Source: Mesorhizobium sp. M1E.F.Ca.ET.045.02.1.1
GTDB lineage: Bacteria > Pseudomonadota > Alphaproteobacteria > Rhizobiales > Rhizobiaceae
Length of the DNA stretch: 64,000 nt
Direction: 5' to 3'
Assembly: GCF_003952485.1 (NCBI RefSeq)
Contig: NZ_CP034447.1
Coordinates: 496,001-560,000, forward strand
The position numbers and the translations under genes were made by a program. Position 1 is the stretch's first letter, and the number at the start of each line of letters is the position of its first letter. This document shows, piece after piece, positions 1 to 64,000 of the stretch. A model generated the notes under the pieces. The model was not told the DNA's origin and ran no database searches. It saw only the letters and a program-made list of their open reading frames with translations.

Positions 1-6
1 CGACAA

Positions 7-109
7 TGTCGAGAAGTCGACAAATCCAGTCCTCATGACGCCTCCTCGGAAGCAAACGAAGCCACCTTCTGGAATAGAGGCAGGAAGAAGACTTGGCATG
101 AACGATGCA
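7..109 (+). promoter_or_regulatory. NifA-activated sigma-54 promoter of fixABCX
   Basis: A NifA upstream activator site of the form TGT-N10-ACA lies at 7-22. A -24/-12 element, TGGCATGAACGATGCA, lies at 94-109 and matches the TGGCAC-N5-TTGCA consensus at the GG and GC cores. The predicted transcript start is near 120, which puts the activator site at about -105, the usual spacing. This also rules out the in-frame GTG at 118 as the fixA start. Activator-type sequences are common by chance, so the paired spacing is the evidence. Confidence 0.88.
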
Positions 110-165
110 GGCATGAGGTGAACCGCCAAGCACGCATCCGGACTGGGAGCTTAGAGAAATCGCCA

Positions 166-1017
166 ATGCACATCGTAATCTGCATCAAGCAGGTGCCGGA
201 TTCGGCACAGATCCGCGTCCACCCGGTGACGAACACGATCATGCGTCAGGGTGTGCCGACCATCATCAATCCCTACGACCTGTTCGCCCTCGAAGAAGCG
301 CTCAAACTGCGCGACGTTCATGGTGGCGAGGTTACTGTGCTCACAATGGGTCCGCCCATGGCGGAGGACTCGCTGCGAAAGGCGCTCGGTTACGGTGCTG
401 ACCGAGCAGTTCTCTTGACGGACCGCTATTTTGCCGGATCCGATACGCTGGCGACCTCCTTTGCTCTTTCGCAAGCAATCGCAAAAATTGGGGAGACTTT
501 CGGCAGGCCGGACATCGTCTTCACCGGCAAGCAGACGATTGACGGCGATACCGCCCAGGTCGGACCCGGCATAGCCAAGCGCCTGGATCTATCGCAACTT
601 ACCTATGTCGCGAAGATTGCCTCCATCGATCTCAAAACGCGCGAGATCGAAGTCGCGCGTCGCGCCGAAGGCGGCACCCAGTTGCTGAAGAGCAGACTCC
701 CTTGCCTCATTACCATGCTGGAAGACACCAACGAAATCCGCCGGGGCTCGCTCCAGCAGGCTCTTTGCGCGGCGCGCAGCCAAGTCGTGAAGTGGACTGC
801 AGCCGACGCCGGCATTGATGATCTCACCCGGTGCGGTCTGCGTGGCTCGCCGACAGTCGTCAAGCGTGTTTTCGCCCCCACCGCACGGGCAGAAAGCGCG
901 GCGCAGATCGACACCGCGGAAAAGTGCTTGCAGGACATCGCCGATGAACTCATCGCCAATATCTTAACCCGCCGGCCGGCGCTGGAACATGAGTTGGCCT
1001 TCAACAGCGGCACGTGA
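166..1017 (+). CDS. fixA: FixA, electron transfer flavoprotein beta-like subunit
   Basis: This is the 283-residue beta subunit of the FixABCX electron-bifurcating complex. The complex takes electrons from NADH and supplies low-potential electrons to ferredoxin/flavodoxin and nitrogenase while reducing quinone. The protein starts [12 protein letters not shown], typical of ETF-beta proteins, and continues with the adenine-nucleotide alpha-hydrolase-like fold, including the segment [14 protein letters not shown]. The ATG at 166 is chosen over the upstream in-frame GTG because the sigma-54 promoter at 94-109 would start transcription near 120. It is the first gene of fixABCX, with 16 bases between its stop and fixB. 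NifA control is inferred from the promoter. Confidence 0.96.
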
Positions 1018-1033
1018 CGGCCAGGAGCAGAAA

Positions 1034-2143
1034 ATGTCGACCGCAAGCCAAGCTACCCCTCGCCTCGCCCCCGGCCGTTCCGGTGTAAAGAAAGAACTTC
1101 CCGACCGTTTCAAAGACTACCGGCACGTGTGGGTCTTCCTCGAGCTCGAACGCGGCAATGTGCATCCTGTATCATTCGAACTGCTGGGTGAAGGCCGCAA
1201 ATTAGCCGACAAGCTTGAAGTCCAGCTCGCGGGCGTCGTGCTGGGACCGCCGGGCGAGATGGTCGAGGACGCTGTTGCCGAGGCCTTCGCTTACGGGGCG
1301 GATCTTGTCTACATCGTCGATGCGCCGCCGCTCGCCGACTACCGGAACGAGCCGTTCGCCAAGGCGCTCACGGATCTGGTCAATACCCATAAACCCGAAA
1401 TCCTCCTTCTCGGCGCGACCACACTGGGCAGGGATCTTGCGGGCTCGGTAGCGACGACCCTGCAGACGGGGCTCACGGCCGACTGCACAGAACTTGATGT
1501 AGATTCCGACGGTTCACTCGCCGCGACCCGTCCGACTTTTGGTGGCTCGTTGTTGTGTACGATCTATACACTAAACTACCGGCCGCAAATGGCGACGGTG
1601 CGACCAAGGGTCATGCCTATGCCGCAGCGGGTGGATAAGCCGGTCGGGCGTGTCATGCGGCACAAGCTGTCGCTCGTTGAGGACGATATCGTCACCAAAG
1701 TCCTCGGCTTCCTGCCGGATAACCAGTCGGCAATGGCAAATCTTGCCTATGCGGATGTCGTGGTTGCGGGAGGCCTCGGTCTCGGCGCGGCGGAGAACCT
1801 TCAGCTTGTGAAGAAACTTGCCCGAGCGATCGGCGCCGAGCATGGCTGTTCGCGCCCCTTGGTCCAGAAGGGCTGGATGCCGGCTGATCGGCAGATTGGC
1901 CAAACTGGCAAGACCATTCGACCGAAGCTTTACATCGCGGCCGGAATTTCCGGCGCCATCCAGCACCGAGTTGGGGTCGAGGGGGCCGATCTCATCGTCG
2001 CGATCAACACCGATCCGAACGCGCCGATTTTCGAGTTCGCCCACCTCGGGATCGTCACGGATGCAATCCGCTTCCTGCCCGCACTGACGGAAGCCTTCAC
2101 CCGGCGGCTGTCGCCGCACAGTCGAGACAAGCTTGCGAGTTGA
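1034..2143 (+). CDS. fixB: FixB, electron transfer flavoprotein alpha-like subunit
   Basis: FixB is the FAD-binding alpha subunit that pairs with FixA; it has 369 residues. The ATG at 1034 follows an AGGAG ribosome-binding site, and residues after it match ETF-alpha proteins ([13 protein letters not shown] near the N terminus). The C-terminal third has the FAD-binding signature of the family ([19 protein letters not shown], then [11 protein letters not shown]). An earlier in-frame start at 989 would overlap fixA and lacks a site. The stop at 2141-2143 is ten bases before fixC, so translation is probably coupled. Confidence 0.96.
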
Positions 2144-2153
2144 GGGAGAGGAC

Positions 2154-3458
2154 ATGATTGAACAATTCGATGCCATTGTGGTCGGAGCCGGCATGTCCGG
2201 AAACGCAGCTGCTTACACTTTGGCAAGCCAGGGGCTGAAGGTACTGCAGTTGGAGCGCGGGGAATATCCGGGCTCTAAGAACGTCCAGGGTGCCATAATG
2301 TACGCGAACATGCTGGAGAAGATCATCCCGGACTTCCGGGATGATGCGCCCCTCGAGCGGCACCTGGTCGAACAGCGACTTTGGGTGATGGACGACACGT
2401 CTCACACCGGAATTCATTACCGGTCGGACGACTTCAATGAGGCGAAACCCAACCGCTACACGATCATCCGCGCCCAGTTCGACAAATGGTTTTCCCGCAA
2501 GGTGCGCGAGGCTGGCGCGACGGTCCTGTGTGAGACGACCGCGACGGAACTCGTCCGTGATGGCAATGGCAAGGTGATCGGCGTCCGCACAGACCGGGCT
2601 GGCGGAGTGGTCTTCGCGAATGTGGTCGTTCTCGCAGAAGGGGTGTCGGGATTGCTTGGCACTCGCGCAGGCCTGCGCGAGATGCCGAAGCCGGAGACCG
2701 TGGCGCTTGCCGTCAAGGAAATGCATTTCTTGCCCGAAGAGGTCATTGGCCAGCGGTTCGGTGTCAAGGGCGATGAAGGCTGCGTAATCGAGGCCGTGGG
2801 CACGATCTCTCGCAGCATGGCCGGGCTCGGCTTCCTTTACACCAACAAGGAGTCGATTTCACTCGGCATCGGCTGCCTGGTCTCGGATTTCGCCGCGACG
2901 ATGGAGAGCCCGTCCGCCCTCCTAGATGCGATGAAAAACCATCCTTCGATCCGGCCGCTGATCGCTGGCTCGGAGGTGAAAGAATATGCCGCCCATCTTA
3001 TCCCCGAAGGTGGTTACAGGGCCATTCCGCAGCTCTTCGGCGACGGTTGGGTCATCGTCGGCGACGCAGCGCAACTGAACAATGCCATTCACCGTGAGGG
3101 TTCGAACCTTGCCATGACCTCGGGTCGTGTCGCGGCTGAGGCGATCATCAAAGTCAAAAGCCGCAACGGTCCTATGACCAAAGCGAACCTTGCGCTCTAC
3201 AAGACGATGCTGGATGACTCCTTTGTGATCAAGGATCTTAAGAAATACAAGGACATGCCAGCCTTACTCCACACCAATTCCAGCAACTTTTTTGACAGCT
3301 ATCCGCGGTTGATGTCGCATGCCGCTCAGAACTTCATGCGTGTCGACGGCACGCCGAAGATCGAGAAGGAAAAGAACACCACGGCCGCCTTCATCAACGC
3401 GCGCTCGCGCTGGGGGTTGGTCAGCGACGCGGTCCGCCTGGCATTGGCATGGCGCTGA
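2154..3458 (+). CDS. fixC: FixC, flavoprotein (ETF-quinone oxidoreductase-like)
   Basis: FixC is a 434-residue flavoprotein related to ETF:ubiquinone oxidoreductase. With FixX it passes electrons from FixAB toward quinone. The N terminus shows the dinucleotide-binding motif [16 protein letters not shown] followed by [15 protein letters not shown], and a second FAD contact, [13 protein letters not shown], sits near residue 300. The ATG at 2154 follows GGGAGAGG; the alternative at 2133 overlaps the fixB end. It is the third gene of the operon, 12 bases before fixX. Confidence 0.96.
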
Positions 3459-3470
3459 AGAGGGTACAAG

Positions 3471-3770
3471 ATGACGATCGCAGTGACGAAGGTTCGTGTC
3501 GAGGACAAGCTTTACCAGAACCGCTATCTGGTCGATTCCGGCCGCCCCCATATTATAGTGCGACCGCACGACAAGCCAAGCGCGAACTTGCTTGCGTTGA
3601 CCTACGTCTGTCCAGCGAAATGCTATGAGTTGAATGACAAGGGTCAAGTCGAGATCACCGCCGACGGCTGCATGGAATGCGGCACCTGCCGGATATTGTG
3701 CGAGAAAGGCGGCGACATCGAGTGGAACTATCCGCGCGGCGGCTTTGGTGTCCTGTTCAAGTTCGGATGA
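3471..3770 (+). CDS. fixX: FixX, ferredoxin-like protein
   Basis: FixX is a 99-residue ferredoxin-like partner of FixC. It has the family's cysteine cluster [11 protein letters not shown] plus an upstream CPAKC pair, and ends [10 protein letters not shown] as in other FixX proteins. It is the last gene of fixABCX. In many rhizobia nifA follows directly; here an unrelated hydrolase and a degraded nifA tail follow instead. Confidence 0.96.
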
Positions 3771-4036
3771 TCAGCCGGGACCGTGCCAAGAGCATGCCGG
3801 CAGCGAGCAACTGCGGCACACCATGAGCCTCTCCATCCACTTGCAAAGAGCTAGTGAATATTGGCCTTTCGCAATTCAAATTTCCTCGACTCGTTAGCGG
3901 TGTCCTCAGGCCACGGCGGTGCCCTGTGCGCCGGACTTACCACCGGTCACGTGGTCGAGCCCCTTTGGGACAACGTCCGGCCATCGTGCCGGATGGCAGC
4001 CACAACGGCCGGTGAGCAAGTGGAACGGCACAACCC

Positions 4037-4753
4037 ATGACAAAGACGTATGTGCTAGTGCATGGTGCCTGGCATGGCGGATGGTGTTGGCGGGACGTGG
4101 CCGCCAATCTTCGCAAGATGGGATACCACGTGACCACGCCGACCCAGACAGGTGTCGGCGAACGCGCACATTTGCTGTGCAAGGACATCACGCCCGACAC
4201 ATTCGTGACCGACATCGTCAACCACATTGTGACGGAAGAGCTGAGCGATGTGATCCTTGTCGGTCACAGTCTAGGCGGCATCAGCATCACCGGCGCCGCC
4301 GACCGGATACCCGACCATATCAGCCATCTCGTTTATCTCGACGGCGCCATCGTCGAGAGCGGTCAAAGTGTATTCAGCACCATGCCCCCCGACATCGTCG
4401 CCGCCCGTCGAAAATTGGTTGCGGAGGAAGGACGGGGTATCTTCATGCCGACTCCGCCGCCAACAGCATTCGGCATTCCCGAGGGACACTCGCTCACGGA
4501 CTGGGTGCGGCGCCGGATAACACCGCATCCGGCAGGCACCTACGAAAGCGGACTTAAGCTCGAGCACCCGCTCGGCAACGGCAGGCCCCGAACCTATGTC
4601 GTCTGCACTAATCCACTCCACCCGCCGATGGCGGGAGCGCGAGAATGGGTCGCGAAGCAGGATGGCTGGGCGTGGCAGGAACTCGCCACTGGCCACGACG
4701 CAATGATCCTCGCACCGACGGAAGTTGCTCTCCTTCTTAGCGCTGTCGGCTGA
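4037..4753 (+). CDS. alpha/beta hydrolase, esterase-like
   Basis: A 238-residue alpha/beta hydrolase. It shows the oxyanion-hole motif VLVHGAWHGGWCW near the N terminus, the nucleophile elbow GHSLGG with Ser near residue 77, and a late His in ATGHDAMIL that fits a Ser-Asp-His triad. No signal peptide is visible, so it is probably cytosolic. Similar proteins include plant salicylate esterase and pyrethroid hydrolase relatives, but the substrate cannot be read from the sequence. It lies 266 bases after fixX on the same strand. I found no NifA site or sigma-54 promoter of its own, so it could be read through from fixABCX or be unrelated cargo. Confidence 0.85.
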   Translation: MTKTYVLVHGAWHGGWCWRDVAANLRKMGYHVTTPTQTGVGERAHLLCKDITPDTFVTDIVNHIVTEELSDVILVGHSLGGISITGAADRIPDHISHLVYLDGAIVESGQSVFSTMPPDIVAARRKLVAEEGRGIFMPTPPPTAFGIPEGHSLTDWVRRRITPHPAGTYESGLKLEHPLGNGRPRTYVVCTNPLHPPMAGAREWVAKQDGWAWQELATGHDAMILAPTEVALLLSAVG

Positions 4754-4784
4754 GGAACCAAGTAAAGGGTGAGCGGCGGCCGAT

Positions 4785-5025
4785 TCTCAGGCCGCGGCCT
4801 TGAGTTCTGGTGCACGGATGTAGGCCCAACGGGTCGTTCCGGTGGCGCCACCGAAACCACCACCGGAACAAAGGCGGGAGTGGCCTGTCCTGCCGACGTC
4901 GCAAGCTTGCGAGCGTTCCGCCGCGGCCGCAGCCCGTAGCGCCGGGCAACCTCCGAGATCACCACGTTCGGCCCCAGGGTCTCGGCGATGACTCCGTCCC
5001 TTGTCGTCCATCGACCAATGCCTGC
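4785..5025 (-). pseudogene. IS66-family tnpA (OrfA) relic
   Basis: On the minus strand one frame reads RWTTRDGVIAETLGP, then VVISEVARRYGLRP, then TPAFVPVVV. This is the helix-turn-helix and C-terminal pattern of IS66-family TnpA. The element's tnpB and tnpC are absent and the reading frame is not full length. It sits between the hydrolase and the nifA relic, so insertion may have helped break the original fixX-nifA-nifB order. Confidence 0.65.
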
Positions 5026-5225
5026 CGACTAACAGCGCCGTTGATCACCTTGAAACGCGAGGCTGCCGCTCAGGGTCAATCGTAAAGTTCAAGTTCAGAC
5101 ACAAGCCGATCTCCGATCCACCTCAGAATCGGCAGGCCCACAGATCGCGGGCACTCCTGGAAGGACACAGCGCTTACTTTTGAAATATGGAGAACCATGG
5201 CTTTACGCCGTCGGCAGTTGAGCTG

Positions 5226-5608
5226 ATCTCGCAATGCTATTTCCGCGGCAACGTCCGCGAGCTGGAGAACTAGCGTGTAAAGAACAGCCACACTTGCGCG
5301 TTCTCCTCTGGAAGGAACCAATCTTTCGGAACGTGGCAATGGCATCGACGAGCTCTCACGGCCCAGCACGAAGCCGGTTAGGCGCATCGGCGCCCCTGAA
5401 CACGAGATAGCCGGTTGCGATTCTAACGATACGGCCGGACCGGCGCTGGGACCGCGACGGACGGAGCGTGACCGGCTGATCGACACAATGGAGAAGGCCG
5501 GCTGGGTTCAGGCTAATGCGGCTCGAATTCTCCGCCTCACGCCGCGACAAGTCGGCTAGGCGATACGCCGGCATAGTATCGAGGTGAAGGAAATTCTAAG
5601 AGCCTGAT
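5226..5608 (+). pseudogene. nifA: degenerate nifA 3' end
   Basis: The plus strand encodes CYFRGNVRELEN followed at once by a stop. Further on it encodes DTMEKAGWVQANAARILRL, then TPRQVG, a stop, AIRRHSIEVKEI. These are the end of the sigma-54 activator domain and the C-terminal DNA-binding domain of NifA, with stops and indels. The position directly upstream of nifB is the usual nifA site in rhizobia. A shorter intact nifA lies at 10542-11600 on the other strand. Confidence 0.85.
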
Positions 5609-5692
5609 GAGCCAATCGTCAGGCCAGTGGTCTTGCGCGCCCTCTGCGCGACAAGGAGTGCTTTGTGCTTCTGAACGGATTTGGACTTGCAC

Positions 5693-5795
5693 TGTCGCAA
5701 GCAGGACAAAATTGTGTCGCGCCGGCCTCACACAATCCGACATCGACCCAAATAGTGAACTGAAGCCGCTTTTTTAAGTTGGTATGGCTCTTGCA
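5693..5795 (+). promoter_or_regulatory. NifA-activated sigma-54 promoter of nifB
   Basis: A TGT-N10-ACA site at 5693-5708 is followed at normal distance by TGGTATGGCTCTTGCA at 5780-5795. The latter keeps the GG and GC cores of the -24/-12 element. The predicted start is near 5806, giving an activator position of about -105. This supports the nifB ATG at 5833 rather than the in-frame start at 5779, which lies inside the promoter. Confidence 0.88.
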
Positions 5796-5832
5796 TCTTG
5801 AACCGCGACGTTACCAGCAACGGAGCCGTTTG

Positions 5833-7314
5833 ATGTCCTCACCGACAGTTTCGATTGAGGGGCCGACCAGCACGACATCCGAGGGTTTTCTGGCAGCCGC
5901 GAAATCCGGTGGCTGCGCACCGTCCTCCTACGGCTCGTCGCCGACCAGCCCGGGCGATGTGGATCCGGCTATTTGGGACAAGATCAAGGATCACCCCTGC
6001 TTTTCGGAGGAAGCGCATCACTATTTCGCGCGTATGCATGTGGCGGTCGCGCCGGCTTGCAATGTCCAGTGCAACTACTGCAATCGCAAATACGATTGCG
6101 CCAACGAGAGCCGGCCTGGCGTTGTGTCTGAGAAGCTGACGCCCGACCAAGCGCTACGCAAGGTCATCGCGGTTGCCAACGAAGTTCCGCAGCTTTCGGT
6201 TCTTGGCATCGCTGGGCCGGGGGATGCCTGTTACGATTGGGAGAAAACGAAGGCAACGTTCGACCGCGTCATCAGGGAAATTCCCGACATAAAGCTGTGT
6301 GTCTCCACCAACGGGCTCGTGCTGCCGGACCATGTCGCCGAGCTTGCCGAAATGAATGTTGATCACGTGACGATCACCATCAACATGGTCGACCCGGAAG
6401 TCGGCGCAAAGATCTATCCTTGGATCTTTTATGAAAATCGCCGCTACTTCGGCATCGAAGCGGCTCGAATCTTGCACGCGCGGCAGATGCTGGGCCTGGA
6501 GATGCTGAGCGCGCGCGGCATCCTCACCAAAATCAACTCGGTGATGATTCCTGGAGTGAACGACCAGCACCTGTTTGAGGTGAACAAAATGGTGAAGGAG
6601 CGGGGCGCGTTCCTGCACAACGTGATGCCTCTGATTTCGGACCCGGCGCACGGCACCCACTACGGACTCATCGGGCAGCGCGGCCCAACGGCAATGGAGA
6701 TGATGGCTCTTCAGGATCGACTTGAAGGTGGCGCCAAGTTGATGCGCCACTGCCGGCAGTGCCGGGCAGATGCTGTCGGCCTGCTCGGTGAAGATCGTGG
6801 CCAGGAATTCACGCTGGACGGGATTCCCGACGGTGTCACCTACGAGGCTGGCAAGCGTCAGGCCTATCGGCAGGTGGTCGCACACGAGCGCCGTGATCAT
6901 GAGGCGGCGAGGAGCGAAGCCATCGGTATGGTCAAGGCAACAGACTCCGAAAAGTCGCTTCTGGTTGCGGTGGCCACTAAGGGAGGTGGACGCGTCAACG
7001 AACACTTCGGCCACGCGAAGGAATTCCAAGTTTATGAAGTCTCGCCTAGAGGGATCAGCTTGGTCGGGCATCGGAAGGTCGAGCGGTATTGCCTCGGAGG
7101 CGGGGGCGAAGACGCCATCCTCGAGGGCGTCATCGCTGCGCTGGAAGGCATACACATAGTGCTATGCGCCAAGATCGGAAATCGCCCGAAGGAACAACTC
7201 TCGCGAGCTGGACTGCGCGCAACCGACGCCTATGCCCATGACTATATCGAGACCGCAGTCAGCGCACTTTACGCGGCCGAGTTTGGGATCAGACCACTAG
7301 CGGCGACGGCCTGA
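5833..7314 (+). CDS. nifB: NifB, nitrogenase cofactor (NifB-co) synthase
   Basis: NifB is a radical-SAM enzyme that fuses iron-sulfur clusters and inserts the central carbide to make NifB-co, the precursor of FeMo-co. The 493-residue protein has the Cx3Cx2C motif CNVQCNYC (Cys76, 80, 83). After about residue 370 it has a NifX/NafY-like domain, beginning near SLLVAVATKGGGRVNEHFG. The two-domain length is normal for rhizobial NifB. It heads the nifB-fdxN-nifZ-fixU operon with its own NifA promoter at 5693-5795. Confidence 0.97.
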   Translation: MSSPTVSIEGPTSTTSEGFLAAAKSGGCAPSSYGSSPTSPGDVDPAIWDKIKDHPCFSEEAHHYFARMHVAVAPACNVQCNYCNRKYDCANESRPGVVSEKLTPDQALRKVIAVANEVPQLSVLGIAGPGDACYDWEKTKATFDRVIREIPDIKLCVSTNGLVLPDHVAELAEMNVDHVTITINMVDPEVGAKIYPWIFYENRRYFGIEAARILHARQMLGLEMLSARGILTKINSVMIPGVNDQHLFEVNKMVKERGAFLHNVMPLISDPAHGTHYGLIGQRGPTAMEMMALQDRLEGGAKLMRHCRQCRADAVGLLGEDRGQEFTLDGIPDGVTYEAGKRQAYRQVVAHERRDHEAARSEAIGMVKATDSEKSLLVAVATKGGGRVNEHFGHAKEFQVYEVSPRGISLVGHRKVERYCLGGGGEDAILEGVIAALEGIHIVLCAKIGNRPKEQLSRAGLRATDAYAHDYIETAVSALYAAEFGIRPLAATA

Positions 7315-7343
7315 GCCGTCTCGTCCGATAACCAGGAGTTAGA

Positions 7344-7538
7344 ATGGCTTTCAAGATCATCGCATCCCAATGTACCCAATGCGGGGCCTGCGAGTTCGAA
7401 TGTCCCTCGGAAGCGATCAATTTCAAGGGCGACGCCTATGTGATCGATCCAAACAAGTGCACCGAATGCAAGGAGGCCTTCGATACGCAGCAATGCGTGT
7501 CGGTCTGTCCGGTACCGAAAACCTGCGTTCCCGCTTGA
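7344..7538 (+). CDS. fdxN: FdxN, 2[4Fe-4S] ferredoxin
   Basis: A 64-residue bacterial-type ferredoxin. Two cysteine clusters are visible: [11 protein letters not shown], and [18 protein letters not shown] with the longer loop typical of nif-linked ferredoxins. FdxN donates electrons to nitrogenase or to NifB-dependent cofactor assembly. It starts 29 bases after nifB behind an AGGAG site and is in the same operon. Confidence 0.96.
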
Positions 7539-7621
7539 TTCCTACCGAAGGTCGGGTTCGCCGCACGAGGACGCCTGCAAACCGCGACCACACCAAAAGC
7601 CTCGAGAAAGGAATGGACAGC

Positions 7622-7942
7622 ATGTGGTCCAGACGCGAACAGGAGGTCGAAATCGGCAGACCGCCACGGTTCATGCAGGGTGAGCGGGTCCGTGCGACAC
7701 GCCACATAAAAAACGACGGAACCTATCCCGGCAAGGAGATCGGCGAAAACCTCGTGCGGAAGGGCGACGAAGGCTACGTGCGCGACATTGGAACCTTTCT
7801 CCAGCAATTCTTCATCTATGCGGTCGAATGGATCGATCGTGGCACGGTCGTCGGCATGCGAGCGCGCGAACTCATTAGCCTCGACAAAGTCGAGGTTCCC
7901 TGCGGAGCTGAAGGCATTTCCAACGGAGGAACAGCCGGATGA
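7622..7942 (+). CDS. nifZ: NifZ
   Basis: NifZ helps mature the P-cluster of the MoFe protein. The protein (about 106 residues) has the NifZ pattern: RFMQGERVRATRHIKNDGTY, then RKGDEGYVRDIG and FFIYAVEW. Two starts are close together: ATG at 7613, which abuts GAGAAAGGA, and ATG at 7622, which has better spacing from AAGGA and is preferred. The longer open frame running back to 7370 is a shadow over fdxN. Its stop overlaps the fixU start as ATGA. Confidence 0.93.
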   Translation: MWSRREQEVEIGRPPRFMQGERVRATRHIKNDGTYPGKEIGENLVRKGDEGYVRDIGTFLQQFFIYAVEWIDRGTVVGMRARELISLDKVEVPCGAEGISNGGTAG

Positions 7943-8151
7943 AAGTAATGATTCGCAGGACCGCTACTGGCTTGTCGGCTTATGTCCCCAAGAAGGATCT
8001 CGAAGAGCCGATCACCGAGATTGAGAACGCAGACTTATGGGGCGGGACCGTGACGCTCAGGAACGGTTGGCGGCTCATGCTGCCCGACCTTCCGCGCGAT
8101 ACGCGTTTGCCGATCACCGTCGAGGCGATGAAGATTTCCGACGGGGCCTGA
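7939..8151 (+). CDS. fixU: FixU (NifT family)
   Basis: A 70-residue NifT/FixU protein beginning MKVMIRRTATGLSAYVPKKD, with WGGTVTLRNGWRLMLPDL in the middle. The family is conserved next to nifB or nifZ in nitrogen fixers, but its biochemical role is not established. Its ATG overlaps the nifZ stop, indicating translational coupling. Confidence 0.94.
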   Translation: MKVMIRRTATGLSAYVPKKDLEEPITEIENADLWGGTVTLRNGWRLMLPDLPRDTRLPITVEAMKISDGA

Positions 8152-8185
8152 TGCCGGTGGGTTCAGTGGCGGAGAGGAAACGCGT

Positions 8186-9079
8186 ATGAACACGATGCTG
8201 AGCTGGGACCATCTCGTCGTCGTCCGGGGCAGTTTTGCCAAAAAGCTGATTGACCTGCTGAAGGGCGCTCTCAAGGCCGATCGAGTGATCCCCTATCTCG
8301 GTCCTGGTCTTCTGCAGCTTAACGCGCCGGAATCACCTGTACCTTGCACCCCTGAAGATGTCGCCGCGGCGCTCAACAAGCGGGCGCCTGCCCCTTCCAG
8401 GATTCGCACCAATATGTGGTCGGTCGCGCAGTTTATCGAGCAGCGCCGACATCGTCGGACTCTTCAAGCGTGGATGGCGGAGATATTCGCAGCCCCCGCC
8501 GAGCCGACCGTTCTTCACGCCTGGCTCGCAACCCTTCAACTGTCTGTCATCATCGATAGCTGGTACGATGGCGCCATGCGAGCAGCCCTTGCAGAGGCCG
8601 GCCAAACAGACGTTGTCGAGATACAAGGAACGACGCGCGCGACCGGAATCGGTAACATCTGGACGAGAACTTACGATTTGTCAGGAACAGAACTCGACGC
8701 CGAACAAGTGGCTAGGACGGTGCTCTATGCGCCGCACGGCAGCGTCAGGCCGGCCGCAAACTTCCTCGTGGCTGATTCCGATTACGTCGAAGTCCTAACC
8801 GAAATTGATATCCAGACGCCGATCCCGGACGTGGTGAAGCAACGGCGCGTCAACCGGGGTTTTTTCTTCGTGGGCTGCCGCTTCAACGATCAGATGCTGC
8901 GCACATATGCCAGACAGATGATGAAGCGCTCCACTGGCCCACACTTTGCGGTGATCGATTCGGCTACGCTGACCAGAAACGAACGTCGTTTCCTTGCCGA
9001 AGGCGCGATCACGGTCATCGACATGCCGATCCGCAACGCCGCGGCTCGCCTCGTCGGGGTCGATGCTAGCCAGGATTAA
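8186..9079 (+). CDS. SIR2-like domain protein in the nifB operon
   Basis: A 297-residue protein with no signal peptide. The segment RVIPYLGPGLLQL near residue 33 resembles the NAD-binding GAG loop of SIR2-like domains. Later features (SVIIDSWYDGAM, LYAPHGSV, FFFVGCRFND) fit the order of SIR2-like proteins (TTNYD-like, xHG, GxSxxD-like positions). The usual zinc-binding cysteines of sirtuin deacetylases are not evident, so NAD binding or hydrolysis is more likely than classic deacetylation. It starts 34 bases after fixU behind GGAGAGGAAA, so it is probably the last gene of the NifA-controlled operon. Function is unknown. Confidence 0.7.
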   Translation: MNTMLSWDHLVVVRGSFAKKLIDLLKGALKADRVIPYLGPGLLQLNAPESPVPCTPEDVAAALNKRAPAPSRIRTNMWSVAQFIEQRRHRRTLQAWMAEIFAAPAEPTVLHAWLATLQLSVIIDSWYDGAMRAALAEAGQTDVVEIQGTTRATGIGNIWTRTYDLSGTELDAEQVARTVLYAPHGSVRPAANFLVADSDYVEVLTEIDIQTPIPDVVKQRRVNRGFFFVGCRFNDQMLRTYARQMMKRSTGPHFAVIDSATLTRNERRFLAEGAITVIDMPIRNAAARLVGVDASQD

Positions 9080-9388
9080 TGGCCGGCGATTGCTGGTGAG
9101 TCGCTTGCCTCCAAGGGCGAAAACTCAGTTGGGAATACATTCGTGAGCAGTAATGCTACTGGCAGCACAACGAAGGCTCTGAATTCGTTGGGCCATGTCA
9201 AAGGGCCCGCTGCTGCGGGACGTGAGCACGTTGCGGCGGCATTACGCACATGATTTTGTGACACCCGTGGCAAAAGAACTGAAGCGCCCGAGCCGAACCG
9301 CGACAAGATATGCAGCGCTCAATGGCTTCGGCAGAAATTTGGCACAGTTTCGACAGTTCGCATGCACCTCCAGGGTCAAGGAGGTTGA
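9080..9388. other. Intergenic region with no recognised gene
   Basis: This stretch lies between the converging SIR2-like and nodL genes. I see no conserved coding frame and no strong terminator. A sequence TTTGGCACAG near 9340 looks like a -24 element but lacks the matching -12 GC. Confidence 0.5.
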
Positions 9389-9955
9389 TTATGCCTGTTT
9401 ATGTGGGTTGGCGACGCGAGCAGGAATTCCCACTACCTTTGCCCCGGCGGGAACATCTCGTGTGACCACGCTGCCAGCGCCTACGACCGCATTATCGCCA
9501 ATCGTGACGCCAGGCAGAATGATTGCTCCACCGCCGATCCAGACACGGCTGCCAATGCGAACAGGACGCCCGACCTGCAGGCCGGCCTGCCGCTGCTCGG
9601 CATCATGTGGATGATCGGCGGTATAAATCTGCACGGCAGGCCCAATTGCCGTTCCTTGCCCGATTTTGACCTCTACCACGTCAAGAATAACGCAGTTGAA
9701 GTTGATGTAGGCATTGGCGCCAATGCGGATATTGAATCCGTAGTCGCAAAAAAAGGGCGGACGGATGACCGTTCCGCGCCCAACCTCTCCCAGCCGCTCG
9801 GACAAAAGCTCATGCCAATGCCCCGTGGTCTGCCCCAGCGTATCATTGTACCGCTTGAGCCAAGCCCCGGTGGCCAACAGGTCAGCTTGGATCTCCGGAT
9901 CCGCCGCATTGTAAAACTCGCCTGCGAGCATCTTTTCTTTTTGGCTACGCATCAT
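9389..9955 (-). CDS. nodL: NodL-like Nod-factor O-acetyltransferase
   Basis: A 188-residue acetyltransferase of the NodL/maltose acetyltransferase family. The N-terminal segment (EKMLAGEFYNAADPEI) and left-handed beta-helix hexapeptide repeats from about residue 70 onward (IGANAYINFNCVILDV, IYTADHPHD, GSRVWIGGGAIILPGVTIG) are characteristic. NodL adds an acetyl group to O-6 of the non-reducing sugar of Nod factors. Context among nod genes favours NodL over a housekeeping Maa, but no nod box was found directly upstream. ATG at 9952 is an alternative start with better spacing from GGGAG. Confidence 0.75.
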   Translation of the reverse strand: MMRSQKEKMLAGEFYNAADPEIQADLLATGAWLKRYNDTLGQTTGHWHELLSERLGEVGRGTVIRPPFFCDYGFNIRIGANAYINFNCVILDVVEVKIGQGTAIGPAVQIYTADHPHDAEQRQAGLQVGRPVRIGSRVWIGGGAIILPGVTIGDNAVVGAGSVVTRDVPAGAKVVGIPARVANPHKQA

Positions 9956-10541
9956 AGTCTCCCGTCAGGTCGTGTCCCGTGCAGTGATGCAGGAACGCAC
10001 ATCAAACTGGCCTCGGCAACTTTGTAACTCGGTCTTGCCGGGCGCGCGGTCACGAGCCGGGGCGACAGTTTCGTCTCGACCAACTTCTGCGAAGTTGGAA
10101 ATATCGCAGATCAACCGGTCGCAGGGGCCAATACCTGACGAAGTCGGCAACTGTCCAGCGGTCGAACTCACTTTCATGCCCATCTCAGATTGGCGCGATA
10201 TCGAGCGGTAAGCGATCAGCTTATGTATCGACCAGGTCCCGCCAGCGGACATCTGTGCGTCGCCTCTACGCATGCTGGCGTGTCACCAATGATACATCGA
10301 TTATTTCTGGATTTCAGGCACGTCGAATTGATTTGCCCTTGCGGTGTAGAGCGAAGTTACTAGCCATAGGATTACTCCTTTTTAGTTTGTCAGTCGCAGA
10401 GCCCCAGTACGACTGGTGGTAGAAAGCACACGGCCGGAATCTTGGCAGCGCTGTTCACACCCACTTCGTAAGCCTGGCCGATGGGCTCGGCGCCAGAGCA
10501 CCAATGCTTGACCTGCTCCAGCTCTTGCTCGGCGGGTTGTT
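9956..10541. other. Intergenic region between nifA and nodL, with a tiny ORF
   Basis: No full gene is seen. On the minus strand AAGGAGT precedes a 17-codon frame at 10314-10367 (MASNFALHRKGKSIRRA). Its site is strong but the peptide is unrecognised, so it may be the head of a deleted gene. A TGT-N10-ACA sequence lies at 10281-10296 with no -24/-12 element at a suitable distance on either strand. Confidence 0.4.
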
Positions 10542-11600
10542 TCAGAGACGCTTGATCTCGATACCGCGTTTTCTCAGCACGTAGCCGATCTGGCGCGGGG
10601 TCAAACCGAGCAGGCGCGCCGCCTTTGCCTGCACCCAGCCACACTTTTCCATGGCAGCAATGACCGTATCGGCATCGGGCACCCTACCACGAGTCGTGGC
10701 AGGGCCTATCGGCGCTTGCCCGTCGCCGACGGGCGGGGCGGCACAGGCGGCGGAAGGCTCGATCGTAGTCGACTTCTCTGACGTCGGCGGTCCGTTCTTC
10801 CACAGCGCCGCGGCCAAGCACTGATCCGCGTAACAGGCAAAGTCAGTTCTGAGGATTGATGGACCCGTCGCCAGAACTGCCGTCCGTTGAACGCAGTTTT
10901 CGAGCTCTCGGATGTTACCTGGAAATTCGCAGTTCATTAGCACCTCAATCGCTTCGGGAGCGAAGGTCAGCGTGTGATCATTCTCAGTATTGAAATTCTT
11001 GAGAAACTGAGCGGCCAAGAGCGGAATATCACCTCGCCTTTCGCGCAATGCCGGCACGCGTAAAGTGACGACGTTGATGCGATAATAGAGGTCTTGCCGG
11101 AACTCCTTGCGTTGAACTGCCGTTTCCAAGTCCCTGTTCGTTGCGGCAATCACGCGAACATCAACTTTAATGGTGTGGTTGCTGCCGACGCGCTCAAACT
11201 CCTGCTCCTGCAGGACACGCAGCAGCTTAGCCTGGAACGAACCTGATATTTCGCCAATCTCGTCCAGAAACAATGTGCCTTTGTCGGCAGCCTCAAAGCG
11301 CCCCTTGCGCAAACTGCTCGCGTCGGTGAAGGCACCCTTCTCATGACCGAACAAGTCAGATTCCAGAAGCGTCTCGGTGAGCGCCGCGCAATTGACCTTG
11401 ATGAAGGGCTGCTTGGCGCGAGGCGAGAGCTCGTGAATGGCTTTGGCAACCAGCTCCTTGCCGGTTCCGGATTCACCTCGCAACAGGACCGTAGTCTTCG
11501 CCTTGGCCACCTTGACAAGGTGCTCACGCAGCTTGCGCAGCGCCTGACTATCGCCAAGCATCTCCTTGCTGATCTTTTTACGTTCCATTTGGCAGCCCAT
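10542..11600 (-). CDS. nifA: NifA, short form without GAF domain
   Basis: NifA activates sigma-54 promoters of nif and fix genes. This 352-residue form starts at the AAA+ domain: Walker A GESGTGKE (42-49), GAFTDA loop (89-94), Walker B near 109-116. It then has the rhizobial redox motif with Cys224, 236, 256 and 261 spaced C-x11-C-x19-C-x4-C, and a C-terminal helix-turn-helix (AKAARLLGLTPRQIGYVLRK). The N-terminal GAF domain of most NifA proteins is missing. A short NifA lacking this domain is known from Rhizobium leguminosarum bv. trifolii, so the form can be functional. It is away from nifB, on the opposite strand, preceded by a duplicated leader at 11908-11957. Confidence 0.9.
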   Translation of the reverse strand: MGCQMERKKISKEMLGDSQALRKLREHLVKVAKAKTTVLLRGESGTGKELVAKAIHELSPRAKQPFIKVNCAALTETLLESDLFGHEKGAFTDASSLRKGRFEAADKGTLFLDEIGEISGSFQAKLLRVLQEQEFERVGSNHTIKVDVRVIAATNRDLETAVQRKEFRQDLYYRINVVTLRVPALRERRGDIPLLAAQFLKNFNTENDHTLTFAPEAIEVLMNCEFPGNIRELENCVQRTAVLATGPSILRTDFACYADQCLAAALWKNGPPTSEKSTTIEPSAACAAPPVGDGQAPIGPATTRGRVPDADTVIAAMEKCGWVQAKAARLLGLTPRQIGYVLRKRGIEIKRL

Positions 11601-11659
11601 CCCACTCCGCCACCCGCCGGTAGAACTGCACTGGACGGTGAGCTGTGTTGTATTTCGTC

Positions 11660-11957
11660 ATCATCATTCTCGATCTCACCTTTGTTGCTTCGAAATTTCC
11701 GGCGCGCGGACGCCCTCGGCAAATGGCAATGGCGCCTGAGCATCGTTGCCTTTCACCAGGACGAGCGTCTTCTCCTCCGCGCGGGCGCTCGCAATATGCC
11801 GTTTGCGCAGGCCTTTACTCGACCGGTCGCCGTTCTGTCCGGCTTCTGCCGCACCGCAGCCTGCAAACCCATCGTTGACGCAAGAGAGGGAGGGGTCAAT
11901 CGAGCTCTCCTTGCATTTGTGCAAGGAAAATTGTCAGTTTGATAGAATTCTATCAAA
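11660..11957 (-). promoter_or_regulatory. Leader upstream of nifA, copy of the TIM-barrel gene leader
   Basis: A hairpin with arms TCCTTGCA/TGCAAGGA (11908-11915, 11920-11927) is followed by the perfect 20-base palindrome TTTGATAGAATTCTATCAAA at 11938-11957. The same pair with compensating base changes occurs at 17913-17963. Sequence on the nifA side of the hairpin also resembles the TIM gene leader (a shared AGAAGCCGGA segment). Just downstream, a minus-strand frame includes EKTLVLVKGN, which resembles ETLVLVPAN in the TIM protein. The stretch may be a decayed gene start now lying before nifA. Confidence 0.5.
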
Positions 11958-12351
11958 ACGGCAGAAACGCCCCGCCCCCAATTTGGCTGTACCTGCGGCG
12001 TTCAGCGTACGTGACGACATGTGCGGACTTGTCCCAATTGCCATCCGAGTTGTGCGGAACAGTAGCCGCTGCGCTGTTCGCTTCAACCGCGTGATGCCGC
12101 TGACAGTAGAGGCGGCGGCTCGTCGAGCGAGGCTTCATTGTTCGGCTACTAAACCGGCTGTCCTTTGGTGGGAGTTGGTTTCGCCCAAGTTCTGGGCCTG
12201 GGGGGCGTCGGCCCGTTTCGCGGCACAGGCTCCTTCCACATCGTCGAGGCCGAGAAAGAGGGGCCACACAGCTCCCCCTGTATCACAATGCCCCGCCCCT
12301 CAAGCAGCTAGATACGACAGGTGACCTCAAATGAGGCGTCTTGCATGGCTT

Positions 12352-13560
12352 CTACACCTGCCTGAATGCCAGAACTGCGTTCGTGCCGCCCATGGCGAAG
12401 GCGTTGCTCATGGCGACGCGCACCTTGCGCTCGCGCGGCACATTGGGCGTGACGTCGAGATCGCAAGCGGGGTCTGGCTCGCGATAGTTGGCGGTCGGCG
12501 GCACGACGTCCTCTTGGATTGCCATCACGCAGGCGATCATTTCAAGCGCGCTCGCTGCGCCGAGGCAATGCGCGTGCGTGGACTTGGTGGAAGAGATGGA
12601 CATCGAATAAGCGTGATTTCCAAACACACGCTTGATCGCCGCCGTTTCAGTCTGATCATTGCTCTTGGTACCGGTGCCGTGCGCGTTGAGGTAGTCGACG
12701 TCCTCGGCATTCAGCCCGGCATCGGCAAGGCAGGCGCGCATCGCCGACGCTGGCCCCTCGACAGATGGCGCGGCGATGTGGAAGGCATCGGCGGAAAGGC
12801 CGACGCCGGCGATCTCGGCAAGAATTGTGGCACCACGCCTCGTGGCATGCTCGTAGCTTTCCAGCACGGCCATGCCCGCACCCTCGCCCAGCACCAGGCC
12901 CTTCCTATCGGCGGAGAAGGGCCGGCAGGTATCGGGTGAAAGCACGCGCATTGCTTCCCATGCTTTCAGCACGCCCCATGCGAAGGGTGCGTCGCTGCCC
13001 CCGGAAACCATTACGTCGGCCCGGCCCAGCTTGATCTGATCCACCGCCGAGGCGATCGCATGGTTGGCCGAGGCACATGCGGAGTTCACCCCGAACACCG
13101 GCCCGCGCAAGCCGAGGCGCAAGCTCACCTGGCCGGCGGCGGCGCTTGGCATCGTTTTGGGTACAGCGAGGATGCCAACTCGCCTCGCGCCGTCCAAAAG
13201 GAGGGCCCGGTAAGTTTCCTCCATTACATCCCAGCCCAAGCCGCCGACGCCCACTGTAGCGCCGAAGCGATGGGCATTCCCTTCGTCGCAGGAAAGTCCG
13301 GCCTGCCGCATGGCTTCGCGCGCCGCAAGCACGGCGAGCAAGCTGAAGCGGGCCATGGAGACGAGCTGCTTGCGATCGATGTCGTGCTCGGGCAGCGCCT
13401 TGATCTCAGCGCCGGTCATGCCCTCCAGGTCATGAAGCTCGGAATTGGCGAGCGGGCCGATGGCGGAGCGGCCTTCGCGGATCTCTTTCCACATAGAGGC
13501 GGCGTCAGTGCCCAGTCCGCACAGGCCGCCCACTCCGGTGATAACGACGCGCCTGTCCAT
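12352..13560 (-). CDS. nodE: NodE beta-ketoacyl synthase, copy 1
   Basis: NodE is a KAS-II-like condensing enzyme that, with NodF, makes the special polyunsaturated acyl chain of Nod factors. The 402-residue protein has the active-site Cys162 in [10 protein letters not shown] and the His motifs [12 protein letters not shown] and [11 protein letters not shown]. It starts directly after the nodF stop (TGAATG). Compared with copy 2 at 27438-28646 it differs at about 29 positions within residues 62-159 but only about three elsewhere. That block overlaps the central part of NodE known to govern host range in R. leguminosarum. The nearest promoter is the nod box at 14231-14280. Confidence 0.95.
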
Positions 13561-13842
13561 TCAAGCCTCCTTCGCAAGCAAGCCGCGGACGGCGTCCACG
13601 ACGTCGCCGACATTCTTGAGATTCGACCAGGCATCGGCCGTGTTCATGTCGATCTTGATGCCGTAGGCCTGTTCCACATCCCAGAGGACGTCCGCCAAAC
13701 CCAGCGAATCGAACCCGAGCGCGTCCAGTTCCGTGGCGATTGTTATCTCGCCGACGAATGACGCAGGCATTCCCTCACCGCTCTCCGACTCGGCGCGTTT
13801 CTTGATCAGGGCAATGACGTCCGTTGCGAATTGATCGGCCAT
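13561..13842 (-). CDS. nodF: NodF acyl carrier protein, copy 1
   Basis: NodF is the dedicated acyl carrier protein for NodE. It has 93 residues and carries the phosphopantetheine site GFDSLGLAD with Ser46. The start at 13842 follows AGGAAA; the longer open frame to 13950 lacks a site and extends into relic sequence. The protein is identical to copy 2 at 28647-28928. It is translated just before nodE with no gap. Confidence 0.95.
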
Positions 13843-13954
13843 TCTGTTTCCTGTCTTTCTTTCCCGCGTTTCGACCCGGACCCGCGGCTCAGTTCCTGAG
13901 GCGCGCCGCGTCGCGAAAGCCATCACGCTTGTGCGACTGACAAAGCCCAATGCT

Positions 13955-14130
13955 CATAAAGCCGGATCAGGTCCGGCCGATGTGTGGCGTAGGTGCAGTA
14001 TGACGATGTGAGCCGCTACACCGTGCGCGTCTCCCAGTCTGTCCATAGGCTCGGAAGAAGTCGGACAGTTTGACATGGCCGGTCAGTTGCAACTCCCTTT
14101 CCCAGCACTCCACTGCCCGGTAGAGCGCAT
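13955..14130 (-). pseudogene. nodA: nodA 5' relic, copy 1
   Basis: A start context AAGGAG...ATGCGCTC at 14130 is followed by frames that spell CWERELQLTGHV and SDFF, as in NodA. Frameshifts and an internal deletion of about 100 bases are present, and the rest of nodA is missing. It lies between the nod box and nodF, so the ancestral unit was probably nod box-nodA-nodF-nodE. Confidence 0.8.
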
Positions 14131-14230
14131 GAAAAATCTCCTTTCGGGCGGTTTCTTAAGACGCTCGCCACGCTATGAGGCAGTGGGGCATCGGTGTCCG
14201 TCAGGTGCTTCTGCCCATGCAGGATTCCAG

Positions 14231-14280
14231 AACATTGATGAAATCGTTTGTTTCGATGAAAGGCATCCACACTTTGGATA
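14231..14280 (-). promoter_or_regulatory. nod box 1, driving nodF1E1
   Basis: Read on the minus strand, this begins ATCCAAAGTGTGGATG, continues with ATCGAAACAAACGATTT and ends near CATCAAT, the pattern of NodD-binding nod boxes. It points leftward to the nodA relic and nodF1E1. A dead nodD head begins at 14282 on the other strand, the normal divergent arrangement. Confidence 0.9.
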
Positions 14281-14281
14281 A

Positions 14282-14812
14282 TTGACCACGCGTTTCAAAG
14301 GTCGTGAACTACATCTCCTCGTTGTGCTCGACGCACTCCCGACAGAGCGCAACCTCATGGGCGCGGCATGCAAGATTAACCGAGCCCAGCCGGTCATGAG
14401 TGCGGCCGGCGCTCGGCTGCTCGATTATTTGCGCGATGAGCTCGCGACCATGTCCGCGGAGGTATTCAAACTTAACGCTGCGTCCGGGAGCTCTTGCCCT
14501 CCAGTTCGCGACGCTCTCCTGCCCATCCAGTGCTCGTTTATTTCGTCGGATAGTTTGACCCGGCTCTACCGAATCGCCGCTTCAGGATCATTCTTTCCGA
14601 TTTCGTCACGCTCGTATTTCTGCCGCGTCCTACACCGATTAGGCGCGAACAAACTGAGCGCCTTGGAACCCGAACCCGTGCGTCGTGACCGGGAGCATCC
14701 GGGGCGAACTCATGCGCTCGGGGGCATCGCATCACCGGACGGCGACAGGCACGGTCGACCGGCATCTCGGCATCGGCTGGGAATTCGTCCATGGTCTGCA
14801 TTGACGACGCTT
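14282..14812 (+). pseudogene. nodD: nodD relic 1
   Basis: The frame from a TTG at 14282 reads [20 protein letters not shown], then SAAGARLLDYLRDELATM and DALLPIQCSFISSDS. This aligns with intact NodD at 16033. Frameshifts remove the effector-binding domain, although traces of the NodD frame can be followed to about 14800. An IS110 fragment follows. Confidence 0.85.
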
Positions 14813-14882
14813 CCTGAGGCCACGTAGCTCTTATGCCAAGCTGGGCGCCCGGGTCGAGCGCGTAATGACGACAATTGCTTCG

Positions 14883-15335
14883 CTACAGGTCAAACGCTTT
14901 CCGGGCCACCTGCAAAGTCTTCACCCGGCCGTACAGCGCCCAAGACCACTGATGTGATCGACAAGAGCCTTTTTGATAAATCTGCGCTATTCTCCTGTCG
15001 GCCGCAATCCAGACTTCTGGCAAGAAGCCGCTGGCATAGAGCTGCGCAAGAACGTCGGCGTCGATCGTCGTTTTGATCTTGGCATCGGCAATGATACGCA
15101 CCTGTTTCGGGTTGGCGATCCCCACCTTCTTCACATGCGGCGCAACCACAGCCGTAGCGGACGTCGCGTTGCCGGTGGCCTCGATCACCCCGACATCGTT
15201 CGGCGACAGCTTCGCGGCGAACGCCGCCAGCAGATCGCGCCGCATGTCGACGCGGCCGAGTCGCCTGAGCCTGCCATCCTCCCATGCCACTGCTTCGGCG
15301 AAGGCGCGGTGAATATCCAGTCCGATGATGCGCAT
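14883..15335 (-). mobile_element. IS110-family transposase, N-terminal fragment
   Basis: A 150-residue frame starts MRIIGLDIHRAFAEAVAW and contains VGVIEATGNAT, VGIANPKQVRIIADAK and IDADVLAQLYASGFLPEVW. This is the N-terminal DEDD catalytic half of IS110-family transposases. The C-terminal half is missing, so it is a remnant. Confidence 0.8.
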
Positions 15336-15596
15336 GTCCGTTCCTCCTTCTTGGCTCGGTCAAAGACGGGAGCTGGCGGGTAACACGACATCTACTGATC
15401 CGCGCTCGCAGCGCCTCCGGGAAAGTCGCGAGGGGCGGCCATGTAACGAGCTCGGGCTCTCAGCCCACGGTCTATTGACGGCCTGCCTGCACCTTCGTGC
15501 TCCCGGTGCCCCACGTCCCGGATGGGCTCACCATAAGGGCGTTCCAAAACAAGAACAGCAGGACGAAAAGGCACCACAGATCACCACCGGATAACA

Positions 15597-15790
15597 GCAA
15601 GGCCAAGCGCTTCGTTCAGACAGGCTTGCGCCAATGGGCTTAGGCCGAGCCTACAACAGCTCTCAAAAACGCTGCCGAACTGCTGCATTGGCTTCGCCGA
15701 TACAACACAGGCCTCACGGCAGCTTAGGATCAAACCGCCCATCAGTCGCCTCGGACTGGAAGGGTGCACCCTATTAGGTTCCACGCCTAG
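15597..15790 (+). mobile_element. IS481-like transposase C-terminal relic
   Basis: The plus strand reads RFVQTGLRQWA, a stop, AEPTTALKNAAELLHWLRRYN, then a decayed tail where IS481-type transposases have a PISRL segment. Only the 3' end is present and it contains stops. Confidence 0.6.
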
Positions 15791-15972
15791 CTAGGTCGGG
15801 GCCGCCGAAGACGCTGGTTGATAGCCCGGCGCCATCGGCCCGGCATTTCAAACCGCCAATCTCTGACCAGCACAGTACGTACGATTGCTCGCTTCGGCAG
15901 ATCACGCGGCTCATATGTCGGACCTTAACGTCATCCATCATAAACTTTTTGCGACAAAAGATTGCAAGAATG
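15791..15972. other. Spacer downstream of the orphan nod box
   Basis: No gene is recognised here. This is the sequence that the nod box at 15973-16022 would transcribe, before the IS481 relic. Confidence 0.4.
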
Positions 15973-16022
15973 CTAAATTGTTAAAGTCGTTTGTTTCGGT
16001 TAAAGGCATCCATCCCATGGAT
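15973..16022 (-). promoter_or_regulatory. nod box 4, orphan, next to nodD
   Basis: On the minus strand it starts ATCCATGGGATGGATG and continues CCGAAACAAACGACTTT to AACAATTT, a recognisable nod box. It lies 11 bases before the nodD ATG in the divergent orientation. Leftward there is no nod gene, only IS481 and IS110 debris. It may now serve mainly for nodD autoregulation. Confidence 0.85.
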
Positions 16023-16032
16023 GGCTGATGAC

Positions 16033-16950
16033 ATGCGTTTCAAAGGACTTGATCTAAATCTCCTCGTTGTGCTCGACGCACTCCTGACGGAGCGTAATCT
16101 CTCGGCGGCGGCACGCAGGATCAACCTGAGTCAGCCCGCCATGAGTGCGGCCGTCGCCCGACTGCGCGATTATTTCCGCGATGAACTGTTTACGATAAGA
16201 GGTCGCGAACGATTTCTAACCCCGCGTGCGGCAGCATTTGCCCCCGCAGTTCGCGACGCTCTCCAGCACATCCAGTGCTCGATTATTTCTTCGGATCCGT
16301 TTGACCCAGCTCGAGCCGATCGCCTCTTCAGGATCATTCTTTCCGATTTCGTCACGCTCGTGTTTTTCGAAAAGCTTGTGGAGCGTATTGCACGGGAAGC
16401 CCCCGCCGTCAGCTTCGAACTGCTGCCTGTCGACGATAGCCCCGATGAGCTTCTCCGGCGCGGTGACGTCGATTTTCTAATTCTACCGGATATGTTCACG
16501 TCGAGTGTGCATTCAAGCGTTCCGCTGTTTGACGAGAAGCTCGTGTGCGTAGGCTGTCCCACAAACAAGCAGCTGCCACAGCAGCTTACATTCGAGAGAT
16601 ACATGTCGATGAGGCACGTCGCGGTCAGGTTCGGGCGTACGATGAAGCCGTCTATCGAGGAATGGTTTTTGCTTGAGCATGGCCTTAAGAGACGTGTCGA
16701 GGTCGCCGTGCAGGGCTTCAGCATGATTCCACCTATGGTGTCCGGCACAGCTCGTATAGCGACCATGCCCTTGCGGCTGGTCAGGCATTTCGAAAACACG
16801 TTCCCCCTGCGGGTTATCGAACTTCCGCTGCCATTTCCCACATTCACCGAGACCCTCCAATGGCCGGCCCTCCACAATAGCGATCCGGCAAGCATCTGGA
16901 TGCGGGAGATAATGATGCAAGAGGCATCTCGGATGGCTGTCCCGCTGTGA
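16033..16950 (+). CDS. nodD: NodD, LysR-type nod-gene activator
   Basis: NodD binds nod boxes and activates them with plant flavonoids. The 305-residue protein starts [20 protein letters not shown] and has the LysR helix-turn-helix ([19 protein letters not shown]), followed by a full effector domain. The ATG at 16033 is chosen because an upstream in-frame start at 15991 lies inside the nod box. It is the only intact nodD here; relics occur at 14282, 26880 and 29441. Confidence 0.95.
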
Positions 16951-16998
16951 ACCCACGGAAAATTCAGGCGCACCTATAGTCACTACTCCTGTCACCAT

Positions 16999-17802
16999 CT
17001 ACTCTGACGACAATAGCCCTCGCCGGATAAAGTCGATGCTGGCGGCAAGTGCGCCTGCGAGATCGTCCAGAGAATGGACTTCCTCGACCAGCTCGAACGA
17101 GAAAGGTCCCGCGTAGCCGCCATCCAGCAGCGCCTGAATCTGGCTGCCATTGTCGGAACCTGCAAGAAAGCGATCGGGGTAAATCCAGAAGGTCGGGTCG
17201 TTTACGCTTGAAATGTGCACCAGGCCGGTAAGCTCGCAGAACAGGCATGTCTCCCCGGCCAGGGTGTGGTGGAACGTGTCGTGCACGAGGCGAAAGACGG
17301 ACTGGCCATCAACCGCGGCAACGGCCTCGGCCGCTTCCTTCTTTGATCGAAGCGAGCAGGTTCGGAAACCCAGCGGCTCGATAAGACCGATCAGACCCCG
17401 CGACTGGAGGATTGGCTTGATCTCGTTTAGAGCGAAACGAAGATTGTCCTGGCGCTCGCTATTGGTGGGCCACGAGCTGCGGTTGGCCGGCACCAACACG
17501 AGCGTCTCCGCCCCGCACGCCGTCGCATAATCGGCGAGGTTGCTTGCCTCGGCCTGACGCGTTGGAGTCCAGTCGTTGAACCGCTGCAAGGCGTTGACAG
17601 AGATGATCGTGATGCCCGCTTCGGTAGCGGCAAACCGGACGTCCGCAGCCGGAATGCCGCGTGCGACAGGATTGCTGAAATGAGGGTAACGGATTTGGAC
17701 GTCGGTCAGGCCTTGGTCACGGGCAAGCGCGAAAAGCGCACTGACGTCAAGGCGGGGCGCCGCCATGTGATCGAGTGCAAAGCGGGGCGATACCTGGCGC
17801 AT
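16999..17802 (-). CDS. TIM-barrel sugar isomerase/epimerase-like protein
   Basis: A 267-residue protein of the xylose-isomerase-like TIM-barrel superfamily, which includes IolE, IolI and the rhizopine protein MocC. Visible barrel-end elements are GITIISVNALQRF, ETLVLVPAN, GLIGLIEPLGF, FRLVHDTFHH and FSFELVEEVHS, whose Glu, Asp and His residues could bind a divalent metal. The ATG at 17802 follows GGAAGGAAAG, so the longer frame to 17880 is not used. It follows a LacI-family gene on the same strand, with a hairpin and palindrome between. A role in cyclitol or sugar catabolism is inferred. Confidence 0.75.
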   Translation of the reverse strand: MRQVSPRFALDHMAAPRLDVSALFALARDQGLTDVQIRYPHFSNPVARGIPAADVRFAATEAGITIISVNALQRFNDWTPTRQAEASNLADYATACGAETLVLVPANRSSWPTNSERQDNLRFALNEIKPILQSRGLIGLIEPLGFRTCSLRSKKEAAEAVAAVDGQSVFRLVHDTFHHTLAGETCLFCELTGLVHISSVNDPTFWIYPDRFLAGSDNGSQIQALLDGGYAGPFSFELVEEVHSLDDLAGALAASIDFIRRGLLSSE

Positions 17803-17912
17803 TGCTTGACTTTCCTTCCATGAAGCGCGGCTGCCATTTCGGCATCCGGCTTCTTTCAAGACGGAACCACGCCGGTTCACAGATCGGACAGAGACGGCCG
17901 AGTCAATCGAGC

Positions 17913-17963
17913 TTTCCTTTCATCGGTGAAAGGAAAATGGGCGCTCATGATAGAAATCCATCA
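17913..17963 (-). promoter_or_regulatory. Hairpin and operator-like palindrome between lacI-type and TIM genes
   Basis: A 10-bp stem TTTCCTTTCA/TGAAAGGAAA with loop TCGG (17913-17936) lies beside the imperfect palindrome TGATAGAAATCCATCA (17948-17963). The palindrome is a plausible operator for the adjacent LacI-family protein. The same two elements recur at 11908-11957 upstream of nifA, where the stem differs by a compensating T-A to G-C change. Confidence 0.5.
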
Positions 17964-17966
17964 AGC

Positions 17967-19028
17967 TCAAATATTTTCCGGAAGATAAATGTCGAACGGC
18001 AGAAATGTCTGCCCCGGGCTCTCCGCGACGCCGGCTTTGATGGCCCGCTCCATTGCCATTATCAGCTCCTGGCAAAGTCGGCGCATTGGCGTGCCGACCG
18101 CCATCGTCAAGATGTCATCCGCAAGCGCCCCACGTGACTGCGGCGTCATTTCACTCACGATCGCGACGAGATCCTGACCGCTCCCCTCTTCTCGGAGCGC
18201 GGAAATTGCCCCCTCTATCCCCCCGCCGGCCATATAGAAGCCGACGAGCTCTGGTTCCCGCTGCATAAGATCCAGCAATTTTTCGTAAGTGAGCTGCCGT
18301 TCATCAAGGTTCACGAGCGCATCAAGCACCTCGAATTTTGGCGCGTTCTCACGAAAATACGCACGAAAGGCCGTTTCCCGCGTCGCATGCGCCTGGAAGC
18401 GATGGCTTCCGACAAACACCGCCACCTTGCCGGGCCGTTTTGCGGTCTTGGAAAACACCCAAGCGGCAGTCCGTCCGACCTTGCTGTTGTTGAGGCCGAT
18501 GTAGCCCTCGCGCACGCCATCGGCGAAGTCGGATAGCAGCGAAAATACCGGGATACCTTTCGCCTTGAGCTCCTCGACTGATGCTGTGATTTTCGGGTGA
18601 TCGGCCGCCACCATGGCGATCGCCTGGCAGCGGCTCCCAAGGTCCTTAAGAAGCGGGAGCAGGTCACGCGGCAAATGTGACTGCGCGAACTCGATGATCG
18701 GAAGGCCGTGGAAGGATTTAGCCATACTGACCGACTCTTCGATCTTGCGAGCGAAATCTTGGTAGAAATCGTGGGTAGGTTTTCTCAAGATGAAGCCCAG
18801 CTTGTAGTGCGGCAGGTGCTGCTGCAAGCGCTGTTTGATGAGACCGGCAGCATGATAGCCGATCGCGTGCGCGGCCGCATGGACCCGCTGGGCGGTCTCC
18901 TCTCGCACCGGAAGGCGGACGTTCAGAACCCGATCGACTGTTGCTACGCTGACTCCGGCTTCGCGGGCGAGATCGGCAATTGTGACGCGCTTTCCCCTAG
19001 CGATTCTGATCGGCCGGTCCTCCATCAT
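17967..19028 (-). CDS. LacI-family transcriptional regulator
   Basis: A 353-residue regulator. The N-terminal helix-turn-helix reads KRVTIADLAREAGVSVATVD with the hinge RVLNVR, followed by a periplasmic-binding-protein-like sugar-sensing domain (FSLLSDFADGVREGYIGLNN, VAVFVGSHRFQAH, VGFYMAGGGIEGA). The ATG at 19028 has GGGAG eight bases upstream; the frame's earlier start at 19124 has none. It is probably the local regulator of the TIM-barrel gene 164 bases downstream. The ligand is unknown; sugar or inositol-like compounds are usual for the family. Confidence 0.85.
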   Translation of the reverse strand: MMEDRPIRIARGKRVTIADLAREAGVSVATVDRVLNVRLPVREETAQRVHAAAHAIGYHAAGLIKQRLQQHLPHYKLGFILRKPTHDFYQDFARKIEESVSMAKSFHGLPIIEFAQSHLPRDLLPLLKDLGSRCQAIAMVAADHPKITASVEELKAKGIPVFSLLSDFADGVREGYIGLNNSKVGRTAAWVFSKTAKRPGKVAVFVGSHRFQAHATRETAFRAYFRENAPKFEVLDALVNLDERQLTYEKLLDLMQREPELVGFYMAGGGIEGAISALREEGSGQDLVAIVSEMTPQSRGALADDILTMAVGTPMRRLCQELIMAMERAIKAGVAESPGQTFLPFDIYLPENI

Positions 19029-19306
19029 CCGGTGCGCTCCCGCGACGGCTTGGGGCGGCAAGCTGAAATAGTTCCCACACCCGGCGGTTGATAGCGCATT
19101 CGACGAACAGCGCTCCATGCGCACCCAGATGAGTTTCCGTGAACCGTTCGTTTGCTTAGGGGCTTCATGGTGTTGTATTACTCACTGCGTTAGTACTCTA
19201 TTTCCAGCGCTCTTTGGAGGCTGGCAATTCGACTGTTGTGGCAAGGCCGCGACTTACACGTCGCGCTGTTGCGATTTTGCTTGCGGGGAGCCAGTTTGAT
19301 GTAACC

Positions 19307-20593
19307 CTAACCGCGGAAAGCGGCTTCCATCCGTGACTGGTCCAATTCGCCTTCCCAGCGAGCGACAACGAGCGATGCCACCGCATTACCGACTAAATTC
19401 GTCAGCGCGCGGCATTCCGACATGAAGCGGTCCACGCCAAGAATTAGAGCCATTCCGGCAACGGGAACACTCGGCACGACAGAGAGAGTAGCGGCCAATG
19501 TGATGAAGCCGGCGCCGGTGACGCCTGCCGCACCCTTCGAGGAAAGCATCGCAATTAGCAGCAGGAGGATCTGATCGGCAATTGACAAATCTGTGTTCGT
19601 CGCCTGCGCGATGAAGAGGGCGGCGATCGTCATGTAGATATTGGTACCGTCCAGATTGAATGAGTATCCAGTAGGGATGACGAGACTTACGACCGAACGC
19701 GCGGCGCCGGCCTTCTCCATCTTCTCCATGAGCGAGGGCAGCGCGGCCTCCGAGGAGGACGTTGCCAGGACAAGCAGCAGTTCGTCCTTGATGTAGCGGA
19801 CAAGAGAAAAGATCGAGAAGCCGTTGTAGCGGCAGACCGCGCCGAGAACCCCGAACACGAAGAGGAAGGCGGTAAGATAGAACGTCGCGACCAGTATCGC
19901 GAGGTTGGCCACCGAACCGATACCGTATTTGCCGATCGTAAAGGCCATTGCGCCGAAGGCGCCGATGGGTGCAGCCTTCATCAGAATGCCGACGAGCTTA
20001 AAAATGGGGGCGGTAAGCGCCTGGAGAAAGGTAACGACCGGCCTGCTCGTCTCTCCGGTCATCGCCAAAGCAATGCCGAACAGGACCGAGAAGAACAAGA
20101 CTTGCAGGATGTCGCCTTCCGCGAAGGCACTGGCAATCGTTGACGGGATGATGTTCATCAGGAAGCTGGTCACGGACTGCTCGTGAGCCGTGGCCACATA
20201 GCCCTTAACGGCTTGGACATCGAGCGAGGCCGGATCGATGTTGAGGCCGGCGCCAGGCTGAACGATATTCGCGACAATCAGTCCGACAACGAGTGCAAGC
20301 GTCGAGAAGGTGAGGAAATAAACCATCGCCTTGGCGGCAACTCGGCCGACCTTCTGCAGATCGCTCATGCCGGCAATGCCGGTCGCAATTGTCAGGAAGA
20401 TGACAGGTGCGATAATCATCTTGACGACTTTGATGAAGGCATCGCCGAGCGGCTTCAGGCTCTGGCCGGTTTCCGGATAGAGATAGCCAATTGCGGCACC
20501 CAGGACTATGGCGGCAAGCACCTGCACGTAGGTCCGGGCAAAATGGCGCTTGCGGGGCGCTGCGATCGCGCGGGGGACTTTTGGAACCAACAC
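19307..20593 (-). CDS. dctA: DctA, C4-dicarboxylate transporter
   Basis: DctA imports succinate, malate and fumarate with protons or sodium and is the main carbon supply route for nitrogen-fixing bacteroids. The 428-residue protein has the DAACS features: several hydrophobic helices, the Ser-rich loop [14 protein letters not shown], the motif [14 protein letters not shown] and the C-terminal [18 protein letters not shown]. No dctBD genes are present. A consensus sigma-54 promoter lies 85 bases upstream at 20678-20693. Confidence 0.95.
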
Positions 20594-20677
20594 CGTTTCT
20601 CTCTCCCTGACCGGATCGGGGTGGGGGCTCCTCCTTCTCCCATGCTGCGCTCCGGTCGAGCGCTGCTGTCATCTCGG

Positions 20678-20693
20678 AGCAAGCGCCGTGCCA
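20678..20693 (-). promoter_or_regulatory. Consensus sigma-54 promoter of dctA
   Basis: On the minus strand the sequence is TGGCACGGCGCTTGCT, an exact match to TGGCACG-N4-TTGCW. Transcription should begin near 20667. A perfectly palindromic NifA-type site, TGTAGGATATCCTACA, lies at 20935-20950, about 275 bases upstream. This is farther than usual, so DctD, NifA or both could be the activator. Confidence 0.85.
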
Positions 20694-20978
20694 ACTGGAG
20701 GCCTGTCCCGTCCAGCGAGATTGGTGCGGGTTGCGCACTGGAACCCTCCACCTTTGCCGGAATTTGCACTCAAGGCTCGCCAAAGATCGCGTGAAGAAGT
20801 GCTTCGCCAGAGAGGGAATTGACCAGGTCGCCTTGCGGCCGTGCCTTTGATGTTCGCCGCAGATCGAATGCCGGCCGATATCTGTCGTCTTGGTGACTTT
20901 GGTTGGTCAGTTTTGCGACGGAATGCGCGCAAACTGTAGGATATCCTACACGCCCATCAGAGCACGCGGGACAAGCGA

Positions 20979-21740
20979 TTAAGCGTAGGAGCGCATCGAA
21001 TCTCCGAGGTCAAAAAATCTTGAATAAGGTCCGCGTGCGAAGTGAATCCGCAACTCGTCAAAGTTCTCCACCGTTTGATCCAGCGGTCGCGTTTCCTGGC
21101 GCTGCAGGATGGCGTTATCTGATGGCTCAAGCGCTGGAACGCCCAGGAAATCCCAAACCGCTCCCAAGCATTGGGCAGGTTCATGAAGAAGGCTCTCGTA
21201 TTCCATTACAAGCAGGTTGGTCGACGTGAAGGAGTCCATAACGCGAGCGTGAAAATCGTCGGCGGCTTTGAAATAAGCCTCACAGTCAGCGATTGACAAC
21301 CTGACGCTCGGTGGCCGAGCGGTATCGTTGTCCGAGCTGAACTTCAGCCACTGACCGCTTTCCCTGGCCTGCACAAAGGAACGGAGCGATTCCAATACGT
21401 TTCGGCGAACAACGAGGATGACCTTGAGTGCTGGCCAACGAGCTAATTCCGCAAAGAATGCTGGACGCTCGCGAAACTGAGGTTCATTGATCTTGCAGCC
21501 AAGATGCGTCACATTCTTGTAGTCGCGCATAGGGCAGCGCACATAGGCAAGCTCAAGAAGCTCGCGATCCGTGCCTAGCAGGCGATCCGTGCTGGGCCAA
21601 TTGGGATCATATTCGTTTAGCAACTCACCGTTACTCAAAACGGTCGGATGCTCGTTTAGCAATTCTTCTAAATAGTGTGTTCCGGTCCTTGGCATAGCAA
21701 GGATCACAAAAGGCTCAGGAGTTGGTTCGTTGTGGGTCAT
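20979..21740 (-). CDS. nodH: NodH, Nod-factor sulfotransferase
   Basis: NodH transfers sulfate from PAPS to the reducing-end sugar of Nod factors. The 253-residue protein has the 5'-phosphosulfate loop AMPRTGTHYLEELLNEHP and the 3'-phosphate-binding segment RRNVLESLRSFVQA. Residues elsewhere (GCKINEPQF, ETRPLDQTVENF) follow the NodH pattern. The start MTHNEPTPEPF at 21740 fits NodH alignments better than the ATG at 21755. It lies 287 bases after nodJ with no nod box between, so it may be read from the nodA promoter. PAPS-forming nodPQ genes are not in this window. Confidence 0.92.
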   Translation of the reverse strand: MTHNEPTPEPFVILAMPRTGTHYLEELLNEHPTVLSNGELLNEYDPNWPSTDRLLGTDRELLELAYVRCPMRDYKNVTHLGCKINEPQFRERPAFFAELARWPALKVILVVRRNVLESLRSFVQARESGQWLKFSSDNDTARPPSVRLSIADCEAYFKAADDFHARVMDSFTSTNLLVMEYESLLHEPAQCLGAVWDFLGVPALEPSDNAILQRQETRPLDQTVENFDELRIHFARGPYSRFFDLGDSMRSYA

Positions 21741-22027
21741 TGCATGTGTATCCAACTAAATAATGGCCGCGACGGTCTGGGGACGCGCACAAGAAGCTTG
21801 GCTGCTATCGCTTGAACGCTCCGGGTGGGTCCGCGCCTCACCACCCAGCCTGTACTCCGAGGTGTGGTCGCGAAGATGGGCGCGTGCCTGCAGCGGCTGG
21901 GTGGCGCCCGGCTTCGGCGTTGTTGTACCACTCGCGATTCCTGGCACACGCATGCCTCCGGGCCGCTGTGGGCAGTTTGCAATCCGGCATTGCGGACCTC
22001 CTTCTCGTTGATGGGCGTAGGTAAGCG

Positions 22028-22816
22028 TCAACGCATTAGTCGTCGATGAAACAGTCCAGCCGACACAAAAAAAGGCAATACAGCGAACATGCAAAGTGCG
22101 CCTATATGCAGCCCTACATTGTCGCCCAGGCGGCCGAGCATCACCGGACGGATTAGATCGATAGAATTCGCCAGCGGCGAGAAGGCCGCAATCTGCTGAA
22201 ACACTCCTGGCAATTGGCCGACTGGAAAAACCGCGCCCGAAAGGAACAGCATAGGTGTGATGACAAGCGTCTGATAGAAAATAAAATAGTGATAACTGGG
22301 CGCGAGCGCGATGACGAGCATGGCCAGGCTCGCAAAGGCGAACCCGGTGAGAGCGATGACCGGCAGCACGTAGAGAACCGACGTCCACGCGGCATAACCT
22401 AGCGCGGCGGCAACAATCGCAATTGTCGTACCGGCCAGAAAGGCCTTTGTGGCTGCCCAGGTCAATTCACCGAGAACGATGTCGCCGAGGGTAAGTTGTG
22501 TGTGCAAGATTGCTTCCCAAGTGCCCTGATCGCGCATTCGACCGAAAACCGCGTAAATTGTTTCGAAGGTCGATGCTGTCATCGCGCTTGTCGCAACCAT
22601 GCCGGCTGCCAGAAAAGCGATGTAGGATGCACCTTCGATGCGGCCTACCAACAGTCCAAGGCCAGTGCCGAGCCCGAAAAGGTAAATCATCGGATCAGCA
22701 AGGGTGCCGAGCATTGAAGCAAATGCCACCTTCTTCCATGCCAAATGATTGCGGCGCCACACCGCGATCCAGTTCCAGGCGTTGGCGGGTAGAGCGGCCG
22801 CAAGACGTTCACCCAT
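22028..22816 (-). CDS. nodJ: NodJ, Nod-factor export permease
   Basis: NodJ is the membrane part of the NodIJ ABC-2-type exporter for Nod factors. The 262-residue protein has six predicted hydrophobic segments, for example [16 protein letters not shown] and [17 protein letters not shown], and begins with the NodJ-type cytosolic tail ([18 protein letters not shown]). It starts three bases after nodI. Confidence 0.95.
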
Positions 22817-22819
22817 TGC

Positions 22820-23734
22820 TCACTTCTCCATCTCACGTCCGGTTAGCCGCAAGAAAACGTCCTCCAGACTGGGTGGACGCTCCAGAATACGCAGACCCGC
22901 TCGACCGCGAAGCTGGATGCGCACATCCTCCGGATCAGGCGCATAGCAAAAGAGCGTCTCGCCGCTTACCTCGATACGCTGAACGTACGGCCTGATCAGC
23001 GAAATCAGCTCCTGTGGATTGCCGCCGAAGATCTCGATCACGTTGCACCCAATGTACTCGTCGATCAGCGCATGAGGACTGCCCTCGGCGATCTTGCGTC
23101 CCCGCTCGAGAACACACAGCCGATCACAAAGCCGCTCAGCCTCTTCCATGAAATGGGTGGTCAAAATGATCGTTTTTCCGCTCGCCAGCAGGAAACGAAG
23201 TCGCTCCCAGATCAGATGGCGGGCATGCGGGTCGAGGCCGGTCGTGGGCTCATCCATCACAAGCAACTGGGGGTCGTTGATCAGAGCACGTGCCAGCGTC
23301 AGGCGCCGCTTCATCCCGCCGGATAGCAGGCCGACACGTGAATCCGCCTTGCTCTCAAGGCGAGCGAACTCGAGGAGCCGTGGGATGACGGCGTTGATCT
23401 CTCTTGTTCTCATGCCGAAGTAGCGCCCGAACACCAACAGGTTCTCACGTACCGTAAATTCCAGGTCGAGATTGTCGAACTGCGGGACCACGCCTATGCC
23501 CTTGCGGGCCAAGCGGCTGCGTGCCGGCACTGGTAGACCGAGGACTGTTATATCACCCGCGTCAGGCCGGGTCATACCGAGGAGCATACGCGCAATCGTG
23601 CTCTTGCCTGCGCCGTTCGGCCCCAGCAGACCGAAGCACTCTCCCGATGCAACGGTGAAGGACAGCCCGTCCACAACGAGCTTGTTTCCGAATAATTTGG
23701 TTACGCCGGTAAGGTCGATTGCTACATTGGACAT
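22820..23734 (-). CDS. nodI: NodI, Nod-factor export ATPase
   Basis: NodI is the ATP-binding subunit that works with NodJ. The 304-residue protein shows Walker A GPNGAGKS, the signature LSGGMKRRL, Walker [13 protein letters not shown] and the switch His in [11 protein letters not shown]. It lies 261 bases after nodC and just before nodJ in the minus-strand nod operon. Confidence 0.95.
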
Positions 23735-23995
23735 GCGTCTATCTCAAGCGGAATGAGTCCGATTGGCCACCGGCAGCTTACTTACGAATCTGGTTCAGAG
23801 CAGGCCACCGCCTTGAGATGGCACCTTTGGAAAGTCGCGGCCGGAGCGACGCGTGTATCGCTTCCGCCAAAGAATTAACGTCAAGATGCCACGTGTCGCT
23901 TCCAGATAGTTCCCGTTCTGACCATAGGTAACTCGACAAGCTTCACCACGTGTCGACTGACACAACTTACTCGGTCACCCGGCGCTGCAAGGCCG

Positions 23996-25321
23996 TCAGA
24001 CTTCACCAGCTGTGAGCGAAAGATCTGCAGTATGAAGTGACTCCGCAATTCCAGAATTGCCCGCAGCATTTGCTCCGGCAAGCGGCGTCGCGCTTGTGAT
24101 TTCCTTTGTGCTTCTGTTGGGCAGGGGAACACTTTTACGCGACAGCCAATCGCTATTGCTCAATGTACACAGGGCGTAAGCCTTCAAGGGGATCAACAGG
24201 AATATCCTGATTAACGCGTGCATTGAATAGCCGATGAATCGAAGCTGCCGAGTGCGGAAAGATAACACCGTAGATCTGATTATGGTCATGGTGACAATAG
24301 CCAGCACCGTCCACCAATTTACTGTATGTGAAAATAGTAGCTCACCGAGCGCCGTTACTACCGCGATGCCGAGCAACAATGGGCCGAGATTCTCTCCCAT
24401 CACATCCAAAGTTAGATAGCGATCCAGGCCACGCAGTAGACCTCGCGCAAGCATCGTGTCCCGGAAAGTGCTCCGTGCCCAGCGGAGTTGTTGGCGCAAA
24501 TAAGGTCCCATCTTGTCCGGAACGACTGTCGCCGCGACGGCACCTGGAACGTACTCGGTTCGAAAGCCTGCTTTCAGCATGAGGATCGTAAGATGACGGT
24601 CTTCACCGAAGTCGCTTGGTTTCCCCCTGAACAGCTGCGTCTCGTATTGATCCAGCAGAGAAAGGAGACAAGACCGGCGGTACATTGCACATGGGCCGCA
24701 GCAGCACATGACCGCACCAAAGCGACCTTGCGCCGCGCGCTCCTCATTGCAAGCCAGCCAGTATTCCATATCGATCAATCGGGTCAACCAAGTGTCGCTG
24801 CGGTTGTATGCCGTCAGCTGGCCCATGGCCGCTCCGACCATGGGATCCCGCATTTTTACTGCAAGCTTCGTGATCACGTCGGACGCAAGTGTCGTGTCAG
24901 AGTCGACGCTGAGCACGAAATCTCCAGATGAGCGGCGGATGGCGGCGATCTGCGCCTTGCGTTTGCCAACATTCTCGCGGAGCAGAATGAAATTGAATCT
25001 CGGGTCGCCCTCGTAGGCGTGATGTACCGGGATGACGGCATTACGATTTCCAGAACCGTCGTCAACCAGATAGACCTGAAATGTTCCGGCGTAATCTTGA
25101 ATTGCGATGGAAGCTAAACACGCCGCGAGTGTGCGCGGGTCCTCATTGTAGCAGGGGATGATGACATCCACGCTCGGCCAACGGTCGGATCCGAACAAGC
25201 TTTCCGACGGCGGCGTAACATTTTCCGGTTGGGAGTAGACCGCTTGCATGCCTCTGTAAACAGTCGAGAGCACCGCATAAGACGAAACGGCAACAGTACT
25301 GGCTGTGGTGAGAAGGTCCAT
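23996..25321 (-). CDS. nodC: NodC, chitin-oligosaccharide synthase
   Basis: NodC is a membrane family-2 glycosyltransferase that polymerises N-acetylglucosamine into the Nod-factor backbone. The 441-residue protein has the donor-site motifs LVDDGSG and DSDT, the acceptor/processive motif QQLRW, and transmembrane segments at the N terminus and after about residue 320. The length is slightly above typical NodC because of a longer C-terminal tail. It starts 15 bases after the nodB stop. Confidence 0.96.
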   Translation of the reverse strand: MDLLTTASTVAVSSYAVLSTVYRGMQAVYSQPENVTPPSESLFGSDRWPSVDVIIPCYNEDPRTLAACLASIAIQDYAGTFQVYLVDDGSGNRNAVIPVHHAYEGDPRFNFILLRENVGKRKAQIAAIRRSSGDFVLSVDSDTTLASDVITKLAVKMRDPMVGAAMGQLTAYNRSDTWLTRLIDMEYWLACNEERAAQGRFGAVMCCCGPCAMYRRSCLLSLLDQYETQLFRGKPSDFGEDRHLTILMLKAGFRTEYVPGAVAATVVPDKMGPYLRQQLRWARSTFRDTMLARGLLRGLDRYLTLDVMGENLGPLLLGIAVVTALGELLFSHTVNWWTVLAIVTMTIIRSTVLSFRTRQLRFIGYSMHALIRIFLLIPLKAYALCTLSNSDWLSRKSVPLPNRSTKEITSATPLAGANAAGNSGIAESLHTADLSLTAGEV

Positions 25322-25336
25322 AGGATCTCTGTTTGT

Positions 25337-25996
25337 TCAGGGATGTTGAGGAAGTGATCGGATTACAAATCCGCGGCCGTGCAATTCTGGAATTAGGCGT
25401 GACAACGCTGTCACCGTCTGGTCGCGCAGACTGGCTTGATTGCCTGGTTGCAATTCGTCGGGAGCGCACCCGTCGTGCAACAGCACGATTGCGCCCGGCC
25501 GGATATCGGCGAGCACTCTGTCGACGATGGCGTCAACGCCGGGGCGAGACCAGTCGCGTGGATCAATGGACCAATGGACGGGCGCCAATGCCGCACCCGC
25601 TGATGCAGCGATTACTTCTTCGGTCCAGATGCCATACGGTGCACGAAAGTACCGAACCATGGCCTGCGGGCAAGCCATCCCTATGACTCTGTTTGCCTCA
25701 ACTATCTGGCGGTCGACTTCGACGGGCCCGCATTTAGCCAGGTCCGGATGAGTCATCGTGTGGTTGGCTATACCGTGCCCGTCTGTAATAATTCGGCGAA
25801 CGAGTTCCGGCTCGTCGGCCGCGTAGGCCCCAACAACGAAGAAGGTCGCCGGCACCTGATGTTGCGCCAGCACATTGAGTATCTGCGGTGTGAAAAATGA
25901 ATTGGGACCGTCGTCAAACGTCAGATAGACGCTGCGCTCTGCAATGCCATCGGCATTGTCACTCTGCCCTTCGCATATGTAGTCCAGAGGCTTCAT
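25337..25996 (-). CDS. nodB: NodB, chitooligosaccharide deacetylase
   Basis: NodB removes the acetyl group from the non-reducing end of the chitin oligomer before NodA acylation. The 219-residue protein has the polysaccharide deacetylase motifs TFDDGP and the metal-binding HTMTH, plus RAPYG and LHDG later. The ATG at 25996 overlaps the nodA stop (ATGA), so the two are translationally coupled. The longer frame to 26038 lies within nodA and is not used. Confidence 0.96.
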
Positions 25997-26583
25997 AGTT
26001 CCGGACCGTTCCGGTCGATCAGGGTACCGGACGGCCACTCGTCCATCGAGCGTCCGATCGGCGAAACCAACACGAGTACGTCTTCCAGGCGCGTGGGCGG
26101 CAGGTCGGGATGCACGTCTGGACGGGTCGACCGTACGCGAACGCCCGACACAATGTTCGCGAGGCCGGCTCTGCAGAATCTTTCGACATGGTTTCGCAGC
26201 GCGTGCCGAACCGTGCCGAAAGCGAATGGAACACCCAACTGATGGAGCACTGGGTACGCCACGCGCATCGAAAAACCGATTCCGAGCCCTTCAAGATCCG
26301 GACGAACCGCGTACAGGCCCAATTCAGCGACGATCAAGTCGACCTCGCCAACTTTGATGAAGCGCCGCAGCATGCCGATGTGAGCCGCTACCCCATGCGC
26401 GTCGTAGCCGATTGCGCGGAATTCCGGCCTCGCGCCGGCCCAACTGCGGCCGCCTTCGAATGGCTCCGCGTTGAAGGCGCCAGTCCGTCCATAGGTCTTT
26501 CGAAAAAAGTCGGAGAGTTCGACATGGTCGGCCAGTTGCAACTCATTTTCCCAGCACAACTTCCACTCGACATTCGGGCGCAT
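25993..26583 (-). CDS. nodA: NodA, Nod-factor N-acyltransferase
   Basis: NodA attaches the fatty acyl chain to the deacetylated sugar. The 196-residue protein begins [20 protein letters not shown] and contains [20 protein letters not shown], both diagnostic. The ATG at 26583 is preferred to 26631 because NodA proteins start here and AGGT precedes it. It is the first gene of nodABCIJ, 230 bases downstream of a nod box. Two relics of a somewhat different nodA allele lie at 13955 and 29040. Confidence 0.96.
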
Positions 26584-26815
26584 GGAAGACCTCACCTTGT
26601 AGCTGTCCGGTTGAGATAAATGTCCAAGCATTGGTTAAATAATTGGCGTCGCCCCAACGGGGCGTAACTTGTGGAGACCGCCGAAAGACCAAGCCGCAAT
26701 GCAGATGCGACTGACTTTGTACGCCCCGCACACCAGATGATGCTCCTCGGATCCAACGCAACCATCGGAACTACCTATCTTTCCAACTTGAAGCGCTTCT
26801 ATGGGACCTGCAGCA

Positions 26816-26864
26816 AAAACGGTAAAATCCTTTGTTTAGATGAAAGGTATCCACGCTTTGGATA
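26816..26864 (-). promoter_or_regulatory. nod box 3, driving nodABCIJ
   Basis: On the minus strand it starts ATCCAAAGCGTGGATA and continues ATCTAAACAAAGGATTTT to TACCGTT, a good nod box. It points to nodA. A dead nodD head follows on the opposite side at 26880. Confidence 0.9.
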
Positions 26865-26879
26865 ACTGGGCGAATGCGT

Positions 26880-27010
26880 TCCATATGGCTGGTCAATTAT
26901 CGTCGTCACGCTCGAGGCACTTCTGACGAAGCGCAAAGCTCACGCCCGCGGCACGCGCGGCCGTTGCCGGGCCGCTCGATTATCTCCGTAAGAGCCCGAG
27001 CGGAGCTCAG
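26880..27010 (+). pseudogene. nodD: nodD relic 3
   Basis: A short plus-strand frame reads IVVTLEALLTKRK, which matches [13 protein letters not shown] of NodD. It is followed by scrambled traces of the helix-turn-helix. Only the first few dozen codons can be recognised. Confidence 0.65.
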
Positions 27011-27437
27011 ACACGACGATTGATCAGAATCTGATTCGCGGGTTCAGTATCTTTTTCGTGTATCCAGCTCTGGGCTGTCCTTTGGCGGGAGTTAGGTTCG
27101 CCCAGGTTCTGAGCCTGGGGCGTCGGCCCGTTCGCCGCACAGGCTCCTTCGCACATCGTCGAGGCCGAGAAAGAGGTGGCCACACAGCTCCCCCTGTACT
27201 TTCCACCACCCGACACCAGAGCTCACCCAGGGCGCCGGCCTTGCTCACCTCAACGGATAGCGCACTCGCGCCGCTTCACGATTAAAAGAATTCTACAAGC
27301 AGATGCCTGTTTGATCGTGAGACGTCCGCTGCCAATTCCCGCATCGCAGAGGCAGCCAATAGCGCTCGCTTCACATAGTGGTCCGGCAAGCAGCTAGATA
27401 CGACAGGTGACCTCAAATGAGGCGTCTTGCATGGCTT

Positions 27438-28646
27438 CTACACCTGCCTGAATGCCAGAACTGCGTTCGTGCCGCCCATGGCGAAGGCGTTGCTCATGGC
27501 GACGCGCACCTTGCGCTCGCGCGGCACATTGGGCGTGATGTCGAGGTCGCAAGCGGGATCTGGCTCGCGATAGTTGGCGGTCGGCGGCACGACGTCCTCT
27601 TGGATTGCCATCACGCAGGCGATCATTTCAAGCGCGCTCGCTGCGCCGAGGCAATGCGCGTGCGTGGACTTGGTGGAAGAGATGGACATCGAATAAGCGT
27701 GGTTTCCAAACACACGCTTGATCGCCGCCGTTTCAGTCTGATCATTGCTCTTGGTACCGGTGCCGTGCGCGTTGAGGTAGTCGACGTTCTCGGCATTCAG
27801 CCCGGCATCGGCAAGGCAGGCGCGCATCGCCGACGCTGGCCCCTCGACAGATGGCGCGGCGATGTGGAAGGCATCGGCGGAAAGGCCGACGCCGGCGATC
27901 TCGGCAAGAATTGTGGCACCACGCCTCGTGGCATGCTCGTAGCTTTCCAGCACGGCCATGCCCGCACCCTCGCCCAGCACCAGGCCCTTCCTATCGGCGG
28001 AGAAGGGCCGGCAGGTATCGGGTGAAAGCACGCGCATTGCTTCCCATGCTTTCAGCACGCCCCATGCGAAGGGTGCGTCGCTGCCCCCGGAAACCATTAC
28101 GTCGGCCCGGCCCAGCTTGATCTGATCCACCGCCGAGGCGATCGCATGGTTGGCCGAGGCACATGCGGAGGTCACCCCGAACACCGGCCCGCGCAAGCCG
28201 AGGCGCAAGCTAAGATGGACGGAAGCGGCGCTGGGCATCACCTTTACTCCAGTGAAGAGTTCAGCACGGATTGCGCTACCCAAAAGCAGTGAGCGGTAAG
28301 TTTGTTCTGTTGCGTATGAACCGGTAAATCCAACGCCCACTGTCGCGCCGAAGCGATGGGCATTCCCTTCGTCGCAGGAAAGTCCGGCCTGCCGCATGGC
28401 TTCGCGCGCTGCAAGCACGGCGAGCAAGCTGAAGCGGTCCATGGAGATGAGATGCCCCCGGTTGATGTCGTGCTCGGGCAGCGCCTTGATCTCAGCGCCG
28501 GTCATGCCCTCCAGGTCATGAAGCTCGGAATTGGCGAGCGGGCCGATGGCGGAGCGGCCTTCGCGCATCTCTTTCCACATAGAGGCGGCGTCAGTGCCCA
28601 GTCCGCACAGGCCGCCCACTCCGGTGATAACGACGCGCCTGTCCAT
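27438..28646 (-). CDS. nodE: NodE beta-ketoacyl synthase, copy 2
   Basis: A second full-length 402-residue NodE with the same catalytic residues as copy 1 (Cys162 and two His). Residues 62-159 carry about 29 substitutions relative to copy 1, for example [10 protein letters not shown] instead of [10 protein letters not shown] at 101-110, with no length change. Outside this block the proteins differ at about three sites. It is intact and transcribed toward nodABCIJ from nod box 2 at 29390-29439. It could give a different acyl-chain preference from copy 1. Confidence 0.95.
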
Positions 28647-28928
28647 TCAAGCCTCCTTCGCAAGCAAGCCGCGGACGGCGTCCACGACGTCGCCGACATT
28701 CTTGAGATTCGACCAGGCATCGGCCGTGTTCATGTCGATCTTGATGCCGTAGGCCTGTTCCACATCCCAGAGGACGTCCGCCAAACCCAGCGAATCGAAC
28801 CCGAGCGCGTCCAGTTCCGTGGCGATTGTTATCTCGCCGACGAATGACGCAGGCATTCCCTCACCGCTCTCCGACTCGGCGCGTTTCTTGATCAGGGCAA
28901 TGACGTCCGTTGCGAATTGATCGGCCAT
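28647..28928 (-). CDS. nodF: NodF acyl carrier protein, copy 2
   Basis: A 93-residue NodF identical in sequence to copy 1, with phosphopantetheine Ser46 in GFDSLGLAD and AGGAAA before the ATG at 28928. Its stop abuts the nodE2 start. Identity of the two NodF proteins suggests recent duplication or gene conversion. Confidence 0.95.
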
Positions 28929-29039
28929 TCTGTTTCCTGTCTTTCTTTCCCGCGTTTCGACCCGGACCCGCGGCTCAGTTCCTGAGGCGCGCCGCGTCGC
29001 GAAAGCCATCACGCTTGTGCGACTGACAAAGCCCAATGC

Positions 29040-29290
29040 TCATAAAGCCGGATCAGGTCCGGCCGGTGTGTGGCGTAGGTGCAGTATGACGATGTGAGCC
29101 GCTACACCGTGCGCGTCGTAGCCGATTGCGCGGGCTTCCGGTCTCGCGCCGGCCCAACTGCGGCCGCTTTCGAATGGCTTTGCGTGGAAGGTTCCCAGTC
29201 TGTCCATAGGCTCGGAAGAAGTCGGACAGTTGACATGGCCGGTCAGTTGCAACTCCCTTTCCCAGCACTCCACTGCCCGGTAGAGCGCAT
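29040..29290 (-). pseudogene. nodA: nodA 5' relic, copy 2
   Basis: From ATG at 29290 the minus strand encodes, across two frameshifts, CWERELQLTGHV, LSDFFRAYGQTG, and [20 protein letters not shown] followed by [12 protein letters not shown]. The gene then breaks off. About the first 75 codons of NodA are represented. The residues differ from the intact nodA at several sites, so it came from another allele. Confidence 0.85.
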
Positions 29291-29389
29291 GAAAGTTCTC
29301 CTTTCGGGCAGTTCTTAAGACGCTCGTCACGCCATGAGGCAGTGGGGCATCGGTGTGCGTCAGGTGCTTCTGCCCATGCAGGATTCCAC

Positions 29390-29439
29390 AACATTGATGA
29401 AATCGTTTGTTTCGATGAAAGGCATCCACACTTTGGATA
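29390..29439 (-). promoter_or_regulatory. nod box 2, driving nodF2E2
   Basis: Identical in its core to nod box 1: ATCCAAAGTGTGGATG, then ATCGAAACAAACGATTT and CATCAAT on the minus strand. It points leftward to the nodA relic and nodF2E2. A nodD relic starts at 29441. Confidence 0.9.
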
Positions 29440-29440
29440 G

Positions 29441-29765
29441 TTGACCACGCGTTTCAAAGATCGTGAACTACATCTCGTCGTTGTGCTCGACGCACTTCCG
29501 ACAAGTAACCTCACGGGCGCGGCATGCAGGATCCGAGCCCAGCCGGTCATGAGTGCGGCCTTGCCGGGTCGGGCGATAGGCAGTCATGCCCTTCCTGCGG
29601 GTCAAGCACTCCGAAAAAACATTTCCCCCATAAATGCTAGATCTTCCGCTGCCTTTTCGCGTCACAGGCCGTCAAACGTCCGGCCGTTCACAACAGTGAT
29701 CCGGCAAGTGTTTGGCTGCGCGAGACGATGCTGCAGGGAGTCGTCCTGCATGGCACTTCGCTATG
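29441..29765 (+). pseudogene. nodD: nodD relic 2, head joined to tail
   Basis: The head reads FKDRELHLVVVLDALP and then shifts. After about 29560 the sequence jumps to the NodD C-terminal region (traces of [16 protein letters not shown] and of [15 protein letters not shown]). The whole middle of nodD is deleted. Confidence 0.8.
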
Positions 29766-29789
29766 ATGCTGCGGTGCCGTCTAACGGCG

Positions 29790-30060
29790 CCTCGTGTTTG
29801 AACACACTGAACGGCCACCGCGATCAAAATCGATGGTTCGAGGACCGTTGATCATCACCCCGCCAGCCTCGATCTTGTTTGCCGCCACGAGAGCGACACA
29901 GAGACTGCTGGTGAAGATGCCCGCCTGCCCGCTATGTTCCGGATGGTTGACCATCCCGGATGGACCCATCGAGGGTGTCAAGGCGAGCATGAGCACAGGC
30001 GCGAACAGTTCACGGGCAGGCGCGACGGTGGCCGCAAAGCAACGTCGCGCCAGCATGCGA
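29790..30060 (-). pseudogene. Aldehyde dehydrogenase fragment
   Basis: A minus-strand frame contains ELFAPVLMLAL, then SGQAGIFTSSLCVALVAANK and IEAGGVMINGPRTIDFD. This is the C-terminal part of an aldehyde dehydrogenase (EELFGPVL, QAGVFT and EAGGVxVN positions). The catalytic region is missing. Confidence 0.65.
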
Positions 30061-30465
30061 TCTCAGCAGGATCGGCACCATCCTGTCAGGGAGCAATGCG
30101 AGTGGCTGGCTTAGCCGCTGCGACGCTGCCCGGCATCGATGACGAGGACCTGGCGCCGTGCGAGGAGCAAGAGTAGACGGATAGTATGCGCGGGAGTGGC
30201 GACCGACCACCTTGTTTCTAAGGCAGACTGAAAGCGGCTCTTACCGGGCGGCTACGCTGTTTCAGAGACTGGGGCGTCGTGCACATCCAGCCGATACTCT
30301 TTGTTGCGGATTGCGAACCGATTGCATTGCCGCAGTTACTGGCATCATGTTAACGCGTCGGACGGCGACATTGGCGAGCACGGTTTTGTGGCCGCAGTTG
30401 ACAAAGCCCATAAGTTCTAGATGCTGCGTGCTAGAATAGATGTTTGAAATCGCAGGGAGTTTCTG
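30061..30465. other. Region with no recognised gene
   Basis: Between the aldehyde dehydrogenase fragment and syrB I see no conserved frame. A TTGACA motif lies near 30399 but no well-spaced -10 partner was found. Confidence 0.4.
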
Positions 30466-30939
30466 ATGTCCAACCTTAAGGAAACTGAGGCAACCCAGGC
30501 AGCAGGCGAGGTGCCCGTGAAGGAACAGACACCCGATACAAAGGCGCCGAAGACGCGGAAGCGGACCGCGCAGCGCGCAGGTGCTATACGAACCAGAGCC
30601 GCCAGCTCGGCTCTTCAGGCGTCTTCATCTAAAGCGATCGCTTCGCCTACAGTCCGGGCAGCGCGGAGAAATTACTCTGAGAACGAGCGTGCCCAGAAGC
30701 TCGGCGAGATCGAGAAGCAGATCGGACGGGGAGAGAGTATCAAGGCAGCCGTTCAGAACGCTGGAATATCGGAACAGACGTACTATCACTGGAAAAGGGC
30801 TGCTGGGCAGACAACACAGAGCGATGAGCTCAAGGATCTTGTGAAGCTTGAAGAAGAGAACGCCCGTCTGAAGAAGCTCCTCGCTGACCGGCTCCGGAAA
30901 GAAAACGCCGAGCTCAGGAAAAAGCTCGGGCTTGCTTGA
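30466..30939 (+). CDS. syrB: SyrB-like symbiotic regulator
   Basis: A 157-residue protein resembling SyrB, a regulator of syr/nod expression in Sinorhizobium meliloti. It has a basic, Lys/Ala/Thr-rich N terminus, a helix-turn-helix around residues 68-110 (YSENERAQKLGEIEKQIGRG, then AGISEQTYYHWKRAAG), and a C-terminal Leu-rich coiled coil (LVKLEEENARLKKLLADRLR). The start follows GGGAG. It could also be read as an IS66/IS3 OrfA-like helix-turn-helix, which this family resembles, but the intact length and N-terminal tail favour SyrB. Confidence 0.75.
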   Translation: MSNLKETEATQAAGEVPVKEQTPDTKAPKTRKRTAQRAGAIRTRAASSALQASSSKAIASPTVRAARRNYSENERAQKLGEIEKQIGRGESIKAAVQNAGISEQTYYHWKRAAGQTTQSDELKDLVKLEEENARLKKLLADRLRKENAELRKKLGLA

Positions 30940-30993
30940 GCCCTTTGCCGCCATAGGCAAAAAGCCCGAGGGGCGGCTGACCTGAGCTCCAAG

Positions 30994-31370
30994 GTGACCT
31001 TCCTTTCTTCCTGTGACACAGCGAACAGCGTCGCGCCCAGCAGCCGATACTGGCGCAACGAGCTGTTTCGACCTGAGACCGGGCAGCCGGCAACTGAAGA
31101 CGTTCTTGACGAACGCGCCCAGCCGCTCCCGCCGCCAGTGGTGATCGAGCTGGACGTCGCCGGCAAGGTGCGGCTGCGGATTCCACTGACCACGCCGCCA
31201 ACACTGGCAGCGGCGATGGTGAAGGCGCGGGGCGTTTCATGATCCCGGTCCCGAGCCAGGTGCGGATCTGGTTGGCGGTGGGCCGGACCGATATGCGTCG
31301 CGGAATGCAGCGTCTCGCTCTGCAGGTTCAGGAGACATTGGGCCGGGATCCGCATTTATGCGTCGGGCGA
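30994..31370 (+). mobile_element. IS66 relic: tnpA tail and tnpB head
   Basis: The frame to 31242 ends PPVVIELDVAGKVRLRIPLT followed by PPTLAAAMVKARG, the C terminus of IS66 TnpA. The overlapping frame from 31240 reads MIPVPSQVRIWLAVGRTDMR, then GMQRLALQVQETLGRDPH, the start of TnpB. It breaks off near 31360. tnpC is absent. Confidence 0.75.
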
Positions 31371-31440
31371 GATTATGTGGCGGAGCCGCCCTGACCCCTT
31401 CGGACCGGCCAAACCCAGCTTGCCTCCGCCACATAAACAT

Positions 31441-32450
31441 TCAGATGGAGTTCAGCAGTTGCAGAACGGAGTCATTTGGTCGGAAACGCACGCCGTGATC
31501 GCCGGTGACGCCCGCTTTCTCGAGTCCATTGCGCATCATCTCTACATCCGCTGTGGCATAGCGGTGGGTCGTGGCGACCCGTGCATGCCCGAGCCAGGCT
31601 TGGATCGTCAAAAGGTCCACGCCGGACTGGAGAAGCTTCATGGCGAGGGAGTGCCGGAAGATGTGCGGCGATATGGGCTTGTCGGCCAAAGCCGGTCTGG
31701 TAGGCCCGGCGCTCGTTGCGGGCGCCGAGGAATATCGGTCGCGGCTCGTGATGGGCGATCCCGCGCTCGCTCAACAAGGATGTCAGCGCCCGCAGCCGGG
31801 TCCTTAGCAATGGGGACGACGCGGTCTCTACGCCCTTTGCCGCGCAGCAGCACTTGTGGGTGCGGCCGCTCCAACTGAAGGTCGTTTGCGTTGACGCCGG
31901 TGGCTTCGGAGGCCGGGCGCCGGTTCGTGCCAAGAAAGAGCAGAAAGGCTCGGTCGCGCCGACCACGGGGCGTCTTTGGATCTGGCGCCGCGATGAGGGT
32001 GTCCACTTCGGCCGTGGTGAGGTGGTACGTCACGTCAATGTGCGTCCGTTTAATGGGAATCGTCAGCACGCGTTGGGCGACGCCGAAGGATGCCGGGTCG
32101 GCGGCAGCGACGTGGCGGAAGAAAGATCGGATCGCGGCCAAGCGGGCGTTGCGCGTGGTGACGGAATTGTTCCGCTTCTCCTCGAGTTCGTCGAGAAAAG
32201 CGAGAACGGGATCTCGATCAGCTCTTCGAGCGCCAACGCCCCCGGCTTCTTCCGCAATCGGGCGGCGGCAAAGAGGATCAGCATGCGCAAGGCATCGCGA
32301 TAGCTGGCCACGGTCGCGGGAGTCGCATTGCGCTGCTTCGTCAGGCGCCGGCGGAAATAGGACTCCAGGAGCGGCGCTAGGAGTAGGTGTTAACTCATGC
32401 TGCTCCTTGAGCGCGCCGCCATCGAGTGCCACCTCGGCTTGATCAATCAG
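31441..32450 (-). pseudogene. Tyrosine recombinase (XerC/D-like), frameshifted
   Basis: Minus-strand frames give an N-terminal SAM-like core (FLDELEEKRNNSVTTRNARL, then AAIRSFFRHVAAADP), the central DNA-binding part (LTTAEVDTLIAAPDPKTPRG, RRDRAFLLFL) and the catalytic end [20 protein letters not shown] with [13 protein letters not shown]. The HxxR, H and Y residues are visible, but the pieces lie in at least three frames. It is a dead transposon- or phage-type integrase. Confidence 0.8.
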
Positions 32451-32740
32451 ATCAACGAGGCGTTGACGGTGGTCGAGGCGGATATCGCGGTGGTGCCCAC
32501 TAGGATCCGACAATCCGTCGCCTGATGACGTTGCCTCCGTCACCGTGGGTGCGAACGTTGCCGCGGCAATCGGCAACATTCGGCGCTTCAGCGATCCACA
32601 GAGGCTTGTCGCCTACCTTGGCTTCTTCCGAGCGTGCGGCAGTCGGTGAGGGACCGGCCTATCATGGCCGCATCACGAAGCACGTCTCCTGAATCGAAAC
32701 CTCTATCCGATCGACGAACGCCTCAAGTCTCGCAGGCGAG
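32401..32740 (+). mobile_element. IS110-family transposase C-terminal relic
   Basis: Plus-strand frames read LLLERAAIECHLGLINQINE and GANVAAAIGNIRRFSDPQRL, then VAYLG, with GPAYHGRITKH in another frame. This is the transposase_20 (C-terminal) region of IS110 elements with frameshifts. It is the half missing from the fragment at 14883, though the two may be from different elements. Confidence 0.7.
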
Positions 32741-32926
32741 CAAGGCCGGGCGGGTCCGGGCGGGTCCAGATGTAGTAGGTATCCTAATCATCGCCGAGCG
32801 TGTTTAGCTTGGGTCGCGCAGAAAGGTGGATGGCGTGAGCGCGCTGAGATGGATCGCCATTTGGACTAAACGACGGGACGGCTGACTGGTATGCGCGTTC
32901 AATTGATCTGGCGCCTTAAATGCAGG

Positions 32927-33365
32927 AAGGCTTCGCGGCCGGTACGAGGCGCATCCCTCCTCCGAAGCAGCACGCCCAAGTATCATCACAAGCCCCGAGC
33001 GCTCGCGTTCGGCGATGTCCAATTTCCGACAATGTCGGAATACAGTCAGATCTGCTGGATTGACTTTAAATGGTTTTCTCATTTGGCACAGCGCATGCTG
33101 GTTATCCGCAAACACGTGACCGACCAACAAGAAGTCGCATGATCACCTCACCAAAACATACAGCCGCGGAACAATCACTTGGCCCGAACTTGCTTATCGC
33201 CCTCCCCGTCACCACAACCGGAGCCATCCATGTCTGACGGGCTGCCCAGGATACCTACTGCGACCGCGCTTGCCCGGTGACGACCGCTCCGGCTCCGCCC
33301 GTTACCGACGAGGCAAAGTGACGGATTTCCTGCTTTTCAACGACATGGAGGTGGTTGTCATTCCC
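32927..33365. repeat. NifA-promoter repeat, copy A
   Basis: About 440 bases that recur at 50971-51410 with small differences; a 65-base part also recurs at 42203-42267. The unit holds a complete NifA promoter and the head of a gene related to M16 peptidases. Confidence 0.9.
33016..33099 (+). promoter_or_regulatory. NifA/sigma-54 promoter in repeat copy A
   Basis: TGT-N10-ACA at 33016-33031 (TGTCCAATTTCCGACA) and TGGCACAGCGCATGCT at 33084-33099. Both the GG/GC cores and the roughly 85-base spacing are right for a NifA promoter. It now leads into broken gene heads and then the Ntn hydrolase at 33551. Confidence 0.82.
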
Positions 33366-33480
33366 GCTGGGGGACAGACTCGGCCTGTTCAAGGCATTGC
33401 GCGAAGGCGGCAAGATGACGGCCACCCGTGCGCGAACTCAAGGAGCGCAGCCTGTATCGTGTATCAGGCAAATAGGCCGT
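33139..33480 (+). pseudogene. M16-peptidase-like head joined to a methyltransferase head
   Basis: From ATG at 33139 the frame begins MITSPKHTAAEQSLGP and, after shifts, reads PVTDEAKVTDFLLFNDMEVV, which resembles the N terminus of M16 zinc proteases. It joins at about 33366 to GDRLGLFKALREGGKMTAT, the winged-helix start of a class of SAM methyltransferases. Neither gene is complete. The longer body of the methyltransferase is at 51412-52240. Confidence 0.6.
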
Positions 33481-33550
33481 GGGTCAGTGACCTTGACACA
33501 GGGGACATGCGCAAGGTCCTGAAGTTTGATGTAGCGATAGAAGGGTGCCA

Positions 33551-33997
33551 ATGACAACAATAGCTTACAGGAACGGAACCATGGCTGGCGACGGCCGAGC
33601 CTTGGGTTTTGACTCAGTATCCGTCGGTGAGAAAACGAAGGTGTTTCGCTTATGCGACGGCACACTCATCGGCGTTTCCTCTTCGTCCTTGGGTATTCCA
33701 AAGGCCGTTCGAGACTGGGTTGAGAAGGGCATGGATGTTTCTGATATTCCTGTGCCGCGCAACGACGACAATTTTGAATTTGAGGCGCTGATAGTGCGCA
33801 AAAATGGGGAAGCCGTATTGTTGGACGGCAATTGGCTGCCAAGTGATCCCGTGAAAGGTGAATATTATGCCATCGGGAGCGGCAAGCAGTATGCTTTGGC
33901 CGCGCTGGTTTTGGGCAAGTCAGCTAAGGAAAGCGTCGAAGTTGCCGCGAAACTCGACGTTTGGACTGGTGGCACAGTCACTGCCATAACTCACTAA
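33551..33997 (+). CDS. Proteasome-like Ntn hydrolase
   Basis: A 148-residue protein of the HslV/proteasome-like Ntn-hydrolase fold. It begins MTTIAYRNGTMAGDGRA, which would expose Thr2 as the N-terminal nucleophile after Met removal, and ends AKLDVWTGGTVTAITH, as phage- and rhizobium-borne members do. The ATG at 33551 is chosen over 33545 for this reason. It is intact amid debris. Substrate and partner are unknown. It lies downstream of the promoter at 33016-33099 with no terminator seen between, so NifA-driven transcription is possible. Confidence 0.75.
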   Translation: MTTIAYRNGTMAGDGRALGFDSVSVGEKTKVFRLCDGTLIGVSSSSLGIPKAVRDWVEKGMDVSDIPVPRNDDNFEFEALIVRKNGEAVLLDGNWLPSDPVKGEYYAIGSGKQYALAALVLGKSAKESVEVAAKLDVWTGGTVTAITH

Positions 33998-33999
33998 AC

Positions 34000-34015
34000 C
34001 CGCCTTTCGGCGGGA
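34000..34015 (+). terminator. Terminator-like hairpin after the Ntn hydrolase
   Basis: CCCGCC-TTTC-GGCGGG forms a 6-bp GC stem three bases after the stop codon. There is no long T run, so efficiency is uncertain. Confidence 0.5.
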
Positions 34016-34138
34016 GTGTGACAGTGCGAGCGTGGAAGTAGGGCGCCACCCCGGGGCACGTCGAGCCCTGTCATCTGCTTGCGTTGTTGGACATGTGAGC
34101 TGGTCCATAAGCGCGCGAAAGCGTCCAGTTGTGGCCAA

Positions 34139-34264
34139 AAGCACGATTTGCGACAGAACCGGCCCGCTTCTATGAGTATGGGCCGCTTTTTGCGGCCAGC
34201 GTGCTTGCCATCCTGCCGCCAGTGGCCGTCGCCTTCTTCTTCCAAGGTTACCTCGTCATGAAGT
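34139..34264 (+). pseudogene. Sugar ABC-transporter permease C-terminal fragment
   Basis: One frame reads FYEYGPLFAASVLAILPPVA, then [12 protein letters not shown] and a stop. This is the C-terminal end of a MalG-type ABC permease (AAS..LP..FFFQ.YLV). No start or upstream part is present. Confidence 0.5.
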
Positions 34265-34484
34265 AGAGCACCACGATCTTGTCGGAGAAATCGGAAAGGC
34301 GGACGGCCCTTCCGTCCGCGTCGGCCAGTTCGAAAGGCGGCGCGGCCTGCTCGTCGATCGCCTGGAAGAACCTCTCCGCGCTGTCCCTCATCTTGTCGAG
34401 ATCGGCGCCCGGATGGTGGGCCAGCGCGGAGGTCGCGAGGATCAGCGCCAGAAATTGAATCGCAAGCGACGGTTTCGCTTTCAT
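34248..34484 (-). pseudogene. SCO1/SenC-like redoxin, N-terminal fragment
   Basis: The frame starts [20 protein letters not shown], a likely signal sequence, and continues [18 protein letters not shown] to [11 protein letters not shown], where it stops before the CxxxC copper site. SCO proteins deliver copper to cytochrome oxidase or guard against oxidative stress. The catalytic half has been deleted. Confidence 0.65.
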
Positions 34485-34559
34485 GGACAATGCATTCCGG
34501 TTGGGGGCGTTCGAGGGCTCCGCGGCTAGAATTGGTCTCACTGTGTCTGCTCCCGCTCC

Positions 34560-35030
34560 CGGCGGCTCATCTGCCTGATAGGCGCGTTCCCGCTCGGGCC
34601 ATGTGCTTTTGATGAAGGCCAGAACGGCCCGGATCTCCTCGTCGGTGAGGACATTCCCGAAGCCCGGCATGTCGCTCTGGTAGCCGCCGCCGACGACCGC
34701 GGCCGGTCCCGGCGCCGGCATGCGTCCCGAAGGCAGCGGGCTTTCCAATCGCGCTGACCTTCGCCTGGCTAAAACCGTCTTGCCTAGCGCTATCGCCGCG
34801 GCCGGGGCGCCGCCACCGGCCATCCGGTTGGCGAGCCAAGGCAATGTCCAGACCAATCCGAGGCCTGCCGCGGCCACGCATCGATAAGAGGACCGACGCC
34901 CTTCTCCTTTGCCGCCGCTGGAGAACAGGTACTTGATCAGCGCGGCCGTCCCGAGGACGAGCACGACGACGACAAGCAGCCACACCAGGCCCATGCCGAA
35001 CATCATCATGCCGCTCATGCATTCCATCAT
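34560..35030 (-). pseudogene. Small membrane protein fused to cytochrome c tail (deletion fusion)
   Basis: The open frame begins [20 protein letters not shown], a Met-rich single-pass protein common in copper loci. It then runs through unrelated sequence into [20 protein letters not shown] and IKSTWPERE, the C terminus of a cytochrome c. The heme CxxCH is missing. The frame also continues into the SCO fragment, so it is a deletion fusion rather than a real three-domain protein. Confidence 0.6.
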
Positions 35031-35059
35031 CGAAGCCTCCTATTCCGTGGCGTAGACGC

Positions 35060-35480
35060 CGCCGGTCCCGTCAGACTTCCGGATTTCGAGAATCTCGAAG
35101 GGCGCTTCCTTCGTGCCACTCATGCCGGGGGAGCCCATCGGCATGCCGGGCAGCGTCATGCCCTTTGATGTCGGGCCGCTCGGTCAAGAGCTTGTTGACC
35201 GTGCCGACCGGCACATGGCCGCTCACCACATAGCCGTCGATGAACGAGAGAAGGCAGCCATCGGCTTCCGGCGGAATGCCCTCTTCGCGGCTCATGGCGA
35301 AAAGGTCGTGCGTCGGCCTTGACGGTGACAGCGAAGCCGTTTCCTGCAAATAGCCGGCATAACCTTCGCAGCAGCCGCATTGCGGGTTCTTGTAGAGCGT
35401 GACGTCCTTTCGCCGGCGAACGCCGGAGCGGCGCCTGACAGGATCGAGGCGAGGACAAGAGCTATCAGGGTATTGGACAT
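35060..35480 (-). pseudogene. DUF411 metal-binding protein, frameshifted
   Basis: Minus-strand frames give VTLYKNPQCGCCEGYAGYLQ, the CGCC metal motif of DUF411 proteins, and SFIDGYVVSGHVPVGTVNKL followed by LTERPDIKG in another frame. A frameshift near 35310 separates them. DUF411 proteins accompany copper-resistance genes. Confidence 0.7.
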
Positions 35481-36870
35481 TTTTGCTTCTCCTTCGGCTT
35501 GTGGACTGGTCAGGCGACCGGCCGCCTGGTGTTCGAGAACGTGGCAGTGGAACATCCAATTGCCGGGATTGTCGGCGACGAAGGCGATCTCGACCTTCTC
35601 GCGCGGCGAAACCAGCGCCGTGTCCTGCCATTCGCGACGTGGGGTGGGCTGGCCGTTGCGGGAAATCACCCGGAAGGAATGGCCGTGCAGATGGATCGGA
35701 TCATGCCACGCGGTTGCGTTGGTCGTGGCGATGACGTGGCTCTTATTCCGCAAGAGCGTCAGCCCCGGCTTCATGTCGTGATTGGCCTCGTCGGCGGCGA
35801 CGCCGTTGATGAACCAGGCGGTGCCGGAATTCATCGTCCTGCATCATGCGCCCGGACCCATGCTTTCACCCATGTCCTGCGCCACCATCTCGCCCATCAT
35901 GCCGCCGGTGAAGACGACTTCGTTGCGGGACGCTGTATCGAGGTCCGGCTCCGGCAGCGGAATGGTCGGCAGGGTCAGCGGCCAATCAGGCACACGTGCC
36001 CTAAGCGGAGTGTCGGAATAAACAAGATCGACGAGCTCATATTCCAGCCCCTCGTAGAACTGGTCGAAGATCGAAAGCCGGCTGCCCGGCTTGCCCGTCA
36101 TGTCGAGGATCAGATCGGTGCGCATTGCGGGACCCAGCACCACCCGCCTCCGGCGCGTGTGGCGTCACCGGCTGGCCGTCGAGCGCGATGACGGCCGGCC
36201 TGAAAACCCGTGAAGTCGGGACTGAAGATGCGTGCATTGGCGGCGTTGATCAGCCGCAGCCGGATGCGCTCGCCCTTTCTGACCGCAAAGGTATCCGGCA
36301 CGCGGCCATTGATGGTAACCGTGTTGCCGACGCGGCCATTGTGGTGAATGTCGTGCCGGTTGCCGAAATCCTCGCTGATTGCGCCAGATTTCGTCAGCCC
36401 TCAGTCACCGAGCATCCAGGTCACCTCGCGATCGGCCCGCACCGCCTTCGGTTCCTCGATGATCAGCGGACCATAAAGTCCGCGCCCGACCTGTTCGAAG
36501 CTCCGCTGGTGCGGGTGATACCAGCAGATGCCGACGTCGACGGCGTCGAACTCGTAGACGAAGCGCTCGCCCGCTCCAATCGGCTTCTGCGTGAGGTGAG
36601 GCACGCCATCCATGGCATGTGGCACACGCACGCGATGCCAGTGCACGGTCGTTTTCTCGGCAAGGCCGTTCTCTACCTCGACCCGCACGCGCTCGCCCTG
36701 ACGGACCCGGATTTCCGGGCCTGGAACGGGCCTTCGGCGCGCAATCGAGCCCGGTTCACCCGGCCCAATGGCGTCCACTTTGGGGGCGCATGCACTGCAG
36801 ACCCGCTGGACCTGATCCGGGAGAGAATGGGCGCGGCGATTGGAATAGCTATGAAAGCGCATCGGACCGT
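35480..36870 (-). pseudogene. Multicopper oxidase (CopA-like), frameshifted
   Basis: Pieces in several minus-strand frames line up in order as a multicopper oxidase: TTVHWHRVRVPHAMDGVPHL and ICWYHPHQRSFEQVGRGLYG (first copper sites), VRKGERIRLRLINAANARIF in the middle, and HDPIHLHGHSFRV plus FHCHVLEHQ at the end. Single-base shifts near 36410, 36140 and 35840 break the gene. It would have oxidised Cu(I) in the periplasm. Confidence 0.8.
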
Positions 36871-37148
36871 GGAACTGCGCGCGCAGACTTTCGGAGGAAG
36901 GCTCGCTTTTAAGCGTTATCGTGCAACTCTGACCGTTCTTCGCCTTGGCGGGTGCCGCGGAAGAATCCCGGGTTCTGCGAGCGCTCCGAGAACACCTGCG
37001 GTCGATCCTGTACCACAATTTCGCGAAGCTCGATGCTCTCTACAAACGATGTCTTGGATTCTCACGCCCTTATTTCAGCACTTCGCTCGCTTGCCCGACT
37101 CGGCCGCGGTCAGCCTTCACCGCCAATTTTATTGGCGCAGCGACGTTC

Positions 37149-37430
37149 CTATCGGGTCAGGCGAGGCTTCTTGAACCTGCCGCTCTCTCGTTGCCCTGGC
37201 ACGATTAATCGTCCTCTCAGTCTCGTCATTGGCGGAGTCGCTCCTGAGGCGCGCGCCGGCGAGTTCGAGGAGCGCGTGGCTATCTCCTCGGTCCAGCCGG
37301 ATTCCGCTGCGCGCTCAGCCAATTCCTGGAAGGCCGATTCCAAGGCGAGCTGGCATTGAAGGCCGCGGTCCGGATGGTCGACTGGGCAGCTTGGTTCCAC
37401 GATCGCAATGCTTGATCGCTTCATTGCAGG
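37149..37430 (-). pseudogene. Conserved hypothetical protein fragment
   Basis: The frame contains VDHPDRGLQCQLALESAFQE, then LAERAAESGWTEE. This resembles a small rhizobial protein family of unknown function. The remainder is shifted or missing. Confidence 0.4.
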
Positions 37431-37511
37431 CCATGGGCTCTCGCCCTCTCCTTTTGCCACACGAGGCGCCAGCTCACGTGTTGTTGTTGGCGTGCGCCCC
37501 GGCAACCGCTT

Positions 37512-37800
37512 TCACCAGCCGCTCCGGCGATCCCGCGCGCTCCAGCTCCGCAAAGAATGATGCGGCGTGACGCTACCCAGCCGGTGCTTCTCGGCCAATT
37601 TGCACACATAGGGATAGTCGACCATGAAATCGGATCGAGGCGAGGCGTTGGACGTTTCAGTCTTGGTCTGAATGCCGCCGCCCACGAGCCGATCGGCCTT
37701 CTCGATGATTTGGCGCACCCTCGTTGTCGACAAGCCATGTTCCTGAGCCAGGTCGGCGAAACTCTTGCCCTTCAGAAAGCCGTCGACCAGGGCTATGTTC
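37512..37800 (-). pseudogene. Helix-turn-helix protein fragment
   Basis: The minus strand reads NIALVDGFLKGKSFADLAQE, then HGLSTTRVRQIIEKADRL, a sigma-region-4-like helix-turn-helix, then MVDYPYVCKLAEKHRLGSV. An in-frame stop lies just before the first residues and no ATG is present, so it is probably a fragment of a larger gene. Function is unknown. Confidence 0.4.
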
Positions 37801-37810
37801 CTATCGACGG

Positions 37811-38598
37811 TCGGCTAAATCCCAGCAGGCGCGCAGTTTTCCAGCATCATTCCGTTTGTTCATCCGCTTGTCCGCGCCCCCTGCAAATCCTACCGGGCCA
37901 AATCGGTGCTTGGAAGACCCACTCATGTCATGGCCTCGGGAAAGTACCAGGCCGACGGTCATGTGAATACGAAAGATGCTGGCGATCACCATGATCGTTG
38001 GTGACCGCTGACCTCCCGAATGTCGGCTTCGACGGCACACCGGGAGCTCTCGGCAATGTTGAATAATTCCGTTTGAAGATGGTTGACTTCGTCGTCGAGG
38101 CTCGATCCATCAGGATCGGTATCGACGATTCTATATTTGAGGAACCCAAATTCGTTTGACTCGCGCAATTCGCTGTACGGCGTATCATCGCAAGCGCGGG
38201 ATTGCGACATCCTGCGAAGTGCCCACGTTGCTGGAATCGATTTTGCGGAAGTAAAAAGGCCCCGGCGCTGGGTCGGCGCGCAGGGCCTTCAGGCATGTAC
38301 GAGCTACCAGCATGTCCAGTTATGATCGTGCGCTATCATAATGAACAAACGGTGAATGATCGCTATCCGAGGTGCAGGGCGGGCGAGATGGTGGGGCGGT
38401 GGGGGACCTGTACCGCTGCAGCGGGGCCACGAGCAGCGACTCGAGCCATGCGCCACGCTGCAGGACCTCGATTTCGGGCCAAGCCTCGAGCCCGCAACTC
38501 GCCTTGCTTCTCGGAAATCATAAGGCTTTGTGGGGCGGTTAAGCAGCGCGATATGGCCGCGGCGATACGAAGTTTTCATCTTTACCCTGTTCAGACGG
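37811..38598. other. Region with only a doubtful small ORF
   Basis: A minus-strand frame at 37986-38210 (74 codons, MSQSRACDDTPYSELRESNE...) has an acidic, protein-like composition but no recognised relatives and no clear ribosome-binding site. Nothing else was recognised. Confidence 0.3.
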
Positions 38599-39528
38599 TC
38601 AGGCTGCCTTCGCCGCCGGCTTGGCTGCCTTGACACGGGTTATACTGCGGCGACCGTCGACGCCGATCGGAACGTCACCGTCAACCGTAGCGCGACGCAC
38701 AACCCGGTGCTGGTCGCCATAGTCGTTGACCGCATAATGCTGGGTAGCACGGTTGTCCCAGATAGCGACGTCGCTTACTTGCCAGCGCCACCGCACGGTA
38801 TTTTCCGGGGCAGTGACGTAGGACTGGAACACCTCGTAGAGTTTGGCGGAATCGCTCTTGGAAAGGCCGACGAGGCGCTGCACGAAATTGCCGAGCAGCA
38901 GCGACTTCTCCCCGGTTTCGGGATGGACGCGCACGACCGGATGCTCGGTCTCGTAGATCGTCGATGTGAAGACTTCCTCGAAGTGCCTCTTCTCTTCGGC
39001 TGTGGCGCGCGGGCGCACGGCTGCGTAGTCGTAGGCATTGCTATGAATAGCCCACAGATTGTCCGCCAATATTTTGAGCGGCGCCGGCAGATTCTCGTAC
39101 GCGGCGTGCGTGTTGGACCAGATCGTGTCGCCCCCCGCCGCCGGAATGACGACGCCACGTAGGACCGAGAATTTCGGATAGGCATCGACGAAAGTCACAT
39201 CGGTATGCCACTGGTCTGCCCTGCCACCGCCACGGCCGGAATCGAGATTGAGGATTGAGGCCGTGCCGGCTGCCGGCCCCTGCGTGGGATGAGGTACAAG
39301 GTTACCCAGACGCCGCGCGAACAATTCCTGCTCCGCATCGTCGAGGTGCTCCTGGCCGCGGAAGAAGATCACCTTGTGTTTTAGAAGAAGCTGGTTGATG
39401 GCTGCTATCGCTGCGTCCGAAAGGTCTCCGCCAAGGCGAACGCCTCTGATTTCAGCTCCGACACGGCTGGTCAGCGGTACAACGTCGGAGTCAAGAATGG
39501 TCCGGTTGACAAGGACTGGATTGCTCAT
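38599..39528 (-). CDS. TauD/AtsK-like sulfonate or sulfate-ester dioxygenase
   Basis: A 309-residue 2-oxoglutarate- and Fe(II)-dependent oxygenase of the TauD/TfdA family. The iron ligands appear in QWHTDVTF (HxD) and in a distal His in [20 protein letters not shown], where the final Arg residues bind 2-oxoglutarate. Such enzymes release sulfite or sulfate from taurine-like sulfonates or alkyl sulfate esters. The ATG at 39528 has AGGAG at good spacing; the longer frame to 39855 is not used. It may work with the sulfur cluster at 52.7-63.4 kb. The exact substrate is not determinable. Confidence 0.85.
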
Positions 39529-40393
39529 GGGTTCTCCTGTTTGATCTTGAAAGGGATAGCAAGTCACATCCGGCCAGCGGATGTCCGCGCTGCGTTGAAA
39601 AGTCTCATCGCTAGTCGACAGAGCTATCGAACAGGATAATTGATGTAAACTATAGAAAGAATGTTCTAATTTAAACTGGCTCGACGAAAGAGCAGTCTCC
39701 GTTGCTCCGGTCTCGGTGTTGAGTTCTCTAAGGCTGCGCCACACCTTGGTCCCCACGCCGGCATATGATCTCATTGTGCAGCCCCGTGCTCGCACGCCCC
39801 GTACTGGCGAAACTAATTGCAAGCTGCTGCAACACGCCCCCCTGGCGGCCTGCACCGAAACGACGACAGGGGTGCATCTGATTAGCCGTGAACCCAGGTC
39901 TCAAAAACCATCCGGCGTGACGAGCGGACGCACCGCACGTGTGACACCCGCCTTGTGGGGCAGGGTTGCCTTTCTCAATCCCGGCGTTGGTCGACGTCCC
40001 AATGAGCAGCAAGCTATTATCGGCCGCCGAATCTTAGTGGCTTCGTCGAGAGCCTCAATCAACCAAGCGGCGAAAGCCTCGCTAGAGTCTCGCCCGCCTG
40101 TCGCTATGAAGCAGTTGCAGGCAGCGCTGCTTCAGGCGCATGAACTCGCCCGATGCAATGATTTCCGTTGCCCTGGGTCTTTCGAAGGGCACTGTTTCGA
40201 TTCCCTTCTTCTTCGGCGCGCGGCTTGATGCCGACATACGGTTTCTTGACCTGCCGCCTGAACGGCTGCCGAAGCGGGTGCCCCGCCAGCGACCCCGACA
40301 ATCCACTGTTCCGCAACTGCTGAAGAGCCGACTGCGCTCGCATCCCGATGCTGCGCAACGGCACTATGCCGACATTCTGGAGACCGCAGCCGC
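39529..40393. other. Degraded region before the cysteine synthase fragment
   Basis: It contains the promoter side of the dioxygenase gene and otherwise decayed sequence. A plus-strand frame ends SHPDAAQRHYADILETAAA and overlaps the next ATG as ATGA, which suggests the tail of a gene once coupled to the cysteine synthase. I cannot identify it. Confidence 0.35.
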
Positions 40394-40690
40394 ATGAGCC
40401 TTGAGATGTTCCGCCGACCGTCGACAAAGGCGTCCTCTCGCCTGCGTCCGCCATTTGCGTCAGTGCTCGATCTGATTGGGGAGACGCCGGTCGTCGAACT
40501 GAAGAGCTTCGATACCGGCAGGTGTCGTCTCTTCGTCAAGCTCGAAAGCCAGAATCCCGGCGGATCGATCAAGGATCGCATTGCGTTGTCGATGATCGTT
40601 AATGCCGAACAGCGTGGCCAGCTCGCGCGGGGCGGTACAATCATCGAAGCGACCGCTGGCAACACAGGGCTCGGCCTGACCTTCTGGCGG
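40394..40690 (+). pseudogene. Cysteine synthase (CysK-like), N-terminal fragment
   Basis: The frame reads LDLIGETPVVELKSFDTG, then KLESQNPGGSIKDRIALSMI with the pyridoxal-phosphate Lys in SIKDR, and EATAGNTGLGL. It departs from the family just after this phosphate-binding loop. The remaining two thirds of the protein are absent. Confidence 0.8.
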
Positions 40691-40737
40691 CACGAAGCGC
40701 GTGATCGCGTGTCCAAAAGCTGACAGCGTCAGACAAA

Positions 40738-40833
40738 TGTCAGGTTCATTACAACCAACATCTGGGCACTGTCGAGGTTTTTCGAAGCAATGGGCGCTAA
40801 CTGCGCGCTGAGCGCGTTGGCATGGTTTTTGAG
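40738..40833 (+). promoter_or_regulatory. Probable NifA/sigma-54 promoter of the TlpA-like gene
   Basis: TGTCAGGTTCATTACA at 40738-40753 is a TGT-N10-ACA site. It is followed by TGGCATGGTTTTTGAG at 40818-40833, which has the -24 GG and the TTG of the -12 element but GA in place of GC. The activator site would be at about -99. The spacing is right; the altered -12 base lowers confidence. Confidence 0.6.
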
Positions 40834-40923
40834 ACTGAGTGACTGTGACTGCACTCAATGGGGCAAGACGAGCGATCCGCTCCTCCCTGAACCCGTGTGC
40901 CGTCTCTGAGAGGAAACCAGCTC

Positions 40924-42084
40924 GTGCAGAAACCTTTGGAAATAGCTTTGGACCGCAACGTGGTATTGCAGATGGAGTCCCCGGCTCCTTCGATTAAAGT
41001 CGAGAACTGGCTGCGTGGCGAGCCCCTCACCAGCTTTGAGCCCGGCAAAGTGTGCATAGTCGAATTTTGGGCAACTTGGTGCGGCCCATGTGTGGACGGG
41101 ATGCCCCATCTGATCCAGCTGCAGGAGAAATACAAGGACAACGGCGTTGAGATCGTCGGAGTCGCGGCTTCTGAAGACGCTCCAACGGCCGACGAGGCCC
41201 GAAGCACGTTGGACGCTTGGTTGACCGAAAAATTCCCGAATCTGAACTATCGGATCGCATTCGACTCCACAGGCGAAATGGACAAGCTTTGGATGGAGCC
41301 CAGCTTTTCTTACGGGGTCCCGACCTCGTTCGTGGTCGACCGAGACGGCCACATCGCCTTTATCGGTCATCCGACGCAACTCGATGAGGTTTTGCCGAAG
41401 GTGCTTAACGGCAGCTGGCGCATCAGCGATCAGGCAAAATCCGCCGATACGGAGCGGATTGCGGAAGGCGAAACCATAGCGCGCGAACAAGCGCTGACCA
41501 AGCCCATATACGACAAACTTCGGCCGGCAATGGAGGCCGAGGATTGGAAGACGGCGCTCTCGGCGATTGAAGAAGGCCTCGCATTGATACCGGACAAACT
41601 CAACTTCCGCGTGAGTCATGTCAATCTGTTGCTTCACAGAATGCGCGACATGCAGGCCGGCTTGCCCGTAATGCGCCAATTCGTTCGCGACGCGATCGAC
41701 AGAAAGTCCGAGGGATGGATGTATTGGGCGCTATACCAACTCTTCGCGCCGGGCTTTGATTATTCCGGCTTTCCGTCTGCTGAGCGCTTCGCGATGGGCG
41801 AAGAGCTGTCCAAACACATCGTGGCACTGCCGCAAGGCGGCGGCTCTAAGTTCCTGTCTTATCCGGTGGTCGCTCAGTACTATCATGAGAGCGGCAACAA
41901 AGATCGCGCCATCGAGTTGGTCGAGCAGACACTGAAAGCGCTGGAGGGTCCGGAGCCTATCTCGGACGACCTGAAACAGCACCTTCTACCCGAGTTGCTG
42001 CAGGCTCTGGCCAACTACAAGGGTGAGAAGGTTTGTTACGGCGCTCTCTGTGTGGCTCCGCAAGAGGATTCTCCCAAAAGGTGA
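40924..42084 (+). CDS. TlpA-like thioredoxin-fold protein with helical C-terminal domain
   Basis: A 386-residue protein. Residues 20-165 form a TlpA/ResA-type thioredoxin fold with WCGPC at 52-56 and the cis-Pro region YGVPTSFVVDRDG. Residues 200-380 are helical and TPR-like (MEAEDWKTALSAIEEGLALI; HESGNKDRAIELVEQTLKAL). Unlike typical TlpA it has no N-terminal membrane anchor or signal peptide, so it is probably cytosolic. GTG at 40924 has AGAGGAAA at good spacing and is preferred to GTG at 40897. A NifA-type promoter lies upstream, implying a role under nitrogen-fixing, low-oxygen conditions. Confidence 0.8.
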   Translation: MQKPLEIALDRNVVLQMESPAPSIKVENWLRGEPLTSFEPGKVCIVEFWATWCGPCVDGMPHLIQLQEKYKDNGVEIVGVAASEDAPTADEARSTLDAWLTEKFPNLNYRIAFDSTGEMDKLWMEPSFSYGVPTSFVVDRDGHIAFIGHPTQLDEVLPKVLNGSWRISDQAKSADTERIAEGETIAREQALTKPIYDKLRPAMEAEDWKTALSAIEEGLALIPDKLNFRVSHVNLLLHRMRDMQAGLPVMRQFVRDAIDRKSEGWMYWALYQLFAPGFDYSGFPSAERFAMGEELSKHIVALPQGGGSKFLSYPVVAQYYHESGNKDRAIELVEQTLKALEGPEPISDDLKQHLLPELLQALANYKGEKVCYGALCVAPQEDSPKR

Positions 42085-42440
42085 AAGGGGCGGCCAAGGA
42101 GGAAACCAAAGAGGGGCGAATGGCTTACTGGCCAATTCGTCCATTTCCCTGACGTGGATGTACAAATAGGTCGGCCCAGGCGTCCAGCCCAGCCTCGCCG
42201 TTACCGCAAACACGTGACCGAGCAAGGAGAAGACGTGCCTGATCAACTCACCAAAACATACTGCCGCTAAGGGTCTCCCGGACCCGTCAAAGATGGCACT
42301 GGAGTAAGGCTGGCAACATGAAGAAGGTTACTCAGCCAGCTCGGCGCTGCCCACCGATCCACCTGCGCCCACAGGCGGGGAAGACGGGGGACGCAGCCGA
42401 CCGCCTGTCTCTGCGCCAGGCAAGAACGGAGGACAGGACG
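42085..42440. other. gltB leader region with a partial repeat
   Basis: It contains the 65-base fragment of the NifA-promoter repeat at 42203-42267 and then the immediate gltB leader. No separate gene is recognised. Confidence 0.5.
42203..42267. repeat. NifA-promoter repeat, partial copy B
   Basis: This stretch matches the part of copies A and C just after the sigma-54 promoter (CGCAAACACGTGACCGA..., then CACCAAAACATAC and GCCGC). The promoter itself is not present here. It lies 174 bases before the gltB start. Confidence 0.8.
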
Positions 42441-47189
<4,749 letters not shown>

Positions 47190-47201
47190 GTATTGGGATT
47201 T

Positions 47202-47222
47202 CCGGGAAGCAAAGCTTCCCGG
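47202..47222 (+). terminator. Strong hairpin between gltB and gltD
   Basis: A perfect 9-bp stem (CCGGGAAGC and GCTTCCCGG) with loop AAA lies just after the gltB stop. It has no T tract, so partial termination or mRNA stabilisation within the operon is more likely than full termination. Confidence 0.6.
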
Positions 47223-47332
47223 TCGATGCCTTCATCAACAATCCTGGCCTCGGACTGAAGGTTGCCATGGCTGCCTTATGAGGTTAACGGGTGCGACGTC
47301 GAGCGCGCCATCTGGACAGCAGGGACTGGACT

Positions 47333-48787
47333 ATGGGCAAGGTAACAGGGTTTCTCGAGATCGACCGGCAGGTGCACAAGTACCAGCCGGCTTCCGACCG
47401 CATCCGGCATTTTCGCGAGTTCACGCTGCCGATGTCGGACAAGGAGGTCGAGAAACAGGCCGCGCGCTGCATGGATTGCGGCATTCCATACTGTCACGGG
47501 CCGACCGGCTGCCCGGTCCACAACCAGATCCCGGACTGGAACGACCTCGTCTACAATGGCGACTGGGACAATGCGATCCGCAACCTGCATTCGACCAATA
47601 ATTTCCCGGAATTCACCGGCCGCATCTGTCCGGCGCCTTGCGAGGAAGCCTGCACGCTGAACCTCGAGGACATTCCGGTCGCCATCAAGACGATCGAGCA
47701 AGCAATCGCCGACAAGGCCTATGAAACCGGTCATATCCGGCCCTATCCGCCGGAAAGGAAAACCGGCAGGCGCGTCGCAATCATTGGCTCGGGGCCGGCC
47801 GGCATGGCGGCCGCCCAGCAGCTTGGCCGCGCCGGTCACGACGTTCACGTCTATGAGCGCGAGAGCCGGCCGGGCGGGCTGATGCGCTACGGCATCCCCG
47901 ACTTCAAGATCGAGAAGCACTATATCGACCGGCGCATCGAGCAGATGCAAGGCGAGGGCGTGAGCTTCCATTGCGGGATCAATGTCGGCGTCGACAAGCC
48001 GGTGGCGGAGCTGCTCGCCGAATATGATGCGGTGCTCTATTGCGGCGGTTCGGAAACGCCGCGCCCGGCCAACATTCCCGGCGACGATCTCGATGGCGTG
48101 CATGACGCGATGCCTTACCTGGTGCAGCAGAACAAGCGCATCGGCGGCGAGCCGATCCAGTCGGTGGCGTGGCCGTCGCCGCCGATCGTCGCCGGCGGCC
48201 AGCATGTCGTCGTCGTCGGCGGCGGCGACACCGCGTCCGACTGCGTCGGCACCGCCTTCCGCCAAGGCGCCGTTCGTGTCACCCAGCTCGACATCCGGCC
48301 GCAGCCGCCGGAAAAGGAAGACAAGCTTTCGGTCTGGCCCTACTGGGCGACGAAGATGCGCACCTCGTCCTCGCAGGCGGAAGGCGCCGAACGCGAGTTC
48401 CAGGTGGCGACGCTCGAATTCATCGGCGAGGACGGCGCGCTGACCGGCGTCAAATGCTGCGAGGTCGATGAAAAGCGCAAGCCGATCGCCGGCACGGAAT
48501 TCGTTATCCGCGCGGATCTCGCCTTCATCGCTATCGGCTTTGCTGGGCCGGCCGCGGTCGGGCCAGTGTCGGAACTGGCTGGCCAGATGAAGATCGCCAT
48601 CGACAGCCGCCGCTCGAACAACGTCGAGGCCAATGATCGCGACTACAAGACCAGCGTCGAAAAGCTCTATGCAGCGGGCGATGTGCGCCGCGGTCAATCG
48701 CTGGTCGTCTGGGCGATCCGCGAGGGCCGTCAGGCAGCGCGTTCGATCGACGAGGCGCTGATGGGATCGAGCGTGCTGCCGCGCTGA
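47333..48787 (+). CDS. gltD: Glutamate synthase, small subunit
   Basis: GltD passes electrons from NADPH to GltB. The 484-residue protein has the N-terminal iron-sulfur cysteines (CMDCGIPYC, CPAPCEEAC), an FAD-binding motif GSGPAGMAAAQQLG and an NADPH-binding motif VVGGGDTASDC. The ATG at 47333 opens MGKVTGFLEIDRQ, the usual GltD start. It follows gltB by 143 bases and is probably co-transcribed. Confidence 0.97.
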   Translation: MGKVTGFLEIDRQVHKYQPASDRIRHFREFTLPMSDKEVEKQAARCMDCGIPYCHGPTGCPVHNQIPDWNDLVYNGDWDNAIRNLHSTNNFPEFTGRICPAPCEEACTLNLEDIPVAIKTIEQAIADKAYETGHIRPYPPERKTGRRVAIIGSGPAGMAAAQQLGRAGHDVHVYERESRPGGLMRYGIPDFKIEKHYIDRRIEQMQGEGVSFHCGINVGVDKPVAELLAEYDAVLYCGGSETPRPANIPGDDLDGVHDAMPYLVQQNKRIGGEPIQSVAWPSPPIVAGGQHVVVVGGGDTASDCVGTAFRQGAVRVTQLDIRPQPPEKEDKLSVWPYWATKMRTSSSQAEGAEREFQVATLEFIGEDGALTGVKCCEVDEKRKPIAGTEFVIRADLAFIAIGFAGPAAVGPVSELAGQMKIAIDSRRSNNVEANDRDYKTSVEKLYAAGDVRRGQSLVVWAIREGRQAARSIDEALMGSSVLPR

Positions 48788-48839
48788 GACCGTTTGGAAA
48801 CGCTACTCCCGCGGCCATCTGAGGGCGCTTTGCCCTTCA

Positions 48840-49920
48840 GGTGTCCCGGGGGCAGGTTTACGGACGATCGCCGTGGTCGTTTCGGTTGTGGCCGCGGCCG
48901 CAGGCTGCCGCCTTGGCGGCCAAGAAAAATCGTCGGCGCGGCCGGGCGAAGCAGCGGGCGCCTTGCCCTCGACGACGAATTTTTCACCGGGCCCGGCTTG
49001 GCCGGCGCTGCGGCACCGAGGAGTTCCGAACCGCCGTCGAGTGCCGGTGATTTCGAGTCGGCGTCGGTAGCCGGGGCGGAGGCCTCAGTCTTTTCGTTCG
49101 AGGGTGGACTACGCTACTGGCCCAGTACCGGCAAGCATCGAAGGACCTTTACAATCATAAAGGTACGTCACCGGTCTCGCGGCTCACCTATGACGATCTA
49201 GACGCGCATTCGAGTGAAGTCTTCTTCAACGCGATCCACAATCCGACTGGCATTTTCGTAAAGGCCTCCTCGGTGCCGGCGGCATCAGGGAGGGTTTTCT
49301 CATGACGAGGACTTCTTACGGAAATGGGGGGCTACTCAAACACATTCAGTGATCAGCGCGGGGGCGGCGTCAGCTATTTCACCGCCGATCTTGGATATAA
49401 TTTCTTGAACGCGCCGCGCTACCGCATCGGTGCTTTTGTTGGCAACAATTTCTGGCACGAGAGCTACGACGCTTTCGGTTGCACGCAGCAGGCGACCAAC
49501 TGGAGGACCTGTGTGCCAACCGTCCCGACCTACGTCAACCTCATCAGCCAGGACAACGATTGGCATTCGCTGCGACTCGGCTTGGCCGGGCAGACGCAAC
49601 TCACCGCGCGACTCAGCCTTTCTGGTGACGTGGCGTTCCTCTTCACGCGGCTCGACGGCAAAGATCAGCACCACATGCGCCCCAAGATCAAGCTAATTCC
49701 CGAAGACGGCGATGGGCATGGCGTCCAGCTCGAGGCGGTGTTGAACTACAAGGTCACGGATTTGTTCAACATCGGCGTCGGCGCCCGCTACTGGGCCGTG
49801 GCGAATAACGGCACGGCTCATTTCGAAGAGGCAATGGGCGGTCGTGGTTCCCCGCAGGCCGACGATTGGAAGGCAAAGCGCTACGGCGTGTTCGTGCAGG
49901 CCAGCATCAAGTTCAACTGA
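48840..49920 (+). pseudogene. Outer-membrane beta-barrel protein, frameshifted
   Basis: The body from 49324 reads RGGGVSYFTADLGYNFLNAP, RIGAFVGNNFWHESYDAFGC and ends GVFVQASIKFN with a terminal Phe-Asn, an outer-membrane barrel pattern. Preceding parts (FSFEGGLRYW near 49100; LDAHSSEVFFNAIHNPTGIF near 49200) are in other frames. At least two shifts are needed, one at the run of six G at 49324-49330. The sequence from 48840 to 49080 is GC-rich and uninterpretable. Confidence 0.7.
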
Positions 49921-50249
49921 GAGAGCAAGAACCGGGGAGAGCGGCGATGCCACTCCAGCTCATTACGATCATTGGATCAACAGAAGGAAGTTTTCCGAAG
50001 AGTTCTGCAGGCGTGCGCAAAGTCGCCAGACAAAGTTCTCTGGTCCATAGTGTACGTGCCGTCACGCCCGTTCTCGACATGGTTGAATGATACGTCCCGC
50101 GCGATAGATCAAAGTCGTTCTTCATTGGTTTTCCGGAAATCGCGGGAGCACAGCGTGCAGTGACCCTCGGCTGCTGGTTTTCTGTCAACGCGCAGATGAG
50201 GGAGAATGAGCGTACAGCAAAAATCATCAGTGCTGTCGCTTTCGCCAAA
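49921..50249. other. Region with no recognised gene
   Basis: Nothing recognisable was found in either strand between the barrel pseudogene and the DUF1612 relic. Confidence 0.4.
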
Positions 50250-50600
50250 GCCCGCCGCAGCTAAACGGGGCCCCACGTCCGGTAGCGCCCCTGCCGGTCA
50301 CCTCACGGATGCCGAGTTCGGCACCAGCCCGAGCGCAGCACGCTGGCTAATTTTCAGCTCGGCCGCGACCAGACCTGCCGACACCAGCGGCCGCGCCAGC
50401 ACCAGCTCGATCAGCGCCGGCAGGCTCGAGTTTTTGCGCCGGTTCCTGAGCCGGCGCTCCATCTGGCTTTTGGCCAGCGCCTGGATGATTGCAAGGCTGA
50501 AACAGTCGATGGAACGCCCCTCCAGCGAAGCCGAACCGGACGAGGCGCGCGCGCCAGGTCCTTCGGCTGCCATCGGCACGCTGGGTTTAAGTGCTTGGGG
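50250..50600 (-). pseudogene. DUF1612/helix-turn-helix protein relic
   Basis: The minus strand encodes ALAKSQMERRLRNRRKNSSL, then PALIELVLARPLVSAGLVAA and ELKISQRAAL. This is the C-terminal helix-turn-helix part of the rhizobial DUF1612 family found on symbiotic replicons. The N-terminal part is scrambled. Sequence to 50970 is unassigned. Confidence 0.6.
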
Positions 50601-50970
50601 TGACACGGCGTGATCTCCGCCGTTGGCGGGAACAGGCGGTAGAACAGCTGGATGTTCTCAAATGCATGCGGGATTGCCCAGATCTGGCCGCCCTCCCCCG
50701 TTGCGATCTGACCGGCTTCCATCTTCCAGGTAAGCGCCGCACGCAGGCTCGGGAAGGAGTCGTTGTAGTCGTATCCAGCATCGGGTAAAAACGGGTAACC
50801 GGCACTTAAAGGCGTTGTAGTGTCGCCACCAGAAATACTGCTCCGTGGTGCTGGCCTTTGCGTGGGGGCGCAACACGGCAACTACCCGCTCAAAACGGTT
50901 GGTCCTCTACCTCTTATTCACCGTCGCTTTCCTCGCGGCCTAACCCGGCCGGAATATCCGTTGCCAGAAA

Positions 50971-51410
50971 AAGGCCTCGCGGCCGGTTCGAGGCGCATCC
51001 CTCCTCCGAAGCAGCACGCTCAAGTATCGTCACAAGCCCCGAGCGCTTCGCGTTCGGCGATGTCCAAATTCCGACAATGTCGGATACAGTCAGATCTACT
51101 GGATTGCGTTTGAATGGTTTTCTCATTTGGCACAGTACATGCGGGTCATCCGCAAAACACGTGACCGACCAACAAGAATTCGCATGATCACCTTACCACA
51201 ACATACAGCCGCCTCGGAACAATCACTTGGCCCCTGATCGCCCGCCCCGGCACCACAACCGGAGTCATCGATGTTCTGACGGGCTGCCCTAGGATACCTG
51301 CTGCGACAGGGCTTGCCCTGGTGACGACCACTCCGGCTCCGCCGGTTACCGACGAGGGCAACGTGACGGATTTCCTGCTTTTCAACGGCATGGAGGTGGC
51401 TGTCATTCCC
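50971..51410. repeat. NifA-promoter repeat, copy C
   Basis: About 440 bases matching copy A at 32927-33365. It lies on the far side of gltBD, so gltBD sits between copies B and C. The right end joins a methyltransferase relic at a different point from copy A. Confidence 0.9.
51061..51143 (+). promoter_or_regulatory. NifA/sigma-54 promoter in repeat copy C
   Basis: TGTCCAAATTCCGACA at 51061-51076 is followed by TGGCACAGTACATGCG at 51128-51143. The predicted start is near 51154 and the activator site at about -86. The promoter appears complete but leads only into pseudogenes. Confidence 0.82.
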
Positions 51411-52240
51411 GACCACCGAAGCGAGCGACAAATTCTATCTCAACGCCGAGCAAGAGCTGGTGTTCGCCGATGAAGACAGCCCGGCCTTCATGGCAGGCGC
51501 ATTCGAGTTCCTGTCCGCGCTGTGGCTCGATGAAGAAAAGGTGAGGCAGGCATTCCGTCCGGCAATGGCGTCGGGTGGCACGATCATAGCGCGTGTCTGT
51601 TTCGCGGTACGGAACGGTTCTTCCGTCCAGGCTACAATGCCAATCTGATCGACTCCTGGCTGCCGGCCTTGGAGGGCGTCGTCGAGAAGCTCGAACGCGG
51701 CGTGGACGTCGCGGATGTTGGATGCGGTCATGGTAGCATCGACCGTGCTCATGGCACAGGCCTTCCCCAATTTCGCGCTTCGTCGGCTTCGACTATCATG
51801 CCCCTTCGATTGAGCGCGCCCGCAAGGCGGCCGAGGTAGCCGGCGTCGGCGTCAACACGCGGTTCGACGTCGCCGCCGCCAAGAGCTATCCCGGAACCTA
51901 CGACCTCGTCACATTCTTCGATTGCCTTCACGACATGGGCGACCCGACGGGCGCCGCCACCCATGTCCACGGATCGCTCAAGCCGGATGGCACGTGGATG
52001 ATCGTCGAGCCGTTCGCGCATGATCATCTGGCGGCGAACCTCAATCCCGTCGGACGCGTTTACTATGCCGCTTCCACGTTCGTGTGCACGCCCGCGTCCG
52101 TGTCGCAGGAAGTCGGGCTCGCGCTTGGAGCCCAGGCCGGTGAGGCGAGGCTGCGCAAGGTGGTGACCGGTGGCGGCTTCAAGCGATTGCGTCGCGCCGC
52201 GGAGACACCGTTCAACATGGTGCTGGAGGCCCGCCCTTAG
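51185..52240 (+). pseudogene. M16 head joined to SAM-methyltransferase body
   Basis: From ATG at 51185 the frame begins MITLPQHTAASEQSLGP and, after shifts, reads VTDFLLFNGMEVAVIPDHR, an M16-peptidase-like head. At about 51411 it joins DKFYLNAEQELVFADEDSPA, then FLSALWLDEEKV, VADVGCGHGS and SLKPDGTWMIVEPFAHDHLA, the body of a Rossmann-fold methyltransferase with motif I VGCGHG. Several frameshifts are present. Confidence 0.7.
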
Positions 52241-52680
52241 CGTGGCCGTCGCCAGAAATTGCAGCTCATCGCATTTGATGAAGATCACCGCCAAAATCCG
52301 GACGCATCGGGCTTTTCAAGGCGTCTGGGTTCACGCAGAGGTCGCTGCCGAGCCGCCTTCTCTAAACCACTGAAGTCGATGTCCGGCGGCAGATTCTTTC
52401 CCTCTCTGCGGCCACAAGGCGAGCAGCCTCGCTGTAGGCGTCTTCCCGCCCAGTGCTTTCTCGACCCGCCGCGGTGGGCTGATCGTCTCGGATCGTCATC
52501 AAAGCGGTGGACGCCGGTGCGAAGTCTGGGCATGGAGATCGGCACCTCCGAGGTCGAGCGGATCTGCTAAAAGCGCCAGGAGCGGCACGCGACCAGTGGC
52601 CTATTTACGACACGATGGGCTTCCACCTTCGCAATACGCTCGGTGAGTGTCATCTGGATAGCCTCATCGTGTTTGCAGCT
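52241..52680. other. Region with no recognised gene
   Basis: Between the methyltransferase relic and the sulfur cluster I see no conserved frame. It may mark the junction where the catabolic cluster was inserted. Confidence 0.4.
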
Positions 52681-54111
52681 TCACGACGCCTTACGACGCA
52701 ACGCCGTTTGGTATCCAAGCCATTGGTGGATTTCAGCGGCTATACGCTCGGCATGCGCGGTGACTTCGGGAATTCCCATCAATTCGCCAACGCTGCCGCG
52801 CGCCAGCGGCCCGCTGACGAAAATGCTGTCGGTCGGTCGGCCGGAAGTGCTGACCGCACGGCCTTGGCTGTCGGTCGCCAGGCCAAGGCCAATCGGGTCT
52901 AGCCGGACCAGTCCCATTCGCCCGAGATCGGCAATTGCTGTGTTGGTCCGGAAAATATCGGCATGCGCCGGCCCGGTCGTGACGACCACCCTGTCGAACG
53001 TCTCGGTTGTCTGAGTGGGTTGGCGCCTTGGCCGCAGCGTGACCCGAATGCGCCCGTCGACCTGCTCGGCGCCGACGATCGATGCGGCGCGATAGGCGAG
53101 CATGCCTTCGGCAACGCGGCGATCGAGCACGTCCGCGACCTGTGGCGCGATGCGGAAGCGATGCACATCCCACAGCGTGCGCAAATGGCGCACGAGGCGG
53201 CGTTGCTCGTCGAGCGGCAGGGCCTGCCAGATGATTTGTCCCTGACGTCGGACGGCATCGAGGACCGGGTGCCAGTCTTCGCCCCGACGCTTGGCATCTA
53301 GGATCGTGGCCCGGATGCGTCTGAGCATCACTGTTGCGCTGCGTGAAGGCAGACTGATGAAATCACCAATCGGGTCGCCCGGGAGCACCGCGTGGCTGCG
53401 CGAACGATAACCATGACGTGACAGCGCGTCGATGCGGCTACGATGCCCATTGCGGTCCAGCGTGGCAATGATATCCGCCGACGTCAATCCAGTGCCGACT
53501 ACGAGCACTTGGTCGTCGCGGCCGATCGCTTGCAGCCCTCCGAGATCATAGGGATTGGCCACCAGCCGGGCAGCAGCAGCCACAGACCGCAGGGCCGATG
53601 GCAAGGCCGGTGGCGGATGCGTCGCCGCAATCACTAGGGCGTCGGCTGCGAGCGTCCTTCCATCAGCGAGAATCAGGATGTAGCCCTGGCCACTAAGCTC
53701 GACTGACGCGACGGCGGACCTGACATGACGGATCACTTTGCCGAACAGAAAGGGTTGGAGATAAGATTCCACGTAGCGCCCGAAAACGCGTCGTTGTGGG
53801 TAGAGTGCTCCATTTGCGGCAATAGCCTCGGCATCGTCGAGAATCGCGCCGGTCTGCTCCAGCCAATCGGCAAAGTGGCTGTCCTGGCCGGAGATCAGCG
53901 TCATTCTCGACGCCGGCACATTGATGCGGTGTGAAGGATCGGCCGTCGAGTAGGCCAGACCATAGCCGAGCCCCTCTCTGGGCTCGACGACCACGATATC
54001 GGCAGCACCGGCGGGCAGCAGCCGCGCAAGATGAAACGCGGTCGCCGCACCGGAAAAGCCGCCACCGATGATGGCTACGACCGGTCCCCTGCCCAAGTCT
54101 CTGGCGCTCAA
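52681..54111 (-). CDS. FAD/NAD(P)-binding protein of the sulfur cluster
   Basis: A 476-residue protein with an N-terminal dinucleotide-binding motif [20 protein letters not shown] and the FAD_NAD_binding_9 pattern ([20 protein letters not shown]). A second nucleotide-binding segment, [17 protein letters not shown], lies near residue 205. Proteins of this family often sit in sulfonate and organosulfur loci; the exact redox partner is unknown. Its start overlaps the end of the SsuD-like gene (54108-54111, ATGA), so it is the last gene of the operon. Confidence 0.8.
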
Positions 54112-55283
54112 GACTGACTCGCGCGCAGTGCCGAAGGCCGATGGTCGCCGGCCACCGTTTCGCCGAACGGTCCCATGTTCACTGCCGTCGGGCGCGTCGA
54201 GATTTCATGATCGAGCGGCAACAACGGCAACACCAGTTCGCCAAACCGATAGGCCTCCTCCAGATGCGGATAGCCGGACAGGATAAAGCTATCGATGCCA
54301 ATGCGCCGGTATTCGTCGATCCGTTCCGCAACTGTCGCCGCATCGCCGACCAGGGCGGTGCCGGCGCCGCCGCGCACCAGGCCAACGCCAGCCCACAGGT
54401 TCGGACTGATTTCGAGCTTGTCGCGGCGGCCGCCATGAAGCCGGCTCATGCGCGACTGGCCGACGGAATCCATGCGCGCGAAAACCTTCTGCGCCTCGGT
54501 TATCGTGTTGTCGTCCAGGCGGCTGATCAGGCGGTCGGCATCGGCCCAGGCCTCATAATTGGTCTCGCGGACGATGACATGCAGCCGGATGCCGAAGGTC
54601 ACCTGGCGCCCGGCTTTCTCGGCAAGACCGCGCACATAGGCAATCTTTGCCGCGACGTCCGCCGGCGGTTCGCCCCAGGTCAAATATTTGTCGATCTGTT
54701 CGGCGGCGACCGCGTTAGCGGCATCGGACGAGCCGCCGAAATAGAGCGGCGGATGTGGCGTCTGCACGGGCGGAAACAGTAGGCGACCGTCCTCGATACG
54801 GAAGTGCTTGCCTGCGAACGCTACGGTCTCGCCGCGAAGCACCGCCTTGTAGATGTCGAGGAATTCCCGCGTCACCTCATAGCGCTCGTCATGGCTGAGG
54901 AAGATGCCGTCGCCCTTGTTCTCGACCGGATCCCCGCCGGTGACGACGTTGATGAGCAGCCGTCCGCTGGAAATGCGGTCGAGCGTCGAGGTCTGCGCGC
55001 GGCTAGCGTCGGCGATTGCAGGCCCGGCCGGACGGCGACAAGGAAGCGAAGCCGCTGCGTCAGCGGTGCCAGCGCCGACGCCACGACCCAGCTATCTTCG
55101 CAACTGCGTCCTGTCGGCAGCAGCGCGCCATAGTAGCCGATGGCATCGGCGGCTTTCGCGACTTGGGTGAGATAGGGCAAGTCGACCGCCCTGCCCCCCC
55201 TCTGAGGTGCCGAGATAGCGGCTGTCGCCATGAGTCGGCAGAAACCACAGGACCTTGATCCTGTCGGGAGTGGCAATGCTCAT
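54108..55283 (-). pseudogene. SsuD-like FMNH2-dependent sulfonate monooxygenase, two frameshifts
   Basis: The start [20 protein letters not shown], the middle [20 protein letters not shown] and [14 protein letters not shown], and the end [14 protein letters not shown] with [18 protein letters not shown] form one alkanesulfonate monooxygenase. The middle lies in another frame. A run of seven G (55194-55200) gives a +1 shift and a base is missing near 55010. First and last parts share a frame, but a stop near 55092 separates them. Without these changes it would be an intact luciferase-like enzyme of about 390 residues that releases sulfite from sulfonates. Confidence 0.75.
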
Positions 55284-55315
55284 GAATGGTCCTCTGTGAT
55301 TTGGAGGCGCTTCGC

Positions 55316-56563
55316 TCAGCTCCAGGCATGGAGCGGCGGATTTACGTCGTTGAGGTAGTAGTTGCCGAGGATCGCGTATTTCCAGCGCACCGGATCGTGC
55401 AGCGTGTGGGTGCGGGCGTTGCGCCAGTGCCGGTCGAGATTGTGCTCGGCCAGCGTCGAGCGTGTGCCGGCGAGCTCGAACAGCTTGTTCGTGGCAATGA
55501 TGGCGATCTCTGTCGTGAGGATCTTGGATTCGGCAACCGCGATCTGCGCTTCCGCGACGGTCTTCTCGTTCGGGTCGGCCACGGCGCGATCTACCGCAAG
55601 CCCGGCCCTTTCCAGAACCGCCTCTGCCGCGTTGGCCCGCAGGCGAAGGTCGCCAATCGCCTGGATCGTATAAGGATCCTGCCAGGCATGATCGACGCCG
55701 CTGTCGATCCAGGCGCGCGACTTGGTGCGCACGAAGCCGACAGTCTCGTCGATCGCCGCCTTGGCGATGCCGAGATCGACCGCGGCCTGGATGATCTGGA
55801 AGATGGCGCCGTCGGCCGTCGGCCTGTCATAGCCCTTGTAGCCGGGGACAAGATGCGTTTTGGGCACCTTGACATTGTCGAGCAGGACCGTGCCGGACAA
55901 AGTCGTCTTCTGTCCGAAGCTCGACCAGTCGTCGATCACCGTCAGTCCGGGCGCGCCGCGATCGGCGATGGCATACCAGGCGCGCCCCTCGTCATCGAGC
56001 GCCACGATCGGAACCAGATGGGCAAGCAGAGCACCGCTCGAATAGAATTTCTGGCCGTTGACCACGACATGGTCGCCGGCGTCGACGAACTTTGTCTCGA
56101 AGTCGGCCGCGCGCTTGGAGCCGAACTCGGAGAACGCGTTGCCGAAGCGCGTGCCGGACAGCACCTCAGCGAAAAGCAGCTTCTTCTGCGCCTCGTCGGA
56201 GACGGTGCGGATAGCGGCGACGACGCCAAGATGGTTCTGCGGAATCTGGCCGAGCGACGGATCGGCCGCCGAGATGATGGTGATCACCTTCGACAGGGTC
56301 ACATAGGAGAGCTCCGGCCCGCCATAGGCTTTCGGCACGTTGATCGACCACAGGCCGCTCTGCGAAAACGCATCGAGCTCTTCCTTCGGCCAGATGCGTT
56401 CACGATCCCGCTTGGAGGCATCCCTGGCGAATTCGGCGGCGAGTTTTTCGGCGACAGCGATTGCCTCGGCATCGGCCTTGATCACATGCGCCTTGGCAGA
56501 GGGTCGTTCGACCGGCGGGACGGCACTGCGGCTATCCGACGCCTGCCTGGATTGGATGGTCAT
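55316..56563 (-). CDS. sfnB: SfnB-type acyl-CoA-dehydrogenase-like sulfur-acquisition oxidoreductase
   Basis: A 415-residue flavoprotein of the SfnB/DszC group, related to acyl-CoA dehydrogenases. It shows LWSINVPKAYGGPELSYVTL and IPQNHLGVVAAIRT near the N terminus, and GTRFGNAFSEFGSKRAADFE in the flavin-binding middle, and is used in sulfone or organosulfur oxidation. The ATG at 56563 overlaps the stop of the preceding ABC gene. The longer frame to 57055 runs antisense-like through that gene and is not real. Confidence 0.85.
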   Translation of the reverse strand: MTIQSRQASDSRSAVPPVERPSAKAHVIKADAEAIAVAEKLAAEFARDASKRDRERIWPKEELDAFSQSGLWSINVPKAYGGPELSYVTLSKVITIISAADPSLGQIPQNHLGVVAAIRTVSDEAQKKLLFAEVLSGTRFGNAFSEFGSKRAADFETKFVDAGDHVVVNGQKFYSSGALLAHLVPIVALDDEGRAWYAIADRGAPGLTVIDDWSSFGQKTTLSGTVLLDNVKVPKTHLVPGYKGYDRPTADGAIFQIIQAAVDLGIAKAAIDETVGFVRTKSRAWIDSGVDHAWQDPYTIQAIGDLRLRANAAEAVLERAGLAVDRAVADPNEKTVAEAQIAVAESKILTTEIAIIATNKLFELAGTRSTLAEHNLDRHWRNARTHTLHDPVRWKYAILGNYYLNDVNPPLHAWS

Positions 56564-57351
56564 GCTGCTGTCTCCTTGGGAAAATGTTGCGGTGGAAGCG
56601 GCGCGCCGCCGAGGTAGTAGGTTTTGATATCGGTGCGCTGGCGCAAGTCGGCAGCCGATCCTTCCAGCACGCTGACGCCGTTCTCGAGCACGGTGGCGCG
56701 GTCGGCGTATTTCAGCGCGACCGCCGAATTCTGTTCGGCAACGAGGATCGAAAGGCCTTCGTCGCGGTTGAGCCGTTTCAGGGCGCTGAAGATCTCGTCG
56801 ACGATCAGCGGTGCCAGCCCCATCGACGGCTCGTCCAGAACAAAGAGTTTCGGCCGCGACATCAGACCCCGGCCGATAGCCGTCATCTGCTGCTCGCCCC
56901 CGGAAGTGAGGCCGGACCGGGTTCGCCGCTTCTCGGCGAGCCTTGGGAAAAGTGAATAGACACGATCCAGGTCCGCCTTGACGCCCGTGCGAGAGGACGA
57001 GCGTCCGAGCGCGCCGGTGAAGAGGTTCTCTTCGACCGTCAGCGAGCGGAAGCAATGCCGGCCCTCGAGGACTTGGACAAGGCCGCTGCGGACTAGGTGC
57101 GAGGGGCTTGCCCTTGAAACATCCTCGCCACCGAAGGTGATCCGACCGGCGGTAATGGCGCCGCGCTCGGCCGGGAGGAGATTGGATACGGCGCGCAGCA
57201 GTGTCGTCTTGCCGGCACCGTTGGAGCCGAGCAGCGCGACGATCTCGCCCCTGCCAACCAACAAGTCGACGCCGTGTAGGGCGGCGATGGCGCCGTTGTA
57301 GACAGCCTCCACGCTGCTAACTGACAGTATCGGGTATTCCGGGATGGACAT
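56560..57351 (-). CDS. Liv-type ABC transporter ATP-binding protein (LivF-like)
   Basis: A 263-residue ATPase with Walker A GSNGAGKTT, signature TSGGEQQM, Walker B LFVLDEPSMGLAP and the switch region LVAEQNSA. This is the LivF class of branched-chain amino-acid-type transporters. In this operon the cargo is more likely an organosulfur compound. It lies between the binding-protein gene and sfnB, overlapping the latter. Confidence 0.9.
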   Translation of the reverse strand: MSIPEYPILSVSSVEAVYNGAIAALHGVDLLVGRGEIVALLGSNGAGKTTLLRAVSNLLPAERGAITAGRITFGGEDVSRASPSHLVRSGLVQVLEGRHCFRSLTVEENLFTGALGRSSSRTGVKADLDRVYSLFPRLAEKRRTRSGLTSGGEQQMTAIGRGLMSRPKLFVLDEPSMGLAPLIVDEIFSALKRLNRDEGLSILVAEQNSAVALKYADRATVLENGVSVLEGSAADLRQRTDIKTYYLGGAPLPPQHFPKETAA

Positions 57352-57417
57352 CGATGACTCCGCTCGGGAAGGTGGATGGCGCGGCCGGCCAGATTTGTCG
57401 GCCGCACCATACCAAAT

Positions 57418-58749
57418 TCAGTTGCTGACCACCGCGTCGGCGTCCTCGGCCGTGCGGATCTTGATGCCCTTTTCCTTGGCATACGCCTCGGACGACTTCT
57501 CGATGATCGGACGCAGCAGCTTCCAGTCGGGAGCGATCCAGTCGGAGACGACATTCCACTTCTTGCCGTCCCATTGCTGGAAGGTCACGTAGCCGTCACC
57601 CTCGTGATTGTCCCAGGAGACGTTGATCGAGTGGAACAGGTCCTTGGCGCCGAGTGCCTCGACGCGCGCCGGATCGAGCTTGAGATGCTTGAAGCCCCAA
57701 CGCACTTCGTCGCCGGTCAGCGTGCGGTTGCCGAACTTGGCCTGTGCTATGCGGACCGCCTCGACATTGAGGATGCCATTGACGATGCCGAGATTGTGGT
57801 AGACCGAGCCGATGCGGCTTTTGTCCTCGAGATTGCCTTTGCCGTCGCCGTAGACCGTTTTGACGATCTCCTGGACCACCGGATACCGCTCACCCGAGGC
57901 CTGGGTGGTGATGGCCGTATAGCCCTTGGCGGCATCGCCGGCGGGGATGACATCCTCTTCGGAATTCGACCAGACATTGCCTATGATGTGATCGGCCGGG
58001 AAGCCTGTCTTCTGCGCGGTCTTCAAGGCGACGGGGTTCATCACGCCCCAGCCGCGCAGCACGACATAGTCAGGATGCTCGCGCCGGATGGTCAGCCACT
58101 GCGCCTGCTGCTCGTTGCCGGGATGCGGCACCTCGATCTGCGACAGCTCGAAGCCGTATTTCTGCGACAGCAGCTCATAGATCGGGATCGTCTCCTTCCC
58201 ATAGGGCGAGCCGTGATAGAGCACGACGATGTTCTTGCCCTTGAGCTTGTCGAGGCCTCCTTCCTTGGACGCGATGTAGTTCACGATGCCGGAGGTCTCG
58301 CTGTAAGGATTGAGCAGCAGCGGGAAGACGTAAGGGAACACCCGCCCGTCGGTCGTGTCTGTGCGGCCGTGGTTGATGGTGATCAGCGGCACCTTGTCGT
58401 CGGTGATGCGATCGATCATGGCATAGGCGATGCCGACCGAGAGTGGATTCCAGGCAGCGATGCCGGGATTGCTCTTCAACCGTTCATACACCTCGACGCC
58501 CTTCTCGACCTCATATTGCGTCTCGCCTTCGCTCCAGGCCAGCTTGGCGCCATTGACGCCGCCGTCGCGGATGTTGATCAGGTTGAGATAGTCGATGAAG
58601 CCACCGAAAAAGCCGGTTCCGCCGGCCGCATACGGACCGACACGGTAGCTCTGCAGGGGAAAGTATTGTTCTTCGGCGTGAACCGCCGTCGCGCCGAGCA
58701 CGAAGGCCGTGGCGATCGCCGCTTTTCTTAGGTGACTGAAGAAGGTCAT
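57418..58749 (-). CDS. ABC transporter substrate-binding protein
   Basis: A 443-residue periplasmic protein with a signal peptide (MTFFSHLRKAAIATAFVLGA, cut near VHAEE). It has the Leu/Ile/Val-binding-type fold (ITINHGRTDTTDGRVFPYVF, NIVVLYHGSPYGKETIP). The ligand is unknown; its neighbours suggest a sulfonate or sulfone. It is intact, unlike the two permease genes beside it. Confidence 0.88.
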   Translation of the reverse strand: MTFFSHLRKAAIATAFVLGATAVHAEEQYFPLQSYRVGPYAAGGTGFFGGFIDYLNLINIRDGGVNGAKLAWSEGETQYEVEKGVEVYERLKSNPGIAAWNPLSVGIAYAMIDRITDDKVPLITINHGRTDTTDGRVFPYVFPLLLNPYSETSGIVNYIASKEGGLDKLKGKNIVVLYHGSPYGKETIPIYELLSQKYGFELSQIEVPHPGNEQQAQWLTIRREHPDYVVLRGWGVMNPVALKTAQKTGFPADHIIGNVWSNSEEDVIPAGDAAKGYTAITTQASGERYPVVQEIVKTVYGDGKGNLEDKSRIGSVYHNLGIVNGILNVEAVRIAQAKFGNRTLTGDEVRWGFKHLKLDPARVEALGAKDLFHSINVSWDNHEGDGYVTFQQWDGKKWNVVSDWIAPDWKLLRPIIEKSSEAYAKEKGIKIRTAEDADAVVSN

Positions 58750-58802
58750 TGCTTACGTCTCCTGATGGGTTGGTCCGAGCGGAGGAGGAAGTTGAGCGGC
58801 AA

Positions 58803-59851
58803 TCAGCTGGACCTTGAGCCGATCCGTCGTTTGAGGCGGTCGAAGAGGGCCGACAGCCCGCTCGGTTCCGCGATGAGGAAGATGATGATAATGGCGCCGA
58901 GCACGATGCGCTGGCTCATGTCGAGAACGCCCGAATCGAACAGGCCGCCGAACAGGAATGCGCCGAGCCGGGACAGAAAGAGCGGGAGGACAACGATGAA
59001 CGCCGCACCCAAAACGCGCCACGGATCGAGGCCAGCCCGCCGATGATGATGATGAACAGGATCTGGAATGAGCGGTCGAGATTGAAGCCTGCCGGCTCGA
59101 CGGTGCGCAGATAGGTGAAGGCCCACAGCACGCCGGCGATACCGATGATGAACGACGAGATGGCGAACGCCAGAAGCTTGGTTCGCAGCACCGGCACACC
59201 GATGACGCGTGCGGCGGTTTCGTTGTCCCGCACGGCGATGAAGTTGCGACCGGTCGCGCTGTTGACCAAGCGCCAGACGAGGGCCGTCAGCACCATGACC
59301 GTGGTGACCGAAAGCAAATAGCGGCCGGTCGCGCTGTCGAGCGAAAGACCGGCGACGGCCAGGTGCGGCGCCGAGATCACCCCGGACGGGTTGTCGTTGG
59401 AGAACCAGCCGAACTTGGTCAGCGCCCATTGCACGAAGAACTGGGCGGCGAGCGTCGAGACGGCGAGGTAGAAGCCGCGCAGCCTGAGACTGGGCAGGCC
59501 GAACACGACGCCGAAGCCGGCGGCGGAAATTCCGGCCAGGATCATGGTCACCGCCAGCGGCAGGCCTTCGACCCTGAGGTTGAAATTGTAGGCGCCGAAC
59601 GCGCCCACCGCCATGAAGGCGGAAGAGCCAAGCGAGAGCTGGCCGCAATAGCCGGTCAGCAAATTGAGGCCGACCGCCGCCAGGCTGAGCGCCAGGAATG
59701 GCAGCAGGATCGCCTCGACCAGATAGCCCGAAGCATAGGCAGGGACCACGCCGTAGGCGACGACGAACAGGGCGGTCGCCAACGCCAGCTTCTGAACGAG
59801 TTTCGCCCAGTCGACTGGAAGCCTTGCGGCGTCGAGAGCTTGCACGGCCAT
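58803..59851 (-). pseudogene. Liv-type permease LivM, frameshifted near 59013
   Basis: The frame from 59851 encodes a multi-pass permease (LLTGYCGQLSLGSSAFMAVG, VRDNETAARVIGVPVLRTKL) up to IIGGLASIRGAF. It then shifts, and the continuation FIVVLPLFLSRLGAFLFGGL lies in another frame ending at 58803. One T is missing from a T run at about 59013. The lesion could be a true mutation or a sequencing error. Confidence 0.8.
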
Positions 59852-59854
59852 GGT

Positions 59855-60749
59855 TCAGACCCTTTCGACGGTTTTCTGGCCAAACAGGCCGGAGGGGCGC
59901 ACCAAAAGCACAACCAGCGCCAGCGCATAGGCGAACCAGCCCTCGATGCCGCCGCCGACGAACGGGCCGAGATAGACCTCGGCCAGCTTCTCGCTGGCGC
60001 CGATGATGAGGCCGCCAACGATGGCGCCGAGGATGGAATCGAAGCCGCCAAGCACCAGCACCGGCAGCGCCTTCAGCACGATCAGCGACAGCGAGAACTG
60101 GACGCCGAGACGCGCGCCCCACAACAGTCCGGCGACCAGCGCGACGAAGCCGGCCGCCGTCCACACGGTGCCCCAGATGCGAGGCAGCCGCAGCCCGACG
60201 GCGAGGGCCGCGAACTGATCGTCGGCGACGGCGCGAAACGCAAGGCCGATCCGCGTCCAATAGAAGAAGGCGCTGAGGCCTGCGACCATGGCGGCGGCGA
60301 TCGCCGCCGCCAGCAGGTCGAAGGATGAGATCAGTATGCCGCCGACCTCGAAGGGTGTCGTCGATGCCGAGGTCGAGCCCGTGCACCTGCGTGCCCCAGA
60401 TAAGCTGGGCGGCACCTTCGATGGTGTAGGAGAGCCCCAGCGTCGCCATGAACAGCGTCATCGGCGAGCGGTTGACCAGTGGCCTGAGCACGGTCCGCTC
60501 GATGGTGAAGCCGAGCGCGACCATGACCGCGAAGGTGATGAGCAGCGAAAGCGCGAAGGGGATGCCGCGTTCGACGAGGCTGACAAAGGTGAGCGCTGCG
60601 AACAGCACCATCGACCCCTGCGCGAAGTTCAGCACGCCCGACGTCTTGTAGATCAGCACGAAACCTATGGCGACAAGCGAATACATGACGCCAGAGAGCA
60701 GGCCGCCGACCAGCACTTCGATGACGAAGAGGAAATCATAGTAGCTCAT
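59855..60749 (-). pseudogene. Liv-type permease LivH, frameshifted near 60362
   Basis: The start MSYYDFLFVIEVLVGGLLSG at 60749 and GTQVHGLDLGIDDT are in one frame. The rest, PFEVGGILISSFDLLAAAIA through GAIVGGLIIGASEKLAEVYL to GLFGQKTVERV, is in the next. One base is missing near 60362. It otherwise matches LivH length and topology and stops three bases before livM. Confidence 0.8.
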
Positions 60750-61651
60750 CAGATGTCCTCGCCATTCTCGCCCTCGGCGGTGCCGATATAGGCCCGGATC
60801 ACTGCCGGATCGGCCCTGACCTCGGCCGGCGTCCCGTCTGCGATCTTGCGGCCGTAGTCGAGCACGGCGACGCGGTCGGAGAGGCCCATGACGACGCCGA
60901 TGTCGTGCTCGATCAGGATGATGGTGACGCCGTGCCGGTCGCGCGCGGCGCGCACGAAGCCGGCCATCTCGGCCTTCTCGGTCGCCGTCATGCCGGCCAT
61001 CGGCTCGTCGAGCAGCAGCAGCTTCGGCTCGGCGACCAGCGCGCGCGCCAGCTCGACCCGCTTCTGCAGGCCGTAAGGCAAGGTGGCGACGAGGCGGTCG
61101 GCGACGCTTTCGAGATGCAGGAAGGCGACTATCTGATCGGTCTTTTCGGCGATTCCCGCATCTTCGCTCCGGGCGCGTGGCAGACCTGCAATATGTTCGA
61201 CGAAACTGGCGCGCCTGGTGTGGACGCGGCCGCACGCGATGTTGTTGCGCACGGACAGACCGCCGAATAGCGCCAGGTTCTGGAAGGTTCGCGCAACGCC
61301 GAGCCGTGCTAGACGGCTCGCCGGCACCCGGGAGAAGGACTGCCCGCCGATCGCAATCCTGCCGCGGTCGGCGTGATAGAGGCCGCTGATGATGTTGATC
61401 AGTGAGGACTTGCCGGCGCCGTTGGGGCCGATCACCGCGCGGATCTCGCCGACTTCCACTTCGAGATCAACATCGCTCAGCGCCTTGACCCCGCCAAAGG
61501 AAATGCCGATCCCGCTCAGCGCGAGAACCACATCCGGCCGTGACGACAGGCGTGCCAGACGCCTGTCGCCGACGGGGTTAGCCACCGCGAGGATGGCGGA
61601 AATTTCGGACGCGCGCTCGTATGCGGCCGCTCCCAGCGAAGCACCAATCAT
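60749..61651 (-). CDS. Liv-type ABC transporter ATP-binding protein (LivG-like)
   Basis: A 300-residue ATPase with Walker [10 protein letters not shown], the LivG pattern VARTFQNLALFGGLSVRNNI, Walker B LLLLDEPMAGMT and switch ILIEHDIGVVMGL. An N-terminal extension of about 40 residues precedes the core. It starts behind AGGAATG and touches the livH start. It pairs with the LivF-like protein. Confidence 0.9.
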   Translation of the reverse strand: MIGASLGAAAYERASEISAILAVANPVGDRRLARLSSRPDVVLALSGIGISFGGVKALSDVDLEVEVGEIRAVIGPNGAGKSSLINIISGLYHADRGRIAIGGQSFSRVPASRLARLGVARTFQNLALFGGLSVRNNIACGRVHTRRASFVEHIAGLPRARSEDAGIAEKTDQIVAFLHLESVADRLVATLPYGLQKRVELARALVAEPKLLLLDEPMAGMTATEKAEMAGFVRAARDRHGVTIILIEHDIGVVMGLSDRVAVLDYGRKIADGTPAEVRADPAVIRAYIGTAEGENGEDI

Positions 61652-61707
61652 GAAACATTCCTGCTTTTGAAGGCGTGTCGGCTGCGGCCCCGTGGGCCGC
61701 GCCCGTC

Positions 61708-62808
61708 CTATTCCGCGGCGACAAGCTCCCTGTCGCGAGCTGCTTCCAGTTCGCGCACCAGAGGAATGACGCGCTTGCCGAAGAACTCGACCTCTTCCTG
61801 GAAATGCAGGAAGCCGAGCAGGATCAGGTCGGCACCGGCGTCCTTCAGTTTCAGGATGCGTTCGGCGATCTGTTCCGGCGTGCCGATGAGATTGCTGCGG
61901 AAGCCGTCATTGTACTGAACGAGATCCTCGAGGGACGACTTCGCCCAATTGCCTTCGCCTTCCGGCGAGGCCTTGCCGGCATTCTTGACCTGATCGGCAA
62001 AGCCCTGCACCGCCTCCGGATTCGCCTTGGCGATGATCTCGTCGAGCACGGCGCGCGCTTCCTGCTCGCTCTCGCGGGCGATGGCGAAAGCGTTGACGCC
62101 GATCCTAACCTTGTGGCCGTTGGCTTTCGCCTTGGTGCGGATGTCGTCGACCTGCTTCCGGATCTCCTCCGGGGTATTGCCGTTGGTGAAATACCAATCG
62201 GAGACACGAGACGCCATGTCGCGAGCGGCTCGCGACGAGCCGCCCTGGAATATCTCGGGCAAGGGCTCGATCGGCTTCGGCTTCATGGAATAGTTGGTGA
62301 AGCGGTAGAAATCGCCCTTCAGCGTGAAGCTGTCTTCCGTCCAGATGCCGCGCAACGCTCGGATAAATTCCTCCGACCGGCGATAGCGCTCGTCATGATC
62401 GAGCCAGAGTTCGCCAATCGCGGCGAACTCGCCTCGGAACCAGCCGCTGACGACATTGACGGAGACGCGGCCATTGGTCAGGTGGTTGATGGTAGCGATC
62501 TGCTTGGCCGCCAGCGCAGGGTTCCACGGACCGGGCAGGATCGCTGCGATGACCTTCAGCGTTGTGGTCGCGGCAAGCAAGGCATGGCTGAACGAGACTG
62601 ATTCGTGCTGGTTGTCGGCCCCATAGCCGGCTGTGAAACGGATCTGGCTCAGCGCATAGTCGAACCCGTTGGCCTCGGCAATCTGGGCGAGCTTGCGGTT
62701 GTAGTCGATATCCCAACCCGTCCGCTGCTCGATGTTGGAGATGACCAGGCCGCCGGAGACGTTCGGGACCCAGTAGGCGAATTTGATGGCGTCGGAATGC
62801 GAACTCAT
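61708..62808 (-). CDS. sfnG: SfnG, FMNH2-dependent dimethyl-sulfone monooxygenase
   Basis: A 366-residue luciferase-like monooxygenase. It begins MSSHSDAIKFAYWVPNVSGG and has GFDYALSQIRFTAGYGADNQ, PEIFQGGSSRAARDMA and NPEAVQGFADQVKNAG, the SfnG pattern. SfnG converts dimethyl sulfone to methanesulfinate using FMNH2. The ATG at 62808 is preferred to upstream in-frame starts to 63048, which overlap the FMN reductase gene. It is the second gene of the cluster. Confidence 0.9.
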   Translation of the reverse strand: MSSHSDAIKFAYWVPNVSGGLVISNIEQRTGWDIDYNRKLAQIAEANGFDYALSQIRFTAGYGADNQHESVSFSHALLAATTTLKVIAAILPGPWNPALAAKQIATINHLTNGRVSVNVVSGWFRGEFAAIGELWLDHDERYRRSEEFIRALRGIWTEDSFTLKGDFYRFTNYSMKPKPIEPLPEIFQGGSSRAARDMASRVSDWYFTNGNTPEEIRKQVDDIRTKAKANGHKVRIGVNAFAIARESEQEARAVLDEIIAKANPEAVQGFADQVKNAGKASPEGEGNWAKSSLEDLVQYNDGFRSNLIGTPEQIAERILKLKDAGADLILLGFLHFQEEVEFFGKRVIPLVRELEAARDRELVAAE

Positions 62809-62833
62809 GTCGTCGTTTCCCCTGTTGATTGGC

Positions 62834-63430
62834 TCAGCCGACGCGGGTGGCGACGGCGGCATTTGCGTGACTTGAGTTGAGCAAGGAGACCGCGTCGGTA
62901 GCGGCCCTTGCAATACGCTCGATGATGGCTGCGCCGACGATTTCGCCATCGACGAAATCGTCGGGCGTGCCGTAGACGCCCGTAGGGACGGTGACAGAGC
63001 CAAAAAAGCCGAACAATGGCCGGAGCTGATGTTCGAGCACCAGGCCATGGTATGGGCTCCCGCCGGTCGCCGCGAGAAGCACGGTCTTGCCCGTCAACGC
63101 GCGATAGTCGACCAGGTCGAACAGGTGCTTGAGAGCGCCAGTGTAGGAAGCCCTATAGACAGGCGTTCCGACCACGAGCAAATCGGCCTTCTCGACACGC
63201 TGGATAATCGCTTCTCCAGATGCGCCAAGTGCGCCGCGGGATAGTCCGGCGAAAAGCGACGGTGCTGCCTCCGTGATCTCAATCAGACCGGTGTCGGCAA
63301 GCAGGCGCAACGCGACCGCCTTGACCAGCGCATTGACGACCGCCGTGGTGCGGGACGGGTTGCTTACACCGCCGGATATTCCAAGAACCGATAATCGTGC
63401 CAAGTCATCTATCTCCCACACATGCGCCAT
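62834..63430 (-). CDS. msuE: MsuE-like NAD(P)H-dependent FMN reductase
   Basis: A flavodoxin-fold reductase of about 198 residues that supplies FMNH2 to SfnG and SsuD-like enzymes. It has the FMN-binding segment GISGGVSNPSRT, LLVVGTPVYRASYTGALKHL and LAATGGSPYHGLVLEHQLRP. The ATG at 63430 has no good ribosome-binding site; a TTG at 63403 with GGGAG upstream would start nearer the usual family start. It is the first gene of the cluster. Confidence 0.85.
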   Translation of the reverse strand: MAHVWEIDDLARLSVLGISGGVSNPSRTTAVVNALVKAVALRLLADTGLIEITEAAPSLFAGLSRGALGASGEAIIQRVEKADLLVVGTPVYRASYTGALKHLFDLVDYRALTGKTVLLAATGGSPYHGLVLEHQLRPLFGFFGSVTVPTGVYGTPDDFVDGEIVGAAIIERIARAATDAVSLLNSSHANAAVATRVG

Positions 63431-63456
63431 AGGCCACCACCGAAACCAAACGATAT

Positions 63457-63473
63457 TCTACGAAATCTGTAGA
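63457..63473. promoter_or_regulatory. Inverted repeat upstream of msuE
   Basis: TCTAC-N7-GTAGA lies 27 bases before the msuE start. It could be an operator for a regulator such as a LysR- or SfnR-type protein, but short repeats like this arise by chance. Confidence 0.3.
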
Positions 63474-64000
63474 CATAAGGTACTTTGTTCTGATGTTTTC
63501 ACGTCAATGGGAAAAACGGCGCTGCTAGGAGCGGCACGCCCACCGCATTCGATCTCAAATGGGATTAACTTGGCAGGGGCCGTAGGCGTCACCCGCGAGT
63601 TCGACTTTGGTGAAAACAGGCTCCGCCGGCGCGATATGAGGAATGTCGTCCAGCCGTTTGTGACAGCGCTCTCCACCGATGCCACGCAATCAAATGAGCG
63701 CGTGTATTATGACGGCTAGGCGTGCGAGAAACGTCCTCAGGCATTGCCCTACGAAGGAGCCGATATTAGCGCCGAGATTTCAAGGCTGGTCAGGGACGAT
63801 TGAGAGTTTTGAGCACCGGCAGCACGAAGGCGGCAATCGCAGCGTCATGCCTTCGGAACCATCGGTAGCTGCTCAATACGTTCTGTTGTGCTCCTGCCTG
63901 TATATGTGTTGCGTAATTCCCCTGAATGGCAACGGATTACCTGCGTCTGGTTATTCATTCTTCACCACTCACCCGCCCTTGATGATCTTTCGAAGCCGGG
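63474..64000. other. Region with no recognised gene
   Basis: The last half kilobase shows no conserved frame on either strand. A plus-strand frame reaching to 63719 overlaps msuE and has no recognisable family. Confidence 0.4.

Follow-up and report, generated by a model that had tools for sequence, protein, structure and literature searches.

The stretch of 64,000 nucleotides analysed here (the window) lies within a single-contig genome of 7.35 Mb, and its source strain is probably a chickpea-nodulating bacterium. It holds two copies of the nodulation gene nodE that are almost identical outside a short module. In our reading, which we hold with a probability of roughly two in three, ectopic conversion homogenises the two genes in all but this acyl-specificity module, and both alleles are kept, giving mixed acyl chains. 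The reading starts from a mosaic pair with polymorphism shared between the loci, fixed modules, cores of two different classes and a shared promoter element. Neither NodE with its variable central part nor gene conversion is new; among titles and abstract openings of the open-access literature we found no description of a P/V nodE pair in chickpea rhizobia with the module alone exempt from homogenisation.

Both genes are on the minus strand and encode 402 amino acids: the P copy at 12352-13560, with Gly107 and Val133-Pro134, and the V copy at 27438-28646, with Phe107 and Gly133-Val134. A sequence-only reading of the window had reported equal lengths and counted the differences by eye, and the alignment gives the same picture: 32 residues differ, 29 of them among the 98 at positions 62-159 and 3 among the other 304 (residues 27, 287 and 370). 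It had described positions 62-159 as one block. The 29 differences are indeed there; however, they are not evenly spread, but form two short blocks with a near-identical stretch between them.

In the pairwise DNA comparison the copies differ at 66 of 1209 nucleotides. The small 5' block, gene nucleotides 184-209 (codons 62-70), holds 8 differences; it lies at 13352-13377 in the P copy and, as placed by comparison with the P copy and across genomes, at 28438-28463 in the V copy, both on the minus strand. The large core block, gene nucleotides 303-435 (codons 101-145), is 38% divergent (50 of 133 nucleotides); it occupies 13126-13258 of the minus strand in the P copy and 28212-28344 of the same strand in the V copy, where comparison with the P copy, comparison across genomes and the tree of the core all bear on it. 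Outside the blocks there are isolated differences at nucleotides 81, 237, 476, 859, 945, 1089, 1101 and 1108.

Each nodE lies directly 3' of its own nodF, with a nod box upstream of the unit, and all these features are on the minus strand. The nodF genes, at 13561-13842 in the P unit and 28647-28928 in the V unit, match at every nucleotide and encode an acyl carrier protein of 93 amino acids with a DSL site, so the NodF proteins are identical, as had been claimed. The nod boxes of the P unit (14234-14279) and the V unit (29393-29438) are also identical, with 3 mismatches to the consensus and a mean of 0 matches in 100 shuffles; a looser nod-box pattern had a sole match, which was unrelated. 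Between nod box and nodF each unit carries a relic of the 5' end of nodA, at 14032-14130 in the P unit (approximate ends, set by eye) and at 29081-29268 in the V unit, the latter 86% identical to 26367-26557 inside nodA. By sequence comparison the whole duplicated unit of nod box, nodA relic and nodFE spans 12301-14407 at the P locus and 27387-29560 at the V locus. The gene nodA itself (25993-26631, minus strand) adjoins the V unit and has a separate nod box upstream, the own box of nodABC, at 26818-26863 of the minus strand with 4 mismatches.

As direct repeats on either side of nodABCIJ, the two units could recombine by a crossover that would remove the core nod genes, which may matter for the stability of the element. 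The nodA-nodF-nodE operon of M. huakuii 7653R has the same order, with an intact nodA at the place where the window's units have the relic. Given the nod box and the broken nodA start in the units and the intact gene in 7653R, the nodFE units of the window may descend from such an operon. The 3.2-kb stretch examined in 7653R contains one V-type NodE, whereas the window strain has two nodE.

Both proteins belong to the KAS family. Against TIGR03150, the equivalog profile of housekeeping FabF, the NodE copies score 434.5 and 413.5 bits, under the cut-off of 493.75, and against NF005589, a broader KAS II subfamily, they score 430.4 and 408.2, above the cut-off of 387; in the profile search neither copy matched a NodE-specific profile. 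The catalytic residues are the same in both copies: C162, H294, K326 and H331 are invariant across 30 aligned sequences that include the two, and C162 aligns with the FabF cysteine.

The sequence-only reading had proposed a dN/dS comparison along the gene, and a comparison of this kind shows clearly that the divergence is not uniform. Between the P and V genes pN is 0.29 and pS 0.56 in codons 101-146, against 0.004 and 0.017 in codons 162-402. The core value is about the same as the synonymous divergence among NodE genes of different species in these codons, 0.53. Since pS is as high as between species, and an origin in place is very unlikely on a duplicate that is about 99% identical, we take the core divergence as a mark of recombination. 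Chance is excluded by the contrast between 0.56 and 0.017 together with the same two-core difference recurring in other genomes.

One could instead suppose that the duplication is recent and that the block was created later, by hypermutation in situ or by positive selection, as the differences are concentrated and 29 residues have changed. We regard this as highly improbable: the core pS is at the level of distant NodE genes, far from that of codons 162-402, and the two cores lie in different parts of the NodE tree. In-situ hypermutation is rejected in the main by the synonymous saturation, and with pN 0.29 and pS 0.56 the block is without unusual positive selection. The adenine-specific changes expected at the target of a diversity-generating retroelement are not seen: the changes between the copies involve all four bases, and synonymous sites are saturated.

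In a set of 42 NodE sequences, codons 101-146 rank first among 11 segments in pN/pS, with 0.369, the whole gene having 0.214. The chromosomal NodE-like paralogue (51 sequences, same genus) has 0.238 in this segment against 0.201 for the whole gene, and there segments 1-57 and 73-100 clearly exceed 101-146.

The ancestry of the two cores was studied with trees of 54 rows, including 3 chromosomal paralogues, and of 46 rows, picked to represent types. In the flank tree P and V are sisters (SH-aLRT 100) beside NodEs without Pro134. In the core-only tree an AU test rejects them as sisters (p 0.007): the V core nests among the non-Pro NodEs (95/99; 99/93 for the inner group), and the P core is among the Pro134 NodEs, without a resolved placement there. 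The allele replacement that the sequence-only reading had offered as an alternative to conversion therefore stands in part: one core entered by recombination at some time, as the cores are old and of different NodE classes, and the homogenised flanks are best put down to conversion. In the tree of the flanks the pair stands next to the V-type clade (SH-aLRT 87), which favours the P core as the import; conversion that carried V-locus flanks into the P locus could weaken this reading.

The same two types separate biovars of R. leguminosarum. NodE of bv. viciae UPM791 is V-type (F107, GV at 133-134), and NodE of bv. trifolii TA1 and WSM1689 is P-type (G107, AP at 133-134). Over the core, the P copy has 65% amino acid identity to trifolii TA1 and 61% to viciae, and the V copy has 70% to viciae UPM791 and 50% to trifolii. 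The host-range link drawn earlier from R. leguminosarum is strengthened in that the two cores correspond to the difference between bv. viciae and bv. trifolii. Further, codons 101-146 are the least conserved of eight segments (57%) when UPM791 and TA1 are compared. The enzyme is the same in both systems, but in R. leguminosarum the two types occur in different biovars, and in the window's strain both occur together, on otherwise homogenised genes.

The P core is nearer to Oxytropis/Astragalus mesorhizobia than to bv. trifolii: strain AR07 has 72% amino acid and 78% nucleotide identity, or 79.5% of nucleotides over a slightly longer stretch. A recent donor of either core was not found in the proteins searched, where the nearest sequences outside the chickpea group reach 79% (P) and 76% (V), nor in the plasmids searched, where the corresponding DNA values are 79.5% and 75.3%. 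The chromosomal NodE-like paralogue was rejected as donor of the P core, as the 56.5% amino acid identity of its core is below that of AR07 (71.7%) and Sinorhizobium sp. 8-89 (73.9%).

The acyl specificity of NodE is a textbook determinant of host range, studied by swapping viciae and trifolii genes. Bloemberg et al. are said to have found in 1995 that a central domain of R. leguminosarum NodE determines the hydrophobicity of the acyl chain. In KAS dimers a part of the segment of codons 101-146 completes the pocket of the partner subunit. NodE residue 107 aligns with FabF Ile108 (mature numbering), which is named together with F202 as a gating residue of the acyl pocket in the available text of PMC7138838. 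With residue 107 opposite a gating residue, it is plausible from the alignment that Gly107 versus Phe107 acts as a switch of pocket depth. Structure models of the two copies, made from 30-row alignments, were unusable (mean pLDDT 35.6 and 38.4), and what we say of the pocket comes from the alignment.

The type does not simply track the presence of unsaturated acyl chains. R. tropici CIAT 899 is reported to be without alpha,beta-unsaturated acyl chains (PMC9048898, as far as its available text goes), and its relatives in our sample have P-type NodE. M. huakuii has both types: 7653R is V-type, and a contig that we take to be NZ_CP050299 is P-type. For chickpea rhizobia, titles and abstract openings of the open-access literature gave no acyl products of Nod factors.

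How general the pair is can be seen from other genomes. Among 146 genomes of the genus, 25 have a nodE at least 90% identical, and in 19 of these it is present twice, at a spacing of about 15-16 kb. Each of the 8 single-contig genomes with chickpea-type nodE carries one P core and one V core, and the locus that holds the V core does not vary among them; in the window it is the one next to nodA. The names recovered for many of the nodE-carrying genomes are those of strains of the.Ca. series and of WSM43xx. The.Ca. strains we take to be the chickpea isolates of Greenlon et al. That study is described as one of Cicer-nodulating rhizobia in the available text of PMC8090884. The P/V pair is thus typical of chickpea-symbiont Mesorhizobium.

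Another 11 genomes with two copies are drafts: 2 are P/V, 4 V/V and 5 P/P. Real allele loss in the nine like-like drafts was set aside, as these are probably the result of assembly (bubble) collapse, a reading made from the assemblies rather than from the raw reads. It is suggested by three strains, WSM4306, WSM4311 and WSM4313, that come from a set of 11 field isolates said to carry ICEMcSym1192; their assemblies were made with SPAdes from MiSeq 2x250 reads (PMC8090884, available text). Symbiosis genes are reported to be near-identical in such ICE recipients (PMC11837538, available text), yet by their cores WSM4306 is P/V, WSM4311 V/V and WSM4313 P/P. In the drafts of WSM4313 and M2D.F.Ca.ET.226 both copies combine a V-type small block with a P core.

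That short-read assemblies seem to garble the pair in this way might raise the question whether the arrangement in the window is itself an artefact of assembly or recombination. This is scarcely credible, since all 8 single-contig genomes have the same P/V arrangement at fixed loci. The drafts also suggest that short-read assemblies of chickpea rhizobia often misreport nodE, and surveys of nodE alleles from such assemblies may mislead.

To compare the loci, we built an alignment of the units from the 8 single-contig genomes and from the 2 P/V drafts, which represent five lineages, using the columns present in the window's V unit. The nine like-like drafts and six genomes in which one chickpea-type copy was found were excluded. 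The two P/V drafts were retained for being P/V, and what we say about retention of both types rests on the 8 single-contig genomes.

Across the five lineages 84 sites between -949 and 1299, relative to nodE, are fixed for different states in P and V. Of these, 47 are at 318-435 and 7 at 186-209; the rest belong to the outer edges, 14 on the 5' and 16 on the 3' side. At -916 to 185, 210-317 and 436-1260 there are 0 such sites, so that the blocks are flanked by about 1.1 kb on the 5' side and 0.8 kb on the 3' side without fixed differences. In contrast to the fixed blocks, 46 columns between -860 and 1230 have the same two states at both loci, 11 of them belonging to one indel; within the large block the shared polymorphic columns are 303 and 330 only. 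This polymorphism shared between the loci is what points to ectopic conversion. That conversion acts on the flanks and leaves the block apart, as first proposed from the window, is borne out by the 0 fixed sites in the flanks against 7 and 47 in the blocks, and by the 46 shared columns.

Within one genome the P and V cores differ at 48-50 of 138 nucleotides, and same-type cores of different genomes differ at 0-2. In the flanks, paralogues of one genome are about as close as orthologues. The mean number of differences in the 5' flank is 11.6 between P and V within a genome, 12.4 between P units and 16.7 between V units, a modest signal (8 of 120 permutations, five lineages). In the 3' flank the corresponding means are 4.2, 7.4 and 5.6, again modest (4 of 120 permutations, five lineages).

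Traces of conversion can also be followed in single columns. At 8 columns the V unit of the window's genome agrees with its own P unit and departs from the V units of all four remaining lineages. Five of them lie 5' of the large block (-322 and -321, which are one indel, -316, -63 and 54), and three lie 3' of it (442, 786 and 1113). Compared with genome G074 alone there were 25 candidate sites; with polarity set by three further lineages as reference, 15 had changed in G074, 2 were mixed and 8 stand. The sample of five lineages is small, and the P unit of G074 is identical to that of the window's genome. A second assembly (G087) has a V copy that differs by 5 nucleotides from that of the window and shares its states at 54, 442 and 786.

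The cores could also persist passively. Once a divergent core had entered, mismatches would stop the conversion tracts at it, and the two cores would then remain without selection and might do the same job. The longest identical run inside nucleotides 303-435 is 11 nucleotides, short for starting recombination, and the pN/pS of the P and V cores is near the family average for the region, with no sign of accelerated change. Against this, flanking homology of about 1.1 kb and 0.8 kb should let one tract replace a heterologous stretch of some 130 nucleotides, and in the window's genome P-like states stand on both sides of the unconverted block of the V unit, at the 8 columns given above. Due to this long homology on both sides and the P-like states that flank the block, we consider a passive persistence rather unlikely. 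It is also at odds with both types being kept in 8 of 8 single-contig genomes, and with the types matching the classes that separate host groups in R. leguminosarum.

The preferred reading, conversion around two alleles that are both kept, can be put as follows. In the symbiosis region two nodulation operons are built alike (nod box, nodA relic, nodF and nodE) and go back to a duplication, and recurrent ectopic recombination, i.e. gene conversion, would keep nodF and most of nodE alike. The exempt NodE module, codons 101-146 together with 62-70, is retained as two old alleles, one per locus. It takes in residue 107 and extends towards the active-site Cys162; the V module (Phe107, Gly-Val at 133-134) is of the bv. 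viciae type, and the P module (Gly107, Val-Pro) carries the bv. trifolii signature. Both genes would be expressed, and the two enzymes would share the NodF-bound substrate and be controlled alike by NodD. Their pockets may favour different chain lengths or degrees of unsaturation, in which case the acyl products would differ and the strain would make a mixture of Nod-factor acyl chains. Selection would then purge recombinants that miss either module. Against mixed products, NodA may filter which chains get attached.

The copies might also divide their labour by expression or host, one serving chickpea and the other another host or condition, with overlapping products. Upstream edges and the spacing of the nodA relic do differ between the P and V loci in most lineages. 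However, an identical nod box stands upstream of all 20 nodFE copies in the 8 single-contig genomes and 2 P/V drafts, and among the same 20 copies nodF is identical or at most 3 nucleotides apart, which makes such a division improbable.

A more speculative extension of the conversion reading, which we put forward as doubtful, is that P and V subunits form mixed dimers. Conversion would keep the subunits interchangeable outside the pocket module, and KAS pockets are completed across the dimer. The pair would then amount to lasting heterozygosity of an enzyme encoded on a haploid mobile element, with P, V and hybrid pockets and a combinatorial acyl repertoire, the loss of which would be selected against.

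The behaviour of the pair resembles the concerted evolution of bacterial paralogues by gene conversion, where there is likewise shared polymorphism and no fixed difference outside the exempt part. It departs from the usual case in that one functional sub-domain escapes homogenisation, as seen in all five lineages studied.

Carrying both types is not limited to chickpea strains. Among 61 genomes typed for symbiotic NodE, 20 have P only, 18 V only, 13 P+V, 5 P+P and 4 V+V, and 1 was unreadable. Three of the 13 P+V genomes are drafts of M. amorphae, M. caraganae and M. temperatum, and the combination of P and V within a strain has apparently originated two or more times. In these Astragalus/Caragana-group strains (CCBAU01570, LMG24397 and SDW018, respectively) there is likewise one Pro134 and one Leu134 NodE per strain, and the nodE genes are 2.4-4.3 kb apart. 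Unlike the chickpea pair they are not homogenised, but differ by 11-23% in every segment compared; among the genomes typed here, homogenisation around the module was seen in the chickpea group only. R. yanglingense CCBAU01603 is described as having multiple nodE copies, with nodE conserved in its group, and the available text of that paper (PMC5702008) does not report the chickpea-type pattern.

With both module types apparently kept in one strain, on near-identical genes with the same nod box, the nodE pair offers a built-in control for the effect of about 45 residues. One can test directly which acyl chain chickpea perceives, and whether the strain gains by sending two.

The genome has a further pair of this kind on the chromosome, a NodF-like acyl carrier protein and a NodE-like KAS at about 1584500-1586013, adjoining an ORF that by eye resembles ureD. 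The KAS is 73% identical to NodE and has a match at E <= 1e-180 in 117 of 119 genomes of the genus. The pair is a possible housekeeping ancestor of nodFE.

A few other features of the window and its relatives were observed. A nod-box-like site with 4 mismatches lies at 15977-16022, without an obvious intact gene behind it, in a 390-bp stretch that is 80% identical to the upstream region of the P unit. An IS110-like fragment is found at 14883-15335. Between the nodE copies there are a dctA-like transporter (19307-20593) and a sulfotransferase-family protein (20979-21755), for which nodH-like is a guess. A 440-bp repeat, 90% identical, occurs at 32927-33366 and 50971-51411. Finally, in M. erdmanii USDA 3471 the nodE frame is interrupted after 23 codons.
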